A program made the translations under genes and the position numbers. Below are positions 1 to 64,000 of a stretch of 64,000 bases of DNA, one piece after another; positions within the stretch are counted from its first letter, which is position 1, and every line of letters starts with the position of its first letter. Source of the DNA: Methanofollis formosanus (GTDB lineage: Archaea > Halobacteriota > Methanomicrobia > Methanomicrobiales > Methanofollaceae); contig NZ_CP037968.1 of the NCBI RefSeq assembly GCF_019633745.1, positions 1,928,789 through 1,992,788 on the forward strand, read 5' to 3'. The notes beneath the pieces were generated by a model. That model saw only the letters and a list, made by a program, of their open reading frames with translations, had not been told where the DNA came from and searched no databases.

Positions 1-106
1 CAATGAATGCCTTCTTTGCCCCGAGCATCTTGGCCCAGGTCCCGATATCTTTCACCGCTCCGGCACCCATGAGGGCGACCGGCGGGTTCAGAAAGGTGGA
101 TGTCAT
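1..106 (-). CDS. Iron-containing alcohol dehydrogenase, N-terminal fragment (runs off window)
   Basis: Only the first 35 codons are in the window, read leftwards from the ATG at 104-106. A GAGGGG ribosome site lies about eight bases upstream of that start. The N terminus reads MTSTFLNPPVALMGAGAVKD and continues with an IGTWAKMLGAKKAFI segment. A short beta strand, then GxGA and a KKAFIV-type strand is how group III iron-dependent alcohol dehydrogenases begin. These enzymes interconvert primary alcohols and aldehydes with NAD(P). The neighbouring F420-NADP reductase and aldehyde oxidoreductase fit an alcohol-oxidising role. The family call rests on 35 residues; the metal-binding histidines are outside the window. 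Confidence 0.6.
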   Translation of the reverse strand, partial: MTSTFLNPPVALMGAGAVKDIGTWAKMLGAKKAFI

Positions 107-548
107 CTCTTTTTCCCCTCCGTATGGAGCACCGCAGTGGGTGCCCTATGAGGGTGAGAGATCCTCTGGGAACATAAAAGATTTTGCCAGGTCTGCGAGA
201 TTTTCCGGTTTTCTCCTCAAAATCTGTCTGAATCTCTTGAGGCCTCTGTCTCCTGCCAGCCGGGGTTGTGGGTCTCTGTTCTGAGGCTCAGGAGAAAAGG
301 ATCTGGTTTGGGGGTATGGAGTGGCTGAATGTTGTCGGTGTGGTCTTTTCTCTTCTGGGGAGGCATGGTCTTCTCGGGGTACAGGGGGGCCTGGACCTGC
401 ACTGTTCTGTCTTCCTCTATGTTCGCTTCGGGCGCTCGCGTCCTGCCCTCTCTCAGGATAGAAGGAGGAGGGCCGAGAGATGATCGTGAGGAATGTCGTG
501 AGCCTCCCGTCGTCTCTCTCCCTCGATTAAAAAAGAAGAGTGCCGTGC
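107..548. other. Intergenic gap with no recognisable gene
   Basis: About 440 bases separate the dehydrogenase start from the end of the F420-NADP reductase gene. Short open frames occur on both strands, but none has a convincing ribosome site or a recognisable protein pattern. The purine-rich stretch near 450-485 faintly recalls the dispersed repeat family found in the other long gaps of this window. The resemblance is too weak to call a copy. Confidence 0.5.
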
Positions 549-1196
549 CTACTTGAAATAGACTCCGACGTCCCGCATCTTGCTGAACCGTGCGATGTTG
601 ATGACAAGCGGGGTGATGGCCTCGATGTACGGCGAGACTGCAAGAGGCCCGGCGTCCAGGGCTTTGAGTTCTGAGATCGAGTTGACCAGTTCCATGACCC
701 GTTCCTTGGCGTCGTCGAAGTCCGAACAGACACAGACCGAGTAGTCGAGGGGTTCGGAGAGCTGCTGCCACTTGCCGGCCGGGATGTTGTTGAAGGCGGC
801 GACGACTTTCGATTCAGGCAGGAGTTTCTGAAGTTTCAGGGCGGCCGAACCGTCCTCGGGCGGGTTGTACTTGAAGAAGTCGGTCCTGATCATCGGGTTC
901 ATCAGGCTGATGACGATCTTGCCCTCCAGTCCGGTGAGCCCCTCGATCGTCCTCTCCAGATTTTCGGCCGGGATCGAGAAGACGACGATCTCCGATTCGT
1001 CCACGACCCCCTGGTTGGTCGTCGGGAGCAGGTCGAAGGGGAGGCCCAACACCTTCAGGGCGTAACCGCAGAGCTCGCAGGCGGCCTGGGCCTTCTCTTC
1101 GATGCGCGATCCGATATAGACGGTGTGGGTCTGCGAGAGCCGCAGTGCCATACCCTGTCCGATCCCCCCGGTCCCTCCAATAATGCCTACTTTCAT
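549..1196 (-). CDS. npdG: F420H2:NADP oxidoreductase (F420-dependent NADP reductase)
   Basis: A 215-residue protein, the normal size for this family. It transfers hydride between coenzyme F420 and NADP in the cytoplasm. The dinucleotide-binding loop GGTGGIG is at residues 8-14. Ser30, Arg31 and Lys35 follow the second strand, where the family binds the 2'-phosphate of NADP. The C terminus carries the family's hydrophobic ITPLVINIA helix. The gene reads away from the NuoE-like gene and lies between it and an alcohol dehydrogenase start. In alcohol-using Methanomicrobiales this enzyme passes NADPH electrons on to F420, which fits the context. An AAAGGTAGG-type ribosome site precedes the ATG. 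Confidence 0.93.
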   Translation of the reverse strand: MKVGIIGGTGGIGQGMALRLSQTHTVYIGSRIEEKAQAACELCGYALKVLGLPFDLLPTTNQGVVDESEIVVFSIPAENLERTIEGLTGLEGKIVISLMNPMIRTDFFKYNPPEDGSAALKLQKLLPESKVVAAFNNIPAGKWQQLSEPLDYSVCVCSDFDDAKERVMELVNSISELKALDAGPLAVSPYIEAITPLVINIARFSKMRDVGVYFK

Positions 1197-1371
1197 GGCC
1201 GCATCCTACCTTTTTGTATCTCTTATGCTTTTCGCCTTAAGGACTTTGAGATCTGATCCTGCCTCTCGTGCCGGTTGCCGACTCTCCTTCTCGTGGTGAT
1301 ATCGCCTGGAGTCCCACACTCGAAGGTTTTTTCTATCCATAGACCCGGTGAGGGTAGCGTGGGGGGTTGAT

Positions 1372-1857
1372 ATGACCGGAGGCGTGGGAGATCAAACGGC
1401 GTTGCAGGAGATCCTCGGGGCCTATCCCCGGGATCCCAGGCATCTGCTCGCGGCGTTGCAGGACATCCAGGCCGAGTACAACTATCTCTCGGTCGAGTCG
1501 ATGAAAGAGGTCGCCGTCTATCTCGGCGTCCCTGAGAGCCAGGTCTTCAGTGTCGCCACATTTTACAAGGCGCTCAGTCTGGTTCCGCTGGGGAAGAAGG
1601 TGATCAAGGTCTGTGCAGGCACGGCGTGCCATCTCCGCGGGGCGCCCAGACTGGTCGAGGCCGTTGAAGGAGCACTCGGGATCAGGGACGGCGAGACCAC
1701 CGCGGACGGACAGTTCACTCTCCAGACCGTGAACTGCGTCGGGGCCTGTGCCATGGCGCCGGTGGTGGTGGTGAACGAACGGGTGTACGGCAAGATGGGG
1801 ATTGCCGATATCCCGGCGATGATCGAGAAGGAGCGTGAGGATGAGGCTGAAGAGTAA
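1372..1857 (+). CDS. NuoE-like [2Fe-2S] subunit
   Basis: A 161-residue thioredoxin-fold iron-sulfur subunit related to NuoE, HoxE and the small subunit of bifurcating hydrogenases. The four ligands follow the family spacing: Cys81 and Cys86 (CAGTAC) and Cys122 and Cys126 (CVGAC). The N-terminal helical region with [15 protein letters not shown] is also typical. I take the ATG at 1372 because GGGGGT lies just upstream; a GTG at 1348 is in frame but has no such site. The next gene overlaps by 17 bases, so the two are translationally coupled. It probably relays electrons to or from the NuoF-like FMN subunit. Confidence 0.9.
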
Positions 1858-3706
1858 AGAGGCGCTTGAGTCCTACCGCGCCTCGCTGCCGCCGAAGGGA
1901 GGCGGGGCTCCGGCATGGGTGCAGATCTGCGCCGGCACCGGGTGTCTCGCCTTCGGGAGCGCCGCAGTGCGGGAGGCCTTCGAGGAGGAGGCCAGGAAGA
2001 GGGGTATGGAGATCGGGGTCGCCTTCCTGGCCGATTCCACCGGGTGCCACGGGTTCTGCGAGCGGGGGCCGCTGGTGGTGGTCCATCCGGCAAAGATCTT
2101 CTACCAGCAGGTGAAGGTCGAGGACGTCCCCGAGATCTTCGAGAAGACGGTCCTGAACGGCGAGGTGATCAAGCGCCTGCTGTACCGCGATCCGATGACG
2201 AAGGAGCGCTACCAGACCGCAGAGAAGGTGCCGTTCTATGCAAGCCAGCACCGGGTCGTCCTCAAGAACACCGGGCATGTCAACCCCTTCGAGATCGACG
2301 ATTATATCCGTGAAGGGGGGTACGCCGGGCTTGCGAAGGCCCTCTCGATGCCGTCGGCAGAGGTGGTCGGGGTCGTGAAGGACTCCGGCCTTCGTGGCCG
2401 CGGGGGCGGCGGGTTCCCGACCGGCGTGAAATGGGAGTCGGCCGCCGTCGTCGAGGCGCCTGAAAAGTACGTCGTGGCCAACGGGGACGAGGGCGATCCC
2501 GGCGCCTTCATGGACCGCAGTCTGATGGAGGGCGACCCGCACAGCGTCATCGAAGGGATGATCATCGGCGGGTATGCCGTCGGCGCCGGCCGCGGGATCA
2601 TCTATGTCAGGAACGAGTACCCACTCGCGGTCAGGCACCTGACCCGCGCCATCGAGCAGGCGCACGAGTACGGTCTCCTGGGTGAGGGGGTGCTCGGGAG
2701 CAATTTCGACTTCGATATCGAGATCTTCCGGGGCGGCGGGGCCTTCGTCTGCGGCGAGTCCACCGCCCTGATGACTTCCGTCGAGGGGAGAGCAGGTGTC
2801 CCGCGGGTCAAGTACATTCGTTCGACCGAGAAGGGCCTCTGGGAGGCGCCGACGATCCTCAACAATGTCGAGACCTGGGGGAATATCCCGCAGATCCTGG
2901 TGCACGGGGCCGCCTGGTTCAGGAGCATGGGCACCGCGAACAGCGCGGGGACCAAGGTCTTCTCGCTCGTCGGCAAAATCAAGAACAGCGGCCTTGTCGA
3001 GGTGCCGATGGGCATCCCGTTGCGCACGATGATCTACGAGATCGGCGGTGGGGTGCTGAAAGACCGCGAGTTCAAGGCCGTGCAGACCGGCGGACCGTCG
3101 GGGGGATGTCTGCCGGCAGAGAGACTCGATCTTCCCGTGGACTTCGATGAACTGCTCAAGGCCGGATCGATGATGGGGTCAGGCGGGATGATCGTGATGG
3201 ACGACCACACCTGCATGGTCAACGTCGCCCAGTATTTCATCGATTTCCTGGTCGAGGAGTCGTGCGGCAAGTGCACGCCCTGCCGCGAGGGGCTCAAGGC
3301 GATGCAGACGCTCCTCCACGGTCTCACGTCCGGCACCGCGCGCCCCGGCGACACCGCATTGCTCAGGGAGTTTGCCGGGCATGTGCGTGACACCGCACTC
3401 TGCGGTCTGGGCAAGACCGCCGCCAACCCGGTGCTCTCGACGATGCACTGGTTCCCGGAGGAGTACGAGGAGCACGAGAAAGAGGGCTTCTGCCGGGCCG
3501 GGGTATGCAGCGGGCTGTACGCCCTTGAGATCGACCCCGCACTCTGCACTGGATGCACGCTCTGCGCCAAGGTCTGCCCGGTCGATGCCGCCACCGGGGA
3601 GAAGAAGCAGACGCACCGGATCGACATGGAGAAGTGCATCACCTGCGGTTCGTGCATCGACGTCTGTCCGGTGAGGGCGGTCAAGGTCGTGAGGGAGGTG
3701 ACGTGA
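1841..3706 (+). CDS. NuoF-like FMN/NAD(P)-binding iron-sulfur subunit
   Basis: A 621-residue protein of the NuoF/HoxF/HydB type, the subunit that exchanges electrons with NAD(P)H. Domains in order: an N-terminal thioredoxin-like [2Fe-2S] module (CAGTGC, CHGFC); the flavin/nucleotide core with [13 protein letters not shown] and [11 protein letters not shown]; an SLBB-like segment; a [4Fe-4S] site [12 protein letters not shown]; and a C-terminal pair of ferredoxin clusters ([12 protein letters not shown] and [12 protein letters not shown]). This full layout matches the beta subunits of electron-bifurcating hydrogenases and related complexes more than respiratory NuoF. Translation starts at the ATG at 1841, with GGAG seven bases before it. 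No hydrogenase large subunit is nearby, so the likely partner is the aldehyde oxidoreductase. Confidence 0.93.
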
Positions 3707-3707
3707 G

Positions 3708-4484
3708 ATGGTTGAAGTGACGATCGACGGGCAGAAGACCGAGGTCGAGAAGGGGACGACCGCCCTGGAGGCGGCGCGTGCCCTGGGCATCGAGGTGCCG
3801 ACCCTCTGTTATCACGAAGGCCTGCCGCCGGACGGCAACTGCCGCCTCTGCCAGGTGGATGTGACCGAACTCGGCCGGAGCAAACTGGTCATCTCGTGCA
3901 TGTACCCGATCAAGCGGTCGGTCGAGATCAACACTAACACGCCCGCGGTCCGCGAGGCCCGCGCCTTCGTGCTCAAACTTCTCCTCACCCGCTCGCCCCA
4001 CTCGCCGGTCCTCCAGCAACTCGCCGAGGAATACGGCGTCGAACCCCTGGACGAACGCTTCGCGCCGGGGGGAGAACCCGACCTCTGTATCAGGTGCGGC
4101 CGGTGTGTGCGGGCCTGCGCCGACCTCGGGAACTGTCTCGGTTTTGTCGGGCGCGGATGGGAGAAGGAGGTGAACACGCCCTTCAGAGAACCGACCGCCG
4201 ACTGTCGGGGGTGTGCGGCCTGTGCCGAGGTCTGCCCGACAGGAGCGATCCGGGTCGTCGAGGACGAGGAGGCGGGCACCAGGACGATCTGGGGACGGAC
4301 CTTCGACCTGGTCGCCTGTGAGGTCTGCGGGGATTTGTTTGCGACGCGGGAGCAGATCGAGGCGGTGGAACCGGGGTACGAGATGAAGGGCCTGCGCCTC
4401 CTCTGTCCCAGGTGCCGGCGGATCGCCGAGGCGCGGGAGGTCGGGGCCGGCGTGGGGTCGCGCGAGGAGAAGAAGAAGGAATGA
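3708..4484 (+). CDS. NuoG/HoxU-like iron-sulfur subunit without a catalytic domain
   Basis: A 258-residue subunit starting one base after the NuoF-like stop codon. The N terminus is a plant-type [2Fe-2S] domain (CYHEGLPPDGNCRLCQ and a later Cys in ISCMYP). Two [4Fe-4S] motifs follow: CIRCGRCVRAC and CRGCAACAEVCP. The usual His-Cys cluster of NuoG is not obvious; only an SPHSPVLQQL remnant stands there. The C terminus has paired CEVCG and CPRC motifs that look like a zinc ribbon, then a basic/acidic tail. It is far shorter than NuoG or HydA because the molybdopterin or H-cluster domain is missing. It resembles HoxU and the small NuoG-like subunit of bifurcating complexes. Confidence 0.9.
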   Translation: MVEVTIDGQKTEVEKGTTALEAARALGIEVPTLCYHEGLPPDGNCRLCQVDVTELGRSKLVISCMYPIKRSVEINTNTPAVREARAFVLKLLLTRSPHSPVLQQLAEEYGVEPLDERFAPGGEPDLCIRCGRCVRACADLGNCLGFVGRGWEKEVNTPFREPTADCRGCAACAEVCPTGAIRVVEDEEAGTRTIWGRTFDLVACEVCGDLFATREQIEAVEPGYEMKGLRLLCPRCRRIAEAREVGAGVGSREEKKKE

Positions 4485-4562
4485 CCCTTCCGGTGTGGGC
4501 GCCGGGATGGGAACGAATAAATCAGAGTGTATGGATCGTGGGACTATCAAGGGGGGAAGAAA

Positions 4563-5051
4563 ATGGAAAAAACTGAGCACCTGCTGCTGATCACGCCTGA
4601 CCGGTGTATCGGCTGCGGGACATGCGAACTGGCATGCTCGCTCGGGCATGAAGAAGAGTTTCGACCGGCGGTATCGAGGATCTCGGTCCACCGGTTCGAG
4701 GCCGGGGTGAACGTCCCGATGACCTGTCTGCAGTGCGACAAACCGGCGTGTGTGGCCGGGTGCCCCACCGGCGCCCTGGAAAAGGACACCGAGACCGGGA
4801 TGGTCAATGTCATTGCGTCGAAGTGCATCGGGTGCCGGATGTGCGTGATGGCCTGTCCCTTCGGCAACATCTCGTACAGCATGGCGGAGAAACAACCGTT
4901 GAAATGCGACCACTGTGGCGGCAGTCCGATGTGCGTTGAGTTCTGCCCGACGAACGCCATCGAGTACCTGCCGGCAGACACGGCGACGATCCGGCGGAAG
5001 AAGGCGTTCTCGGCAAAGATTGCCGCCGGTATCTCGGAGGTGGAGATCTGA
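4563..5051 (+). CDS. Polyferredoxin, four [4Fe-4S] clusters, electron-transfer subunit of aldehyde oxidoreductase
   Basis: A 162-residue HycB/DmsB-like ferredoxin. Four cysteine groups are visible: [36 protein letters not shown] and [14 protein letters not shown]. That is enough for four [4Fe-4S] clusters. A GGGGGG stretch precedes the ATG. Its TGA overlaps the ATG of the aldehyde oxidoreductase gene by one base (TGATG), so both are made together. The same pairing of a small polyferredoxin with an AOR-type catalytic subunit is known from bacterial tungsten aldehyde oxidoreductases. It should connect the catalytic subunit with the NuoE/F/G-like module upstream. Confidence 0.9.
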
Positions 5052-6859
5052 TGTACGGCTGGATGGGGACGGTGCTCCGTATCGACCTTGGTGCGGGCAC
5101 AGTCAGGAAAGAGGCACTGAAAAAGGCGTTTGCCGAGGAGTTCATCGGGTCCAGGGGACTTGGCGAGAAGTACTTTATGGAGGAGGTCGACCCGACGGTG
5201 GACGCCCTCTCGCCGGAGAACAAACTCATCTTCGCGACCGGTCCGCTGACCGGGACGATGGGCGTCTCGACCGGGCGCTATGATGTCGTTGCCAAGGCCC
5301 CGCTCAACGATACTCTGGCTTCGTCCAACTCGGGCGGGTACTTCGGTGCCGAGGTGAAGTACGCGGGCTACGACCTGATCATCTTTGAGGGGAAGGCCGC
5401 AAAGCCGGTGTATATCTGGATCAACAATGCCGCCGTCGAGATCAGGGACGCCTCGCACCTCTGGGGCAAGACCGTCTACGAGACCGACGACGCCCTGCGG
5501 ATCGAGACCGACCCCGAGGCCGAGGTGGCCTGTATCGGCCCGGCCGGGGAGAACCTGGTTCTCTTCGCGAACATCATGAACGACAAGCACCGTGCCGCCG
5601 GAAGGACAGGGATCGGTGCGGTGATGGGCGCGAAGAACCTCAAGGCCATCGCCGTCCGTGGCACGCAGGGGATCAAGGTCGCCGACAAGAACGAGTTCCT
5701 CTCGATCATCAGGGACGCGAGGAAGAAGATCGCCGAGAACCCGGTCACCTCCCAGGGCCTGCCGACCTATGGGAGCAACGTCCTGGTCAACATCATCAAC
5801 GAAGTCGGGGCGTTCCCGACGAACAACTGGCGCGAGGCCTACTTCGACGAGGCCAACAAGATCTCGGGAGAGACGCTCACCGGCGAGCACCTGGTTCACG
5901 GCAAGGGCTGCGGGAGCTGTGTGGTCGGGTGCGGCCGGGTGGCGAAGGCCCACGGACGATACCAGGAGGTCGGCGAGGGGCCGGAGTACGAGTCGGCATG
6001 GTCGTTCGGCGCGGACTGTGGGATCGCCGATATGGATGCCGTCCTGAAGGCGAACTTCCTCTGCAACGAACTCGGGATGGACACCATCTCGATGGGCTCG
6101 ACGATCGCCTGTGCGATGGAACTCGCCGATATCGGGGCGATCGATCCGATGCAGAACGGTCTCGAGGTCAGGTTCGGGAGTTCGGAGGCGCTGGTCGAAC
6201 TGACGCGGGCCACCGCCTACCGCGAGGGGTTCGGCAACGACCTGGCACTGGGCTCGTACCGTCTGGGCGAGAAGTACGGCCACCCCGAACTCTCGATGAG
6301 TGTCAAGAAGCAGGAGATGCCGGCCTACGATCCACGAGCGATCCAGGGGATCGGTCTGGAATACGCGACCTCCAACCGCGGCGGCTGCCATGTCCGGGGC
6401 TACACGATCTCTCCCGAGGTGCTGGGCCTCCCGATGAAGCTGGACCCGGCGGTCACCGAGGGGAAGGCGGAGATCCTCAAGATCTTCCAGGACCTCACCG
6501 CGGCGCTCTCCTCATCGGGCACCTGTCTCTTCTCTTCGTTTGCGATCGGTGCCGACGAGATCGCCGCCGAACTGAAGGCGACTACGGGGGTCGACTACAC
6601 GCCCGAGCGGATCATGGCGATCGGGGAGAAGATCTGGAATATGGAGCGGATCTTCAATATCAAGAACGGCTACACCGCCGCGGACGACACCCTCCCGCCC
6701 AGACTGCTCAACGAACCGATCCCGCGGGGGCCGGCGAAGGGCCAGGTCAGCAGGGTGCCCGAGATGCTGCCTCAGTACTACAAGGTCCGCGGCTGGGACG
6801 AGAAAGGGGTTCCAACGCAGGAGAAACTGGAAGAACTCGGGCTGGCGAAGATGATCTGA
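5051..6859 (+). CDS. aor: Tungsten-type aldehyde:ferredoxin oxidoreductase, catalytic subunit
   Basis: A 602-residue AOR-family protein of standard length. It oxidises aldehydes to carboxylic acids, or runs in reverse, with tungsten or molybdenum bound by two pterins. The N terminus has the family's [11 protein letters not shown] and [11 protein letters not shown] patterns. The [4Fe-4S] ligands are Cys287, Cys290, Cys294 and Cys492, nearly the same numbering as the Pyrococcus enzyme. Pterin-binding stretches [20 protein letters not shown] and GPEYES are present. It is translationally coupled to the polyferredoxin and lies in a run with the NuoE/F/G-like genes. Acetaldehyde from alcohol oxidation is the likely substrate; that is inferred from context. 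Confidence 0.95.
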
Positions 6860-6873
6860 AAATCTTTTTTTTG
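6860..6873 (+). terminator. T-rich stretch after the aldehyde oxidoreductase gene
   Basis: A run of eight T begins within ten bases of the aldehyde oxidoreductase stop codon. Archaeal RNA polymerase terminates at such runs, so this is a plausible end of the five-gene transcript. The dispersed repeat follows directly. Confidence 0.5.
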
Positions 6874-7095
6874 GTCTGTTGAATCGGGCATGAACCCCGG
6901 GCTCAAACATACGCAGTTGCCTCATGCTCGCGCCGGGGGCGCTGCCCCCGGGCCCCCGGTAGCGATAGACAGGGGGCGGCATTTCGGCGGATCGAGGAAG
7001 CGCAGTCCCCTCTTTTGTCGATGATCTGCCGTCACGCTTCCATCCTCACAGAGGAAGGCGCAGGGGATCTCCCCCGGTGAGGGGGGAGTTACACA
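6874..7095 (-). repeat. Dispersed intergenic repeat, copy A
   Basis: The piece at 6880-6920 is, in reverse, the shared module with CGTATG, TTGAGCCC GGGTTCATG and a following GATTC. The G+C hairpin GCCGGGGGC..GCCCCCGG lies at 6932-6958. The signature GATAGACAGGGGGCGGCA follows at 6964-6981. Both parts recur in the other long gaps of the window. The copy sits between two convergent genes. No plausible gene is seen in it. Confidence 0.65.
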
Positions 7096-7105
7096 GCGTA
7101 CGGGA

Positions 7106-8347
7106 TCAGTCGAACTCATCCTCCCGCAACCCCGGTTCACCGCGCACCAGCGGCTTCGAGAGGTGACGTCGCGCCGTCGACGGCACCTCGTACCACCCGG
7201 GGCCGATCACTCTCTGGGAGACGACAGGCTCGGGCTCCGCCGCCCTCGCCCCGCAACGGCGGCACTTGTAGCCCTTCTCCCGTCCGGCCGAGGTCATCCG
7301 CTTCCCGCAGTCCGGACAGAGGGGCGGGCGATAGCGAACGTCCTCCGCCGTCTCCCTGATCTGGATCTTCTCCAGGTTGAGGCTCCCGTGTTTGTAGCTC
7401 CCGCAGACGACGACCCGGTCGCCGGGGACCAGGGCCCGCACCACGTCGCGGAAGCCCTTCGTCGGTTCGTAGGCCATGCACCTGAGTATCTCATCGTCGT
7501 CGCGGACCGCGATCTCGACGTGCCCGCCCTCGCCGGTCGTCGCCCGCTCCGCGACCGTGGCCTCCACACCATACGACCGGCCGTCGAGGAGAGCGCCGAT
7601 CGTCCCGGGGACGAGGTGGGCGTCGGTCCCCTGGTTCGTGACCCAGATCTGTGCGAGGGCCGCCCCCTCCGAGATGATCCGTCCGCCCGCCGCCTTCACC
7701 CAGGTCGGACTCTCGCCCCTGATCCCGTAGAGCACCGGGTCGGGCGTGTGAGGGACGCAGACGACGACCCGGTTCTTCCGGTCGACCGAGTCCCAGGTGT
7801 GTGGCCAGGTCGCCGCCTCGGCCGCGAAGACCGAGGCGCGCTCCACCCTTCGGGGCGTGCCGAAGCGGTCGGCGGAGCGGTAGGCCAGGAGTTCGTACGT
7901 CCGGTCGGGCAATACGCTTGCGATCGCGGCCGTCGCCCCGATCAGGCCCCGGCAGTTCTTCCACCCGCGTGCGAGCGCCCCGACTTCGTCGAGGACCTCC
8001 CGCGCCTCCGAGACGGTGCAGAAGTCCCGCACCGCCTGCCAGTAGAACTGCGGCGGCGGCGCCTCCCCGGCGACCACCAGGCCGGGGTTGGTGTTCTCGC
8101 AGGAGAGATCGGCGAGGTCGTCCACCAGCGCTTCGGCGATCGAGAACGCCGTCTCGGGATCCCCTTCGGCCCTGATACAGACCGCGGCGTTCCCTCTCGT
8201 CTTGTGGGGAGCGTTCGGGTTGAGCCTGACCAGCCTGGTCTCCGTGACCCCGACCCCCGCACCTTCAAGTTTCCTGACCAGCACGGCCCCCAGGTAGGTC
8301 GTGCACATCCCGGCGGGCGAGTCGGTGTCGTCGATACCGATGAGCAT
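7106..8347 (-). CDS. tiaS: tRNA(Ile2) 2-agmatinylcytidine synthetase TiaS
   Basis: A 413-residue archaeal protein. It attaches agmatine to C34 of the CAT-anticodon isoleucine tRNA using ATP, so that the tRNA reads AUA. The N terminus IGIDDTDSPAGMCTTYL is diagnostic. The middle carries the conserved RLNPNAPHKTRGNAA and the CRGLIGATAAIA segment. An OB-fold-like region near residues 280-340 is followed by a zinc ribbon (CPDCGKR and CRRCGA) near 345-365. The C-terminal tail after the ribbon is variable in the family. The start ATG is 51 bases from the divergent HTH gene. Confidence 0.95.
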   Translation of the reverse strand: MLIGIDDTDSPAGMCTTYLGAVLVRKLEGAGVGVTETRLVRLNPNAPHKTRGNAAVCIRAEGDPETAFSIAEALVDDLADLSCENTNPGLVVAGEAPPPQFYWQAVRDFCTVSEAREVLDEVGALARGWKNCRGLIGATAAIASVLPDRTYELLAYRSADRFGTPRRVERASVFAAEAATWPHTWDSVDRKNRVVVCVPHTPDPVLYGIRGESPTWVKAAGGRIISEGAALAQIWVTNQGTDAHLVPGTIGALLDGRSYGVEATVAERATTGEGGHVEIAVRDDDEILRCMAYEPTKGFRDVVRALVPGDRVVVCGSYKHGSLNLEKIQIRETAEDVRYRPPLCPDCGKRMTSAGREKGYKCRRCGARAAEPEPVVSQRVIGPGWYEVPSTARRHLSKPLVRGEPGLREDEFD

Positions 8348-8398
8348 GAAGCGATTATTTATTAGGGCGTCGTACTATATCCACCTTTAACGAGTAAC

Positions 8399-9307
8399 AT
8401 GTCGCAGGGACGTCTCCTTGATATGGTCGTCAGCGTGATGTTGACGGCGGGCTTCGAGGTCTCCGAACGCTGTAGCCTCAGGCCCCGGTCGTTCGATCTC
8501 ATCGCAGGCAGAGGGGACGTTCTTATGGTTCTGAAAGTCGTCTCGCACATCGACTCGGTCACCGAGGAGATCTCGCGGGACCTGGATGCCATCGCACGCC
8601 ACCTCAACGCCTCCCCGATGATCGTGGGCGAGCGGGCCAGGGACGCCGACCTCGAACGCGGGACCGTCTATGTGCGCTACGGGATCTACGCGATCAGCCC
8701 GGCCACCCTGTACGACTACCTGGTCGACGAAGTGCCTCCCCTCATCTACGCCCAGCCCGGTGGGCTGTACGTGAACGTCAACGGTGATATGCTCAAGGGG
8801 CTGCGTGAACAGCACCAGTTCTCCCTCGGAGACCTCGCACGATACCTCGGGGTCTCCCGCCGGACCATCTCCAAGTACGAGGACGGGATGAACACCACCC
8901 TTGAGGTGGCGGTGCAGCTCGAGGAACTCTTCGACGAGGCGGTGATCGAGGCGATCGATCTCCTCTCCTATATCCCGGCGGGGCAGACCGATGAACCCCG
9001 GGCCGGCGGAGTCCCGGACGACTTTGAACGGATGGGGATTGAGGTCCATCAGATGCGCCGGGCCCCCTTCCAGGCCCTGGCCCTGGTGGAGACCGAGACG
9101 ATCTTCACCTGCTACGGGACGGCACAGAAGACCGTCAAGCGCGCCGCCCTTATCGGAAACATCTCGCAGATCGCGGGGGCCTACGCGATGTGCGTCATCT
9201 CCGACTACAAGAAGAAAAAACGGATTGGAAGAACGCTGGTTGTCGGAGAGGAGCACTTGCATCCCCTGGAGGATGGTTCCGACCTCATTGACCTGATCTC
9301 GCCCTGA
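8399..9307 (+). CDS. Archaeal HTH-type transcriptional regulator
   Basis: A 302-residue protein of a conserved archaeal HTH regulator family. Residues 1-100 form a domain with FDLIAGRGDVLMVLKVV, which resembles a restriction-endonuclease-like fold. An XRE-type helix-turn-helix occupies about residues 131-163 (LREQHQFSLGDLARYLGVSR then RTISKYEDG). The remaining C-terminal half is family-specific. The target is not known from the sequence. It sits directly upstream of the thermosome gene, separated by about 60 bases that contain that gene's own promoter. Control of the chaperonin is possible but unproven. Confidence 0.85.
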   Translation: MSQGRLLDMVVSVMLTAGFEVSERCSLRPRSFDLIAGRGDVLMVLKVVSHIDSVTEEISRDLDAIARHLNASPMIVGERARDADLERGTVYVRYGIYAISPATLYDYLVDEVPPLIYAQPGGLYVNVNGDMLKGLREQHQFSLGDLARYLGVSRRTISKYEDGMNTTLEVAVQLEELFDEAVIEAIDLLSYIPAGQTDEPRAGGVPDDFERMGIEVHQMRRAPFQALALVETETIFTCYGTAQKTVKRAALIGNISQIAGAYAMCVISDYKKKKRIGRTLVVGEEHLHPLEDGSDLIDLISP

Positions 9308-9308
9308 A

Positions 9309-9321
9309 AAATTTTATATAG
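9309..9321 (+). promoter_or_regulatory. TATA box of the thermosome gene
   Basis: AATTTTATATAG begins just after the stop codon of the upstream regulator. The start codon at 9368 is about 50 bases away, leaving a leader of roughly 25 bases. A GGTGAT ribosome site lies at 9356-9361. The chaperonin can therefore be transcribed separately from the regulator gene. Confidence 0.6.
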
Positions 9322-9367
9322 AACTACAAACCATCTATTTTAGCACTACATTATATGGTGATTTGAG

Positions 9368-11017
9368 ATGTCGCAACAACTGGGAGGACAACCGATCCTT
9401 GTTCTGAAGGAAGGCAGCTCCCGCACTCGCGGGAGGGACGCGCAGAGTATCAACATCGCCGCCGCTAAGGCCGTATCCAGCGCCGTTCGGACGACCCTTG
9501 GTCCCCGTGGCATGGACAAGATGCTCGTGGACACCATCGGGGATGTCGTCATCACCAACGACGGCGTGACCATCCTCAAAGAGATGGACATCGAACACCC
9601 GGCCGCCAAGATGATGGTCGAAGTCGCCAAGACCCAGGACGACGAGGTCGGCGACGGTACCACCACCGCCGTTGTCGTGGCCGGCGAACTCCTCAAGCGT
9701 GCGGAAGACCTCCTCGAGCAGGACGTCCACCCCACCGTCATCGCTCAGGGTTACCGCAAGGCCTCCGAGAAGGCCATCGAGCTCCTCAACGAGATTGCCA
9801 TCGAGGTCGAGACCGGCGACGAGGAGATCCTCAAGAAGATCGCGGGCACCGCCATGACCGGCAAGGGCGCCGAGGCCGCCAAGGAGAAGCTCTGTGACCT
9901 CGTCGTCAGGGCCGTCACCATGGTCGCCGACGAGGACGGCACCGTCGACACCGACTACGTCAAGGTCGAGAAGAAGGTCGGCGGGTCCATTGAGGACTCT
10001 GAGATTGTCGAGGGCATGCTCATCGACAAGGAGCGTGTCCACCCCGCGATGCCCAAGAAGGTCGAAGAGGCCAAGATCCTCCTGCTCAACGCCGCGGTCG
10101 AGTTCAAGAAGACCGAGGTCGACGCCGAGATCAACATCACGAGCCCTGACCAGCTCCAGATGTTCCTCGACGAGGAAGAGCGGATGATCAGGAACATCGT
10201 CGACAAGATCGTCGCCTCCGGTGCGAACGTCCTCTTCTGCCAGAAGGGTATCGACGACATCGCCCAGCACTACCTCGCCAAGTCCGGCGTCTTCGCGGTC
10301 CGCCGTGTCAAGAAGTCAGACATGGAGAAGCTCGCCCGTGCGACCGGTGCGTCCCTGGTCTCCTCCATCGACGCCATCGCCCCTGAGGAACTCGGCTACG
10401 CCGGGCTCGTCGAGGAGCAGAAGGTCTCCGGCGAGGACATGATCTTCGTCAAGAAGTGCAAGAACCCCAAGGCCGTCTCCATGATCATCAAGGGTGGCAC
10501 CGAGCACGTCGTCGACGAACTCGACCGTGCGATCGAGGATGCTCTCAGGGTCGTCGAGGTTGCCATCCGCGACAAGAAGTTTGTCGTCGGCGGCGGTTCG
10601 CCCGAGATCGAGCTCTCCCTCAGACTCCGCGAGTACGCGGCGACCGTCGGTGGCAGGGCCCAGCTCGCCATCGAGGCCTTCGCCAACGCCCTCGAGATCA
10701 TCCCGAGGACCCTGGCCGAGAACGCCGGGCTCGATCCCATCGACACCCTGGTCGACCTCCGTGCAGCCCACGAGAAGGGCCAGAAGACCGCCGGGCTCGA
10801 TGTCTACACCGGCAAGGCCGACGACATGGAGGCCAAGGGCGTTGTCGAGCCCCTGCGTGTCAAGACCCAGGCGATCTCCTCGGCTGCTGAGGCCGCCGTG
10901 ATGATCCTCAGGATCGACGACGTCATCGCATCCGCCAAGTCTGCCGGCCCCTCGCCCGAGGAGATGGCGGCCATGGGCGGCGGTATGGGTGGCATGGGCG
11001 GCATGCCCCCGATGTGA
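9368..11017 (+). CDS. thsA: Thermosome subunit (group II chaperonin)
   Basis: A 549-residue subunit of the archaeal double-ring chaperonin that folds proteins in an ATP-driven cycle. [12 protein letters not shown] is at about residues 45-55, NDGVTIL at 64-70 and the ATP-binding GDGTTT at 95-100. The C terminus ends in the flexible [13 protein letters not shown] tail that projects into the ring cavity. Codon use is strongly biased to C-ending codons, as expected for a highly expressed gene. It is the only chaperonin gene in the window; paralogues elsewhere in the genome are likely for this group. Confidence 0.97.
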
Positions 11018-11061
11018 GCCTGAAAATATTATACTGCAGATGCCCGGAACCCGGGCACCAT

Positions 11062-11165
11062 CTATTTTCTCGTTGTGTTTCTGTACGCCTCCAGGTGACG
11101 CGTCAGGAACGACACCGTCCTCTTCATGATCTCCTCTCTGTCTTCCCACTCCGTCGCCTTCCTGT
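11062..11165 (-). pseudogene. C-terminal remnant of an alpha/beta-hydrolase (S9/CocE-like)
   Basis: Reading left from 11165 there is an open stretch of about 33 codons ending at a TAG (11062-11064). It contains RKATEWEDREEIMKRTV followed by SFLTRHLEAY. This matches the end of alpha/beta-hydrolases of the prolyl-oligopeptidase type: a His-containing turn, then W-x-DR-x-E-I-x-x-R and F-x-x-x-HL. The upstream part of the gene is missing. The open frame runs straight into dispersed repeat copy B at about 11166. It is read as the tail of a hydrolase gene cut off by deletion or repeat insertion. The fragment has a GAGGAG before an internal ATG, but a 21-residue product is unlikely to function. Confidence 0.5.
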
Positions 11166-11353
11166 GGGTCCGGGGGTGAAACCCCCGGCGCGAGACAGCG
11201 ATAAAAATTCTGCGATGGGGGCGGCACGTCTTATCATTCCATCACACCTTCCTAAACTCGGTGCCGGGGACAGAGCCCCCGGCGAGAAGATGGAGGAAGG
11301 GGGTTGAATCGCACTCGCACCCAGAAAAGGTGAAGATCTCTACAAGGCCAAAA
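11166..11353. repeat. Dispersed intergenic repeat, copy B
   Basis: It starts with GGGTCCGGGGGTGAAACCCCCGG at 11166-11188, a perfect short hairpin. GATGGGGGCGGCACG follows at 11214-11228. A second hairpin lies at about 11263-11283. From about 11274 to 11353 it matches copy C (15507-15594) almost base for base: GAGCCCCCGGCG, a GGAAGG-GGTTGAATC stretch, and TCTACAAGGCCAAAAA. The repeat lies between the thermosome and cheW genes, next to a hydrolase remnant. Confidence 0.7.
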
Positions 11354-11358
11354 AAAGA

Positions 11359-11847
11359 TTAGACCGAGACCCCGGTTATATCTTCCAGGATCTTCTCCAT
11401 ATCGACCCAGATGATGAGGTTCTTCTTGCCCTCGTCCTCGTCCTTCTCCTGCGCCTTCTCGCTGACCTTGATGATCCCCTTCACATGGGCGTCCTTTGAG
11501 AGCGACTCGTCCACCTGTTCGACCTCGTCCTCCGAGATCTGCATCACCGAGAGGACGTCGTCGACGATCACGCCGACATTGGCTCCACCGGCCGCCTCGG
11601 GGACGAGGATGATGATCTTCTGCCGTTCCTGCTCCCTGGATTCAGGGATGCCGAGGATGGTGCTGAGTGCCATTACGGTCGTGATCTCACCACGAAGGTT
11701 GATGATCCCGGCGATATGGGGAGGGGATCTGGGTACCGGCGTGATCGGGACCATCTCGACGATCTCGCGGGCGAGCGAGATGTCGAGGGCGTACCGTTCC
11801 TCTGCCACTTCGAACTCGACAACGTCTATCTGTGCCACACCTTTCAC
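11359..11847 (-). CDS. cheW: CheW-like chemotaxis coupling protein
   Basis: A 162-residue single CheW domain. The fold signature includes VVEFEVAEERYALDI, a VPRSPPHIAGIINLRGE stretch and GVIVDDVLSVM. CheW links chemoreceptors to the kinase CheA. An acidic and lysine-rich insertion (EKAQEKDEDEGKK) near residue 135 is unusual but lies in a loop. The gene starts one base after the stop codon of the chemoreceptor gene, so the pair is one transcript. No cheA or other chemotaxis gene is in the window. The pair must work with a kinase encoded elsewhere or serve a separate signalling pathway. Confidence 0.92.
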   Translation of the reverse strand: MKGVAQIDVVEFEVAEERYALDISLAREIVEMVPITPVPRSPPHIAGIINLRGEITTVMALSTILGIPESREQERQKIIILVPEAAGGANVGVIVDDVLSVMQISEDEVEQVDESLSKDAHVKGIIKVSEKAQEKDEDEGKKNLIIWVDMEKILEDITGVSV

Positions 11848-11848
11848 C

Positions 11849-13846
11849 TTACGCTAACTTGAACCCTTCAAGACTCTTCTTCATCTCGCCTGCCATTCCG
11901 GCCACCTCCATGGCACCGCTTCCGACCTCTTCGGCCGAAGCCGAGACCTCCTCGGCCAGCGCCGCCATGTCCTCGATCATGGACATCGTCTCTTTGGTCA
12001 TCCTCGTCGTGGTGTCCATCCGCTCCATCACGCCGTTGGTGGAGGAGGCCTGATCGTCGGTCGCCCGGGCGATCTCGGAGACGCTCGCGTGTGCCTCTCT
12101 GGATGCGGCGACGATCCGGGCGAGGGCCTCGACGGTCCTGTTGACACTCTCGATCCCGGCCGTGATCGCGTCGAAGGAAGCCCCGAGATCCTTGGCGGTC
12201 TCTTCGCTCTTGGCCTGGATGTTCCCGATGAGTTCTTCGATGTGGTTGGTGGCGTTCTTCGACTCGCCGGCAAGGTTCCTCACCTCGCCCGCGACGACGG
12301 CAAAGCCGCGGCCGTGCTCGCCGGCCCGTGCGGCTTCGATCGCGGCGTTGAGCGCGAGGAGGTTGGTCTGGTTGGAGATGTCATTGATGAGTTTGACGAT
12401 CTTGGAGATCTCGTTCATCTCCTCCTTCAACTGTCTGAATTCCTCGACGCCCTTCTGGGTAATCTTTTCGACCTCCTCCATCTTCAGCGCGGCCTGTCGA
12501 CCGATCTCTTCGGCCTCGTCTCCGGTCCGGACGGCGGTCTCGGTTCCTTTAAGCACTTCCTGGGAGGTGCTGGCGATCTCCTCGATCGAGGCCGAGAGGT
12601 CGGCCATCGCCCTGGCGACTTCTTCGAGGTTCTCGAGCTGGGCCTTGGCGTCGTCGGCGGTCTGCTGACTCTTTCCGGCGACCTGTTCGATCGCCCGGGA
12701 GATGTCCTCGGCATTGCGCCCGCTTTCCTGGGAACTCGCCTCGACTTTGATCCCGAGGGCGGCGATCGTCTTGAGCGCCTCTTTGATCGCGTCCCTGGAT
12801 TGGCGGTAGTTGAGCTTGAGGTCTTTGAGAGGATCGTCGTCTTTGATCTCGGTGATGAACGTGAGGTCGCCTCTGGCCATCTCGCCCAACGCCATCTTAA
12901 ACGCCTCCGCGCTCTCGGCGAGGGTTCTGGCCTTCACATGGAGATCTTGTTCCTTTTCGACCAGTTCGGTGTTGTCCTGGTAGATATAGTAATTGACGTC
13001 GATCTCGCCGTCGTCGTTGAGGATGGGGAGTTGGAAGAGACGGAGATAGGTCTTGGTGTTGTCCTCCCAGGAGATCTCCATGTCCGAGATCGCGAGTTTC
13101 CTGGTCTCGAACGAGGCGTAGAAGTCGTCGCCGCTGGTCTTGATGTTGAAGTCGTAGAGCTTCTTGGCCATCAGTTCTTCGTAGGAGCCGCGCCAGACGC
13201 GTTCGTACTCCTTGTTCAGGTCGAGACGGTGCTTGTCGCCAGCGAGGACGGCGATAGCCTGTGGGTTCTGCTTGACAAAGGCGTCCGCCCGCTTCTGGAG
13301 GCCCTCGATCTTCTTGAGTTCTTCCTTCTGCTCGGTGAGGTCCTGGTAGATGTAGTAATTGACGTCGATCTCCCCGTCCTCGTCGAGGATGGGGACCTGG
13401 AAGAGGCGGAGGTAGGTTCTGGTGTTGTCCTCCCAGGAGATCTCCATGTCGGAGACGGCGCGTTCTTTAGTCTCGAACGAGGCGTAGAAATCGTCGCCGC
13501 TGGTTTTGATGTTGAAGTCGTAGAGTTTCTTGGCCATCAGTTCTTCATAGGAACCGCGCCATGCCCGCTCGTACTCTTTGTTCAGGTCGAGCCGGTGTTT
13601 GTCGCCGGCGAGGACGGCGATGGCCTGGGGATTGAATTTGACGAATGCCTCGGCGCGCCTTTTCAGTTTCTCGAGGTCTTTTCTCTCCTCTTCCCTCTCG
13701 CCCATGATTCTGATGACCTTGTTGACCATCCTGGCGAGCGGTTTGAAATCGTCGGTGAGGAAGTCTTCGTTGACTCTGACGGAATAGTCCCCATCAAGGG
13801 CTTTTTCCAGGATTGTTTCGATTTTGTCGTGGTTCTGTTCGCTCAT
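11849..13846 (-). CDS. Soluble methyl-accepting chemotaxis protein with duplicated PAS domain
   Basis: A 665-residue receptor with no membrane segment, so it senses a cytoplasmic signal. It opens with a HAMP-like region ([20 protein letters not shown]). Two nearly identical PAS-type domains follow at about residues 50-165 and 172-287. A helical linker leads into the signalling hairpin, whose tip ([20 protein letters not shown]) is near residues 485-510. I place the start at 13846, where GGAGGG lies ten bases upstream. An in-frame ATG at 13864 has no ribosome site. The cheW gene follows directly. The conserved [10 protein letters not shown] and [18 protein letters not shown] stretches occur in both PAS copies. 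Confidence 0.93.
12975..13666 (-). repeat. Tandem duplication inside the chemoreceptor gene, 366-base unit
   Basis: Bases about 12975-13300 and 13341-13666 are near-identical copies with a period of 366 bases (122 codons). The second copies AATTGACGTCGATCTC at 12991 and again at 13357, for example. Most differences are at third codon positions. The unit encodes one PAS domain plus linker, so the duplication is in frame and under purifying selection. Confidence 0.85.
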
Positions 13847-13892
13847 TTCTTCTGCACCCTCCATTGTTCATGATTGATGATTTCCTTTGATC

Positions 13893-13932
13893 GATTCAAT
13901 CAACTTATAAATATAACTTTGGATTCAATCAA
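13893..13932 (-). promoter_or_regulatory. Promoter of the chemoreceptor gene flanked by direct repeats
   Basis: GATTCAATCAA occurs at 13893-13903 and again at 13922-13932, 29 bases apart, close to three helical turns. Between them lies an A+T-rich TATA-like element (CTTATAAATATAA, read on the minus strand). The first copy is also half of an imperfect palindrome, TTGAT-N7-ATCAA. Two identical sites bracketing a TATA box suggest binding of a regulator to control the mcp-cheW transcript. Confidence 0.45.
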
Positions 13933-14033
13933 AAATCCATTTGATATATTTTTTTGATAATTGCTGAATTATGTCCTTTATTGTCGCATTAAAAACTTTA
14001 TATGAATTATTTGGCCCTGTAGATTGGAGGGTA

Positions 14034-14063
14034 GTTATATATAGCGTCTCTCTGAGTAGAGAG
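14034..14063 (+). promoter_or_regulatory. TATA box and palindrome at the start of the zinc-ribbon gene
   Basis: GTTATATATAG lies at about 14033-14043. A perfect palindrome, CTCTCT-GAGT-AGAGAG, fills 14048-14063 and ends two bases before the ATG at 14065. The expected transcription start, about 25 bases after the TATA centre, falls within or at the end of the palindrome. The mRNA would be leaderless. A protein bound to the palindrome would block initiation. Confidence 0.45.
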
Positions 14064-14064
14064 C

Positions 14065-14436
14065 ATGGGCGAGCGGTTTATCTTCACGAAGCACCGGACC
14101 GTCTGTTACCACTGTCATGAGGAGGCCGACCAGGTGATCAAGGCGGTCTCGTCGCAGGCCCAGGTGGTGTGTGCGAACTGTGGGGCCACCAGGATCTTTC
14201 TCCCGAGGGTGGAGGAGGTCGGGGCCGAGGGGGCGTACACACCGATCAGTTGCTATGAGGTCTGGCACCTTGAACCGACGGCCCCCTGCAAGAACTGCGG
14301 CGTCGAGGGACCACACGACCTGATCGTCGGGTGCAACCAGTTCACGACGCGGTGCCACAACTGCGGGTACACGCATTTTTACAAGTTCAATCTGGAATAT
14401 ATCGGCCAGTGTCCGATCGAGGAGGAAGAGGTCTGA
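14065..14436 (+). CDS. Cysteine-rich zinc-ribbon protein of unknown function
   Basis: A 123-residue soluble protein. Cysteine pairs stand at 14/17 (CYHC), 36/39 (CANC), 75/78 (CKNC) and 97/100 (CHNC), with further single cysteines at 63, 90 and 116. The pairs could form two zinc ribbons. The spacing of GCNQFTTRCHNCGYTHFYKF suggests the second ribbon. I do not recognise a named family. The gene stands alone, with its own TATA box and a palindrome just before the start, so it is probably regulated. Redox sensing or nucleic-acid binding are possible, but nothing in the sequence decides this. Confidence 0.8.
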   Translation: MGERFIFTKHRTVCYHCHEEADQVIKAVSSQAQVVCANCGATRIFLPRVEEVGAEGAYTPISCYEVWHLEPTAPCKNCGVEGPHDLIVGCNQFTTRCHNCGYTHFYKFNLEYIGQCPIEEEEV

Positions 14437-14520
14437 TTCCATTCTTCCATCCGGCAGTTCGGGGTCGCCTGTATCGGATTCCTGAGAGATCCTAAATCCT
14501 GTCAGGTCTCATAATCTGGA

Positions 14521-15348
14521 ATGACAGGAACCATCAGCCGCAGCATTGCGCTGGCGAAGGCGTCGCTCTCGGTCCTGAGGAAGGACAAGGAGATGATGCT
14601 CTTCCCCGTTCTTTCAGGTATCGTCACCCTGATCCTCGTCGCCTCCTTCGCCCTCCCCCTGGCCCTCACCGGGTTCATGGCGGAGAGCACCCTCGGCGAG
14701 TACGGAGGGATCGTGCTTCTTTTCCTCTTCTACCTCGCCAGTTACGCCGTCGTCATCTACTTCAACACCGCACTCATCGCATGCGCCGACATCAGGCTCC
14801 GCGGCGGCGACCCGACGGTCGGCGACGGTCTCCGGATCGCCACCGCCAGCTTCGGGCACCTCCTCTCCTGGGCCCTGGTGGCGGCGACCGTCGGCCTTGT
14901 CCTCAACCTCATCTCAGAAAAATCTGAAGGACTCGGGCAGATTGCCGTCGCCCTCGTCGGGGCGGCCTGGAACCTCGCGACTTTCTTCGTCGTGCCGGTG
15001 ATGGTCTTCGAGAAGATGGGGGTCGTCGACGCAATCGGCGAGTCCTGGCAACTCTTCAAGCGGACCTGGGGCGAGAACGTCGTCGGGGGTTTCGGTCTCG
15101 GACTGATCATGGTGCCGGGCATCCTCCTCATCGTCGCCGGCGTGATCGCCCTGGTCGTGGCCCCGGGCACGGTCTCCGTCGCGCTGCTCAGCATCGGGTT
15201 CATCGCCACGGTGGTGCTTGGCGTCGTCTATGCCGCCCTCCAGGGGATCTTTGTCGCGGTGCTCTACCGGTACGCGAAGGAAGGTACCGTCTCCCCTGAG
15301 TTCGGTGCTGACCTCGTGCAGGGCGCGTTCGTGCCCCGCCGAGGGTGA
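14521..15348 (+). CDS. DUF6159-like integral membrane protein
   Basis: A 275-residue protein with about six hydrophobic segments, roughly at residues 30-52, 63-85, 118-135, 142-165, 195-220 and 222-248. The pattern SIALAKASLSVLRKDKEMML at the N terminus and the ESWQLFKRTWGENV segment near 180 recur in the DUF6159 family of archaea and bacteria. The function is unknown. The ATG follows an A+T-rich stretch without a strong ribosome site. A dispersed repeat lies downstream. Confidence 0.75.
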   Translation: MTGTISRSIALAKASLSVLRKDKEMMLFPVLSGIVTLILVASFALPLALTGFMAESTLGEYGGIVLLFLFYLASYAVVIYFNTALIACADIRLRGGDPTVGDGLRIATASFGHLLSWALVAATVGLVLNLISEKSEGLGQIAVALVGAAWNLATFFVVPVMVFEKMGVVDAIGESWQLFKRTWGENVVGGFGLGLIMVPGILLIVAGVIALVVAPGTVSVALLSIGFIATVVLGVVYAALQGIFVAVLYRYAKEGTVSPEFGADLVQGAFVPRRG

Positions 15349-15469
15349 GATTTCTCTCATTTTTTTGATCGGGAGCAATGACCCGGTCATGAAAGGGAGC
15401 GCCGGGTACGGGATGGGTGACATGAACTTTCATTTCTCGCCGGGAGATCTATCCCTGGACAGTGAAAGC

Positions 15470-15930
15470 CCGCTGGCCTCTCTCCTCATCCTGGGGGTCC
15501 GGGGGCAGAGCCCCCGGCGTGAGCATGGGGGAAGGCGGTTGAATCATACCCGAACTAAGAAATGGTGAGGATTTCTACAAGGCCAAAAATCGAAGATTTT
15601 CCTGTTCGGGCACATCTCTGTTGTGCCACGAGCCGTCAGGCTTTCGAGGGAGCCCCCGGCACCGATGTATGGGAAGGCGTGATGATCAGGCGTGCCGCCC
15701 CCTATCGCACGATCGTTCCTGCCATCTCGCGAGAAGATAGGGCGGGGGCGGCGATGAAACACGGTTTCCGCCGCCTCTCCTGTCTGAATATGGGAGATCA
15801 AGCGACGAGAGATTTCCATCCCGTATGCTTGAGCCGCGGGCTCATGCTGAATTCTCCAAAGCCAATAATTCAGAAAATTTTTCCAGTCACATATCAAGGC
15901 CGGGGGAGTTCTGGGATGCCCTCTTTGTAA
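15470..15930 (+). repeat. Dispersed intergenic repeat, copy C (longest)
   Basis: This copy contains nearly every module of the family. The hairpin GGGGGTCCGGGGGCAGAGCC lies at about 15491-15514, followed by the GGTTGAATC..TCTACAAGGCCAAAAA stretch shared with copy B to 15594. A long palindrome has arms GTGCCGCCCCCTATC at 15692-15706 and GATAGGGCGGGGGCGGC at 15736-15752; copy H has it too. TGTCTGAATATGGGAGATCA to CCAAAGCC at 15774-15863 is shared with copy G. The ATTCAGAAA..ATATCAAGGCCGGGGGAG stretch at 15868-15926 is shared with copies D and E. Short open frames inside are not convincing genes. Confidence 0.75.
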
Positions 15931-15982
15931 AAAGGGGCCGACACCTTCATCCGCTGCCTTCCTCTCCCCTCCACCCACACCA

Positions 15983-15990
15983 TTAAATAT
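15983..15990 (+). promoter_or_regulatory. TATA box upstream of the aro leader
   Basis: TTAAATAT is flanked by C-rich DNA. Transcription would start about 25 bases downstream, around 16012. That is almost exactly the ATG of the small open frame at 16014. It is the more upstream of two possible promoters for the aro operon. The second A+T-rich stretch is at 16131-16158. Confidence 0.45.
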
Positions 15991-16013
15991 CGTTACGATC
16001 TACTATCCTGCCA

Positions 16014-16067
16014 ATGTGTGGTGAATGTTTTTTCGCCGGTGAATGTTTTTACCTTCCCGAGCACTGA
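16014..16067 (+). CDS. Possible 17-residue leader peptide upstream of the aro operon
   Basis: The frame reads MCGECFFAGECFYLPEH and then TGA. It has two CGEC/GEC-F repeats, three Phe and one Tyr among 17 residues. A TATA box ends 24 bases before the ATG, so the message would be leaderless. It lies ahead of the operon that makes phenylalanine and tyrosine, which invites comparison with bacterial attenuation leaders. The repeated codons reflect a 13-base direct repeat, GGTGAATGTTTTT, at 16020-16032 and 16038-16050. The alternative is that the DNA repeat is a regulator site and the peptide is accidental. Confidence 0.25.
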   Translation: MCGECFFAGECFYLPEH

Positions 16068-16116
16068 GCATCGCACAGGCACCGACCATTCTCTGACCGT
16101 CTCATCCCGAGCGGTC

Positions 16117-16137
16117 GCGCCGTACGGCGTCTTTTTT
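16117..16137 (+). terminator. G+C palindrome followed by T6, possible attenuator
   Basis: CGCCGTACGGCG at 16118-16129 is a perfect 12-base palindrome. It is followed by TC and six T at 16132-16137. It looks like a short intrinsic terminator between the upstream TATA box and the aro operon. An overlapping alternative stem can form upstream from GACCG (16095-16099) and CGGTC (16112-16116). Archaea can terminate on the T run alone, so the role of the stem is uncertain. Confidence 0.4.
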
Positions 16138-16161
16138 AGGTATTTTTATCGCTTTTAATCC

Positions 16162-16190
16162 CGGCAGAATCTTTTGATCCTGCCGAGGGG
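16162..16190 (+). promoter_or_regulatory. Stem-loop directly before the ribosome site of the aro operon
   Basis: CGGCAG at 16162-16167 pairs with CTGCCG at 16180-16185. ATC (16169-16171) pairs with GAT (16176-16178) around a TTTT loop, with one A-C mismatch. The stem ends one base before GAGGGG (about 16185-16190), the ribosome site of the first aro gene at 16198. The hairpin could control ribosome access or, as DNA, be an operator. Confidence 0.45.
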
Positions 16191-16197
16191 TGTTTCT

Positions 16198-16989
16198 ATG
16201 AGAGGAAAACAGATTAGGATGGAACGTATTATGGATCGTAACACCGGACGGACGATCATTGTCCCGATGGACCATGGCGTTACGGTCGGGCCCATGACCG
16301 GGCTCATCGATATGGGACGGACCGTTGACTGCGTCGCGGAAGGGGGGGCCAACGCCGTGCTCGGCCACCTGGGACTTGCGCTGTACGGCCACCGCCGATG
16401 GGGGCAGGACATCGGGCTCATCCTCCATCTCTCGGCCTCGACCACGCTCGGGCCCGACCCGAACGAGAAGGTGCTCGTCAACACCGTCACCAACGCCCTG
16501 AAGATGGGCGCCGACGCCGTCTCGGTTCACGTGAATATCGGGGCCGGTTCGGAGGCCCGGATGCTTGAAGACCTCGGGAAGGTCGCGGTCGAGTGCATGG
16601 AATGGGGGATGCCGCTGCTGGCGATGATGTACCCCAGGGGCCCGTCGATCGAGGACGAACGCGGGGTGGAGGCCGTCGCCCTCGCCGCGAGGGCCGGGGC
16701 CGAACTGGGCGCCGACCTGATAAAGACGGTCTACACCGGCGACCCAGACACCTTCAGGGAGGTGACGCGGGGGTGCCCGGTGCCGGTGGTCGTGGCCGGC
16801 GGGTCGAAGACCGACGAGGCGGCGACGCTTGCCATGATCGAAGGCGCCATGGAAGGCGGTGCCGCCGGGATCTCGATCGGGCGCAATGTCTTCGGCCACC
16901 CGCACCCCGCGCAGTTCATGCGGGCGGCGGCCGCGGTCATCCACCAGGGACGGAGTGCCAAGGAAGCAATGGAGATGATGGAGTTATGA
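16198..16989 (+). CDS. 2-amino-3,7-dideoxy-D-threo-hept-6-ulosonate synthase (DhnA-type aldolase)
   Basis: A 263-residue class I aldolase. In archaea lacking DAHP synthase it joins aspartate semialdehyde with a deoxyketohexose phosphate, the first step to 3-dehydroquinate. Asp25 (PMDHG), Tyr145 (MMYPRG) and the Schiff-base Lys176 (LIKTVYTGD) match the catalytic set of the Methanocaldococcus enzyme. I start at the ATG at 16198, behind GAGGGGTG; an in-frame TTG further up lies in the hairpin. Its TGA overlaps the ATG of a close paralogue. Which of the two makes this product and which makes its sugar precursor cannot be settled from sequence alone. Confidence 0.88.
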
Positions 16990-17768
16990 TTGGAAAGGCG
17001 ATTAGACTGGAACGGATCATGGACCGCAACACCGGAAGGACCGTCATCGTCCCGATGGACCACGGGTTCACCCTCGGGCAGATCGAGGGGTTGCGCCGGA
17101 TGCCCGAGACCGTCGCCGCGGTCAGCGACGGCGGGGCGAACGCGATCGTCATGCACAAAGGGATGGTCCGGGCCGGCCACCGCGGTCATGGGCGGGATAT
17201 CGGGCTCGTCGTCCATCTCTCGGCCTCCACCTCGCTCAACCCCGACCCCGACGACAAGGTGCTCGTCTGCACCGTCGAGGAAGCGGTCTCTCTGGGGGCG
17301 GACGCCGTCTCGGTCCACATCAACCTGGGCGCCCCGCACGAGTCGAAGATGATCGAGGCCGCGGGCGAGGTTTCCCGCGAGTGTGCCCGCTGGGGACTGC
17401 CGCTCCTCGCGATGGTCTACCCGCGTGGGGTCGGTATCGACCCGCGGGACCCCGCCGCCGTCGGTCACTGTGTCAGGGTGGCTGAAGAACTCGGGGCCGA
17501 CCTGGTCAAGACCACCTACACCGGCGACCCGGAGACCTTTGCGGCGATCACCGCGGCGAGTTCGATCCCGGTCCTGGTCGCCGGCGGCGAGAAGGCCGGC
17601 GACCTCGCCACGCTCCAGGCGATCCACGACGCCATCGACGCCGGGGCGGCCGGGGTCTGTATCGGGCGCAACGCCTTCCAGCGCGACGACCCGAAGGCCT
17701 TTGTCCGCGCCATCTGCCAGGTCGTCCACCAGCGCCTCGACCCCGCCGCCGCCCTGGAGGGGCGATGA
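16986..17768 (+). CDS. DhnA-type class I aldolase, paralogue of the preceding gene
   Basis: A 260-residue protein about half identical to its upstream neighbour; both share [14 protein letters not shown] and DIGL..HLSAS. Asp25, Tyr145 and Lys175 are conserved. In methanogens two such paralogues serve this pathway. One makes the deoxyketohexose phosphate from fructose bisphosphate and methylglyoxal, and the other makes the aminodideoxyheptulosonate. Tandem placement inside the aro operon supports a division of work between the two. ATGA overlaps link it to both neighbours. A general fructose-bisphosphate aldolase role is the main alternative. Confidence 0.85.
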
Positions 17769-18742
17769 CCCATTTCTGGGTGGACGTCCGTCCCTGGCGG
17801 ACCGACCTGGCCACTGCGGCAATCGAGGCCGGGGCCGGGGCCCTCGTCGTTGAGGCCGCTGAAGATGCTCGCGCCCTCGGCCGGGTGACCACCGTCGCCC
17901 CTGACGGCGACCTGGTGCTGGGAACCGACGTCCTCTTCGTCGAGGTGACGCCTGAGGCCCCGCTTCCCCAGGCCACCGGCGAGAGCCTCCTCGTCGTCTC
18001 CACCCCGGACTGGACGGTGATCCCGCTGGAGAACCTGGTCGCCGTCTCAGACCACGTCGTCGCCGTGGTCCACACCGCGGAGGAGGCCAGTCTGGCCCTT
18101 GGGATCCTGGAGAAGGGAGTCGCCGGCGTGCTCCTCCGCACCGACGACGCAACCGAGGTCGGGCGGGTGGCCGCCGCCGTCGCTGCAAAGGCCCCGGCCC
18201 TCGGCCTCGAGGCGTTCACCGTCACGGGGGTCCGGCAGATCGGGATGGGCGACCGCGCCTGCATCGACACCTGCTCGCTCCTGGCCGAGGGGCAGGGGAT
18301 GCTCGTCGGCAACACCTCATCCGCGTTCTTCCTGGTCCTGGCCGAGACGGCCGAGAACCCATACGTCTCCCCCAGGCCCTTCAGGGTGAACGCCGGAGCG
18401 GTCCATGCCTACCTCCTTAAGTCCGACGGGAAGACGGCGTACCTCTCCGAGGTGCGGGCCGGCGACGGCGTGCTCGTCGCCGACGGCAAGGGAACCACCG
18501 AAGAGGCGGCGGTCGGCCGGGTGAAGACCGAGCGCCGACCTCTCCTCCTGGTGGAGGCGGAGACCGCGGTCGGCAGACCGGCCGGGATCGTCCTCCAGAA
18601 CGCGGAGACCGTCCGCCTCCTCGGCCCGGACGGTCCGGTCTCGGTCGCCGCCCTCCGGGAAGGCGACGTGGTCCTGGGGCTTGCGATGACCGCCGGGCGT
18701 CACTTCGGGATGGCGGTCGGGGAGACGATCACGGAGACCTGA
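17765..18742 (+). CDS. 3-dehydroquinate synthase II (AroB')
   Basis: A 325-residue archaeal enzyme that deaminates and cyclises the aminodideoxyheptulosonate to 3-dehydroquinate with NAD. It replaces bacterial AroB. Typical stretches are the N-terminal FWVDVRPW, EGQGMLVGNTSSAFF near residue 178 and NPYVSPRPFRVNAGAVHAYL near 197. The C-terminal QNAETVRLLGPDG and VLGLAMTAGRHFG also match the family. It overlaps the preceding gene by four bases. The next gene starts two bases after its stop codon. Confidence 0.94.
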   Translation: MTHFWVDVRPWRTDLATAAIEAGAGALVVEAAEDARALGRVTTVAPDGDLVLGTDVLFVEVTPEAPLPQATGESLLVVSTPDWTVIPLENLVAVSDHVVAVVHTAEEASLALGILEKGVAGVLLRTDDATEVGRVAAAVAAKAPALGLEAFTVTGVRQIGMGDRACIDTCSLLAEGQGMLVGNTSSAFFLVLAETAENPYVSPRPFRVNAGAVHAYLLKSDGKTAYLSEVRAGDGVLVADGKGTTEEAAVGRVKTERRPLLLVEAETAVGRPAGIVLQNAETVRLLGPDGPVSVAALREGDVVLGLAMTAGRHFGMAVGETITET

Positions 18743-18744
18743 GG

Positions 18745-19566
18745 ATGCGTCTCGGGATCATCGGCGGGACCGGCGGGATGGGCACCTTCTTCGCCCGGGT
18801 CTTTGAGGAGGCCGGGTGGGAGGTGCTCGTCTCAGGGCCGGCGACCGCGCTCACCAACATCGACCTCGCCCGGACTTCAGACGTGGTGATGGTCTCGGTC
18901 CCGATCCGAAAGACCGTGGCGGTCATCGAGGAGGTCGGCCCCGTCCTCAGGGACGACCGGGTCCTCTGCGACCTCACCTCGCTCAAGGCGGCGCCGGTGG
19001 CGGCGATGCTCAGGACCGAGGCCGCCGTCCTCGGGCTCCACCCGATGTTCGGCCCCACCACCCCCACCCTTGCCGGCCAGACGGTCGTCGCCTGCCCGGC
19101 CAGGATCGACGCCGATCAGGCCAACCTCCTCCTCGACGTCATCAGGGCCGGTGGTGCCAGGGTCATCGAGATGGACCCGGCGGCGCACGATCGCATGATG
19201 GCCGTCGTCCAGGGACTCACCCACTATACCACCCTCACTCTTGCCGGGACTATGCGGCGCCTCGGTGTCGACCTCGACGCCCTCCTAGCCGTGACCAGTC
19301 CGGTGTACCGCACCGAGATGGCCCTGGTCGGCCGTCTCCTCGGGCAGGATCCCGCGCTCTATGCTGCCATCCTCCAGGAGAACCCGGCAGTGCCGGCGGT
19401 CCTCGACGCCTTCAGGGAGGCCGCAACAGAGGCGGAGCGCGCGGTGCGGGACGGCGAAAAGGAGTTTGTCGACCTCTTTGCAAGGGACGCGGCGTTCTTC
19501 TCGGCATATATCGAGGAGGCAACTGAAGAATCGGAGGCGCTGGTGCAATGTCTCGCGACACGCTGA
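18745..19566 (+). CDS. tyrA: Prephenate dehydrogenase
   Basis: A 273-residue TyrA-family enzyme that converts prephenate to 4-hydroxyphenylpyruvate, the tyrosine branch. The nucleotide loop GIIGGTGGMGTFF is at residues 4-16. LGLHPMFGPTTPTLAGQ near residue 95 holds the catalytic histidine and the prephenate-binding stretch. No chorismate mutase domain is fused; a separate mutase gene is at 28.6 kb. There is no ACT domain. It overlaps pheA by 19 bases, so tyrosine and phenylalanine branch enzymes are made together. Confidence 0.92.
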   Translation: MRLGIIGGTGGMGTFFARVFEEAGWEVLVSGPATALTNIDLARTSDVVMVSVPIRKTVAVIEEVGPVLRDDRVLCDLTSLKAAPVAAMLRTEAAVLGLHPMFGPTTPTLAGQTVVACPARIDADQANLLLDVIRAGGARVIEMDPAAHDRMMAVVQGLTHYTTLTLAGTMRRLGVDLDALLAVTSPVYRTEMALVGRLLGQDPALYAAILQENPAVPAVLDAFREAATEAERAVRDGEKEFVDLFARDAAFFSAYIEEATEESEALVQCLATR

Positions 19567-20360
19567 ACCTCGCCGCCCTCGGCCCGGCCGGCACCTTCTC
19601 CCATGCCCTGGCCGCCCGCCTCGCCGACGAGGTCCACCTCCTCCCGACCATCAGGGCGGTCTTCGAGCATGTCGCCGCGGGGAAGGGCGACGGGCTCGTG
19701 CCCCTGGAGAACAGCGAGGCCGGTGGGGTCGGGCCGTCCCTCGACGCTCTTCTCACCCACCAGGTCTTCATCACCGCCGAGGTCTGCGTCAGGGTCAGGT
19801 TCCACCTCGGCGCACAGGTTGCCATGGATAAGGTCACCGTCGTCTATGCCCACCCGCAGGCCCATGAACAGTCCTCAGGCCTGGTCGAGCGTCTCGGCGT
19901 TCCGGTCGTCCACACCTCTTCCAATGCAGCCAGTGCGGAGGAGGCCGCCCGTGCAGGGGGAGGGGCGGCAGCCCTCACCACCGCCCTGGCCGCAGAACGG
20001 TGCGGGCTTTCGCTCGTCGCCCGCGATGTTCAGGACGCACCCGACAACACCACCAGGTTCGTGCGGATCTCGCAGACGCCCTACACCGGGGAAGAGGCGA
20101 CGAAATGTTCGCTCCTCCTTGACCCCAGGGCTGACCGCGCCGGCCTTCTCGCCGATCTTCTCGCCGTCTTTGCCCGCCGGGAGATCAACCTCACCAGGAT
20201 CGAGTCGCGGCCGGCACGACGCGGGCTGGGGCGGTACGTCTTCTTCATCGACGGCGAGGTGGGACCGGGGTGGGCCGGGGCCGTCGCCGAACTGCAGAGC
20301 CTCGTAGAGGTGAAGGAGTTCGGGTGTTACCCGCGCCTGGAGGTGAACGGGTGGAGGTGA
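19548..20360 (+). CDS. pheA: Prephenate dehydratase with ACT domain
   Basis: A 270-residue enzyme that converts prephenate to phenylpyruvate. The catalytic domain begins NLAALGPAGTFSHALA and includes PLENSEAGGVGPSLD and the TRFVRI motif near residue 168. A C-terminal ACT domain (about residues 185-265) contains the ESRP motif, known to bind phenylalanine in this family. The enzyme is therefore probably feedback-inhibited by phenylalanine. The start ATG lies inside the end of tyrA, and the stop overlaps the beginning of the EPSP synthase gene. Confidence 0.94.
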   Translation: MSRDTLNLAALGPAGTFSHALAARLADEVHLLPTIRAVFEHVAAGKGDGLVPLENSEAGGVGPSLDALLTHQVFITAEVCVRVRFHLGAQVAMDKVTVVYAHPQAHEQSSGLVERLGVPVVHTSSNAASAEEAARAGGGAAALTTALAAERCGLSLVARDVQDAPDNTTRFVRISQTPYTGEEATKCSLLLDPRADRAGLLADLLAVFARREINLTRIESRPARRGLGRYVFFIDGEVGPGWAGAVAELQSLVEVKEFGCYPRLEVNGWR

Positions 20361-21616
20361 CGCTGGCCCGCCACACCGGGGTCGACCTCGCCGTCGCCGC
20401 TCCGCCCTCGAAGAGCCTCACCCACCGCGCCCTGGTGGTCGCCGCTCTGGCAGACGGGGAGTCAGAGATCGTCAGGCCCCTTGAGGCCGGGGACATCGCC
20501 CGCACCCGCACCGGCCTCACTGCCCTGGGCATCAGGGTCGCCGGGGACGCCGATGTCCTCACGGTGCAGGGATGTGGCGGGCGCCTCCCCCTCGACGCCC
20601 CGGTCGTCATCGACGCCGGCGATTCAGGGACCAGCCTCAGGTTCCTGACCGGCCTCGCCACCCTCGGTAGGCACCCGGTTACGCTCACCGGGAGTGCCAG
20701 GATGCAGCAGCGCCCCATAGGGCCGCTCGGCGATGCGGTGGCGGCCCTGGGCGGCGAGGTCAGGTACGCCGGCCGTCCGGGTTTCCCGCCTCTCACGGTC
20801 AGGGGCCCGGTGCGGGGCGGGAGCGTGGCGCTGCCCGGCGACGTCTCGAGCCAGTTCGTCTCGGCCCTCCTCATCGCCGCCCCCTGCTGGCCTGACGGAC
20901 TGGCACTCACCCTCGAGACGCCGCCGGTCTCCGCGAGTTATCTTGCCCTCACCACCGGGGTGATGGCCGCCTTCGGCGTGGAGGTGCGCCGGGAGGAGGA
21001 GACCTTCCTGGTCGAACCCGGTCGGTACCGCCCCACGCGCTACGAGGTCGAGGGCGACTGGTCCTCGGCCTCCACCTTCTTCGCGATCGGGGCGGTCTGC
21101 GGTGGGCGGGTGCGGGTCGACCACCTCGACCCGGCCTCGGCGCAGGGCGACCGCCGGTTCCTCGACGCCCTCGCGGCGATGGGGTGCCGCGTCCGGGCCG
21201 ACGCGACCGGCGTGGTGCTGGAGTCGGACGGCGTCCTCGACGGGGCCGAGATCGAGATGGCGACCTCCCCCGACACTGTCCAGAACCTCGCGGCCGTCGC
21301 CGCCTTCGCCCGCGGCCCGACCACCATCACCGGGACCGCCCATCTCAGGTACAAGGAGAGCGACCGGGTGGCGGCGATCGCACGGGTGCTCCGCGGCTTC
21401 GGCGCGGGAGTCGAGGTCGGGGAGGACCGGATCACCGTCTCTTCTGGTCCGCGCCGTGGCCATCTCACGGTTGACCCGGTCCATGACCACCGGACGGCGA
21501 TGAGCGCCGCCGTCCTCGGCCTCGGGAGCGGCGACGTGACGGTGCAGGAGGCCGAGTGCGTGGCCAAGTCCTTCCCCGGTTTCTGGGAGGCATTGCAGGA
21601 GGGAGGTCTGGTATGA
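20351..21616 (+). CDS. aroA: 3-phosphoshikimate 1-carboxyvinyltransferase (EPSP synthase)
   Basis: A 421-residue enzyme that joins shikimate 3-phosphate with phosphoenolpyruvate. PPSKSLTHRAL at the N terminus binds substrate. DAGDSGTSLRFL near residue 87 and QFVSALLIAAP are family signatures. YKESDRVAAIA near 330 and DHRTAMSAAVLGL near 378 complete the active site. The start is GTG. I prefer the one at 20351, five bases after GGAGGTG; a GTG at 20357 overlapping the pheA stop is the alternative. It is joined to the next gene by ATGA. Confidence 0.95.
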   Translation: MEVTLARHTGVDLAVAAPPSKSLTHRALVVAALADGESEIVRPLEAGDIARTRTGLTALGIRVAGDADVLTVQGCGGRLPLDAPVVIDAGDSGTSLRFLTGLATLGRHPVTLTGSARMQQRPIGPLGDAVAALGGEVRYAGRPGFPPLTVRGPVRGGSVALPGDVSSQFVSALLIAAPCWPDGLALTLETPPVSASYLALTTGVMAAFGVEVRREEETFLVEPGRYRPTRYEVEGDWSSASTFFAIGAVCGGRVRVDHLDPASAQGDRRFLDALAAMGCRVRADATGVVLESDGVLDGAEIEMATSPDTVQNLAAVAAFARGPTTITGTAHLRYKESDRVAAIARVLRGFGAGVEVGEDRITVSSGPRRGHLTVDPVHDHRTAMSAAVLGLGSGDVTVQEAECVAKSFPGFWEALQEGGLV

Positions 21617-22965
21617 AGGTTGTCTTCATCGGCTACCGGGGCACCGGAAAGTCGACGATCGGCCGCGTTCTGGCCGACCGGCTCGGCCTCCCCTTCTACG
21701 ACACCGACGCCATGGTCGAGGCGCGGGCCGGACGCTCCATCCCGGCGATCTTCGCTGACGAGGGGGAAGACGGGTTCAGGGCCCTCGAACGTGCGGTCAT
21801 CGCCGGCCTCGCCGACGTCGACGGGGTCGTCGCCACCGGCGGCGGGGCCGTGCTCGACCCGGCCAATGTCGCCGCCCTCCGCCGCGGCGGGCGAGTCGTC
21901 CTTCTGGAGGCAGATGCGGAGACGGTCGCGGAGAGGACAAAAGGTTCCGACCGCCCGCCCCTCACCGCCCTCCCGCCTGCCGACGAGGTGGCGGCCCTCC
22001 TGGCCCGCCGCCGTCCGTACTACTGCGCCGCCGCAGACTTCGCCCTCTCCACTGTGGGGTTGACCCAGGCGAAGACGGCCGACGCCGTCCTCGGCCTCCT
22101 GGCCGGACGCGAGCGCGATCTCCGGGTGATGGACAGCTTCCGCCTCCCGCCCGGCGAGGCCGACCGCCTCCTTACCCTCGGACCCGCGACCGGGCTTTAC
22201 GGTATCGCCGGCCACCCGTGTCTTCACAGCAGAAGCCCTGAACTCTACGCTGCCCTTTTTGAGGTTTACGGCATCGACGCCTCGTACACCTTCTTCGATC
22301 ACCCTGAATTTGGCGAGATCCTCAGGGCGGCCCACGCTCTCGGGGTGCAAGGACTCTCGGTCACGGTTCCGTACAAGGCGGCGGCACTTGCCGCGGCCGA
22401 CGAGGCCGACCCACATGCACGGGCGATCGGGGCGGCGAACACCCTGATCTTCTGCGGCGATGAGATCAGGGCGACGAACACCGACTGGATCGGGGTCCGT
22501 CGTCCCCTCGAAGGGTCGGAAGCCCGGACCGCCGTCGTCCTGGGGGCCGGGGGCGCGGCCGCGGCCGCGGTCTACGCCCTCATCGACCTCGGGTGCGAGG
22601 TGACGGTCCTTGCCCGCAACCTCCGACAGGCCGGGGTTCTGGCCGGGCGGTTCGGGTGCGAGGCCGGGGAGATCCGGGACTTCGGCGAGATGGAGACACC
22701 CGACGTCGTCGTCCACGCCACTCCGGTCGGGATGGGCACCGACCCGCGTACGCTCCTCTCCGCCGACGACCTCGACCCGGCGACGACGGTCTTCGACCTG
22801 GTCTACACCCCACAGGAGACACCCCTCCTCAGGGTCGCCGCCGCCCGCGGCTGCCGCACCATCCCCGGAACCGAGATGTTTGTCTACCAGGCGTGTGAAC
22901 AGTTCCTTCATATGACAGGGATCCAGGTCGGGCCCGAGGCCGTGCGGGAGGTGCTCGGGCTATGA
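21613..22965 (+). CDS. Shikimate kinase - shikimate dehydrogenase fusion
   Basis: A 450-residue two-domain enzyme. Residues 1-165 are a P-loop shikimate kinase of the bacterial AroK type, with Walker [10 protein letters not shown] at 7-15, [18 protein letters not shown] and ATGGGAV. Residues 185-450 are shikimate dehydrogenase: HSRSPELY, catalytic Lys255 (VPYKAAA), catalytic Asp291 (NTDWIGV) and the [10 protein letters not shown] nucleotide loop. The 36-residue Lys-Asp spacing is canonical. The polypeptide would perform two consecutive steps, dehydroshikimate to shikimate to shikimate 3-phosphate. Most archaea use an unrelated GHMP-type shikimate kinase, so the kinase half suggests transfer from bacteria. 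Confidence 0.94.
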
Positions 22966-23957
22966 ACACCTTCGGACAATGGTTCAGAGTCACGACCTTC
23001 GGGGAGAGTCACGGCCCGGCGGTCGGGGCGGTCGTCGACGGCGTCCCGCCTGGCCTCCCGCTATCCGAGGCCGACATCCAGCCCATGCTCGACCGTCGGC
23101 GTCCCGGCGGCCCGCTCGCCTCCCCACGCAAGGAGCCCGACACCGTCGAGATCCTCTCGGGTGTCTTCAAGGGACGGACGACCGGGACACCGGTCGCCCT
23201 CCTCATCAGGAACCGCGACGTACGGAGCGGCGACTACGACGCGCTCCGCGAGGTCTTCAGGCCAGGCCATGCCGACTACACCTATCTCCAGAAGTACGGG
23301 CTGCGGGACCACCGGGGCGGTGGCCGGAGTTCCGGCCGGGAGACCGCCGCGCGGGTCGCCGCCGGGGCGGTAGCCGCGAAGTTTCTCATGACGCACGGCA
23401 TCGGCGTGACCGGGCGGGTCGTCGAGGTGCACGGCGAGCGAGATGCCGCAGCGATGGAGGAGGCGGTGCGCTCTGCGGCGGCGGCCGGCGACTCGGTCGG
23501 CGGGATCGTCGAGGTAACCGCCGCCAGCGTCCCCACCGGCCTGGGCTCGCCGGTCTTTGGGAAACTGGACGCCGCCATCGCCGCCGCGATGATGGGGATC
23601 GGTGCGGTGAAGGGCGTCGAGATCGGTGAGGGGTTCGCCGCCGCCCGTCTCTTCGGGAGCGAGAACAACGACCCCATGGACGCCACCGGGTTCCTTTCCA
23701 ACCATGCGGGCGGCGTGCTCGGCGGGATCTCGACCGGGCAGGAGATCAGGGTTCGTCTCGCCGTCAAGCCCACGCCGTCCATCGCTATGCCGCAACAGAC
23801 CGTCGACCTCCGGGGTGACGAGGTCGAGGTCTCGATCCGCGGCCGCCACGACCCCTGCATCGCCTTCCGCCTGGTCCCGGTGGCCGAGGCGATGCTCGCC
23901 CTCGTCCTCGCCGACGCCCTCCTTGAGCAGAGGGCGCTCGGTGGGAAAAGGATCTGA
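22962..23957 (+). CDS. aroC: Chorismate synthase
   Basis: A 331-residue FMN-dependent enzyme that forms chorismate, the last common step. FGESHGPA at residues 13-20, [20 protein letters not shown] near 112-131 and the C-terminal RGRHDPC stretch are the family signatures. The length is a little below the 350-370 usual in bacteria but normal for archaea. The ATG overlaps the stop of the fusion gene by four bases. It is the last gene of the eight-gene operon; a dispersed repeat follows. Confidence 0.96.
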
Positions 23958-23980
23958 TCGCAGAAACTTCACCACTGTCT

Positions 23981-24470
23981 CGCGTCGGGGGGCGTTGCCC
24001 CCCGGAACCCCCACGGACGAAGATAGGGGGCGGCACGATGCTCAATTTCTGTACGCTCCCCGGTCGCAAGGAGGAGGATCGAGGATCGATCCTTCCACGC
24101 CTCAGAGGACTGTGATATGAGATTTTCATTCGGAGCATATCCCAAAACCCTCTGAGGCTTGAACTGAAACACTCCTTTCCAAGAATTTTGAATGAGGTCA
24201 TCCCAAAACTTTTCGGCCTTGATATGTGACGAGAAGACGTTTCAGAAATACGGCGTCGTTCAAGAGATTGTTGCCGCCCCTTAGCTATCTTCGTCTTGGG
24301 GGGTCCGGGGTGCTTCTTTGTGCTACGAGGGGATGGGGATCTTTCAACTATCATCCATCGTTATCTTCTGCGAGGATCAGACCCGAGAGTTTTGGGATGG
24401 CCTCTCGGTATGCTTGAAGCGTGCTTTCGCTTCATGAGCAAATCTACAAAGCCCAAAAGAGAGAGGACGT
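23981..24470. repeat. Dispersed intergenic repeat, copy D (two inverted halves)
   Basis: The forward half begins GGGGGGCGTTGCCCCCCGGAA at about 23986, followed by CACGGACGAAGATAGGGGGC at 24013-24032. The second half is inverted: at 24190-24315 the reverse strand matches copy E over about 120 bases, including GGCGGCAACAATCTCTTGAA, TATCAAGGCCG and GTTTTGGGATGACCTC. The tail at 24385-24470 returns to forward orientation with GAGAGTTTTGGGATGGCCTC, GTATGCTTGAAGCG and TCTACAAAGCCCAAAA. The gap lies between the convergent aroC and aroD genes. Confidence 0.72.
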
Positions 24471-24516
24471 ACGAAAAAAAAGGAATCTTCCTGAAATTCT
24501 TTTTATCCCGAAAATA

Positions 24517-25167
24517 TCACCGATAGGTGAGCAACTCCTGGAGCTGTTCGAGCTCCCTGATGTCATACTGCCCCTTCGCCGTCGGGGTGCCGATATGACA
24601 GTAGACCCATTCCGAACCGAAGTAGGGAAGGAACGTCCGGGCATACCTGAATTCCTCGCCCATCACCGTCGTCACCAGGGGCTTCTCGGCTTCGAGGGTG
24701 AAATCGAGGAGGTGCAGAAGATCTCTGGCCGAGGAGGGGGTGACGGCGATCTTGGGGACATCGCCATACGTCCTGAGATCTCGCTCGATCGCCTTGAGAT
24801 CGTCTGGCGAGGGCATATACCTGATATGCGCCGAGGCGACGACCTGGAGGTGCTGGAAGTGGATCATCCTGGCAAACTTCCTGAACTTTCGCTCCACATC
24901 CACATAGTCCACCAAGTCCAGGAAGGGCTGGATGGTCGAGAACCATTCTTCTGCGTCACCGGTGAAGGCACCGCCCTCCTCTCTGCTTCTGAGAGTGGCG
25001 ATGATCGGGATGGTACACTGTCCTCCGACACCTGCCATCACCGATGAAAGGTCATCGCTCATGAGGTCGAGCCGCAGCTCGATGAGGTCCGCGCCCAGGG
25101 CCACCGCCTTCTGGATCTCAGCCGGGCTCGACAGCGAGACAACGATCTTCATACACAGAGGAGTCAT
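24517..25167 (-). CDS. aroD: 3-dehydroquinate dehydratase, type I
   Basis: A 216-residue class I enzyme that removes water from 3-dehydroquinate. The N-terminal MKIVVSLSS strand, DLIELRLD, the HIRYMPS stretch holding the catalytic His, and PKIAVTPSS holding the Schiff-base Lys are all present. A GEEFRYARTF loop near the end binds substrate. I start at the ATG at 25167, behind GGTGAG; an ATG at 25152 gives a five-residue-shorter protein that aligns with the family but lacks a ribosome site. The gene is outside the aro operon, on the other strand, beyond repeat D. Confidence 0.94.
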   Translation of the reverse strand: MTPLCMKIVVSLSSPAEIQKAVALGADLIELRLDLMSDDLSSVMAGVGGQCTIPIIATLRSREEGGAFTGDAEEWFSTIQPFLDLVDYVDVERKFRKFARMIHFQHLQVVASAHIRYMPSPDDLKAIERDLRTYGDVPKIAVTPSSARDLLHLLDFTLEAEKPLVTTVMGEEFRYARTFLPYFGSEWVYCHIGTPTAKGQYDIRELEQLQELLTYR

Positions 25168-25297
25168 ACACTCACCGGTTATATTCCTGTTCATCGGAGG
25201 CTGAAAACGCGCCCGTCCCCCGGATGAATGTGGTCCTCTCCTTCCTCCGGTGAATGGGTCTGTTCCGGCGATCAGGTCGTGAAAAAAAGAGATATCT

Positions 25298-25639
25298 TCA
25301 GGGTGCCTCGAACTCATTGCAGGCATCGATCACATAGCGCATGTAAGCCATCGCAGGGCCGCCGCCCATGGGGACCGCGGTGAGGGCACCTTCCATGATC
25401 TCCTGGCGCGTCGCCCCGGCCTCGATGGCGATCCTGGTGTGCATCGCGATGCAGAAGGGGCAGTGGTCGGCGACGGCGAGGGCGATCATCATGATCTCCT
25501 TGTATTTTGCCGGGATCGCCCCTGCTTTCGAGATGCTCCTGACCATCGGGAGGAAGGTCTCCCAGACCTCAGGGTCGAACTCGGCGATCTCGGTGTTGGT
25601 CTGCTGGACCTGGGTGAGATAATCTCTGATATCGGTCAT
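25298..25639 (-). CDS. Carboxymuconolactone decarboxylase-family protein (AhpD-like)
   Basis: A 113-residue single-domain protein of the CMD/AhpD family. The redox motif CPFC is preceded by AVADH and followed by IAMHTR, the pattern of AhpD-like thiol proteins. Such proteins recycle peroxiredoxins or act as peroxidases themselves. The start ATG is at 25639; longer open reading upstream is not supported. The gene stands alone between aroD and the divergent U32 gene. Confidence 0.85.
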   Translation of the reverse strand: MTDIRDYLTQVQQTNTEIAEFDPEVWETFLPMVRSISKAGAIPAKYKEIMMIALAVADHCPFCIAMHTRIAIEAGATRQEIMEGALTAVPMGGGPAMAYMRYVIDACNEFEAP

Positions 25640-25723
25640 GGTAGAGAGTCTCTCTGACGAACACGCGGATATAGGTTCCTGCCTGCCGCGGCTGAAAGGG
25701 CTATATCGGGTCCGGGCCCACGT

Positions 25724-28282
25724 ATGCACACGAAACCGAGAGCAATCACCGAACTCCTCGCCCCCGCAGGTTCATGGGAGGCCCTTGTTGCCGCGGTCGC
25801 CGCCGGAGCCGATGCGGTGTACCTCGGCGGGACACATTTCTCTGCGCGCCAGTTCGCCGCCAACTTCGACGATGCCGCCCTGAAAGAGGCGGTGACCTAT
25901 GCCCATGCCCGCGGCGTCAGAGTCTACGTGACCGTCAACACCCTCCTCCACGACACCGAACTCCCGGGGGCTGCGAGGTATCTTCTCTTCCTGTACGAGA
26001 TCGGGGTCGACGCCGTCCTGGTCCAGGACGTCGGGTTGCTCCGGCTTGCCAGAGCGCTCGTCCCCGACCTCCCCATCCATGCCTCGACGCAGATGGCCGT
26101 CACCAGCGAAGAGGGGGTGCGCTGGGCCGCGGCGCACGGGATCGAGCGGGTCGTCCTGGCCCGCGAGCTCCCGCTCGCCGAGGTGGAGGGGATGCGGGCC
26201 GCGGTCGAGGAGACCGGGATTGGGCTGGAGGTATTCCTCCACGGTGCCCTCTGTTATGCTTACTCGGGCCAGTGCCTCCTCTCGTCGGTGATCGGTGGCC
26301 GGAGCGGGAACCGCGGTGCCTGCGCTCAGCCCTGCCGGAAGCCCTACACCCTGCTCCGTGGCGACCTCGATCTCTACGGCCGTCCGGTGGGGTTCAGGCC
26401 GGTCAGGCTCCCCGACGCCTACCGCCTCTCCACGCGCGACATCTGCCTGTACCCGGCCCTCGAGGAGGTCGTCCGCGCCCCGGTGGCCTCCCTCAAGATC
26501 GAGGGGCGGATGAAGACCCCGGCATATGTGGCCACCGTCGTCTCGGTCTACCGCCGTGCCCTCGACGCCCTGGCCGCCGGCGACCCCCTCCCCGACCCCA
26601 TCGCCGCCGAGCGCGACCTGGCCCTCGCCTTCACCCGCGGGTTTACGGGGGGTTACCTCTGCGGCGAGCGGCATCGCGGGGTGATCGGGCCTGAACGCCC
26701 CGACAACCGCGGGGTGGCCCTCGGCACGGTCACGGCCTTCTCGGACCGGTGGATGGAGGCGACCGTCGCGCTGGCCACCGGCGACCTCCTCCCCGAGAAC
26801 GGCGACGGCCTCGCGGTCAGGTGGCCGGGCGGGGAGTTCGGGCTGGTGGTGCGCGGGACGCCCAGGGTGCGCGACGGCACCCTCAGGCTCAGGTTCCCGC
26901 AGCCCGCCCCTATCGGTGCGGAGGTCGTGGTCACCCGCCGGGCCGCCTTGGAAGCGCAGGCGGCAGAGACGGTCCGTGTCGGGCGGCCGTGCGTCAGGAT
27001 CGACGCCACCGTCACCTGGGATGAGGGCGGCACCCCGGTGGTGGCCGGGCTCTGCACCCCGCCCCGCGGCGAGGCGGCGGCCTTCCGCGTCCGGGCCGAC
27101 GAACCGATGGGCCGGGCCAGGACCAGACCGCTCGGCGTTGATGTGGTCCGGGATCATCTCGGCAGGACCGGCGGCACCCAGTTCTTCATCGGCCGCCTCG
27201 ACCTCCGGTATCCCGGCGGCCTCTTCGCCCCGGCCTCCTACCTCAACGCCCTCCGCCGGCAGGTGCTGGCCGCTGCTGCCTCGGCGCTGGTCGAAGCTGC
27301 GCGGCCGACGGCCGAAGCGGTCGCCGCCGCCCGAGAGCGTCTGGCCGCGCTCCTCCCCGGCCTGAAGGGGAGCGCCGCCCCTGACCCCGCAGTGCGCCCG
27401 GCCCTCGCCGTGCTCACCGACACCCCCGAAGGAGTATCCGCGGTCGCCGACGCCGGGGCAGATCTGATCTGTTTCGAACCCTCGCCGTCGGCGTGCCGCC
27501 CTGGGTCCTTCGAGGCGGCGGTCGGAACCGCCGGCGACCGCCCCCTGATCTGGAAATGGCCGCGGATCGTCACCCGCACCTTCCTGGACGCCGCGATCCC
27601 CCTCCTCCCTGCCGCCCATGCCGCCGGTATCGCCGGCGTGATGGTCGAGGGACACGGGTGCGCCGACGCCGTACGCCGAACCGTGCCAGGGATGCCCCTC
27701 TATGGCGGGGCCGGGCTGAACATCTGGAACCACGCTGCCGTCGCCGCCCACGCCGACTTTGCCATCCTAACCCTCTCACCCGAACTCTCAGGCGAGGAGG
27801 TCCGTACCCTCGCCGCCCGCGTTCCTGCCGGATCTCCGGCCCTTGCCCTTCTCGTCCAGGGAACCGTGGAGGCCGCGGTCACCGAAGACTGTCCCCCCGC
27901 CACCGCCCTCGGCTGCCCGGCCGGGTGTAGCAGCGGAAAGTCCTGGGCGCTCAAGGACGAACGGGGCCGGGTCTTCCCGCTCAGGCCCGCCGGTGCGTGC
28001 CGGACCGCGATCGGCAACGCCGTCGAAACCTGTCTCATCGACTACCTCCCTGACCTTGCCGGCGCCGGGATCGCGACCTTCATCATCGACGCCAGGTGGC
28101 GCGGCCCCGCCTATGCCGGGGAGATGACCGGGCTGTACCGCGAGGCCCTCGGCGGCCCGAGAAACCGGGCCGACCTCGACCGCCTCAAAACAGCGATCAA
28201 AACACGTGCCCTTGGCGGGATCACCGCCGCTTCATACCTCTATGGCACCGGTGACGGGTCGAAAAAAAAGGATCGCCGATAG
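25724..28282 (+). CDS. Peptidase U32-family protein with C-terminal extension
   Basis: An 852-residue protein. The N-terminal half is the U32 domain: ELLAPAGSWEALVAAVAAGA, ADAVYLGG, PIHASTQM near residue 117 and the cysteine-rich CYAYSGQCLLSSV..CAQPCR near 180-205. The C-terminal half has a second, degenerate barrel-like part (GVMVEGHGC, PLYGGAGLNIWN). U32 proteins were named collagenases, but several are now known to hydroxylate RNA bases: RlhA on 23S rRNA and TrhP on tRNA. The cysteines fit an iron-sulfur site. The substrate here is unknown. It is longer than the usual 400-650 residues. Confidence 0.85.
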   Translation: MHTKPRAITELLAPAGSWEALVAAVAAGADAVYLGGTHFSARQFAANFDDAALKEAVTYAHARGVRVYVTVNTLLHDTELPGAARYLLFLYEIGVDAVLVQDVGLLRLARALVPDLPIHASTQMAVTSEEGVRWAAAHGIERVVLARELPLAEVEGMRAAVEETGIGLEVFLHGALCYAYSGQCLLSSVIGGRSGNRGACAQPCRKPYTLLRGDLDLYGRPVGFRPVRLPDAYRLSTRDICLYPALEEVVRAPVASLKIEGRMKTPAYVATVVSVYRRALDALAAGDPLPDPIAAERDLALAFTRGFTGGYLCGERHRGVIGPERPDNRGVALGTVTAFSDRWMEATVALATGDLLPENGDGLAVRWPGGEFGLVVRGTPRVRDGTLRLRFPQPAPIGAEVVVTRRAALEAQAAETVRVGRPCVRIDATVTWDEGGTPVVAGLCTPPRGEAAAFRVRADEPMGRARTRPLGVDVVRDHLGRTGGTQFFIGRLDLRYPGGLFAPASYLNALRRQVLAAAASALVEAARPTAEAVAAARERLAALLPGLKGSAAPDPAVRPALAVLTDTPEGVSAVADAGADLICFEPSPSACRPGSFEAAVGTAGDRPLIWKWPRIVTRTFLDAAIPLLPAAHAAGIAGVMVEGHGCADAVRRTVPGMPLYGGAGLNIWNHAAVAAHADFAILTLSPELSGEEVRTLAARVPAGSPALALLVQGTVEAAVTEDCPPATALGCPAGCSSGKSWALKDERGRVFPLRPAGACRTAIGNAVETCLIDYLPDLAGAGIATFIIDARWRGPAYAGEMTGLYREALGGPRNRADLDRLKTAIKTRALGGITAASYLYGTGDGSKKKDRR

Positions 28283-28369
28283 GATCCGGTTTCAGGCGGT
28301 AAAGATATCCGGGGGGCGGGATCTTCGTCTGAAGGATGTACGCCCGCGGTGAGATTGATGGGGGAGAGC

Positions 28370-28598
28370 AGACCGATCAGACGTGCCGCCCACCGAGAGA
28401 ATAAAGAATGTTTCCTTGCTCTCTCCCGCCGGGGGAGACCCCCCGGACCCCCCACGACGAAGATAGAGGCGGGGCGGCAACAATCTCTTGAACGGCACCG
28501 TGATTCAGAAACTTCTTCCACTCACCTATCAAGGCCGGAGAGTTTTGGGATGACCTCTACGATAAAAGATTCTCAGAGATCTGAATGTCACCCACCCA
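28370..28598. repeat. Dispersed intergenic repeat, copy E
   Basis: The hairpin GCCGGGGGAGACCCCCCGGA is at about 28428-28448. CCACGACGAAGATAGAGGCG follows at 28454-28473, then GGGGCGGCAACAATCTCTTG. From 28470 to 28558 it matches the inverted half of copy D (24190-24285). The ATTCAGAAAC..TATCAAGGCCGGAGAGT stretch also occurs in copy C. It lies between the convergent U32 and chorismate mutase genes. Confidence 0.72.
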
Positions 28599-28883
28599 TC
28601 ACGGCAGGTTCCCCTCCCCGGTCCACTCCCGCTGCCGTTCCTCGCTCATATCGATCAGGATCTCGAAGATCCGGCGCACCTGCACCGGGTCGACCTGCTT
28701 CTCCACCGCTATTTCAAAGACCTTCTTCAGCAGGGCCTCCCGCCGTCTCTCGTCCCGCACCGCCGCCCCGGCCAGATATTTCTCATGGGCCATCCGCACC
28801 GCCGCCGCCTGGCGCGCCGCGATGAGGTCGATGATTCCGGCATCGATCCGGTCGATCTCCTCCCTGACCTCCTCGATCGTCAT
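28599..28883 (-). CDS. Chorismate mutase, AroQ type
   Basis: A 94-residue monofunctional chorismate mutase that makes prephenate for both tyrA and pheA. The three-helix AroQ fold is indicated by VREEIDRIDAGIIDLIAARQ at the N terminus, MAHEKYLAG and VRDERRREALLKKV. The arginines and lysine of these stretches are the substrate-binding residues of the family. It lies 4.6 kb beyond the aro operon on the opposite strand. Confidence 0.92.
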   Translation of the reverse strand: MTIEEVREEIDRIDAGIIDLIAARQAAAVRMAHEKYLAGAAVRDERRREALLKKVFEIAVEKQVDPVQVRRIFEILIDMSEERQREWTGEGNLP

Positions 28884-28960
28884 GACACATCCTCTGCTCT
28901 CACCCTACAAAACGGTGCCGACCCACAAGGATAAACCCCTCGAAGGCGCACTTCTTGTAT

Positions 28961-29563
28961 ATGCTTGAGAGAATCCCGCAGCGCGAACGGCGGGACCTGC
29001 TCGTGGCCTGGGCGGCGATCGCCGTCGCCTTCACGTTCCTCTATATCCGGGACTTCGCCAACCCGGTGGGGCTCCTCATCGTCTTCGTCCTCTCCCTCCT
29101 CACCGTCGGGATCGGTTTCGTCCTCCACGAGCTCGCCCACAAGTTCGCCGCGATGCACTTCGGCTACTGGGCCGAGTTTCAGAAAGACAACGTCATGCTC
29201 CTGATGGCCGTCATCCTCGCCGCCCTCGTCGGCGTCGTCTTTGCCGCACCGGGCGCCACCATGATCTACGGCGCCACCACCCGCCGGGAGAACGGCATCA
29301 TCTCGGCCGCCGGCCCGGCAACTAACCTCGGGCTCTGCGCCCTCTTTGCCGGCGTCTTCTTTGCGGGCCTGAGCCTCTCGTCCTACTGGGTCGTGGTCCT
29401 CGGGGCGATGGGCGTCCAGATCAACGCCATGCTCGCCGCCTTCAACATGCTTCCGGTGAGCGTGCTCGACGGCAGAAAAGTGCTCGCGTGGAACAAAGGG
29501 GTCTTTGCCGTCCTCTTCGTCGCCTCGTTCGGGGCGGTCATCGCCGCGTTGACGTTCCTGTAG
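28961..29563 (+). CDS. M50-family membrane metalloprotease
   Basis: A 200-residue site-2-protease-like protein with about five or six membrane segments. The zinc site is HELAH near residue 64. The second motif, NMLPVSVLDGRK, near residue 160 supplies the aspartate. No PDZ or CBS domain is attached. Such proteases cleave peptides within the membrane. The ATG at 28961 is preceded by TGTAT, and the gene overlaps the convergent flavoprotein gene by 26 bases. Confidence 0.9.
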   Translation: MLERIPQRERRDLLVAWAAIAVAFTFLYIRDFANPVGLLIVFVLSLLTVGIGFVLHELAHKFAAMHFGYWAEFQKDNVMLLMAVILAALVGVVFAAPGATMIYGATTRRENGIISAAGPATNLGLCALFAGVFFAGLSLSSYWVVVLGAMGVQINAMLAAFNMLPVSVLDGRKVLAWNKGVFAVLFVASFGAVIAALTFL

Positions 29564-30161
29564 TCAGGATAGACACGACCTCCCCGACTACCTCCTTTCC
29601 TTTCTCTTTTGCCTCGGTCAGTGCGGTCGGGTGGCCGCGGATCCCGCCGTACTCGTCCATGTTGTTTGCGATGACATTGTCGTAATACTCGAACCCCGTC
29701 CCATTGAAAAACGCCGTCACCATCGGATAGGCCGAGTCGAAGACATAGTCCCACTTCTGCCCTGCCGTCGAGATGAAGATCCCCTTGTGCGCCCGCATAT
29801 GCTCGTCGGTGAAGTAGAGGTCTTTGATCACGAACTTCCGCGCCCAGAGGAACTGCGCTCGATCGATGAGCCCCTTCAGGTCGGCGGTGATCCCCATCGA
29901 GTAGATCGGGGAGGCGACAGCCAGGACATCGGCTTCCTCGATCTTTTTGAAAAGTATGGTAAGGTCGTCCTTCACGACGCAGACCCCCTGGGTGTGGCAG
30001 GCATTGCAGCCACGGCAGGCCGAGTACTTCAGTTCCCTGAGCACCACCTTCTCGACCTCGCCACCCGCCTCCTCCGCCCCCTCCAGGAAGGCGTCAAGGA
30101 GGGTCTCGGTGTTGCCGTGCCGGTGCGGACTGCCCGAGATCCCGAGCACCTTAACAGTCAT
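29538..30161 (-). CDS. Iron-sulfur flavoprotein (Isf family)
   Basis: A 207-residue flavodoxin-fold protein. GISGSPHRHGNTETLLD binds FMN phosphate. The compact cysteine motif CRGCNACHTQGVC near residues 49-61 binds a [4Fe-4S] cluster as in Methanosarcina Isf. SPIYSMGITADLKGLIDR completes the flavin site. Isf proteins pass electrons from ferredoxin, possibly to oxygen or peroxide. A second copy lies immediately upstream, overlapping by 11 bases, so the two come from one tandem duplication and one transcript. Confidence 0.92.
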   Translation of the reverse strand: MTVKVLGISGSPHRHGNTETLLDAFLEGAEEAGGEVEKVVLRELKYSACRGCNACHTQGVCVVKDDLTILFKKIEEADVLAVASPIYSMGITADLKGLIDRAQFLWARKFVIKDLYFTDEHMRAHKGIFISTAGQKWDYVFDSAYPMVTAFFNGTGFEYYDNVIANNMDEYGGIRGHPTALTEAKEKGKEVVGEVVSILTTGTSTRR

Positions 30162-30777
30162 CGCCGAACCGCCTCCTCAGTTCCCTGACCAGGTCTTTTC
30201 CCAGCGCCGCCGCATCGGCCGCCGCCGACGGATGCTCTTCCACCTCGCCGGCATGGTCCACCCCCTTCACCATCAGGTACGAAATATCGGCGTTCTTGAT
30301 CTCCATCACATGATAAAAACACTTCACCGCCGGCACCGCCGCGTCGAAGACATGCTCCCAGGTCTGCCCGGCCGTCGAGAGAAAGACTCCCAGGCGTTTC
30401 CCTTTCCGCTCGGGCGGGACCACAGGCAGGTGAAGGACATATTTGCGCGACCGAAAGACCTGGGCCCGGTCGATGAGCGCCTTGGCCTGGGCGCAGACAC
30501 CCATGCAGTAGATCGGGGCGGCAAGCATGACACAGTCGGCGTCCAGGAGTTTTTGGCCGAGCCAGTCGAGATCGTCGCGCTGCACGCACCGGTTCAACTG
30601 CTCGCAGGCATTACACCCCCGGCACGGTTCGACCGTCACCTCGTTGAGGGCGACCTTCTCGACCTTGATCCCGGCCCCACCTTCGGCCTGCATGGCGGCG
30701 ATCACCCAGTCGAGCAGGGTCTCGGAGTTGCCGTGCCGGCGCGGGCTGCCGGCGATGGCGAGGACATGGAGCACCAT
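30151..30777 (-). CDS. Iron-sulfur flavoprotein (Isf family), second copy
   Basis: A 208-residue paralogue of the downstream gene. It shares IAGSPRRHGNSETLLDWV, the cluster motif CRGCNACEQLNRC and APIYCMGVCAQAKALIDR. Extra cysteines (CMGVC) near the flavin site are not in its neighbour. It is the first gene of the pair. The histidine kinase gene on the same strand starts further upstream and ends about 40 bases before it, so read-through is possible. Confidence 0.92.
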   Translation of the reverse strand: MVLHVLAIAGSPRRHGNSETLLDWVIAAMQAEGGAGIKVEKVALNEVTVEPCRGCNACEQLNRCVQRDDLDWLGQKLLDADCVMLAAPIYCMGVCAQAKALIDRAQVFRSRKYVLHLPVVPPERKGKRLGVFLSTAGQTWEHVFDAAVPAVKCFYHVMEIKNADISYLMVKGVDHAGEVEEHPSAAADAAALGKDLVRELRRRFGDDC

Positions 30778-30816
30778 TACAGCTCCTGGATCCCGGAACC
30801 AGAAAAAGGTTGGCGG

Positions 30817-33276
30817 TCAGGCCTCCTCCCGATACCAGAATCGGCCGACCGGGACCCTGATCTCAAAGCGTGCTCCCTCGCCCTCCCGTCCGTTCTCGAC
30901 GATCGCAAGCCCGGTCAGGGCGAGGACCTCGCGCGAAAGGAAAAGCCCCAGGCCGGTACCGTGGCCGGCGCCGTACCTGAAGACCTGATCTTTTTGCCCT
31001 TCCGGGATCCCGACACCGTTGTCCTCGTAGACGATCGTGACGCCGTCCCCTGCGGGCACGACATGGACGCGGGCCTTGCTCGCCCCCCTGCCGTGGCGGA
31101 TTGAGTTGTCGAGCAAGTTGTAGAAGACCCGTTCGAGGAGCGGGTCGGCGAGGACCTCGAGGTCCGGGGGCACCTCGATTGTCAGGGCGAGGTCGGAAGG
31201 GGAGAGTGCGGCGAAAGCATTCTCGATCTCCTCCCTGACACCCTGCCAGATCGGCCCCTTCACCCCGAGTTCCTGGTAGTCGCGGGTGAAATCGACCTGC
31301 CGCCTGATCCGTTCGGAGGCCCCGGCGATCTTCTCGAGGTACTCACCTGCCTCGCCACTCTGACGGGCAAGTTCGAGGTAGCCCTGGAGGACCGTGAGCT
31401 GGTTGAGAAGGTCGTGGCGGAGGACCGAGTTGAGGAGGTTGAGTTTCCGGTTCGCCTCATGCACCGCCGTCTCCATCGCCTTGCGTTCGGTGATATCGGT
31501 CGCGTAAAGGTTTGCATACTCCCCCTCCGGTACCGGGACGCAGGTGACCGAATAGTCGGAGCCGTCGATCTGGAAGTCCCGTTGCCGCCCCTCTCCCGCG
31601 CCGAAGGACTCCCTGACAAAGGTCCAGAGTTCCTCGGGTACCATGCCGCCCTCCCGGATCCCCCAGAGGTCCATGAGCGGCCGGCTCGCCGGGTTTGCGT
31701 AGAGCACCGTCCCGTCGCCCCGTACCCTCAGTATCGGTTCGGGCGACTCTTCCGGGAACTTTGCCAGGTCTCGTGCCTTCTCTTCGGCAACTTTTCGTGC
31801 GGTGATGTCGTACAGGGAACCCTGCAGGGCTGCAGGTTCTCCCTGTGCGTCCAGGATCGTCTGGATCTGTTCGTGGACCCATCGCAGTGTTCCGTCCTTC
31901 CTGACGATCTTGAAGTCCAGGGCCCCGGCCCCATGCTTCGCAAGGAGGTCGGTGACAAAGGTCTCGAAGGCCTTGCGGTCGTCCGGGTGGACGACCTCGC
32001 GCCAGTCCATCTCTCCTGAGAGGAACGTTTCGGCGGTATACCCGGTCATTCCCTCGACGTCCCCGAAGATATGGGCCGGACTGAGGGCGGGCGTCGCCCT
32101 GAAGGCGATTCCCTGGAAGTTCTCCAGGAAGACGCGGTACTTCTCCTCGCTCCGCCTGAGGGCGTCCTCCATCGCCATCCGTTTGGTGACGTCCCGCCCG
32201 ATCCCGGTGGTCCCGACGATCGTCCCGTCCGGCCCGGTGATCGGGGTCTTCACCGTCTCGACCCAGGTCTCGAGGCCATCGGCCCGCCTCAGGGGTTCGA
32301 CCAGGAACCGCCGTATCCCTGACGCCATCACCTCCCGGTCCTCCTCGCGGTATCGTTCGGCCAGGTGCGCCGGCCAGACCTCCCGGTCGGTATGCCCGAC
32401 GATCTCTTCGCGCCTGCGTCCGGCAAGTTCCTCGAACGCCCGGTTGACGGCAATGTATCGACCTTCCCGGTCTTTGAGCCAGGCATAGTCGGGGATATTG
32501 TCCAGGATCGCCTTCTGCACCACCTCGCGCCGCTTGAGTTCCTTCTCGGCCGTCACCCGCGCGGTGATGTCGGTGATGAACCCTTCGAGGGCGACGAGGG
32601 AACCGTCGGGCCCCATGACTCCCCGCCCCTGTTCCCAGACCCATCGTTCGCTCCCGTCGGCGGTCGTGACGCGGTAGGTCACCCTGAAGGCCGTCCCTCT
32701 CTGTACCGCCGACTGGATCTCCTCCCAGACATAGTCGCGGTCTTCCTCTCTGATCAGGTCGCCGTACGAGACCCGGCGGTTCATGACAAGGTCTTCGGGG
32801 GTATAGCCGAGCACCTCTCCGCTCCCTTCGCTCACGAACTCCATCGTGTACGCGAGATCGTTCTTGCACCGGTAGACCATCCCGGGCAGGTTGGCCATCA
32901 GGGTGGTGAGCTGCCGCTCCCGCTCTTTGAGGGCCTCGCCGGCGCGGCGCCCTTCGTACGCCTGCAAGGCCGCTCGCACCATTTCGCCGGTTCCGCCCGC
33001 CATCCCGCCGCCCGGTCGTGTCTCGACGACCACCGACCGGTCGCCCTCCGAGGGAACGACCAGCAGGTCGGGCGGCGTCTCGCTCCTGAGCACCTGCTCG
33101 AAAAAGTCCGGCCCCGTCTCTTCGAGCGGGGCGATGACGACCTCGTAACGCTGGCGATCGAGTTCGGCCAGCGCTTCATCAGGCCCCGGGACAATCGTGA
33201 CCGGGGCCTCCTCTGTCCGGGGCCTGGGGCTCTTCCCGACGATCAGGACGCTGGCCCCTTTCTGTATCGTCTCCAT
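30817..33276 (-). CDS. Cytoplasmic multi-PAS histidine kinase with degenerate receiver-like N terminus
   Basis: An 819-residue sensor kinase without membrane segments. Residues 9-100 look like a response-regulator fold (VLIVGKSPR, YEVVIAPLEE), but the aspartate that accepts phosphate is missing. Four PAS domains follow, roughly at 118-245, 250-370, 380-500 and 505-605. The phosphoacceptor is in VLRHDLLNQL near 630. The ATPase domain has DNSIRHG, DNGVGIP and GTGLGLFL. It is a paralogue of the kinase at 38.0 kb: both share RHD(I/L)LNQ, FTRDY and GREGEGARFEIRVP. The gene is 35 bases from the peroxiredoxin gene, suggesting a stress-related signal. Confidence 0.92.
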   Translation of the reverse strand: METIQKGASVLIVGKSPRPRTEEAPVTIVPGPDEALAELDRQRYEVVIAPLEETGPDFFEQVLRSETPPDLLVVPSEGDRSVVVETRPGGGMAGGTGEMVRAALQAYEGRRAGEALKERERQLTTLMANLPGMVYRCKNDLAYTMEFVSEGSGEVLGYTPEDLVMNRRVSYGDLIREEDRDYVWEEIQSAVQRGTAFRVTYRVTTADGSERWVWEQGRGVMGPDGSLVALEGFITDITARVTAEKELKRREVVQKAILDNIPDYAWLKDREGRYIAVNRAFEELAGRRREEIVGHTDREVWPAHLAERYREEDREVMASGIRRFLVEPLRRADGLETWVETVKTPITGPDGTIVGTTGIGRDVTKRMAMEDALRRSEEKYRVFLENFQGIAFRATPALSPAHIFGDVEGMTGYTAETFLSGEMDWREVVHPDDRKAFETFVTDLLAKHGAGALDFKIVRKDGTLRWVHEQIQTILDAQGEPAALQGSLYDITARKVAEEKARDLAKFPEESPEPILRVRGDGTVLYANPASRPLMDLWGIREGGMVPEELWTFVRESFGAGEGRQRDFQIDGSDYSVTCVPVPEGEYANLYATDITERKAMETAVHEANRKLNLLNSVLRHDLLNQLTVLQGYLELARQSGEAGEYLEKIAGASERIRRQVDFTRDYQELGVKGPIWQGVREEIENAFAALSPSDLALTIEVPPDLEVLADPLLERVFYNLLDNSIRHGRGASKARVHVVPAGDGVTIVYEDNGVGIPEGQKDQVFRYGAGHGTGLGLFLSREVLALTGLAIVENGREGEGARFEIRVPVGRFWYREEA

Positions 33277-33310
33277 GGCTCAAAAGGCAGGGGCCGCTGG
33301 GGCTTCCTGC

Positions 33311-33952
33311 TCAGATCTCCTTGAAACAGAGGTACCAGTCCTTGCAGTCGTACCCCTCTTTTTCTCGCCGATCCATCTCTTCCGCCGTCTTTGGCGGTGG
33401 GACGACAACCTTCTCGCCGGGCTGCCAGTTTGCCGGCGTCGCCACCCCATGCCGGTCCGTGACCTGGAGAGCCTTGACCAGTCTGACGATCTCGGGGATA
33501 TACCGCCCGTTGCTGAGCGGGTAGTAGATCATCGCCCGCATCTTTCCATCGGGGTCGATGAAAAAGACCGTACGCACCGTCGCCGTGCTGCTCTGGCCGG
33601 GATGGATCATCCCGAACTTTCGCGCCACCTGCATGTCCAGATCGGCGATGATCGGGAAGGGGATCTGTACTCCCATCTTCTCCTCGATGTTCCTGACCCA
33701 GGCGAGATGGGAGTGGACGCTGTCGATGGAAAGTCCGATCAACTGCACGTTCAGGCGCTGGAGTTCGTCGTTCGCCTGTGCCAGGGCCATGAACTCGGTC
33801 GTGCAGACCGGCGTGAAGTCGGCCGGATGCGAGAAGAGCACGACCCATTTGCCCCGGAGGTCAGAGAGTTTCAGCGGGCCCTGGGTGGTCAAGACCTCAA
33901 AATCGGGCGTTTCCTCCCCGAGGATGGGGAAGGAGTGGCTCTCCTCCATCAT
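33311..33952 (-). CDS. Peroxiredoxin, archaeal Prx6-type
   Basis: A 213-residue thiol peroxidase. The peroxidatic cysteine stands in HPADFTPVCTTEF near residue 50. The C terminus has the two further cysteines, DCKDWYLCF, typical of archaeal Prx6-like enzymes. It reduces hydrogen and organic peroxides. It belongs to a same-strand group with an AhpD-like protein, a desulforedoxin and a rubredoxin-like protein upstream, which together make an oxidative-stress set. Confidence 0.95.
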   Translation of the reverse strand: MMEESHSFPILGEETPDFEVLTTQGPLKLSDLRGKWVVLFSHPADFTPVCTTEFMALAQANDELQRLNVQLIGLSIDSVHSHLAWVRNIEEKMGVQIPFPIIADLDMQVARKFGMIHPGQSSTATVRTVFFIDPDGKMRAMIYYPLSNGRYIPEIVRLVKALQVTDRHGVATPANWQPGEKVVVPPPKTAEEMDRREKEGYDCKDWYLCFKEI

Positions 33953-33975
33953 ATGTCCCCCCTCGATCCTCCATT

Positions 33976-34317
33976 CTAGTCCATGAACTCCTCAAGTGCC
34001 GCTTTCCCATAGACATAGGCTGGCATCCCGGCCAGGAGGAATGCGACCCGCAGTCCCTCCTCGATCGCTTCTTTCTTCACGCCAAGGTTCTTCGCCCCGG
34101 CCATCTGGGCCCTGACCGCGTGGCGGTCGCGCAGCGACGCGGCGATCGCGATCGCGAGCACTTTTTTCGTCTGTTTGGAGAGCGCCCCGTCTGCCCACAC
34201 CATCTGGTCCAGGCCCATCACCTTCTCATAGAGGTCGGGTTCCATCTCCTTGAGCTCAGCAAAGATCTTGGGCACCTTCCCAATCTTCTCTTCCAGGTCT
34301 TTCAGTTTCTGTTCCAT
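33976..34317 (-). CDS. Carboxymuconolactone decarboxylase-family protein lacking CxxC
   Basis: A 113-residue all-helical CMD-fold protein. The family core is seen in DGALSKQTKKVLAIAIAASL and GVKKEAIEEGLRVAFLLAG. Where AhpD relatives have CxxC this one has LRDRHAVRAQ, so it has no redox cysteines. I take the ATG at 34317, six bases after GGGAGTG. A GTG at 34326 that overlaps the desulforedoxin stop is possible. The context with peroxiredoxin suggests a stress role, but the reaction is unknown. Confidence 0.85.
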   Translation of the reverse strand: MEQKLKDLEEKIGKVPKIFAELKEMEPDLYEKVMGLDQMVWADGALSKQTKKVLAIAIAASLRDRHAVRAQMAGAKNLGVKKEAIEEGLRVAFLLAGMPAYVYGKAALEEFMD

Positions 34318-34322
34318 TTTTA

Positions 34323-34448
34323 TCACTCCCGGAGGACCATCGGTTCGCCACAGCAGACCAGTTCTCCTCCTCCGACTTCTTTGACTTCGACCACGTTCCC
34401 GCAGATCTCACAGAGGAAGACCTGCCCTACTTCTTCGACATTGGCCAT
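34323..34448 (-). CDS. Desulforedoxin-like iron protein, 41 residues
   Basis: A complete gene of 41 codons plus TGA. The product begins [20 protein letters not shown] and has the iron-site pattern CEICG then CCGEPM. This Cys-x2-Cys plus Cys-Cys set is the FeS4 centre of desulforedoxin and of the N-terminal domain of desulfoferrodoxin. The superoxide reductase domain is absent. Its stop overlaps the GTG/ATG region of the AhpD-like gene (GAGTGA), so they are translated together. It likely carries electrons to a superoxide- or peroxide-reducing partner. Confidence 0.88.
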
Positions 34449-34461
34449 TGCCCTATCCCCC

Positions 34462-34686
34462 TCACTTCCGTTTCGGGGGGTGGATGGCGTCCTCGGGTGT
34501 CTTGATGTCAGGTCTGATGTGAGTCATGGGGAAGCACTGATACTCCTCGCAGGCACAACTGGGACACTTGACCAGGTCTTTCTCGGCCTCGGTCACCTTC
34601 AGTTCCCGCCCGCAGTCGATGCAGATATACCTGCCGGGGCCCACCCGCTCCCCGGCTTTCACGCTCGTCGGTTCCTCTGCTGTCAT
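34462..34686 (-). CDS. Rubredoxin-like / zinc-ribbon small protein
   Basis: A 74-residue protein with CIDCGREL near residue 22 and [11 protein letters not shown] near residue 41. The [11 protein letters not shown] and VKCPSC spacing resembles a rubredoxin-type metal knuckle pair. The C-terminal proline-rich tail is less conserved. It is the first gene of the stress-protein group and ends 13 bases before the desulforedoxin start. Whether it holds iron or zinc cannot be told from sequence. Confidence 0.8.
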
Positions 34687-34799
34687 GCTCTCACCGACGG
34701 GGGATTATAGCCGCTGTTATATAATTCTTCCCGGCAGGGGTGGCGGGGGGGGCCCGGACCGGGCATAGATAGATATACCGCGGAGCAGAGGAGTCGTCC

Positions 34800-35399
34800 A
34801 TGCCCGGAAAGATCATCGCTCTTCTGGGGAGTCCGGTGAGGGGGGGCAACACCGCGTATCTCTTCAACAAAGCGGTAAAAGGGGCCGAGGATGGGGGGTG
34901 CGAGGTCGAGAAGGTGACGGTTCCCTTTCTCAACTTCCAGCCCTGTATGGAGATCCTTCACTGTATGGCCCATGAGGATTGCCAGATGCAGGACGAGCTC
35001 ACGCCCTATTATCAGAAGTTCCGTGAGATGGACGGGCTGATCATCGCCACGCCGATCATGACGATGGGCATCCCCGGCAAACTCAAGTCGTTCATGGATC
35101 GCTTCCAGGTCTTTTATATGGCCAAATATATGCGGAACAACTCATTCATCACACCCGAACATCGGGCGAGGAGGAAGACGCTCTTCATCTGCATTTCAGG
35201 GATGGACCTGCCCGACAATTTCGACGGGGCGCTCCAGACGACGCAGGCCTTCTGCGAGATCATCGACTGTCCGTACTGGGACGGGGTCTTTCAGCGAGAT
35301 ATGGACCATGTCAGGGATATCAGGACGCGTCCCGAGGTGGTCGAGGCGGCGTACGAGAAAGGAAAAGAACTCTGCCGCCAGGTCAGGAGGGAAGACTGA
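34800..35399 (+). CDS. Flavodoxin-fold NADPH-dependent FMN reductase-like protein with altered cysteine motif
   Basis: A 199-residue protein of the same fold as the Isf pair at 29.5-30.8 kb: IALLGSPVRGGNTAYL at the N terminus and TPIMTMGIPGKLKSFMDR. Instead of the compact Isf motif it has CMEILHCMAHEDC, with five residues between each cysteine. A normal Isf cluster may therefore not form. It is divergent from the stress-protein group and shares its upstream region. It overlaps the convergent CDF gene by 17 bases. Confidence 0.85.
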   Translation: MPGKIIALLGSPVRGGNTAYLFNKAVKGAEDGGCEVEKVTVPFLNFQPCMEILHCMAHEDCQMQDELTPYYQKFREMDGLIIATPIMTMGIPGKLKSFMDRFQVFYMAKYMRNNSFITPEHRARRKTLFICISGMDLPDNFDGALQTTQAFCEIIDCPYWDGVFQRDMDHVRDIRTRPEVVEAAYEKGKELCRQVRRED

Positions 35400-36270
35400 C
35401 CCCGCCCTCCTCCTCCTTGCCGGGTTCGATGTGCACGATCACCTCTTTCATGCCGGGCACGGCAGCCATGATCGCCGCTTCGATCTCAAGCGTGAGGGCG
35501 TGCGAGGTCTCGACACTCATCCTGGGGTCGACGGTGACGTGGATGTCGGCGCGGAGGTCGCCAGCGCCGCCCCGGCACCGGAACCGGTGGTAGCCCTGGA
35601 CGCCGGCGACGGCGGTCACGGCCTCCCGCACCGCCTCCTCGCAGTTGACGGTGGCGGCGTCGGTGAGGATCATCCCGGCGTCCTTAAGGATGGAGAGCCC
35701 CATCTTCCCGATGATCGCCCCGATGGCCAGGGCGATGAGGGGGTCGGCGAGGGGGTAGCCCAGACAGACGAACCCGAACCCGGCCAGGACCGAGAGGGAG
35801 ACGAGGATGTCGCTCTGGGTGTGTTTCGAATCAGCGATGAGAAAACTGCTTCCCAACCGCTCGCCGGCCCGGCGTTCGTACCAGGCAACCAGGACGTTGA
35901 CGACGATCGTCGCCGCCATCACGCCGATGGTGAGCGTGGTGATCTGCGGAGCGGCGCCGGTGGTGATCCTGGCCAGTCCTTCGGTGATCACCCAGTAGGC
36001 GGTGAGGAGGAGGAGGCCGCCGACGACCAGGGTGCCCATGGTCTCGAACTTGGCATGGCCGTAGGGGTGATTCCTGTCCGGTGGCATGGCGGCGACGGTC
36101 ATGGCGGCGATCCCGATGATGTTGGAGACCGAGTCGAAGGTCGAGTGGAGGGCGTCGGCGACCATGGACATCGACCCGGCGAGGAGGCCGAAGACCGCCT
36201 TGGCCAGGGCGACGGTGATGTTGGCGATGAGGATGAGCCAGAGTACCCGCCTGGCCCGTGCGTACTGCAT
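35383..36270 (-). CDS. Cation diffusion facilitator transporter
   Basis: A 295-residue metal-cation exporter with six membrane helices in the first 200 residues. Metal ligands appear in ALHSTFDSVSN (helix 2) and DSKHTQSDI (helix 5). The cytoplasmic C-terminal domain has the RCRGGAGDLRADIHVTVDP stretch and HALTLEIEAAI. These proteins export zinc, iron, manganese or cobalt in exchange for protons. Specificity cannot be read from these motifs. Confidence 0.94.
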   Translation of the reverse strand: MQYARARRVLWLILIANITVALAKAVFGLLAGSMSMVADALHSTFDSVSNIIGIAAMTVAAMPPDRNHPYGHAKFETMGTLVVGGLLLLTAYWVITEGLARITTGAAPQITTLTIGVMAATIVVNVLVAWYERRAGERLGSSFLIADSKHTQSDILVSLSVLAGFGFVCLGYPLADPLIALAIGAIIGKMGLSILKDAGMILTDAATVNCEEAVREAVTAVAGVQGYHRFRCRGGAGDLRADIHVTVDPRMSVETSHALTLEIEAAIMAAVPGMKEVIVHIEPGKEEEGGVSLPS

Positions 36271-36305
36271 GTCTGGAGTAGGTTGACCTCTCGATATTTA
36301 GGGTT

Positions 36306-36965
36306 TCACAGGAGGCCACGCTCGCGCATGGAGAGGTGGTTTTTCCGGGTGAGGATGATGTGGTCGAGGACCCGGATCCCGAGGATCCCGGCGGCGTCAA
36401 GGAGTTGTCTGGTAATGGCGATGTCCTCGCGGCTGGGTTCCGGGGATCCCGAGGGATGGTTGTGGACGAAGACCACCGAGGCGGCACGGTCGGTGATGAC
36501 GTCGGCAAAGACCTCGCGGGGATGAACCGGGCTGTAGTTGAGGAGGCCTTTGGTGACGACGCGGTTGCCGACGACCTCGCCGGCGCCGTTGAGGGAGAGG
36601 CAGACGAAATATTCCTGTTTTCGCTCGGCAATGTGGCGGACGAGAGGGATGACATCTTCGGGCGTCGTGATCCGGACGTCGGCGGGGACGAACCGTCTTC
36701 TCGCGAGTTCGAAGGCGGCGGCGATCTGGGATGCCTTGGCGGCGCCGACGCCGGGTATGGCGAGGAGGTCGGCGTAGGCGGGGATGCCTTCCGCGGGAAG
36801 TGTCCTTTCGATCGCCCGTGCAACCTCGAAGACGTCATGACCGGGTCCGCCGCTCCCGATGATCGCGGCGATGAGTTCCCGGTCGGTGAGGGCCTCCGGC
36901 CCTCTGACGGCGATCTTCTCCCTGGGGCGGTCAAGGGCCGGAACTTCGGAGATCCGTTTCATCAT
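36306..36965 (-). CDS. radC: RadC-family protein (JAB/MPN domain)
   Basis: A 219-residue protein. The N-terminal helix-hairpin-helix half contains LDRPREKIAVRGPEALTDRE and IPGVGAAKASQI. The C-terminal JAMM metalloprotease-like half has FVHNHPSGSPEPSREDIAITR. Family members start MxxISExP-LDRPREK, so I start at 36965; ATGs at 36974, 36977 and 36962 are close alternatives. A TATATAAATG element about 25 bases upstream suggests a leaderless message. Despite its name a repair role is unproven. RadC is mainly a bacterial family. Confidence 0.9.
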   Translation of the reverse strand: MMKRISEVPALDRPREKIAVRGPEALTDRELIAAIIGSGGPGHDVFEVARAIERTLPAEGIPAYADLLAIPGVGAAKASQIAAAFELARRRFVPADVRITTPEDVIPLVRHIAERKQEYFVCLSLNGAGEVVGNRVVTKGLLNYSPVHPREVFADVITDRAASVVFVHNHPSGSPEPSREDIAITRQLLDAAGILGIRVLDHIILTRKNHLSMRERGLL

Positions 36966-37128
36966 CAGGGGCATCATCGGCAACAGGAGTATATAAATGT
37001 TTGAATATTGCCTGTTCGAAGTTTCAGGCGTTCGGAAATTATTCTGGCCGAATTGCCGGGCGTAACCCGGGCCTTTCTGGGCCCTGACGGCGGAAAGTAT
37101 TTTTAGCGGGCGCCCTGAAGGGATACTC

Positions 37129-37629
37129 ATGGCAACGATGGAGAACCTCATGGATGCATTTGCCGGGGAGTCGCAGGCGAACAGGAAATACCAGTCTTTC
37201 TCTGAGAAGGCAGACGAAGAAGGGTTCCCGAATGTCGCACGTATCTACCGTGCGGCGTCCAGGGCCGAGGCGATCCATGCCCGCCGGGAACTCAGCGTGA
37301 TGGGTGGGGTGAAGAGCACGGCCGAGAACCTGGAGGCGAGCATCGCCGGCGAGACCGAGGAGTTCACCGAGATGTACCCCGGTTTCATCGAGGCGGCGAA
37401 GCAGGAGGGAAACACCGAAGCGGCGGTCATCTTCACCCATGCGATGAAGGCCGAGCAGGTGCATGCCGGGCTGTACACGAAGGCCTCGGAGGCGTTGCGG
37501 GCCGGCAAGGACTTCGAGGGTGCCGAGGTGTTCCTCTGCCCGGTCTGCGGGAACATCGAGATCGGCAAACCCCCGGAGCGATGCCCGATCTGCGGGGTGC
37601 CGGGTGCGAAGTTTATGATGGTGGAGTGA
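37129..37629 (+). CDS. rbr: Rubrerythrin
   Basis: A 166-residue diiron peroxidase. Residues 1-130 are a four-helix bundle with the iron ligands in FAGESQANRKY, RAEAIHARRE, AGETEEFTEMYP and HAMKAEQVH. The C-terminal rubredoxin domain has CPVCGNIE and CPICG. It reduces hydrogen peroxide in anaerobes. The promoter, GTATTTTTAG at about 37097-37106, lies some 25 bases before the ATG. It is divergent from radC and close to the other oxidative-stress genes. Confidence 0.96.
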   Translation: MATMENLMDAFAGESQANRKYQSFSEKADEEGFPNVARIYRAASRAEAIHARRELSVMGGVKSTAENLEASIAGETEEFTEMYPGFIEAAKQEGNTEAAVIFTHAMKAEQVHAGLYTKASEALRAGKDFEGAEVFLCPVCGNIEIGKPPERCPICGVPGAKFMMVE

Positions 37630-37639
37630 AAGCTCTCCT

Positions 37640-37920
37640 GATTTTCTTTTTGAGTACGACCTCCTCGCCAGCGAAGGCGTCTTCTTTCGGCTTTGTAGAA
37701 ATCATCTTGATGGTTCTCTTCGACGGGGGGATTGCCGCCCCCCACCTCCCCCACGGCGAGGAGAGGCGGGGGCGGCAATGAAGTGATCGCCCTATGTGAT
37801 GTCCCGCTCTGAAGAGGGAACAAGGATCCGCGCACCCGAGACCACCAGGAAATTTCATCCTGTATGCTTGAGCTCCGGGCTGATGCTCGATTCTACAAGG
37901 CCTAGTTTTTGGGTATCATG
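37640..37920 (+). repeat. Dispersed intergenic repeat, copy F
   Basis: GGGGGGATTGCCGCCCCCCA at about 37725-37744 forms the hairpin. CCCACGGCGAGGAGAGGCGG at 37748-37767 and GGGGCGGCAATG follow. The end module at 37848-37908 reads AAATTTCATCCTGTATGCTT, GAGCTCCGGGCTGATGCTC and GATTCTACAAGGCC, matching copies C and G. It fills the gap between rubrerythrin and the second histidine kinase. A further A+T-rich stretch (37940-37980) is probably the promoter of that kinase. Confidence 0.7.
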
Positions 37921-38012
37921 GTTTTTTTGTGGTCCCGGGCATTCATACAAATTATAAACATAAATAGAAAGATATAATTCCCTCTACAAAGACCATCCGG
38001 GTGTGTTCTCAG

Positions 38013-39443
38013 ATGCAGGAAGAAGAGCATAACAGGTGGCCTATCGGTCATATCATGGTGGTAGACCGTGATGCTGATGTTTTAAGCCGGATTAGAGATA
38101 CGATCGGGTACGATGATACGCTCCCGATCGTCACCTGCCGGTCAGTGGACGAAGCACTGGCACACCTTGCAATCACTCCCTGTTACGCTGTTTTTGCCAG
38201 GTACCAGATGACAGATACCGACAGCCTCGCTTTCCTCAGGACAGTGCGGACCCGTCACCCGGATGTTCCTTTTATTTTCTTTGCCGGGACGGCACAGGAG
38301 GAGGAAATTGACGAGGCGTTCACATCAGGGAACGACCTCTTCCTTCCGACCATTAACGGGGATTCAGCACTCGAACCCCTCGTCCGTCGCCTCGCAGCAC
38401 AAAGGCAGACGGTGCGCCACCTCGGCATGGCGCGGATTGCCCTCGAACGCGCCGGCGATCTGGTCTTCTGGCTGGATGCCGATGGGAGGTTCGTCTATGT
38501 CAACGAGACGGCGTCTGCGCTCCTGGGTTACTCCCGGGAAGAGTTCATGGCAATGACGCTCGCCGATATCGATCCCGCTTTTCCGGCAGAGCGGTGGCCT
38601 GAGGGCTGGGAGGAGATGAAACGGCGCCGTCGTGTCTCCCATGAATCTTCCCACCTGACGAGGGGGGGGACGATGGTCCCGCTGGAGATCAGGGGAGAAT
38701 ACCTTCTTTTTGACGGCAGGGAATATCTCTGCGCCATTGCCAGGGATATTTCCGAACACAAACAGGCGATGGAGGCGGTGCAGGAGGCGAACAAGAAACT
38801 CAACCTCCTCTCCGGCATCACCCGCCACGATATCCTCAACCAGGTCACCGCTCTCTCCGGCTACCTCCACCTCCTCGGCCGGGAGGTGGCTGCCGCGGAC
38901 AACCCGAAGATGCAGGAGTATCTTGAGCGGTGCAAGGGAGCTGCAGAGACGATCCAGCGCCAGATCTCGTTTACCCGCGACTACGAGGCACTGGGCGTGC
39001 ACGGGCCGGCGTGGCAGTCGATGGATGAGGCGGTGCGGCGGGCGGCGGCCGCCGTCCTGCCTGCCGAGGTCGGCCTTCGGGCCGAGATCGGGGCGCTGGA
39101 GGTCTATGCAGACCCGATGCTGGAGAAGGTCTTCTTCAACCTCATGGAGAACGCCGTCCGTCATGGCGACGGCGTGACCGGGGTGCGGGTCGGGTTCTCA
39201 GGGGACGAGAGCGGGGGGATCATCGTGGTGGAGGACGACGGCGCCGGCGTCCCGGATGAGGAGAAGTCTTCGATCTTTGAAGTGGGGTTTGGCAGGAAGA
39301 GCGGAGGGTTCGGGCTCTTTCTGGTGCAGTCGATCCTGGCCATCACCGGAATGACGATCGCGGAAACCGGGCGGGAGGGCGAGGGGGCGCGCTTTGAGAT
39401 CAGGGTGCCGCCCGGGGGATACCGCGAGGGGAAGGGGTGGTAG
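38013..39443 (+). CDS. Cytoplasmic PAS histidine kinase with phosphorylation-defective receiver domain
   Basis: A 476-residue kinase. Residues 10-130 are receiver-like with IMVVDRDADVL and FIFFAGTAQEEE. The phosphate-accepting aspartate is replaced (VFARYQMTDTD), and the conserved lysine is a threonine (FLPTINGD). One PAS domain follows at about 140-250. TRHDILNQV near 270 carries the phosphoacceptor histidine. The ATPase domain shows MENAVRHG, DDGAGVP and GGFGLFLV. The ATG at 38013 is used here; a GTG at 38001 is possible. It is a shorter paralogue of the kinase at 30.8 kb. Confidence 0.9.
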   Translation: MQEEEHNRWPIGHIMVVDRDADVLSRIRDTIGYDDTLPIVTCRSVDEALAHLAITPCYAVFARYQMTDTDSLAFLRTVRTRHPDVPFIFFAGTAQEEEIDEAFTSGNDLFLPTINGDSALEPLVRRLAAQRQTVRHLGMARIALERAGDLVFWLDADGRFVYVNETASALLGYSREEFMAMTLADIDPAFPAERWPEGWEEMKRRRRVSHESSHLTRGGTMVPLEIRGEYLLFDGREYLCAIARDISEHKQAMEAVQEANKKLNLLSGITRHDILNQVTALSGYLHLLGREVAAADNPKMQEYLERCKGAAETIQRQISFTRDYEALGVHGPAWQSMDEAVRRAAAAVLPAEVGLRAEIGALEVYADPMLEKVFFNLMENAVRHGDGVTGVRVGFSGDESGGIIVVEDDGAGVPDEEKSSIFEVGFGRKSGGFGLFLVQSILAITGMTIAETGREGEGARFEIRVPPGGYREGKGW

Positions 39444-39508
39444 ACGACACTCTCTGTACCCATTGTACACGCATCTCTATCTTCGCCCCCCGCGAACCAT
39501 CTTCCACG

Positions 39509-40111
39509 ATGCACCGCATGGACGACGAGATCGATCTGATCAGAAACTACGTTGAGACGACCCTCCGGGCGTCGGGTTCCCACGGCTTCGACCACATCCT
39601 CCGGGTCACCCGCCTCTGCGAGGCGATCGGCCGGGTGGAGGGTGCCGATATGCGGGTGCTCATCCCGGCCGCTCTCTTCCACGATATCGCCCGACCTCTG
39701 GAGGAGGAGCGCGGGTTTTCCCATGAAGAGGAGGGGGCGCGGATCGCAGAAGACTATCTCAGGTCGGTCCGCTACGACACCGACCGCATCCCCCTGATCG
39801 CCCATGCCATCCGCACCCACCGCTACCGATCCACGGCAACGCCGGAGACCCTTGAGGCTAAGATCCTCTCTGACGCCGACAAACTCGACGCCCTCGGGGC
39901 GGTCGGCATCGCCCGGACCTTTCTGCGGGCCGGCGAACACGGCGGCGGGATCCAGGACGCCGTCGATCATATCGGGGATAAACTCCTGAAATTGAAGGGT
40001 TTGATGTACACCGACGGCGCCCGGCAGATCGCCGAAGAACGGCATGAATTACTCACCAGGTTTGTTGAGAACCTCGATGAGGAGATGCACGTCGGCGGCC
40101 GGTGTCGTTGA
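39509..40111 (+). CDS. HD-domain phosphohydrolase
   Basis: A 200-residue HD-superfamily protein. Metal-binding residues are in HGFDHILRV, LFHDIARP and SDADKLDALG. Related archaeal and bacterial proteins hydrolyse nucleotides or cyclic nucleotides, but the substrate is unknown. The ATG at 39509 and another at 39518 are both possible, without a clear ribosome site. The gene lies 65 bases after the histidine kinase on the same strand and might be cotranscribed with it. Confidence 0.85.
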   Translation: MHRMDDEIDLIRNYVETTLRASGSHGFDHILRVTRLCEAIGRVEGADMRVLIPAALFHDIARPLEEERGFSHEEEGARIAEDYLRSVRYDTDRIPLIAHAIRTHRYRSTATPETLEAKILSDADKLDALGAVGIARTFLRAGEHGGGIQDAVDHIGDKLLKLKGLMYTDGARQIAEERHELLTRFVENLDEEMHVGGRCR

Positions 40112-40170
40112 TCCGGGATGGCACCGCTCTCCCCACAACTCTTTTATCCATCCCACGCCACCCCCCTCCC

Positions 40171-41394
40171 ATGCCTGAAGTCACCGTCTACTCCACCAGA
40201 CAATGTCCCTACTGCCGGATGGTCAAGGCCTTCCTGGAAAAGCACGGGATCGAGTACCGGGACATCGACGCCGGCGCCGAGGAGAATGCGGCCGCCGACC
40301 TCTACCGCATCTCCGGCCAGCTGGGCGTGCCGGTCACCATCGTCGGCGAAGAAGTGATCGTCGGCTTCGACGCCCCGCGGCTCACTGAAGTTTTCGGGGC
40401 GGAAACCGGCGGCGACACCTTCGACGTCGTCATCCTCGGCGCCGGGCCCGCCGGGCTGACGGCCGCCGTCTACACCGCCCGAAAATCCCTTTCCACCCTT
40501 GTCATCTCCGAGAACATCGGGGGACAGGCCATGGAGAGCTGGGCCGTCGAGAACTATATGGGCTATCGGATGGTCACCGGCGAAGACCTGATGAACAGGT
40601 TCGAGGAACAGGCCAGGGGCGCCAACGTCCGTCTCGAACTCGACCGCGTCATCGGGGTGAGCAGAGCACCCGAAGGGCTCTTTGCCGTCTCTACCTATGC
40701 GGGCCAGACCTTCAAGGCCAGGAGCGTCATCGTCGCCACCGGCCGTCGTCCCCGCCGCCTCGGCGTCGAAGGCGAAGAGAAGTTCTGGGGCCGCGGCGTC
40801 TCGGTCTGCTCCACCTGCGACGGCCCCCTCTTCAAGGACAGGGACGTCGCCGTCGTCGGCGGCGGGAACTCCGCCGTCACCACCGCCCTGGAGATGGCCG
40901 GAATCGCCCGCCACGTTCACCTCATCGTCCGCTCCCAGGTCAGGGCCGACCCTCTCTATGCCGACCGTCTCGGAGAATACGAGAATGTCACGGTGCACAT
41001 GCCCTACACCGTGACCGGTCTCCTCGGCGAGGAGGTGCTCGCCGGCGTGCGGATCCGGGAAGCGAAAAGCGGGAAAGAGCGAAGACTCACGGTTGACGGC
41101 GTCTTTGCCGAGATCGGCCACGAACCCAACACCGCCGCCGTCAGGGATCTGATCAGCCTCAACGACCAGGCCGAGATCCTGGTGGACGAGAACTGCCGGA
41201 CCAACCGCCCCGGCATCTTTGCCGCCGGCGACGTCACCTCGGTGCGGGGCAAACAGATCATCATCGCCTCAGGCGAAGGTGCGAAGGCCGCCCTCGAGGC
41301 CCACGCCTACCTGATGGCTGGCGGAGCACAGGCCGCGGCAAAAGCCGCCGCCGCGCCGGCCCGCACCCCCCCGCTCATCCCGCCTCACCCCTGA
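40171..41394 (+). CDS. Glutaredoxin - thioredoxin reductase fusion
   Basis: A 407-residue two-domain protein. Residues 1-78 are a glutaredoxin-like domain with CPYC at 12-15 and the GVPVTIVGEEVIVGFD cis-proline region. Residues 88-390 are a thioredoxin-reductase-type flavoprotein: GAGPAGLTAAVY, active site CSTC, GGGNSAVTTALEMA and FAAGDVTS. The fused domain probably receives electrons from the reductase, as AhpF's N-terminal domain does. The C-terminal Ala/Pro tail is low complexity. CTTTTATCC lies about 26 bases before the ATG without a ribosome site, so the message is probably leaderless. Confidence 0.92.
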   Translation: MPEVTVYSTRQCPYCRMVKAFLEKHGIEYRDIDAGAEENAAADLYRISGQLGVPVTIVGEEVIVGFDAPRLTEVFGAETGGDTFDVVILGAGPAGLTAAVYTARKSLSTLVISENIGGQAMESWAVENYMGYRMVTGEDLMNRFEEQARGANVRLELDRVIGVSRAPEGLFAVSTYAGQTFKARSVIVATGRRPRRLGVEGEEKFWGRGVSVCSTCDGPLFKDRDVAVVGGGNSAVTTALEMAGIARHVHLIVRSQVRADPLYADRLGEYENVTVHMPYTVTGLLGEEVLAGVRIREAKSGKERRLTVDGVFAEIGHEPNTAAVRDLISLNDQAEILVDENCRTNRPGIFAAGDVTSVRGKQIIIASGEGAKAALEAHAYLMAGGAQAAAKAAAAPARTPPLIPPHP

Positions 41395-43366
41395 AAAGCG
41401 GGTCGACGCCGGCGACCTTCTCCTCGGGGCCGATGACCACGCAGACGTCTCCGGCCTCAAGCACCGTCTCCCCGCTCGGGGCGGAGAGGACGATGGTCCC
41501 CCGGCGGACAGCCAGAACCGTCACTCCGTAGCGCCGGCGCAGGTCGAGGTCGGCCAGACTCCGCCCCTCGGCCGGTGCTCCTTCCCCGACCCTGAGGCTC
41601 TCGATCTCTGCTCCGGGCTGGAAGAACCCGATGTCGTGGAGGCACGGCGCTTGCCTGGCCGTGGCCCTGAGGAAGCCGTAGCCCCCGGCCCGCACCTCGG
41701 CCGTGAACCGTTCAATCTCCTCTCTCGGCACCAGGTATGTGGTGAGGATCCTGGTGAAGATCTCGACCGAGGTCTCGAACTCGGCCGGGATCACCTCGTC
41801 GGCCCCGAGTCTGATGAGTTCCTCCATCTCGCTCACGTACCGGGTCCTGGCGATGATCCGGAGGTGGGGGTTTGCCCGTCTCGCCGTCGCCACCACCCGT
41901 CCGGTCGCCGATGGATCGGAGATGACGACGACGAGCGCCTTGGCCCGGCCGACGCCGGCATGCTCGAGAACCGCAGTCCTGGCCGCGTCGCCGTAATAGA
42001 TCGCTTCACCTCGTTCCCGTTCCTCGCGCACGGTCTCCGGGTTCATCTCGATGACAACGTACGGGATCCCGGCGGCCTGAGCGGCCCTGGCCACATGCCT
42101 GCCGCTGAGCCCGAACCCGACGATGACGATATGATCTCGCCGTGCCGGTTCTTCGGGGGGTGCCTCCCTGATGCTCCCTGTCCTGACCCGCTCAGGGAGG
42201 GGGAGGCGGCAGGAGCGGTCGGCGAGAGTCGGCGAGAGCCCGACGGTGAAGGGCGTGGCGATCATCGTGACCACCGCCACGGCCAGGAAGACCTGCTCGG
42301 CCCCGGCGCTGATGAGCCCGTATTCCATGCCTACGACTGAGAGGATGAACGAGAACTCTCCGATCTGGCTGAGTGCCGTGCCAGTGAGGACTGAGGTCTG
42401 GAGCGACGAGCCGATGAGGGAGGTGACGGCAGCGGCGACGACGCTCTTGCCCAGGATGACGGCGAGAGCGAGGGCCAGCACGGTCCCGGGATGAGCGACG
42501 ACGAACCCGAGGTCCAGGAGCATCCCGACCGAGACGAAGAAGAAACTGGTGAAGACATCCTTGAAGGGGAGGACCGTGCCGAGGGCTTCATGGGCGTATT
42601 CGGACTCCGAGATGATCAGCCCGGCGAGGAATGCGCCGAGGGAGAGGGAGAGCCCGGCGCTCTGGGTGAGCCAGGCGGTGAAGAGACAGACGACGATGAT
42701 GGAGAGGAGAAAGATCTCGCGGCTCCGCAGCCTGGCGGCATGGAAGAGGAGTTTTGGAACAAGCCACTTTGCCGAGACGACCACGTAGGCGATGAGCCCG
42801 GCCGAGGTGAGGAGGAAGGCCAGGACCGCCCCGGTGCCGGGTTCGCCGCCCTCCCCGGCGAGGAAGGGGACGAGGAGCATCATCGGGATGATGACCAGGT
42901 CCTGGAAGATGAGGATCCCGAGGGCGGTGCGGCCGTGTGGGCTCTCCACTTCTGAGCGTTCCTGGAGAAGCGAGAGGACGATGGCGGTGCTGGAGAGTGA
43001 GAGAAGAAACCCGAAGAAGATCGCATGGCCCGGTGCGAGCCCGAAGAAAAGGCCGGCCGCCGCAACTGCGAGGACGGTGAGGACCACCTGAAGGCTGCCG
43101 CCGACGAGCACGGCCCGGCGGATCCGCAGCAGGTGCTGGAACGAGAACTCCATCCCGATGGTGAAGAGGAGGAGGACCACCCCGAGTTCGGCGAGACTCT
43201 GGACGCTCTGGGGATCGTCGATGAGCCCGAGGGCGTGTGGCCCGGCGACCATCCCGGTGATGAGAAAACCGACGATGCCCGGGATCTTCAGCCGCGAGCA
43301 GAGAAAGAGAATGGCGATGGAGAGAGCGAAGATGACAATGATGTCGTTGAGGATCAGATCTTCCAT
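41375..43366 (-). CDS. CPA2-family cation/proton antiporter with TrkA domains
   Basis: A 663-residue transporter. About twelve membrane helices fill residues 5-385, with the family stretches GFLITGMVAGPHALGL, LFTIGMEFS and FQDLVIIPMML. A TrkA-N nucleotide-binding domain (HIVIVGFGLSGRHVARAA) follows near 405-525. A TrkA-C domain lies near 570-650. This is the KefB/C-like arrangement for potassium or sodium/proton exchange gated by NAD(H) or nucleotides. I start at the ATG at 43366 behind GGAG. It overlaps the convergent reductase fusion gene by 20 bases. Confidence 0.93.
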   Translation of the reverse strand: MEDLILNDIIVIFALSIAILFLCSRLKIPGIVGFLITGMVAGPHALGLIDDPQSVQSLAELGVVLLLFTIGMEFSFQHLLRIRRAVLVGGSLQVVLTVLAVAAAGLFFGLAPGHAIFFGFLLSLSSTAIVLSLLQERSEVESPHGRTALGILIFQDLVIIPMMLLVPFLAGEGGEPGTGAVLAFLLTSAGLIAYVVVSAKWLVPKLLFHAARLRSREIFLLSIIVVCLFTAWLTQSAGLSLSLGAFLAGLIISESEYAHEALGTVLPFKDVFTSFFFVSVGMLLDLGFVVAHPGTVLALALAVILGKSVVAAAVTSLIGSSLQTSVLTGTALSQIGEFSFILSVVGMEYGLISAGAEQVFLAVAVVTMIATPFTVGLSPTLADRSCRLPLPERVRTGSIREAPPEEPARRDHIVIVGFGLSGRHVARAAQAAGIPYVVIEMNPETVREERERGEAIYYGDAARTAVLEHAGVGRAKALVVVISDPSATGRVVATARRANPHLRIIARTRYVSEMEELIRLGADEVIPAEFETSVEIFTRILTTYLVPREEIERFTAEVRAGGYGFLRATARQAPCLHDIGFFQPGAEIESLRVGEGAPAEGRSLADLDLRRRYGVTVLAVRRGTIVLSAPSGETVLEAGDVCVVIGPEEKVAGVDPLFRGEAG

Positions 43367-43489
43367 GCAGGGACTCCTGATCATCTATCTCGATCGGATC
43401 TGAAGTACGTTTGCAGGGTTCCCTCTCCTTTCGACAGGGCGTGAGTGAGGAACGCCGCTCCATCGTCGCCTCTACCTATCCTCATCGTA

Positions 43490-43790
43490 GAGGGTAACCC
43501 CCGGCGTAAGCGTGTGGGAAGGCGTGCCGCCCTCATCGTGGAATCTTTCCTGGAATCGTGCACCAGGGGGCTTTGCCCCCCGGACCCCCCACGACGAAGA
43601 TAGGGACGGGGCGGCGATGGAGCGAGGTATCAACCAGTTCTCCTGTCTGAATATGGGAGATCAATCGACGAGAAATTTTCATCGCGTATGCCTGAGCCCC
43701 GGGTTCATGCTCAATTCTGCACAGCCCCATCCATAGCAATTTTTCATGCGGTATGCCCGAGGCGTGCTTTCGCATCATGCCTGCCCCACG
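43490..43790 (+). repeat. Dispersed intergenic repeat, copy G
   Basis: The first part, about 43498-43612, contains CGTGTGGGAAGGCGTGCCGC, GAATCTTTCCTGGAATCGTG, GGGGGCTTTGCCCCCCGGA and CCACGACGAAGATAGGGACG. It matches copy I in reverse (53330-53460). The second part, 43638-43726, runs from TCTCCTGTCTGAATATGGGA to AATTCTGCACAGCC and matches copy C. A third partial module, GTATGCCCGAGGCGTGCTTT at 43751-43770, resembles the tail of copy D. It lies between two genes transcribed away from and towards it. Confidence 0.74.
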
Positions 43791-43817
43791 GAGCAAAAAA
43801 AGATAAAAGGTGACGGT

Positions 43818-45281
43818 TCAGTCCCTCTTCCCGGCACGCTGCCGGTCCTTCTCCTCATACCCCTCGCGCAGCAGGGTCATGAGGTCCTTGACCGGGAGCG
43901 TCGTGTGTTCGGAGATATGATACTCGCAGAACGGGCAGCACGAGACGACCATCCCGGCCCCACTCGCCTCGAAGGCCTCGCCGCGCCGGTCCCCGAGGGC
44001 CGCCGCCACTTCGGGCCTGCCAGAACGCACCCCGCCGCCTGAACCGCAGCACTGGTTCGGGGTCTCGACGAACCGCTCGACCACCGTTCTGAGGAGAGCA
44101 CGCGGCTCCTCGCTGATCCCCTGGCCACGGAGGAGGTGGCAGGGGTCGTGATAGGTGACGGTGAGCGGGAGCTTTGCCGGCGCCTCGCACCCGTATTTTG
44201 CGAGCACCTCCGTGGCGTCCATCACCTTGAACGGCGTTTTGTAGTCGTTCTTGAGTGTCGACCCGCACCCGGCGCACATCGTCATCACAAGATCGATATC
44301 GCGGGTCCTGAATGCCTCGATGTTGCGGCGCTTGAGATAGTCGATGAACTCCGTCTGGCCGGTCCTGATCAGGGGCGAACCACAACAGACCTGCTCGTGC
44401 GGGATGATCACCCTGATGCCGTTTCGCCGCATCACGGCAAGCATGTCAAGTGCCGTCTCAGGGAGGCGGCCGTTGTACATGCAGCCCACGAAGAACCCGA
44501 CCGTCCCCTTCACCTCGCCCTCGGGTTCGATCACTGCCGGCACCTGCTCGAGGAGCGTCGGTTTCGTCCGGTCCACACTCCGGCCGGTCTGCCTGACCAT
44601 CTCGGCCACCGTCGTATGGCGCGGGAGGGCAAGGCCCTGCCTCGCCGCCACCTCGCGGAGTTTCTCGATCGCCTTGCCCGGGATCTGGATCTCCTTGGGG
44701 CAGACGATCCGGCACTGCTGGCAGGAGGTGCAGGCGAAAAGCCCCCTCTCCACCGCTTCGCCCGCCCGCTCGCCGGTGTCGCGCGGGTCGAGGGCCAGGC
44801 GGAGTTCCTGACGCATCGCCGTCGGCCCCGCGAACTCAGAGACCTTCAGCGCTGGACAGACCGAGACGCAGGACATGCACTCGATGCACTCGCGCAGCGG
44901 TTTGATCGCCTCGATCTCGGCCTGTGTCGGGAACGTCTCACACTCGGCCGGGGTGATGGAGGTGAACCGGCCCAGGTACGGCGCCAGGTCCACTTCCAGA
45001 TCCCGGGTCACCGGGAGGTCGAGGGGCTCGACGACCATCCCGTCGCGGGCCTCGGTCAGGCACGCCAGGCCGGGCGCGCCGTCCACCTTTACCGCACAGC
45101 TCCCGCACTGCCCGGCGCCGCAGCACCAGCGGTAGGCGAGCGTCGGGTCCATGGCATGAACGGCATGGAGGGCGTGGAGAACCCGCGCCCCGTCGTGGAC
45201 CTCGACGGTATACTCTTCAAGGCGCGGCTGACTGTCGGTCTCCGGGTCAAAGCGCGAGACCTGAAACGTGATCTCTTTCAT
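43818..45281 (-). CDS. tfrB: Thiol:fumarate reductase subunit B
   Basis: A 487-residue protein. The N-terminal half resembles succinate dehydrogenase SdhB, with a [2Fe-2S] site CCGAGQCGSC and ferredoxin clusters CIECMSCVSVCP and CTSCQQCRIVCP. The C-terminal half carries two CCG domains like HdrB: CAGCGSTLKNDY, DPCHLLRGQG, NQCCGSGGG and CCPFCEYH. TfrB oxidises coenzymes M and B to the heterodisulfide while TfrA reduces fumarate. The start ATG at 45281 overlaps the tfrA stop codon (ATGA). Confidence 0.93.
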   Translation of the reverse strand: MKEITFQVSRFDPETDSQPRLEEYTVEVHDGARVLHALHAVHAMDPTLAYRWCCGAGQCGSCAVKVDGAPGLACLTEARDGMVVEPLDLPVTRDLEVDLAPYLGRFTSITPAECETFPTQAEIEAIKPLRECIECMSCVSVCPALKVSEFAGPTAMRQELRLALDPRDTGERAGEAVERGLFACTSCQQCRIVCPKEIQIPGKAIEKLREVAARQGLALPRHTTVAEMVRQTGRSVDRTKPTLLEQVPAVIEPEGEVKGTVGFFVGCMYNGRLPETALDMLAVMRRNGIRVIIPHEQVCCGSPLIRTGQTEFIDYLKRRNIEAFRTRDIDLVMTMCAGCGSTLKNDYKTPFKVMDATEVLAKYGCEAPAKLPLTVTYHDPCHLLRGQGISEEPRALLRTVVERFVETPNQCCGSGGGVRSGRPEVAAALGDRRGEAFEASGAGMVVSCCPFCEYHISEHTTLPVKDLMTLLREGYEEKDRQRAGKRD

Positions 45282-46900
45282 GGCTCTCTCTCCTCGATGG
45301 ACGCTCCCTGCAGACTGATCCTGGTGTGGCCATACGGTGAGTGGGCCGGATCCCAGTCCTGGGAGACATCGGTCCGGTAATGGGCCCCGCGGCTTTCGGG
45401 CCGCAGGAGGGCCGAACGGACGATGAGCAGGGCTGTGGTGCAGAGGTTCTGGACGCCGCAGCATTCGATGAGGTTGCGTTCAGACACCGCCCGGATCGGG
45501 GCGGTGAGCAGACCTTCGACGACCCGCTCTGTCGTCTGCAGTGCGGTTGCGTCCCGCCGGATCCCGGCGCCGTCCCACATCGCACGCTGGAGGTGTTCCC
45601 GCACCCAGGTCGGCGAGGACTCGCCCTCGGAGAAGGCGGCGAGCCGTTCTTCCTGCGCTGCCACCTGGACCCGGTCGAGGGCTTTCGTCCGCTCGGGTGC
45701 CTTTCCGGCCGCTTCGCCGGCCCGCTTCCCGAAGACCTGGGTCTCGGCCAGGGCGTTGCCGCCGAGGCGGTTGGCGCCGTGGACCCCGCCGGCGGTCTCG
45801 CCGCAGGCGAAGAGCCCGGCCACGCTCGTCTGGCAGTGAGGGGTGATCCGCAGCCCGCCCATCACATGGTGGGCGGTGGGGGCGACCTCCATCGCCTCGG
45901 TCCTGATGTCCACACCGTACCTGAGGAACTGGGAGAGCATCAGCGGAAGCCGCTCCTCGATCTGGCTGGCCGGCAGATGGGTGACGTCCAGCCAGACGCC
46001 GTCGTGGGAGGTCCCTCGTCCCTCCAGCACCTCGGTGGCGATCGCACGCGCCACCACGTCGCGGGTGGAGAGTTCCATCCGTTCAGGGTCGTAGCGGTGC
46101 ATGAACCGTTCGCCGTCTGCATTGACCAGATGACCGCCCTCTCCCCGCACCGCTTCGGTGACCAGCCGTCCCCTGGCGTCGTACGGATAGACCGCACCGG
46201 TCGGATGGAACTGGACCATCTCCATATCGATCAGGTCGGCGCCGGCGCGGTACCCGAGGGCGAAGCCGTCGCCGGTGCCGGTGCCCGAGTTGGTGGAGAC
46301 ATCGTAGACCCTCGACCCCCCGCCGGCCGCGAGGACGACGGCGTCGGCGCGGACCGCGATCATCTCGCCTTTTTTGTCCAGGGCCAGGGCGCCGCAGACC
46401 CGGTCCCCGTCTATGAGCAGTTCAATCGCGGCCGTCTCCTCCAGTCGCTCGACACCGCTCCCGCGCAGCCGCTCCATCAGGGTGGCCATGATCTCGTGGC
46501 CGGTCCGGTCGCCCGCGTAGCAGGTCCGCGGGAAGGACTGGCCGCCGAAGGAGCGCTGGGCCACCTCGTGGTCGGCCGAGGCGTCAAAGACCGCACCCCA
46601 TCTCACCAGGTCGGCGAGGCGCGCGGGGGCGTCGTGGACCAGCGCCTCGACCAGGGCCGGGTCGTTGAGGTACGCTCCTCCGCGGAGCGTGTCGCCTACA
46701 TGGAGGTCGCAGGTATCGTCGTCTTTGAGGACGGCGTTGTAGCCGCCCTCGGCCATCGTTGTACAGCCGCCCTTCCCGGTGAGGCTCTTGGAAAGGAGGA
46801 CCGTCTCACCGTATCGGTCGGCCTCGATCGCCGCCCTCACTCCGGCGCCGCCACTCCCGATTACGAGGACATGGCAGTCGATCACGTCCAGCGCGCGCAT
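45278..46900 (-). CDS. tfrA: Thiol:fumarate reductase subunit A (flavoprotein)
   Basis: A 540-residue FAD subunit of the succinate dehydrogenase/fumarate reductase family. LVIGSGGAGVRAAIEA binds ADP of FAD. Further signatures are TMAEGGYNAVL near residue 50, FHPTG near 233 with AEAVRGEGG, HHVMGGLRI near 345 and HGANRLGGNALAE. In methanogens this reaction makes succinate for biosynthesis and regenerates heterodisulfide. It is the first gene of the tfrAB operon and shares a divergent promoter region with the aspartate kinase gene. Confidence 0.93.
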   Translation of the reverse strand: MRALDVIDCHVLVIGSGGAGVRAAIEADRYGETVLLSKSLTGKGGCTTMAEGGYNAVLKDDDTCDLHVGDTLRGGAYLNDPALVEALVHDAPARLADLVRWGAVFDASADHEVAQRSFGGQSFPRTCYAGDRTGHEIMATLMERLRGSGVERLEETAAIELLIDGDRVCGALALDKKGEMIAVRADAVVLAAGGGSRVYDVSTNSGTGTGDGFALGYRAGADLIDMEMVQFHPTGAVYPYDARGRLVTEAVRGEGGHLVNADGERFMHRYDPERMELSTRDVVARAIATEVLEGRGTSHDGVWLDVTHLPASQIEERLPLMLSQFLRYGVDIRTEAMEVAPTAHHVMGGLRITPHCQTSVAGLFACGETAGGVHGANRLGGNALAETQVFGKRAGEAAGKAPERTKALDRVQVAAQEERLAAFSEGESSPTWVREHLQRAMWDGAGIRRDATALQTTERVVEGLLTAPIRAVSERNLIECCGVQNLCTTALLIVRSALLRPESRGAHYRTDVSQDWDPAHSPYGHTRISLQGASIEEREP

Positions 46901-46922
46901 TCACTTATTACGTGGGCGGTGT

Positions 46923-46942
46923 CAGTACATAAATAACATCGT
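46923..46942. promoter_or_regulatory. Shared divergent promoter region of tfrA and lysC
   Basis: Only 68 bases separate the two start codons. TACATAAATAAC at about 46928-46939 can serve as a TATA element on either strand. It lies roughly 28 bases from the tfrA start and 35 from the lysC start. Overlapping promoters would make the two transcripts compete. Confidence 0.4.
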
Positions 46943-46968
46943 GTGGGATCAGAGAGAGTGAGCCAGAA

Positions 46969-48372
46969 ATGAGGCTTGTAATGAAATTCGGAGGCACATC
47001 TGTCGGTGATGCCGAGTCAATCGCCCGTGTGGTCGATATCCTTGCCCGGTACCATGCCGAGGGGCACGAACTCGCCGTCGTCGTCTCGGCCATGTCCGGC
47101 GTGACCGACCGGCTCCACGCCATCGCTGCAGAGGCCGAATCCAGCGTAGAAGAACCCCAGATTGCCGCATTTATCCAGGCACTGCGGGCAAAGCATATGA
47201 AGGCCCTTGAGGCCGTCGCACCCTCCCAGGTTGAAGAGGTCGGCGCCGTCATCGACGAACGGCTCTGGAAACTCGAGCATATTCTCACGGCGGTCCACGT
47301 CCTCCACGAGTTGACCCGCCGTTCCAAGGACTATATTGTCAGTTACGGCGAGCGTCTCTCGTCGGTGATCGTGAGCGCGGCCCTGCGTGAACGGGGTATG
47401 CCGTCGGTCGCCCTCGACGGGTGCGAGGCCGGGCTTCTCACCACCGACCGGCACGGCGACGCCCTGGTCCTCCCGTCCAGCGACGCGAGGATCAACAGCC
47501 GTGTTCTCCCCCTCCTGATGGACACAGTCCCGGTGATCACGGGATATATGGGCTGCACGCCCGAGGGGATCGTCACCACCTTGGGCCGGAGTGGTTCGGA
47601 CTACTCGGGAGCGGTGATCGGCCGCGGGATCGATGCCGACGAGGTCTGGATCTGGACCGACGTCGACGGCGTGCTGACCTCGGACCCGCGGGCGATCGAG
47701 AACGTGCGCGTGCTGCCCTACATCAGTTACCGGGAAGCGATGGAACTCTCGTATTTCGGGGCGAAGGTGCTTCACCCGAAGTCCATCGAGCCGGCGATGG
47801 AGAAGGACATCATCGTGCGGGTGAAGAACACCTTCAACCCCGACCATCCAGGCACGGTGGTGCGCCGGCAGGAGAACCGCGAGAAGCGGGTGGTGAAGGC
47901 GGTCACGCACATCGACCGGGTGGCCCTGGTCAATGTCAACGGGGTGCAGATGGTCGGGCGGCCCGGGACGGCGAAGGAGATCTTCTCGCTCCTCGGGGAC
48001 GCTGGGGTGAACGTGATGATGATCTCGCAGGCGTCGTCGCAGGCGAACATCTCGATGATCATCGAGGAGGCCGACCTGGCCGTGGCACAGGACGTCCTTT
48101 CCGGCCCGGTGAAGGCCGGGCTGGTGCGGGAGGTCACGGCAGACCGGAATGTCGTGGCCGTGGCGGTCGTGGGTGCCGGGATGGCCGGCACGCCCGGGAT
48201 CTCGGGCCGCATCTTCACGGCGCTCGGGAACGAAGGGATCAACGTGATGATGATCTCGCAGGGGTCGTCCGAGGTGAATGTTTCCTTTGTGGTGAAACAG
48301 CAGGAGCACCATCGGGCGCTGCAGGTGCTGCACGACGAGTTCAGGCTTTCAGAGGAATGTGACGATGAGTAA
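46969..48372 (+). CDS. lysC: Aspartate kinase
   Basis: A 467-residue enzyme that phosphorylates aspartate, the entry to lysine, threonine and methionine. Its pathway product, aspartate semialdehyde, also feeds the archaeal aro route. KFGGTSVGDAESI opens the kinase domain, and GRSGSDYSGAVIGRG holds further substrate contacts. Two ACT domains follow from about residue 310, each with MMISQ(A/G)SS motifs, indicating allosteric control by an amino acid. The stop overlaps the purM start by eight bases. An internal ATG at 46981 could also start translation. Confidence 0.95.
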   Translation: MRLVMKFGGTSVGDAESIARVVDILARYHAEGHELAVVVSAMSGVTDRLHAIAAEAESSVEEPQIAAFIQALRAKHMKALEAVAPSQVEEVGAVIDERLWKLEHILTAVHVLHELTRRSKDYIVSYGERLSSVIVSAALRERGMPSVALDGCEAGLLTTDRHGDALVLPSSDARINSRVLPLLMDTVPVITGYMGCTPEGIVTTLGRSGSDYSGAVIGRGIDADEVWIWTDVDGVLTSDPRAIENVRVLPYISYREAMELSYFGAKVLHPKSIEPAMEKDIIVRVKNTFNPDHPGTVVRRQENREKRVVKAVTHIDRVALVNVNGVQMVGRPGTAKEIFSLLGDAGVNVMMISQASSQANISMIIEEADLAVAQDVLSGPVKAGLVREVTADRNVVAVAVVGAGMAGTPGISGRIFTALGNEGINVMMISQGSSEVNVSFVVKQQEHHRALQVLHDEFRLSEECDDE

Positions 48373-49363
48373 TACTACAGAAGGATATGCGGCGGCCGGA
48401 GTGGACATCGACCTCGAGGCGGCAGGGGTAAAGACGCTGATCGAGCAGTTGACCTTCCGGCGGTCGGGGGCGTTCCAGACGATCGGGAAGAGCGGGCATT
48501 TCGCCGGGCTGGTGGAGTTCGGCGATATGGCCCTGGCCCTGGCGGTCGACGGCGTCGGGACGAAGATGCTGGTGGCCGACGCCCTGGAGGACTGGTCGAC
48601 GGTGGGCATCGACTGCATCGCGATGAATGTCAACGACCTCTTTGTGATGAATATCGAGCCGGTGGCGTTCGTGGACTATATCGCGTGCAGCGAGATTTCG
48701 CTGGACAAGATGCGCCAGATCGGGCAGGGGCTCAACGAAGGTGCCCGCCTGGCCAACATGAACATCGTCGGCGGGGAGACGGCGACGCTGAAGGGCCTGG
48801 TCACCGGTCTCGACCTGGCCGGGACGTGTCTCGGAGTCCAGCAGAAGGACCGGATCGTCACCGGCGAGCAGGTGACACCCGGCGACCTGATCGTGGGCGT
48901 GCCCTCGACGGGTGTCCACTCGAACGGCTACACCCTGGCCCGAAAGGTCGCCCTGGAACACGGCGGCTTCGACCTTTTCCTCCCGTCCGGCCGGACGGTG
49001 GGCGAGGCCCTCCTCACGCCGACCAGGATCTACCGGGAGGCGCTGGACGCCGCGGCGGCCTGCGAGGTCCATGGGATGTGCCATATCACCGGCGGGGGTC
49101 TCTTGAACTTCACCCGTCTCTCAAACTTTGGGTTCGATATCACCGATCCCCTGCCGGTCCCCGAGATCCTCGCATGGGTCGGGGAGCAGGGCGGGATCGC
49201 CGAGGCCGAGATGTACCGGACCTTCAACATGGGTATGGGCTACGCCTTCGTCATCCCTGAGGAGAGTCTGCCGGCCCTCAAGCAGGTGGTGCCCGACGCC
49301 GAGGTGGCCGGAGTGGTGGTGCCCGAGGCGGGTGCGTACCTCCGGGGCGAGCAGATCCGGTAA
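48365..49363 (+). CDS. purM: Phosphoribosylformylglycinamidine cyclo-ligase
   Basis: A 332-residue enzyme of purine synthesis that closes the imidazole ring of AIR using ATP. Signatures are YAAAGVDID at the start, AVDGVGTK near residue 62, IDCIAMNVNDLF near 85, GGETATLKG and HITGGGLLNF. The ATG at 48365 overlaps the end of lysC. Purine synthesis is also represented by purF on the other strand about 400 bases downstream. Confidence 0.95.
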   Translation: MSNTTEGYAAAGVDIDLEAAGVKTLIEQLTFRRSGAFQTIGKSGHFAGLVEFGDMALALAVDGVGTKMLVADALEDWSTVGIDCIAMNVNDLFVMNIEPVAFVDYIACSEISLDKMRQIGQGLNEGARLANMNIVGGETATLKGLVTGLDLAGTCLGVQQKDRIVTGEQVTPGDLIVGVPSTGVHSNGYTLARKVALEHGGFDLFLPSGRTVGEALLTPTRIYREALDAAAACEVHGMCHITGGGLLNFTRLSNFGFDITDPLPVPEILAWVGEQGGIAEAEMYRTFNMGMGYAFVIPEESLPALKQVVPDAEVAGVVVPEAGAYLRGEQIR

Positions 49364-49429
49364 AATATTTTCATACTTTTTTTGGTGCGGGAAGGGCGGC
49401 AACTCCATCTTCATGTACGTTGATTGTGC

Positions 49430-49735
49430 CTTCCCGGCCCTATCGTCATCCCGGGGGTTCCGGGGGCAGAGCCTCCGGCGTGTGTGGTAGAGGAAAGCGG
49501 ATGATCAGGCGTCCCGCCCCCTATCCCTGGATCTGTTCTACCGCCTCGCGAGAGGATAGAGCGGGGGACGGCACGGTTTGGTGTGCTCCTCTGAGAAGGG
49601 ATCGCTCCTCTCCTTTTCCGGGGTCTACCTTCGGGGTCGCGACGGCGGGAAAGGTGAGGTGATCAGAAGGGCACGCCCCCAGTGCAGAATCTTCACCGCT
49701 CTTTCGTGTCAGGAGATTCCCCTCGTTCTCCTGAG
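49430..49735 (+). repeat. Dispersed intergenic repeat, copy H
   Basis: The hairpin GGGGGTTCCGGGGGCAGAGC lies at about 49454-49473, followed by CTCCGGCGTGTGTGG. At 49502-49572 it repeats the palindrome of copy C, with arms around CCCGCCCCCTATCC and GGATAGAGCGGGGGACGG. The right half (49580-49735) has no clear match to other copies. The repeat lies between the convergent purM and purF genes. Confidence 0.7.
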
Positions 49736-49754
49736 CAAAAAAGAAGAAAAAAAA

Positions 49755-51167
49755 TTACTCGGTCTCCAGATGACTCTGGACACTCCCGTTCACGAACTCG
49801 ACCTTTCGGCAGGCGCACTCCTCGCCCGCCACCGCAACCGGGTACTCGCCGGTCAGGCACGCCGTGCAGAGGTCGCCGATATCGATCCCGATCGCGTCCA
49901 CCATCTTGCAGAGCGGCACATGATAGAGCGAATCAGCGTGGATCTGCTTGCGCACCTCCTCGGTCGACCGTTTGTGCGCGATCAGTTCGGTCCTCGTCGG
50001 GAAGTCCACGCCCAGATAACAGGGGGCGACGATCGGGGGCGAACCCACCCTCAGATGAACCTCCTTCGCCCCGGCGTCCCTGACGATATCGATGAGCCGC
50101 CGCGAGGTCGTCCCCCGCACCACCGAGTCGTCGATGAGCACCACCGACTTGCCTTCCACGTGCTTTCGGATCGGGTTGAGCTTGATCCGCACGGCATTCT
50201 CCCGCATCTGCTGGTTGGGCATGATGAAGGTCCGGCCCATATACCGGTTCTTCATCAGACCCTCCAGGTACGGCGTCCCTGATTCTGTGGAATACCCGAT
50301 CGCATACGCCGTCCCCGAGTCTGGGACCGGTGCCACAATATCGGCATCCGCCGGCCCACCCCTGGCAAGATCCTCGCCAATTTTGCGGCGCACGTCGTAG
50401 ACCAGCGTCCCGTCGATGACCGAGTCGGCCCTGGCGAAATAGACGTACTCGAACATGCAGTGGGCCCTCCGGTCGGAGACCGCGATCTGCGTCGACCTGA
50501 CCCCCGTCTCCGTGATCGTGACGAGTTCGCCGGGCCGCACGTCCCGCAGGAACGTTCCGTTGAGGGCGTCGATCGCCACACTCTCCGACGCCACGATGTG
50601 GCCATCCTTTGTCTTGCCCAGACAGAGGGGCTTGATCCCCAGGGGATCGCGGAAAGCGTACAGCGTCTCGTCGAGCATCAGCACGATCGAGTACGACCCC
50701 CGCAGGAGTCGCATCGCCGTTGCCACAGCGTCCTCTACCGAACCGGAGGTGCGGATCTCGTGGGCGATGATCGTTGCGATCACCTCGGAATCGGTGCTTG
50801 TACAGAAGATCTGCCCGTCACGCTCGTACTGCGCCCGCAGCGCATCGGTGTTCACCAGGTTCCCGTTGTGCGCCAGAGAGATGGTCTGGTCACGGAAGAC
50901 AAAATTGAATGGCTGGATATTTTCCGGCAGATTCGCACCGGTTGTCGGATACCTGACATGCCCGATCCCGACGGTCCCCTTGAGCTCCTGAAGAATCGAT
51001 TCATCAAAGACCTCGGCCACCAGTCCCTTGCCCTTGTGGACATAGGGCCGGTGGTCAAAAGTGGACATGCCCGCACTCTCCTGCCCGCGGTGCTGGAGAG
51101 CGTACAGGGCATAATACAACGGGAAAGAGACACCGCCAGCATCCACGATGCCAACGATCCCACACAT
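49755..51167 (-). CDS. purF: Amidophosphoribosyltransferase
   Basis: A 470-residue enzyme that starts purine synthesis from PRPP and glutamine. The mature N terminus begins at Cys2 (MCGIVGIVDAGG), the nucleophile of the glutaminase domain, with no propeptide. The PRPP loop is SVVLIDDSVVRGTTSRR near residue 345. Four late cysteines (for example CTACLTGEYP and ECACRK) may bind an iron-sulfur cluster, as in Bacillus PurF. It is the last gene of the LSm-L37e-purF run, 12 bases after L37e. Confidence 0.96.
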   Translation of the reverse strand: MCGIVGIVDAGGVSFPLYYALYALQHRGQESAGMSTFDHRPYVHKGKGLVAEVFDESILQELKGTVGIGHVRYPTTGANLPENIQPFNFVFRDQTISLAHNGNLVNTDALRAQYERDGQIFCTSTDSEVIATIIAHEIRTSGSVEDAVATAMRLLRGSYSIVLMLDETLYAFRDPLGIKPLCLGKTKDGHIVASESVAIDALNGTFLRDVRPGELVTITETGVRSTQIAVSDRRAHCMFEYVYFARADSVIDGTLVYDVRRKIGEDLARGGPADADIVAPVPDSGTAYAIGYSTESGTPYLEGLMKNRYMGRTFIMPNQQMRENAVRIKLNPIRKHVEGKSVVLIDDSVVRGTTSRRLIDIVRDAGAKEVHLRVGSPPIVAPCYLGVDFPTRTELIAHKRSTEEVRKQIHADSLYHVPLCKMVDAIGIDIGDLCTACLTGEYPVAVAGEECACRKVEFVNGSVQSHLETE

Positions 51168-51179
51168 ATTCAGACTACC

Positions 51180-51362
51180 TTAATGAGTTGGTACTTTGGG
51201 GCGTTTGGTCGTCCACTTGTAGCTGCTCATCTTCTTGCTCCGGCCAAAGCCACAGGCCGAGCATACCTTGTGCTTGGCATGGAAGGATTTCTTTCCACAC
51301 CTGCGGCAGGTGATGTGGCTGTTCTTCTGCCGCTTACCCATCGATGGTGTACCTTTTGACAT
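51180..51362 (-). CDS. rpl37e: Ribosomal protein L37e
   Basis: A 60-residue zinc-binding protein of the large ribosomal subunit. It opens [12 protein letters not shown] and has two cysteine pairs, CRRCG and CSACGFG, then the basic [14 protein letters not shown] tail. GGTGAG stands five bases before the ATG. It sits between LSm and purF, an arrangement common in archaea. Confidence 0.96.
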
Positions 51363-51377
51363 GAACGCTCACCGTAC

Positions 51378-51605
51378 TTATTCAACTGAAGGAGATATAT
51401 AGATCACATTGTCTCCACGGACGATCACTGTGCCGTGTTTCTCCACCGAGCCTTCGACTTCTTCCTCGGCCCGGTCAAGGACGAGGTTCAGGTGGACATC
51501 GTACCCCTGCAGGATCCCGCGGATCTCACGCCCGCCTTTAAGAGCGATAATGACCGGCTGGCCGTTGAGTACCTGATCCAGAATCTCCAGTGGTCTTTTT
51601 GTCAT
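51378..51605 (-). CDS. Sm-like RNA-binding protein (LSm)
   Basis: A 75-residue Sm-fold protein. The Sm1 motif is seen in [27 protein letters not shown] and Sm2 in [11 protein letters not shown]. Archaeal LSm proteins form heptameric rings that bind U-rich RNA. It is the promoter-proximal gene of the LSm-L37e-purF transcript. A GGGT precedes the ATG. Confidence 0.95.
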
Positions 51606-51656
51606 GGTAATTACCCTTTGACCCGTTTAAGAGTACCATACATGCGAGGGGAATCT

Positions 51657-51667
51657 ACTTAAATATA
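51657..51667 (+). promoter_or_regulatory. TATA box for the PUA-domain gene
   Basis: ACTTAAATATA lies 47 bases before the PUA-protein ATG at 51714 and gives a leader of about 20-25 bases. The divergent LSm gene begins 52 bases away on the other side. Confidence 0.5.
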
Positions 51668-51713
51668 CCGCGGCGAACCATTTAATGAGAGATACAGGGT
51701 ATTGTGGTTGGCT

Positions 51714-52211
51714 ATGGGGGATATTCAGGTTAAAAAAAGACACAGCATCAAGAAATCTGTGGCGACGCAGCTCAAGAAGGCGCTTGAAGCGGAGATCGGG
51801 GTCGATGCAGCACTCTTCGACGCAAAGACGATCGAAGTCGTCGAGACCGACTCGGTGTTCACGATCTATCTGGTGGAGAAGAAGCCGCTGCTGATGGAGT
51901 TCGAGGGTCGGATCTTCCCCACAGTGCGGGGTGCGGTCGAGCGGCCCTTCGAGGCGAGGAGGGTGACGGTCGACATGGGCGCCGTACCCTTCGTGATGAA
52001 CGGCGCCGATATCATGCGGCCGGGGGTGGTCAACGCTACGCCCGACGTCAGGAAAGATGCACCCTGCATCATCGCCGAGGAACGATACGGCAAACCACTG
52101 GCCGTCGGGATCGCCCTCTATGACGGGGCCGACCTGCTGGCCCAGGAGAAAGGGAAGGTCGTCAGGACGGTCCACCGGGTAGGGGACAGCATCTGGAACC
52201 TTGAACTCTGA
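51714..52211 (+). CDS. PUA-domain RNA-binding protein (MCT-1/Tma20-like)
   Basis: A 165-residue protein. The N-terminal half with KKRHSIKKSVATQLKKALE is basic, and a PUA domain fills the C-terminal half (NGADIMRPGVVNATPDVRKD, AVGIALYDGADL). This layout matches the archaeal relatives of MCT-1/Tma20, which act at the small ribosomal subunit in eukaryotes. I start at MGDIQVKKRH (51714). It is divergent from the LSm-L37e operon, a neighbourhood of translation genes. Confidence 0.88.
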   Translation: MGDIQVKKRHSIKKSVATQLKKALEAEIGVDAALFDAKTIEVVETDSVFTIYLVEKKPLLMEFEGRIFPTVRGAVERPFEARRVTVDMGAVPFVMNGADIMRPGVVNATPDVRKDAPCIIAEERYGKPLAVGIALYDGADLLAQEKGKVVRTVHRVGDSIWNLEL

Positions 52212-52228
52212 ACGCGATTTGGATACCA

Positions 52229-52236
52229 TTAAATAA
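52229..52236 (+). promoter_or_regulatory. TATA box of sepF, probably leaderless
   Basis: TTAAATAA is centred about 26 bases before the sepF ATG at 52259, so transcription should begin at or within two bases of the start codon. There is no ribosome site before the ATG. Confidence 0.5.
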
Positions 52237-52258
52237 ATTCCATTCTAGAGTTGTTTTC

Positions 52259-52630
52259 ATGGGAAAATTCCTCGAATCCATTATGGGCAGGAGCGCGCCT
52301 CCGAGGCAGGACGACTATATGGACCTCGACCTCAGCACCTTTGAGGGTGCGACGCACGACGAGCCGGCGTCGATGTACGTGAAGGTCGCCCAGATCACCG
52401 ATATCAAGGACACCCCCCGCGTGAAAGACGAAGTCTACAACGGCAACCTGGTCGTCGTGGACATCACCCGCCTGAAGCTGGACAAGATCATGTACGAGCG
52501 GGTGCTCAAGGACCTCCGCGAGGTGGCGAATGATGTCAACGGCGATATCATCGGCCTCGGCGAGCAGCAGTACGTGATCATCACTCCCATGTCGGTACGG
52601 ATCTCCAGGGAGAAGATCGGAGGACTGTAG
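52259..52630 (+). CDS. sepF: SepF, FtsZ membrane anchor for cell division
   Basis: A 123-residue archaeal SepF. The N-terminal MGKFLESIMGR is an amphipathic membrane-binding helix. A variable acidic linker follows. The SepF core (about residues 40-120) has YNGNLVVVDITRLK and NGDIIGLGEQQYVIITP. In Haloferax and methanogens SepF anchors FtsZ at the division site. The stop codon overlaps the GTG of the ZPR1-domain gene, so the two are coupled. Confidence 0.93.
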   Translation: MGKFLESIMGRSAPPRQDDYMDLDLSTFEGATHDEPASMYVKVAQITDIKDTPRVKDEVYNGNLVVVDITRLKLDKIMYERVLKDLREVANDVNGDIIGLGEQQYVIITPMSVRISREKIGGL

Positions 52631-53133
52631 TGCGCACCGTGCTTCGTGCCCCCTGCCCGGTCTGCAGAGAGGAGATCGAATATATCTATCAGACCGAGGA
52701 GATCCCGTACTTTTCTGAAATCCTCATCGAGAGTGCAAACTGTCCGTGTGGCTGGCGGATGAGCGACGCCTTCATCATGCGGGAAGGCGTGCCGGGGAGG
52801 GACGAGTTGACGGTCTCGGGCGAAGAGGATCTCTCGGTGCGGGTGGTGCGAGGCTCGGCCGGGACGATCGAGGTGCCCGAACTGGGAATCGAGATCAAGC
52901 CCGGCCCGGCCGCTGAGGCCTTCATCAGCAATGTCGAAGGGGTGCTCGACCGGATCGATGCCGTCCTGGAGATCGCTCTCAGGACGGCGGGGGCCGAGGA
53001 GCGGGAACGGTGCCTGGCGATCAGGGACCGGATCGCGGCGGTGAAGCGCGGCGAGGATCGGGTCACGCTGATCATCGAGGACCCGACCGGGAACTCGGCG
53101 CTGATCCGCAACCCCGAAGACGGTTGTGAATAA
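52630..53133 (+). CDS. ZPR1 zinc-finger domain protein
   Basis: A 167-residue protein with one ZPR1-type domain. The zinc ligands are CPVC near residue 9 and CPCG near 38, with the intervening ESANCPCGWRMSD and later REGVPGRDELTVSGEEDLSV. Eukaryotic ZPR1 binds elongation factor 1A and acts as its folding chaperone; the archaeal form has a single copy of the domain. It starts with GTG at 52630. Coupling to sepF is conserved in related methanogens as far as I recall. Confidence 0.88.
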   Translation: MRTVLRAPCPVCREEIEYIYQTEEIPYFSEILIESANCPCGWRMSDAFIMREGVPGRDELTVSGEEDLSVRVVRGSAGTIEVPELGIEIKPGPAAEAFISNVEGVLDRIDAVLEIALRTAGAEERERCLAIRDRIAAVKRGEDRVTLIIEDPTGNSALIRNPEDGCE

Positions 53134-53194
53134 CCGTTCATCTTTTTTGCCCGGGCCGGATGGAGTCTTTTTCCGGACCAAATGAAGAGGTTAA

Positions 53195-53560
53195 GGCTCT
53201 GTAGAATTGGGTATGAGACGATATCGCGCCTCAAGCATACGGGATGAAAATATCATACCAGAACTGGATCGATTCTTGTTCCTCCTCCTTACGAACGAGG
53301 AACGGATCGAAGTCGAGCACCCTGCCGGCCCTCGGTTATCCTCGTCGTGGGGTGTCCGGGGGGTGCAACCCCTCGGTGCACGATTCTAGGAACGATTCTA
53401 CGATGAGGGCGGCACGCCTGATCATCATGCCTTCCCACACCCTTGCGCCGGTGGCACTGCTCTCGGACTCCTCTCTGCCCTGATATGCGACTGGAAGGAT
53501 TGTATGAAGTACGCGGGTGATCGGCGGTGTCACTCTGGCAGAACTGTGAAGTTCTCTACA
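53195..53560 (-). repeat. Dispersed intergenic repeat, copy I (mostly inverted)
   Basis: On the minus strand, 53460 to 53330 reads GTGTGGGAAGGCATGATGAT, CAGGCGTGCCGCCCTCATCG, GAATCGTTCCTAGAATCGTG and CCACGACGAGGATAACCG; this is copy G with scattered changes. At 53255-53192 the minus strand continues with TTTTCATCCCGTATGCTTGA and ends CCCAATTCTACAGA, the module seen in C, F and G. The left edge therefore lies close to the ZPR1 gene end. The two initiator tRNA genes lie just to the right. Confidence 0.74.
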
Positions 53561-53579
53561 AAGCGGATGAATCGAAAAG

Positions 53580-53654
53580 TAGCGAAGGATGGATTTGAAC
53601 CATCGGTCTACGGGTTATGGGCCCGTCGGGATCTCCTGACTACCCCACCTCGCT
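53580..53654 (-). tRNA. Initiator tRNA-Met (CAT), variant copy with C33
   Basis: A 75-base tRNA without encoded CCA. The acceptor stem begins A1-U72, and the anticodon stem has three consecutive G-C pairs next to the loop, both marks of archaeal initiators. The anticodon loop reads C-C-CAT-A-A, so position 33 is C instead of the near-universal U. Compared with the neighbouring copy there are two other changes: a G6-U67 wobble in the acceptor stem and C for T in the variable loop. The T arm GATGG-TTCAAAT-CCATC is intact. Confidence 0.9.
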
Positions 53655-53688
53655 ATCCGGGAAAAGCAGCATTTCATAATGAGAAAAG

Positions 53689-53763
53689 TAGCGAGGGATG
53701 GATTTGAACCATCGATCTACGGGTTATGAGCCCGTCGGGATCTCCTGACTACCCCACCTCGCT
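53689..53763 (-). tRNA. Initiator tRNA-Met (CAT), standard copy
   Basis: A 75-base tRNA, 34 bases upstream of the variant copy on the same strand. It has A1-U72, the three G-C pairs before the CTCATAA anticodon loop and a fully paired acceptor stem. CCA is not encoded. This copy is nearer the promoter, so both may be cut from one transcript. Confidence 0.95.
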
Positions 53764-53793
53764 ATGCTGTGGGGTATAATCTCTGTTCCGTTT

Positions 53794-53804
53794 CTATATA
53801 TAAT
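53794..53804 (-). promoter_or_regulatory. TATA box of the initiator tRNA pair
   Basis: On the minus strand the sequence AATTATATATAG lies about 33 bases before the tRNA 5' end. Transcription would start near 53772. No similar element precedes the second tRNA in the 34-base spacer, which supports a joint transcript. Confidence 0.6.
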
Positions 53805-53857
53805 TTTCTTGCATGCCTGGAGACAGATAGATTATTCTGGACGTCTCATTCCGGATC

Positions 53858-54259
53858 ATGGACGAAGATCTTGAGATGATCAGACAACGCAAGCAGGAAG
53901 CACTGGCGGCACGCATCGCCGCCCTCAGGCAGGGGGTGATCAGGGTCGACGACCTCTCCCTCGCCGACACGGTCCGGGAACATCCTCTTCTGGTTGTCGA
54001 CTTCTCGGCCGAATGGTGCGGTCCCTGTCAGCGTCTCGCCCCGATCTTCGAGGCCCTTGCCGCCGAATTCGCCGGTACCGTCACCTTCGCCACCTGCGAC
54101 ATCGACGAGTCGCATGGGGTCGCCTCCTCCTTCGGCGTCCAGGTGGTCCCGACTATCGTCTTCTTCTCACACGGTCGGGCGGTTGGACGACTCACCGGTG
54201 CGCTGCCCGCCGACGTCCTCCGCGCCAATGTCACAAAAATGTTCGGGCTATCTGAATAA
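53858..54259 (+). CDS. Thioredoxin with charged N-terminal extension
   Basis: A 133-residue protein. Residues 35-130 are a thioredoxin fold with the active site WCGPC near 53-57 and the cis-proline in VVPTIVFF. The first 27 residues, MDEDLEMIRQRKQEALAARI and so on, form a charged helix not found in standard thioredoxins. It resembles the start of archaeal PDCD5-like proteins (D/E-rich then IRxRKxxxL). It overlaps the convergent pterin dehydratase gene by 12 bases. Confidence 0.92.
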   Translation: MDEDLEMIRQRKQEALAARIAALRQGVIRVDDLSLADTVREHPLLVVDFSAEWCGPCQRLAPIFEALAAEFAGTVTFATCDIDESHGVASSFGVQVVPTIVFFSHGRAVGRLTGALPADVLRANVTKMFGLSE

Positions 54260-54598
54260 CCCTTTTTTTGCAGTCAGTCCGCTGAGTTTTGCGGCCAGGA
54301 TAAAGTCGGTCCGCGTCAGTCCGCCGCAGGCGTAATTGTACCACAGGACGTCGACGTGGCGGTACTGCGAGAGGACGATGTCAGGGAAGTGGTTCGCGCC
54401 GCTCTTCGATCCGATCTCGATGACCAGGTTGATGAACGCGGCAGCCTCTCCGACGGTCCGGAAGGAGAACCTCCTCCATAGTCTCCCGTTCTCCAGTGTC
54501 CACCCCGGCACCTCGGGAAGGAGTGCAAGCATCTCCCGCCTGGTGAGCGGTGCCGACCCGGGTTCCACCGGCACGGCTGTCTCTGCGCTGAGAGGCAT
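54248..54598 (-). CDS. Pterin-4a-carbinolamine dehydratase-like protein
   Basis: A 116-residue protein of the PCD/DCoH family. LTRREMLALLPEVPGWTLEN is the typical N terminus. SGANHFPDIVLSQYRHVDV contains the substrate histidines, and LTRTDFILAAK ends the domain. In animals it dehydrates a pterin after aromatic hydroxylation. In an archaeon without phenylalanine hydroxylase the role is unclear; molybdopterin-related roles have been suggested for bacterial relatives. Confidence 0.9.
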   Translation of the reverse strand: MPLSAETAVPVEPGSAPLTRREMLALLPEVPGWTLENGRLWRRFSFRTVGEAAAFINLVIEIGSKSGANHFPDIVLSQYRHVDVLWYNYACGGLTRTDFILAAKLSGLTAKKGLFR

Positions 54599-54660
54599 GC
54601 TCCTGCCTGCTCGTCCTGAGATATAAAGGTTGTTATGGTGGGAGACCGCACCAATTCAGT

Positions 54661-56772
54661 GTGTCGTCAGTCTACGCCGCCCTTCACCCTACGCTCAAGA
54701 ACGTGCTCGCCCATCGCCTCGGCTGGACCGATCTCCGCCCGGTTCAGGAGGAGGCGTGCCGCGCCGCCGCCGAGGGGGCCGACCTTCTGGTCGTCGCCGG
54801 CACCGCAGGTGGCAAGACCGAGGCCGCCCTCATTCCGGTCGTCGACGCCGCGCTCAAAGGCGGGTACCCCGGCGTCGTCTGCCTCTGCCTCTTCCCGCTC
54901 AAGGCCCTCATCAACGACCAGGCGGCCAGGGTGGAGGAGTTCTGCACCCCGGCCGGACTCTCGGTCACCAGGTGGCACGGCGACGTCGGCCGCGGGGAAC
55001 GCTCCTGGGCGGGGGGCGACCCGCCCCATCTCCTTCTCACCACCCCCGAGTCCCTGGAGGTGATCCTTCTGGACAAAGGGCTCAGGACCGCCCTGAAGAA
55101 TCTCAGGTTTGTCATCGTCGACGAACTCCATGCTTTCGCCGGCGATCTGCGGGGCGTACAGGTCAGGTGTCTCCTCGACCGCCTCGACGAGGTGGCCGGG
55201 CGACCGTTGCAGCGGATCGGCCTTTCGGCGACGGTCGGCAACCCCGACGAGATCCTCGACTGGTTCTCCGGGCCGGGCCGCCGGCGCCGGATCGTCGCCG
55301 TTCCCGCACCGCCGGGGAAGAAGCAGTTCTCGTTCACGGTCGCCCGTGACCGCGAAGAACGTGCCCGTGCCGTCGCTCGCCTCGTCGCCGGGCAGCGGGC
55401 CCTCGTCTTTGTCGGCAGCAGGAGCCAGGCCGAAGGCCTTGCCGGAGATCTGGCCGATAAGGTGGAGCGCCTCTCGGTCCACCATTCTTCCCTCTCTCCG
55501 GCGATGCGCCGGGCGGCCGAAGAGTCCCTCGGCGGGGTGGGTAGCCCCTGTGTCATCTGCACCTCCACCCTCGAACTCGGGATCGACATCGGTGGCCTCG
55601 ACCTCGTCGTCCAGGTCGGCCCGCCCCCCTCGGTCTCCTCCTTCCTCCAGCGCCTCGGCCGGACCGGCCGGCGAGGGACGCCTGCCAGGATGGCCTTTGT
55701 CCTCGGCGACGGCCTCGACCTCCTCATCGCCGTCGCAACCGTCGAGGCCGCCGCCAACCATGAGGTCGAACCTCTCGTCCCGCCGCGGGCGCCGTACCCG
55801 GTCCTGGTCCAGCAACTCTTCCTCGCCCTCCTCGCCCGCGGCCGGGCCCCGTCACCCTCTCTCGTCGCCCACCTCTGCCGGTTCACACCTTTCAAAGGGA
55901 TGGAGAGCGAGGTCAGACTCATCCTCGAGCACCTTCTCGACACCGGCCACCTCGTCGCCGACCGGAACGTCCTGATGCTCGGGCCCGAGGCCGAACGGAC
56001 CCTCTCGCGTTCGCACTGGGTTGACCTTCTCTCGGTCTTCGCCCCGGCCGCCGCATACCGCGCCCTCACCCCCGAAGGGGAGGCGGTCGGCGACCTCGAC
56101 GCCAGGTTTGTGGCCGGTGGTGCCGGCACGGTCTGCACCCTCGGCGGTCGGCGGTGGCGGGTCATCGCCCTTGACCATGACTACCAGATCGCCACCGTCG
56201 TCCCTGCAGGCGGCAGCCCCGCGGCCTCTGACCGTCGGCCCTTCTGGTCGGGCACCGGTGCCCCGCTCAGCCCGGTCGTCGCCGCGTCGGTGCGGCGTCT
56301 CCTCGGCAGAGGGCGCTCCGTCCTCCCGCTCAGCCGGGCCGAACAGGCGACGGTCGGGGGGTTCGCCCAGGAGATCGGAGCCGCCGTCCCGCAGGATAGG
56401 TTCCTCGTCCTGGAGCGCTCCGAGGGGATCGTCGTCCTCTCGTTTCACGGCGGCCGGTTCAACCGCGTCCTCGCTGCCGTCCTCTCCACTGTCCTCCCGG
56501 ACGGTCCGAAGGTCAGGCCCGCCGACCTCTGGCTCCTCATCGAGGGTATGACCGGCCCCGACCCCGCCGGCGAGGTTGCGGCGGCCCTTGATGCAACAAA
56601 GGCCCTTGAAGAGGATGAAGTCACCGCCGCACTCCCCTTCCCGGATCCTGAGGAGTGGAAGTTCGGTCCCCTCCTCCCCCGAGAAATCTTCGCCAGAATG
56701 GCCGCCGCCGACCGCCATGACTCTCAAGGTTTTGTCTCAATCATGAAAAGGGAAGATATATTTATGGTCTGA
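54661..56772 (+). CDS. Lhr-like superfamily 2 helicase
   Basis: A 703-residue DEAD/DEAH helicase of the Lhr group. Walker A is GTAGGKTEAA near residue 47, motif II is VDELHAF near 158, motif III is SATVGNP, and motif VI is RLGRTGRRG near 338. After the winged-helix part the C terminus is family-specific and shorter than in classical Lhr (about 850-900 residues or more). It probably unwinds branched DNA or RNA-DNA. The start is GTG at 54661. ATATAAAG, some 35 bases upstream, is a plausible promoter. Confidence 0.9.
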   Translation: MSSVYAALHPTLKNVLAHRLGWTDLRPVQEEACRAAAEGADLLVVAGTAGGKTEAALIPVVDAALKGGYPGVVCLCLFPLKALINDQAARVEEFCTPAGLSVTRWHGDVGRGERSWAGGDPPHLLLTTPESLEVILLDKGLRTALKNLRFVIVDELHAFAGDLRGVQVRCLLDRLDEVAGRPLQRIGLSATVGNPDEILDWFSGPGRRRRIVAVPAPPGKKQFSFTVARDREERARAVARLVAGQRALVFVGSRSQAEGLAGDLADKVERLSVHHSSLSPAMRRAAEESLGGVGSPCVICTSTLELGIDIGGLDLVVQVGPPPSVSSFLQRLGRTGRRGTPARMAFVLGDGLDLLIAVATVEAAANHEVEPLVPPRAPYPVLVQQLFLALLARGRAPSPSLVAHLCRFTPFKGMESEVRLILEHLLDTGHLVADRNVLMLGPEAERTLSRSHWVDLLSVFAPAAAYRALTPEGEAVGDLDARFVAGGAGTVCTLGGRRWRVIALDHDYQIATVVPAGGSPAASDRRPFWSGTGAPLSPVVAASVRRLLGRGRSVLPLSRAEQATVGGFAQEIGAAVPQDRFLVLERSEGIVVLSFHGGRFNRVLAAVLSTVLPDGPKVRPADLWLLIEGMTGPDPAGEVAAALDATKALEEDEVTAALPFPDPEEWKFGPLLPREIFARMAAADRHDSQGFVSIMKREDIFMV

Positions 56773-56905
56773 CCGTATTCTTCAGGTTGATGTGGGCCGC
56801 TCTCTCTGCCCGGTTCATTCTATTGATGGCCGTCCATGACGGAGACCAGTCGGTTACTCCGGGGTGTCCTCCGTCTACCGGCATGCCGGGACGGAGGAGT
56901 CTCTG

Positions 56906-57778
56906 ATGCGGGCCCGTTTTCTCGCCGCCGCGGCCGTCCTTCTCATCTGTCTCAGTGCCGCCGTCTTCCACCTCTCGACCACCTATGACGACTACAGCAG
57001 ATACAACGTCCAGTGGAACGGCACCTCGGCCTTCTTCTCGCAGCTCGAGGAGCGGGGGGCAGAGTCGATCACCGACCCGAACGACCTTGTACACTACGAC
57101 GACACCCTCCTTCTGATCGTCGCCCCTGAGGGTCCGCCGGGGCCGGAGAGGATCAAGGCATACAACAACTTCCTGGCACGCAACAACACCCTCGTCCTCT
57201 GCGACGACACCGGCGAGGCCGCTGCTCTCCTCGACGCACTCCCCGCCACGATCACGATTCTGCCCGGCACCGTCTCTTCGGTCGAGCGCGAATACACCAC
57301 CACTGCTGCAGTCAGAGGGTATCCGGTCGGCAACCACACCCTGGTCGAGGGGGTCTCGGCCGTCCTCCTCAACCGGCCTGCGGCGCTGGAGGGCGGGATG
57401 CCCCTCCTCCAGACTTCCCTTCTTTCATGGGCCGACGAGGACCAGAACGGCCGGATCGACGGCGAGGAGACGGTCGGACGGTACCGCCTGGGAGTCACCG
57501 AGAAGATCGGCGGCGGCGAACTGATCGTCATCGGGGATCCCGGGATCTTTCTCAACTCGATGGCGGGTCTGGGGGAGGGAAACAAACAATTTCGAGAGAA
57601 TATTCTCTCTCTTCGCCCGGTCGTGCTGGTTGACGAGGGATGGAGCAGGACGGCCGCTGCCGGGCCGTTCACCGGTATCATTCTATGGGTGAAGGAACGC
57701 CCTCTCTTCCAGATGGGTGTTCTGGCCCTGTTCATGTGTGGAGCAGTATATGTTTTCAGAAAGAGGATCAGGAGGTAG
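56906..57778 (+). CDS. DUF4350-like membrane-anchored protein
   Basis: A 290-residue protein with an N-terminal membrane segment (FLAAAAVLLICLSAAVF), an outside domain and a C-terminal membrane segment (FQMGVLALFMCGAVYVF) with a basic end. The outside domain has the DUF4350 pattern: YNVQWNGTSAFFSQLEER, TLLLIVAPEG and LVLCDDTGEAAALLDAL. GGAGGAGT precedes the ATG at 56906. DUF4350 proteins are regularly found with MoxR ATPases and DUF58 proteins, as here. The function is unknown. Confidence 0.85.
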   Translation: MRARFLAAAAVLLICLSAAVFHLSTTYDDYSRYNVQWNGTSAFFSQLEERGAESITDPNDLVHYDDTLLLIVAPEGPPGPERIKAYNNFLARNNTLVLCDDTGEAAALLDALPATITILPGTVSSVEREYTTTAAVRGYPVGNHTLVEGVSAVLLNRPAALEGGMPLLQTSLLSWADEDQNGRIDGEETVGRYRLGVTEKIGGGELIVIGDPGIFLNSMAGLGEGNKQFRENILSLRPVVLVDEGWSRTAAAGPFTGIILWVKERPLFQMGVLALFMCGAVYVFRKRIRR

Positions 57779-57783
57779 ACGAG

Positions 57784-58752
57784 ATGGATGTGAGTGAGCG
57801 CGATGTGGTACCGATTGCCGAGAAGTTTGAGGAGGTCAGGGGGACTGTCAACCGGTATGTGGTCGGGCACGAGGATCTGATCAGGCTGATCGCGATCAGT
57901 TCTCTCTCCGAGGGGGCGATCCTCATCGAGGGCGTCCCCGGCACCGCGAAGACGACGGTCTCGAAGATCATGGCGCATCTCCTCTCCGCCTCTTTCAGGC
58001 GTGTGCAGGGTGCGGTGGATGTCCAGCCGGCCGACATCATCGGGGTGCGGATCTATGCCCGCGATAAAGAGGAGTTCCTCCTGAAAAAGGGTCCGATCTT
58101 CTCGAACTTCGTCCTGATCGACGAGATCAACCGTCTCACCCCGAAGACCCAGTCGGCCCTTCTCGAGGCGATGAGCGAACAGCAGGCGACGATCGATGGG
58201 GAGACCTATCCCCTGCCCCGACCCTTCTTCGTCATGGCCACCCAGAACCCGTACGAGTTCGAGGGAACCTTTGCCCTGGTGGAGGCTCAGCGGGACCGTT
58301 TTCTCTTCAGTGTCCCGCTCACTTATCTCGATGCCGAGGACGAGATCGAGATCCTCAGGCGCGCCCAGAGCGGGAGGCTGGCCTGGGACGATTACGTGAA
58401 GACCCTCGTTCCGATTATCAGACCCGAAGAGATCGAAGAGATGGTCAGAACGGTTGCGGCGATCCATGTCGAGGAACCGATATGCCGATACATCACCGAC
58501 CTGGTGATGGCCACCAGGAACCATCCAGACGTCCGTCTGGGAGCGAGTTCCCGGGCATCGCTCGCACTTCTGCGCGGGGCGAAGGCCAACGCGGTTCTGG
58601 AAGGACGCACCTATGTGATCCCGGACGACGTAAAGGCCCTTGCCCTTCCGGCCTTCCGTCATCGGATCGTGCTGGATCGGGAGGCGCTCATCGGGCGTGT
58701 CCCGGTGGATACGATCGTCAGGGAGATCCTGGACCTCGTCGAGGTGTCCTGA
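57784..58752 (+). CDS. MoxR-family AAA+ ATPase
   Basis: A 322-residue MoxR ATPase. Walker A is EGVPGTAKTT near residue 49, Walker B is VLIDEINR near 112, and sensor 1 is ATQNPYEFEG near 155. The C-terminal lid has GASSRASLALLRGAKA. These proteins act as chaperones for assembling or activating partner complexes, often working with DUF58/VWA proteins. AGGAGGT precedes the ATG. It starts five bases after the DUF4350 gene. Confidence 0.95.
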   Translation: MDVSERDVVPIAEKFEEVRGTVNRYVVGHEDLIRLIAISSLSEGAILIEGVPGTAKTTVSKIMAHLLSASFRRVQGAVDVQPADIIGVRIYARDKEEFLLKKGPIFSNFVLIDEINRLTPKTQSALLEAMSEQQATIDGETYPLPRPFFVMATQNPYEFEGTFALVEAQRDRFLFSVPLTYLDAEDEIEILRRAQSGRLAWDDYVKTLVPIIRPEEIEEMVRTVAAIHVEEPICRYITDLVMATRNHPDVRLGASSRASLALLRGAKANAVLEGRTYVIPDDVKALALPAFRHRIVLDREALIGRVPVDTIVREILDLVEVS

Positions 58753-58755
58753 GCC

Positions 58756-60048
58756 GTGAAGCCGGGTCCGGCCGCAGAAGGGACGGGGGTGCTTGCCCTT
58801 GCCGTCACCGCCTATGCCCTCCTCTTCGACGATCCTGCCGGTTTCGTCGTCGCCGGAGCCCTGCTCGTCTATCTGGTGTACCGGGCTCATCTCTTTCTCC
58901 GGAATATCACGCGGGTCGTCGGGTCCCTGGCCATCTTCAGGAAGGTCGAGAGGACCATTGTCAGACAGGGGGGCGGTACCGGTGTCGAGACGACGGTCAC
59001 CTACGAGCCGCGTCCCGGTCTCGCGGTCGGGGTGGAGGATCTCGTCCCGCCGGTCGCGGTTCAGGACGGGGAACAGGCGTATGACACCCCGGAGTCCGGG
59101 AAGATCGTGGTCAGGCACCGGCTGAAGTTTATGGCGGCCGGGGTGACCGCTTTTGGGGGGATCAGGCTCGCCGCTCGCGACCCCTTCTTCTCAGGTTCCC
59201 TCGACCTGAAACACAGTGCGTTGATGACACCGTCGATCACGGTCATACCGACCGGGACCTCCCTCACCTCCGCGGCCGCGGGGTCGGGGTTCGATGAACA
59301 CCACGAAGAGGGACAGGCGGTTCTCCTGAAAGGCCAGGAGACGCGTTCGTACCGGGAGTACGTCTCCGGTGACCCCTTTGAGTTAGTGGACTGGAAACTC
59401 TCGGCCAGGCACGGTAAACTGTACATCAGGGAACCGGAGGCCATGAGTGGCGGGTCGCCCTGTGTCATCGTCGACCTCCCTGACCCGGGGCATCCTCTCT
59501 CCGACGATGAGATGACCAGGTACTCGATGGCGGTGAACGGTGCGGTCGAGGGGACGTACAGGAGGTATGGGGTCTGCCCGCTCCTTCTCATTGCCGGCGG
59601 CGAGGTGGTCGCCTCCCTCCCGCCGGAAGTTCCTGAAGAAGAACTCTTCGGGGCGCTGGCGATGGTCAGGCCGACTGAACAGACCGTCCCGGTCTATCGG
59701 TACCTGGATGCGGCGACGGTGCAGACGCACCTCAGGGGAGTGCGGAAAGCACCCGGGTGGGAGGGGACGTTCAGGGAGAGACTGGGGACGTTTATCTCTT
59801 CTTTTGGGTCGGAGGATGGACTGTCTTATTTCTGGACGCAGGTCACCGGCACCCTGCGCCGCTCCAGATCGAACGGGGTCTATCTCTGCACGCCGGGCCG
59901 GGGCGACATCAGCCACCTTGTCCAGGTGGTCCTGGAGGCGAGGCATCTCGGCTTCGATGTTTCGGGCTGTACTCTCTCGGGCCCGGAGAGCGCGGCGGCC
60001 AGGGCCGAACTGGCCGCATGCGGGATGGAACGGATGGAGGAGATCTGA
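58756..60048 (+). CDS. DUF58-family protein
   Basis: A 430-residue protein with two N-terminal membrane segments (about residues 10-45). The DUF58 motif RxYxxGD-x4-D-W is present as SYREYVSGDPFELVDWKLSA near residue 205. The following part has a von Willebrand-like PCVIVDLPD strand. It starts with GTG, three bases after moxR. MoxR-DUF58 pairs are thought to serve envelope-related assembly. The partner substrate is not visible. Confidence 0.9.
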   Translation: MKPGPAAEGTGVLALAVTAYALLFDDPAGFVVAGALLVYLVYRAHLFLRNITRVVGSLAIFRKVERTIVRQGGGTGVETTVTYEPRPGLAVGVEDLVPPVAVQDGEQAYDTPESGKIVVRHRLKFMAAGVTAFGGIRLAARDPFFSGSLDLKHSALMTPSITVIPTGTSLTSAAAGSGFDEHHEEGQAVLLKGQETRSYREYVSGDPFELVDWKLSARHGKLYIREPEAMSGGSPCVIVDLPDPGHPLSDDEMTRYSMAVNGAVEGTYRRYGVCPLLLIAGGEVVASLPPEVPEEELFGALAMVRPTEQTVPVYRYLDAATVQTHLRGVRKAPGWEGTFRERLGTFISSFGSEDGLSYFWTQVTGTLRRSRSNGVYLCTPGRGDISHLVQVVLEARHLGFDVSGCTLSGPESAAARAELAACGMERMEEI

Positions 60049-60507
60049 ATGGAAGCACGGATCTGGTTCGGGATCTTTGTCCTGCTCGGGCTTGCGGCTG
60101 CGTTCCTCGGCCCTGCCGCCCCGGCCGGGATCGGTGCGCTTGTCGTCGCGATCGGTCTGATCGCACTCGGAAGGGGAGAAAAGGATCACTGGTTCCTGGT
60201 CCTTGCGGCAGGTGCCCTGGTCGCCGTTGCTGCGGGTTTCACCTCGCCCATCTGGTCGACGGTTCTTGTCCTCGTCCTCCTCGGGTGGGTGGAAGACCGG
60301 TTTGCGTTCTTCTCCTCGAGAGAAGGGAAGGTGGCCTTCCTGGTCTTTGCCGCCGCGGTCGCCGTGGTTCTCCTGGCCCCGGCCCTGCTGATGAGGCATA
60401 TCTTCCTTCTTTTCGGCGGTCTTGGTATACTCCTGCTGGTGTCCGGGTTATTTCTCTCCCTATCATGGTACAGACTGGTATGGTCTGCACGGAGGAGTGA
60501 AGAATGA
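60049..60507 (+). CDS. Integral membrane protein of the MoxR operon
   Basis: A 152-residue protein with about five hydrophobic stretches, including residues 8-40, 48-62, 67-83, 97-113 and 118-140. No conserved domain is recognised. It follows the DUF58 gene without a gap. Its stop overlaps the next ATG by four bases, so it belongs to the same operon and probably to the same membrane complex. Confidence 0.75.
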   Translation: MEARIWFGIFVLLGLAAAFLGPAAPAGIGALVVAIGLIALGRGEKDHWFLVLAAGALVAVAAGFTSPIWSTVLVLVLLGWVEDRFAFFSSREGKVAFLVFAAAVAVVLLAPALLMRHIFLLFGGLGILLLVSGLFLSLSWYRLVWSARRSEE

Positions 60508-61280
60508 AAAGACGTTTCTTGATGAATGACACGATTGTTGCCGGGGCGCTCCTCCTCGTGGCCGCCCTCGCGGCCCTCGCCCTGGCGGCGCTGACCGGTC
60601 GCGGCGATATCACGACTGCCACGCTGATCCTTGCCGGTTTCGGCTCGTTCGCCTCGGGACTGTTTCTCCTTGCGCTCTCCAGGGGACGGACCCCCGACCC
60701 GAAGTTTGCCGTTCTCCTGCCGGTGCAGGGAACGGTCGGGATCGCCACGCTGCTCGCCGACCTCGGGGTGCAGGGGGACGCCAGGTTCTTCCCGCCCGAT
60801 CTGGAGGGCCGTACCCGCGCTCTGGTCCCTGCCGGTGGCCGGATGCCGTCGTCTCCGCCGGAGAGCACCTATTCGTATCTCACCACAGAGGAGGGTGACG
60901 CCGCGGTGATCACGCCCCTTGCCGCCCCCTGCCTCTCCTACCTGAAAGATTCCTGCTCGTTTGAGGTGCCTGCCGAACGGGAACAACTCTGCGAGGCGAT
61001 CGTCGAGGTCTGCAGGGACGTGCTCGAGGTCTCGGAAGGTGTCGAGGCCGTGTTCGACGGCGACAACCTGGTCGTCGACCTGAAGGGCTTTGCCCTTGCC
61101 GATGGGTGCCGGGCGGTCAGGAATGCCTCGCCGAAATGCTGCACCATGGTCGGATGCCCCTTCTGCTCGCTCATCGCCTGCATCGCCGCCGAGGGGACCG
61201 GAGTGCCGTGCCAGATCCTCGCGGCTTCTCCATCGAAAAAAGGGAACGATCTCCGCCTCATCATCGGGCCGTCGGCCTGA
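60504..61280 (+). CDS. Membrane protein with cysteine-rich C-terminal domain, MoxR operon
   Basis: A 258-residue protein. Two membrane helices lie within the first 60 residues (TIVAGALLLVAALAALALAA and ATLILAGFGSFASGLFLLAL). The cytoplasmic or external remainder contains a dense cysteine cluster, PKCCTMVGCPFCSLIACIAA, near residues 212-230. Two more cysteines are upstream. I do not recognise the family with certainty; similar proteins with a GCPFCS-type motif accompany MoxR operons in archaea as I recall. The cysteines could bind metal or a cluster. It overlaps the convergent DUF1616 gene by 20 bases. Confidence 0.7.
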   Translation: MKRRFLMNDTIVAGALLLVAALAALALAALTGRGDITTATLILAGFGSFASGLFLLALSRGRTPDPKFAVLLPVQGTVGIATLLADLGVQGDARFFPPDLEGRTRALVPAGGRMPSSPPESTYSYLTTEEGDAAVITPLAAPCLSYLKDSCSFEVPAEREQLCEAIVEVCRDVLEVSEGVEAVFDGDNLVVDLKGFALADGCRAVRNASPKCCTMVGCPFCSLIACIAAEGTGVPCQILAASPSKKGNDLRLIIGPSA

Positions 61281-62250
61281 CCGTGATCCAGAGGTGAAGG
61301 TCGCGGTAACTCGCGTTGATCCGGTCCTTGCCCCAGACCGCGTCCGATGGCACCGTTTCGTTGAAGAGGAGGAACTGGAGGCGGTTCATCTCGGTTTCGG
61401 TGACCGTGAAATTGTACGGGCGCTCGACGGTCTCGTTGTGCGGCACGGTCACGGTGAAGCGGTCGAGTCGTTCCATGGCGTTGATCCGAGAGGTGTTGGT
61501 CGCCTCGTCGAAGGTCTGGTTGGTGAGCAGCACCTCGACGGTATAGGGCACCTCCCGGTACTCGTGGTTCCCTACACCGATGATAAGGGACTGTTCGCTC
61601 CCGGCGAAGAAGGAGGTCGGGTAATCGGCAGCCTTTCCGCCGGGACCGAGGATATAGAACTCGGTGAAATGTTCGCCTTCTTTCGGGACGACGAGGACAT
61701 AGATGGTCGTCGTCACCGCCGCGAGGATCGCGAGGACCAGGATCACCGAGAGGGCGCGGTCGAGACGCGACTGTTCTTCAGGGAAGAGTTCGGCCTTTGC
61801 CTCGGTGACCATCTCGTTGAACGGAACGACAAAGCGCCGGTCGTCCGGGAGAAGCGCCCGCCGCCAGTGGGCGGCGATGAGCATCGCGAAGGTGAAGGCG
61901 ATGAGAGAGACGAGGATGGGTTCGAGCCTGATCCCCCATGGGGTGTAGTTGAGGGCGAGTCCGATAAGGGGAACGACCGCGATCGAAAGTCCGAACGAGA
62001 GGGCGACCCGTTCGATGCCGTCGATATCGTCTTTTTCAGGGAAGAGTGCGGCAATAAGGGCATAGCCCGGGATGAAGATGACCATGGGGAGGCCGAAGAT
62101 CGCCTGGACAAAGGTACCGTGGGTGAGCGGCACGTAGATTGCAGCGACGGTCGCCAGAGCCCAGAGGGCGACAAAAATGAGATCTTTCGAGGTGGCCTTC
62201 GGGTCGAACGCCTCGATGATCACGGGTTTTGTAGGCTGTTCTTCATTCAT
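61261..62250 (-). CDS. DUF1616 membrane protein
   Basis: A 329-residue protein. Four membrane segments fill about residues 22-125 with the DUF1616 stretches GLPMVIFIPGYALIAALFPE and RVALSFGLSIAVVPLIGLAL. A fifth segment is near 170-190 (VILVLAILAAVTTTIYVLVV). The C-terminal half is an exported beta-rich domain with many N-x-S/T sites (for example NQTF, NTS, NETV), suggesting glycosylation. Archaeal DUF1616 proteins are linked with surface or polysaccharide genes. The function is unknown. Confidence 0.85.
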   Translation of the reverse strand: MNEEQPTKPVIIEAFDPKATSKDLIFVALWALATVAAIYVPLTHGTFVQAIFGLPMVIFIPGYALIAALFPEKDDIDGIERVALSFGLSIAVVPLIGLALNYTPWGIRLEPILVSLIAFTFAMLIAAHWRRALLPDDRRFVVPFNEMVTEAKAELFPEEQSRLDRALSVILVLAILAAVTTTIYVLVVPKEGEHFTEFYILGPGGKAADYPTSFFAGSEQSLIIGVGNHEYREVPYTVEVLLTNQTFDEATNTSRINAMERLDRFTVTVPHNETVERPYNFTVTETEMNRLQFLLFNETVPSDAVWGKDRINASYRDLHLWITVRPTAR

Positions 62251-62268
62251 AGATCCTCAAGAAAATCT

Positions 62269-63471
62269 TTATCGACGTTTCATGCCGGTGATCAGGACGA
62301 CGGCAAGGGCGCCGAGGGCGCACCAGATCGCGAGGGGGGACTGGGTCGGTGTGGTGGCGGTTGTCTGGGGTGCGGTGGTGGCGACGGATGTGGTGGTGGC
62401 CGGGGTTGTACCGGCGGGGGCTGCGGGGGTTACCTGTACTGAAAGCGGTGTCACGATCGCGAACTCGCCTGCTTCAGAGACCGCGGTCGAGATGGTCGAG
62501 CCGTCGATACGGCTCGGGACGGCTTTCCATCTGCCGTCAATAAAGGCGAGGATGGTAAGCGACGCGGTCCTGTCGGCCCCGGCTTTGTCCAGGTCAAGAA
62601 CAAGGGTTGCTTCGGGCTCGAAGGATGCGCTCGACGGGAGGACGGCGTAGGGGCCGGCGACCGCCTGCCAGTTCTCGGGCACGGCACGGTTGCTCACCAT
62701 GATGGCGAGGTCGCCGGTCCGGGCGCCGGAAAGGGCCCTTTCGTCGAAGGTGAGGGTTGCACCCCGGTCAGAGGACGAAATGGTCACGGGTTTTGTATCG
62801 GTCGAAGTCGGTGTCGCCGTGCTGTCTTCCCAGTTCGACGAACTGCCGGGGGATGAGGTTGTCGGTTTGGTCGTGGGCTCGGTGGTGGGCTCGGTCGTCG
62901 GGACGAGAACGCCATCGACATAGATCTTTACGCCGACGGTCCCGCCGTTCAGGCCGGTGACCGTGAAGGTCATCTCCGAGTTCTCAGGGCCGGTTTTCTT
63001 TCCTGAGAGGTCCATCGAGGTTGTCACGGCTTCTGCGCCGGCGATGCCTTCACCGTTGAGGGTGAGGTACTGGATGAGTCCCTGCGGGATATCGGTGTTC
63101 TCTTTGATATTGACGACGCCGTCCTCGCCTTCGCCATAGATCGTGACGGCCCTGCCGCCCATTCTTGCGTTGAGGTTTGTGGTATTGACGTTCTCGGCGT
63201 GGATCGCGATCCGCCCGTCTTTGAGGGCGAAGGGGATCTGGAGGTTGTTGGTGCTCAGCGAGAACTTTCCGTCTGCGTCGAGGGGCACGGCCGCCTCGAT
63301 CTGGATCATAAAGGTACTGTCGTCGGCGAGATCTGTGATCGAGATGGTGATCGGATCGTTTTCGTTGATAGGGTCCGGTGTAATGGTGACCGTTGCGGCA
63401 GAGAGTGGGGCGATAAGAATGAGGAGCCCGATAATCACTGTCAGCAATCCGGGGGTGCTGGGCTGTTCCAT
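62269..63471 (-). CDS. Secreted surface protein with C-terminal membrane anchor
   Basis: A 400-residue exported protein. A signal peptide (LLTVIIGLLILIAPLSAA) ends near residue 26. A beta-rich domain follows. A Thr/Pro/Ser linker with TTEPTTEPTTKPTT is near 205-235, then a second beta domain. The C terminus is threonine-rich and then TQSPLAIWCALGALAVVLIT followed by GMKRR, a membrane anchor of the kind common in Methanomicrobiales surface proteins. It starts at ATG 63471. Cell-surface location is well supported; binding partner or role is unknown. Confidence 0.85.
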   Translation of the reverse strand: MEQPSTPGLLTVIIGLLILIAPLSAATVTITPDPINENDPITISITDLADDSTFMIQIEAAVPLDADGKFSLSTNNLQIPFALKDGRIAIHAENVNTTNLNARMGGRAVTIYGEGEDGVVNIKENTDIPQGLIQYLTLNGEGIAGAEAVTTSMDLSGKKTGPENSEMTFTVTGLNGGTVGVKIYVDGVLVPTTEPTTEPTTKPTTSSPGSSSNWEDSTATPTSTDTKPVTISSSDRGATLTFDERALSGARTGDLAIMVSNRAVPENWQAVAGPYAVLPSSASFEPEATLVLDLDKAGADRTASLTILAFIDGRWKAVPSRIDGSTISTAVSEAGEFAIVTPLSVQVTPAAPAGTTPATTTSVATTAPQTTATTPTQSPLAIWCALGALAVVLITGMKRR

Positions 63472-63647
63472 GCTCACTTAGTCCCGGGCGAAAGTATATC
63501 TTTTTTGTGTATCCCGGGGCATGGTGCCCGGTTTTGGAACGCTTTTGAACACGATCCAATATATAAAGATGACGTTTTTCTGGGGTCAGGATATTTTCGA
63601 AATGTTTAAATCTCAACTCTCTTCTTTACTTTGTTACCGCTGAGGTG

Positions 63648-64000
63648 GTGTTGTTGAAACCTGTTCCTTCTCAGAGCATTCTGACTATTCTGATACTGTT
63701 GGTCCTGCTGGCCCCCGCCACGGCAGGAATACCTGACGGCACGGTCGTCCAGACGGACGAGAAAGTGCCTGTCATTGTCGTCCTCAAGGACCAACCGGAC
63801 CGCGGAACGAATTTCTTGACGATGAAAGCCGAGGCTGCCACCAGTCAGGCATCGGTGCTCTCGTCCATCAGTGTGATCGACGGTGCTGCTGCGCAGTCTG
63901 CGGAGCAGTTCTGGATCGTGAACGCGATCCGGATCGAGGCCGACCAGGCAGCGATTGAAAGGATCGCCCTCCTCCCGGGGGTCGACCATGTGGAGCCCGA
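63648..64000 (+). CDS. Subtilisin-like (S8) protease precursor, N-terminal fragment
   Basis: An open frame runs to the right edge. It starts with GTG at 63648 or TTG at 63651 or 63654, behind GAGGTG. A signal peptide (ILTILILLVLLAPATA) is followed by VPVIVVLKDQP near residue 45 and ends with IERIALLPGVDHVEP. The latter two bracket an inhibitor I9 propeptide, which ends just before the catalytic domain in subtilisins. The catalytic residues lie outside the window. The protein is probably exported. Upstream, TTTAAATC at 63603-63611 may be the promoter. Confidence 0.7.
   Translation, partial: MLLKPVPSQSILTILILLVLLAPATAGIPDGTVVQTDEKVPVIVVLKDQPDRGTNFLTMKAEAATSQASVLSSISVIDGAAAQSAEQFWIVNAIRIEADQAAIERIALLPGVDHVEP

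Follow-up and report, generated by a model that had tools for sequence, protein, structure and literature searches.

Why would an archaeon carry two initiator tRNA genes, one directly behind the other, that disagree at position 33 of the anticodon loop, where U33 is regarded as near-universal in tRNAs? The window studied here, by which we mean the whole stretch of 64,000 nucleotides of Methanofollis formosanus DNA, contains such a pair, arranged head to tail on the minus strand with 34 bases between the genes. ARAGORN and Rfam agree on both genes, in the place and with the single C33 described by the first-pass annotation. The features are as follows.

53689..53763, minus strand: initiator tRNA-Met copy A (U33, U47, G6-C67), found by ARAGORN and by Rfam RF00005 at 64.6 bits
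53580..53654, minus strand: initiator tRNA-Met copy B (C33, C47, G6-U67), found by ARAGORN and by Rfam RF00005 at 57.4 bits
53655..53688, minus strand: 34-base spacer leading from copy A to copy B, starting CTTTTC after copy A
53795..53807, minus strand: TATA-box-like element upstream of copy A, AAAATTATATATA, recognised by eye

Two tandem initiator genes

ARAGORN sets the bounds of the tRNA-Met(CAU) pair at 53688-53763 and 53579-53654 on the minus strand, and both copies score above the RF00005 gathering score of 29. With conventional tRNA position numbers inferred from the position of the anticodon, alignment of the copies gives exactly three differences in 75 positions, the count that had been annotated: position 33 (U in copy A, C in copy B), position 47 (U/C), which falls in the variable loop, and position 67 (C/U), which makes the G6-C67 pair of copy A into the annotated G6-U67 wobble in copy B. 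Both copies have the A1-U72 acceptor end that is a hallmark of archaeal initiators, as well as three G-C pairs (29-41, 30-40 and 31-39; GGG/CCC) under the anticodon loop, and in the minimum-energy fold all of their stems are able to pair. Copy A is thus a canonical archaeal initiator, including the U33 that is usual there without being defining; copy B shares the other hallmarks and differs by C33 and G6-U67. The predicted fold of copy B has an energy of -26.3 vs -29.0 kcal/mol for copy A (z-score -1.41 vs -2.43), and its D arm is partly open in the centroid fold. Relative to the mature 5' end of copy A, the TATA-box-like element lies 32 to 44 bases upstream. No clear TATA box was seen by eye in the 34-base spacer, and copy B is therefore probably co-transcribed with copy A from one promoter.

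The genome is a single contig of 2.97 Mb in which Rfam matched 45 tRNA genes; U33 is present in 44 of these, and C33 only in copy B. Two further CAU tRNA genes (L224 and L259), which we read as Ile2 and elongator Met, have acceptor stems unlike those of copies A and B, setting the initiator pair apart from elongator tRNA-Met and tRNA-Ile2(CAU). Other duplicated tRNA genes of the same genome were compared as controls: there is no difference between the Ala-GGC copies, a difference at one position between the Arg-CCT copies and at three positions in the tRNA-Pro(CGG) pair (L263, L264; G000:C1:1874865 and 2157383), and none of these differences falls inside the anticodon loop.

Six neighbouring proteins were scanned, namely a PUA protein, SepF, a ZPR1-like protein, thioredoxin, pterin dehydratase and an Lhr-like helicase. 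There was no integrase among them, and an origin from a mobile element or att site was rejected. At least one of SepF, the ZPR1-like protein, thioredoxin and pterin dehydratase adjoins the tRNA in all 11 other loci of the genus, and none does in the three loci of G212, G215 and G054.

History and conservation of copy B in Methanofollis

The family comparison covered 12 genomes, all of one genus (Methanofollis), in which the window's genome is G000. C33 initiators occur in four of them: G000, G006, G007 and G009. G006 has four tandem initiators, one with U33 and three with C33 and identical bodies (G006:C1:2713115-2713547; L015/L265). In G007 (L020, G007:C321) there are two C33 copies, of which the first is truncated where the contig ends; no U33 copy was seen, and one may lie outside the contig. 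The complete G007 copy has G37, not A37, which could reflect early decay or an assembly error. The combination of C33 with U67, as in copy B, is found in both G006 and G007. In G009 one U33 and one C33 initiator lie 296 bases apart, the C33 copy being the upstream one, with C67 and a TATA-like element of its own. The tandem arrangement is also present in the sister species G001, where the upstream copy is identical to copy A and copy B has U67 together with U33. In each of G004 and G011 there are two U33 copies, about 200 bases apart, and the remaining five genomes have a single U33 copy. In the 11 genomes that include the upstream stretch, which is missing from G007, the first copy has a TATA-like element before it. 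Two near-identical spacers in the G006 array point to recent amplification.

In a tree of aIF2-gamma, G000, G001, G006 and G007 form one clade (support 100/100), the members of which have U67 in their downstream copies, and G009 groups with G004 and G011 (support 100/99). In G000, G006 and G007 the C33 copy is downstream and has U67, whereas in G009 it is upstream, has C67 and is preceded by a TATA-like element of its own. C33 would thus most simply have arisen at least twice in Methanofollis; between-copy transfer by conversion may also lie behind this distribution. Within the four-member clade, C33 was either gained once and lost in G001 or gained twice. By parsimony C47 is the older state in the clade, which would leave copy B with two derived positions (33 and 67) and copy A with one (47). 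At position 20a, G000 and G001 have G in both of their copies, whereas complete copies elsewhere in the genus have A; such a pattern suggests that gene conversion has acted between the copies. Had conversion reached position 33, it could explain the U33 in copy B of G001.

One of 75 bases separates copy B from the G006 C33 copies, whereas aIF2-gamma differs between G000 and G006 at 70 of 199 fourfold sites (35%); for the complete G007 copy the figures are two of 75 and 82 of 196. At the G000-G006 fourfold rate, drift would be expected to leave about 26 changes, and the binomial chance of one or fewer is 3e-13. When the first spacers of G000 and G006 are aligned, 24 of the 35 columns agree, a divergence roughly like that of the fourfold sites. 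The body of copy B has been conserved while spacers and fourfold sites diverged, and it therefore appears to be kept by selection, conversion or both; conversion from copy A could contribute. The first-pass annotation had suggested that the variant might be decaying, and had listed lack of expression with accumulating changes in relatives among the refutations. The cross-species comparison speaks against this, with neither broken stems nor accumulating changes found in copy B.

C33 initiators in other archaea and bacteria

In the order, 210 of 232 genomes matched a U33-or-C33 initiator pattern, 18 of them (hand count) at least twice; the pattern requires exact GGG/CCC arms and so misses divergent initiators. 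C33 was present in seven of the 18 genomes with at least two matches vs none of the 192 with one, a difference (Fisher ~1e-8) that is uncorrected for kinship, four of the seven being Methanofollis. No A33 or G33 initiator was found in the 232 genomes. Two multi-copy genomes may be artefacts: the second match in G065 reads like a bacterial initiator, and both matches in G048 lie at contig ends. Without these two the association still stands at 7/16 vs 0/192, and contamination or assembly was rejected as the source of the multi-copy genomes. G212 and G215 are incomplete MAGs in which the two forms, C33 and U33, are found on separate contigs. For G212, contamination is argued against by the sequence CCCGAAG, present in both of its copies; the other genomes of its genus have CCCGTAG at that place.

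C33 is rare in this phylum, being found in three of 392 sampled genomes (G000, G006 and G054), two of which have both forms adjacent; the annotation had likewise called the side-by-side arrangement unusual. The C33 copy of G054 (L150/L271, G054:C1:886544) is divergent, with a U1-A72 end and a changed D loop; it lacks a clear TATA element and may be decaying. This genome has a U33 initiator elsewhere.

Across contigs of prokaryote species the exact C33-initiator pattern was matched in at least 117 stretches, and ARAGORN found 113 C33 initiator-like tRNAs among the matches listed. Among these listed matches, A1-U72 is present in 40 of 41 archaeal genes (ARAGORN ends), and C1-A72, A1-A72 or C1-U72 in 61 of 69 bacterial genes; the remaining eight misfit, and some of them may not be initiators. 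Three genes among the matches listed are in unassigned records. The bacterial taxa listed include Lactobacillaceae, Erysipelotrichaceae, Planctomycetota and Patescibacteria, and the archaeal ones Thermoplasmatota, Woesearchaeota, Pacearchaeota and other DPANN. The GGG-CCCAUAA-CCC anticodon arm of copy B recurs in the C33 initiators of Weissella, Leuconostoc, Fructobacillus, Planctomycetota, Thermoplasmatota, Pacearchaeota and others. An Erysipelotrichaceae MAG (L123) has a C33 CAU tRNA with an altered anticodon stem, GTCGG/CCGAC, by ARAGORN. Other tRNAs in the fetched loci have U33 in 276 of 277 cases, the lone exception being a CAU tRNA.

Of 50 genomes chosen from the matches listed, 47 have only C33 and no U33 match, although many are incomplete MAGs and some close kin, so that these are not 47 independent cases. 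From this count a C33 initiator is apparently able to serve alone. The three mixed genomes are G233 (the G009 MAG), G248 (a Cenarchaeum MAG whose two forms are on different contigs) and the Fructilactobacillus lindneri genome G276 (L074), where about 600 bases separate the U33 from the C33 initiator (G276:C19:70659 and 71263). Like the window, the last keeps both forms in one genome, but its initiators are of bacterial type and presumably of separate origin; in its family C33 occurs in 27 of 151 sampled genomes, 26 of them without a U33 match. The bacterial and archaeal C33 genomes checked thus have mostly C33 alone, whereas the Methanofollis window retains both forms. C33 tRNAs in our sample are nearly always initiators, and mostly the sole initiator type matched, which suggests that C33 is a tolerated, recurring alternative at position 33.

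A1-U72 and the three G-C pairs also belong to the eukaryotic initiator. Its cytoplasmic form shares C33 and the CAU anticodon with copy B, and C33 is there an accepted exception to U33, according to the available portions of PMC9023262. The eukaryotic precedent cited in the annotation therefore stands, but C33 is not solely eukaryotic, recurring in bacteria and archaea. Copy B is itself not of the eukaryotic type: its T loop is TTCAAAT, hence U54, where the eukaryotic initiator has A54 (A54-A58, same portions of PMC9023262), and it has an adjacent U33 twin. Non-U33 bacterial initiators are already published, tRNA-fMet being named as a U33 exception in the part of PMC11096365 available to us, and a non-initiator C33 is described for tRNA-Cys of Sulfolobales (PMC7668247, in part). 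No report of C33 in archaeal initiators was found in those parts of the literature that were searched.

Possible roles of the C33 initiator

The C33 of copy B is a real feature, unusual but with precedent, and most likely the substitution has arisen many times in nature. Judging from the sequences compared, copy B is probably a functional, largely redundant second initiator that acquired C33 after a tandem duplication. Its intact structure, its conservation across species, the recurrence of C33 and the existence of genomes with C33 only all support this reading, against which weigh the lower score and fold energy of copy B, the G37 of the G007 copy and the U33 of G001. The repeated appearance of C33 is also something that a mild advantage would predict more readily than drift.

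It is in A-site decoding that the U33 turn is important, a step that initiators do not undergo. Copy B would have arisen when the initiator gene was duplicated in tandem in an ancestor shared by one Methanofollis clade; with two genes present, selection on U33 would have relaxed in one copy, and U33 would there have changed to C33. The initiator is delivered by aIF2 straight to the P site, where position 33 would be held through its phosphate, and a base change could be tolerated provided that the backbone turn is kept. C33 would thus be tolerated because the initiator enters the P site directly, bypassing A-site decoding, and copy B would simply add to the initiator pool. In an archaeal 30S initiation complex, as far as the available part of PMC7005279 describes it, uS9 uses its terminal Arg to contact the phosphates of Cm32, U33 and A35, and rRNA bases, uS13 and uS19 contact the initiator G-C pairs.

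A special role in start selection, as put forward in the annotation, is possible for copy B. More broadly, C33 (with U67) may alter start-codon stringency, stability, modification or anticodon-loop nuclease resistance, with selection keeping both forms. Appearance of C33 more than once in the genus and in different copies would fit such specialisation, as would the three identical-bodied C33 copies beside one U33 in G006 and the persistence of C33 and U67 even though position 20a looks homogenised. We nevertheless consider it unlikely, given that the corresponding tandem pair in the sister G001 has U33 in copy B, that C33-only genomes show no need for both forms, and that 12 of the 12 genus genomes have one aIF2-gamma match over the curated cut-off; all further matches in these genomes fall under it, and a second matching aIF2-gamma was rejected.

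Deviations at conserved tRNA positions in eukaryotes tend to be taken for pseudogenes, according to the portions of PMC9023262 available. An early pseudogene drifting after duplication would account for the lower Rfam score and fold energy relative to copy A, the loss of U33, the G37 in one G007 copy and the lack of a clear TATA element before copy B. Such a pseudogene is quite improbable in view of one change in 75 vs 35% at fourfold sites (unless conversion hides drift), stems that are all able to pair, C33 as the sole initiator type matched in 47 of the 50 chosen genomes, and identical bodies in the three C33 copies of G006. The annotation had also named a sequencing error at the site as a refutation; an error of sequencing or assembly is very unlikely, the combination of C33 and U67 being present in the separate assemblies G006 and G007 as well.

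Returning to copy B as a second, functional initiator, one may speculate that Methanofollis stands midway in a recurrent swap, in which the initiator is duplicated, one copy acquires C33 and the U33 copy is later lost. We hold this only tentatively, as a minority possibility. If true, the swap would provide a route to the C33-only initiators of bacterial, archaeal and eukaryotic lineages, and it may be mildly favoured through looser or faster start selection or through protection from an anticodon-loop nuclease. A genome with both forms, such as that of M. formosanus, is a natural side-by-side test of position 33 in initiation.
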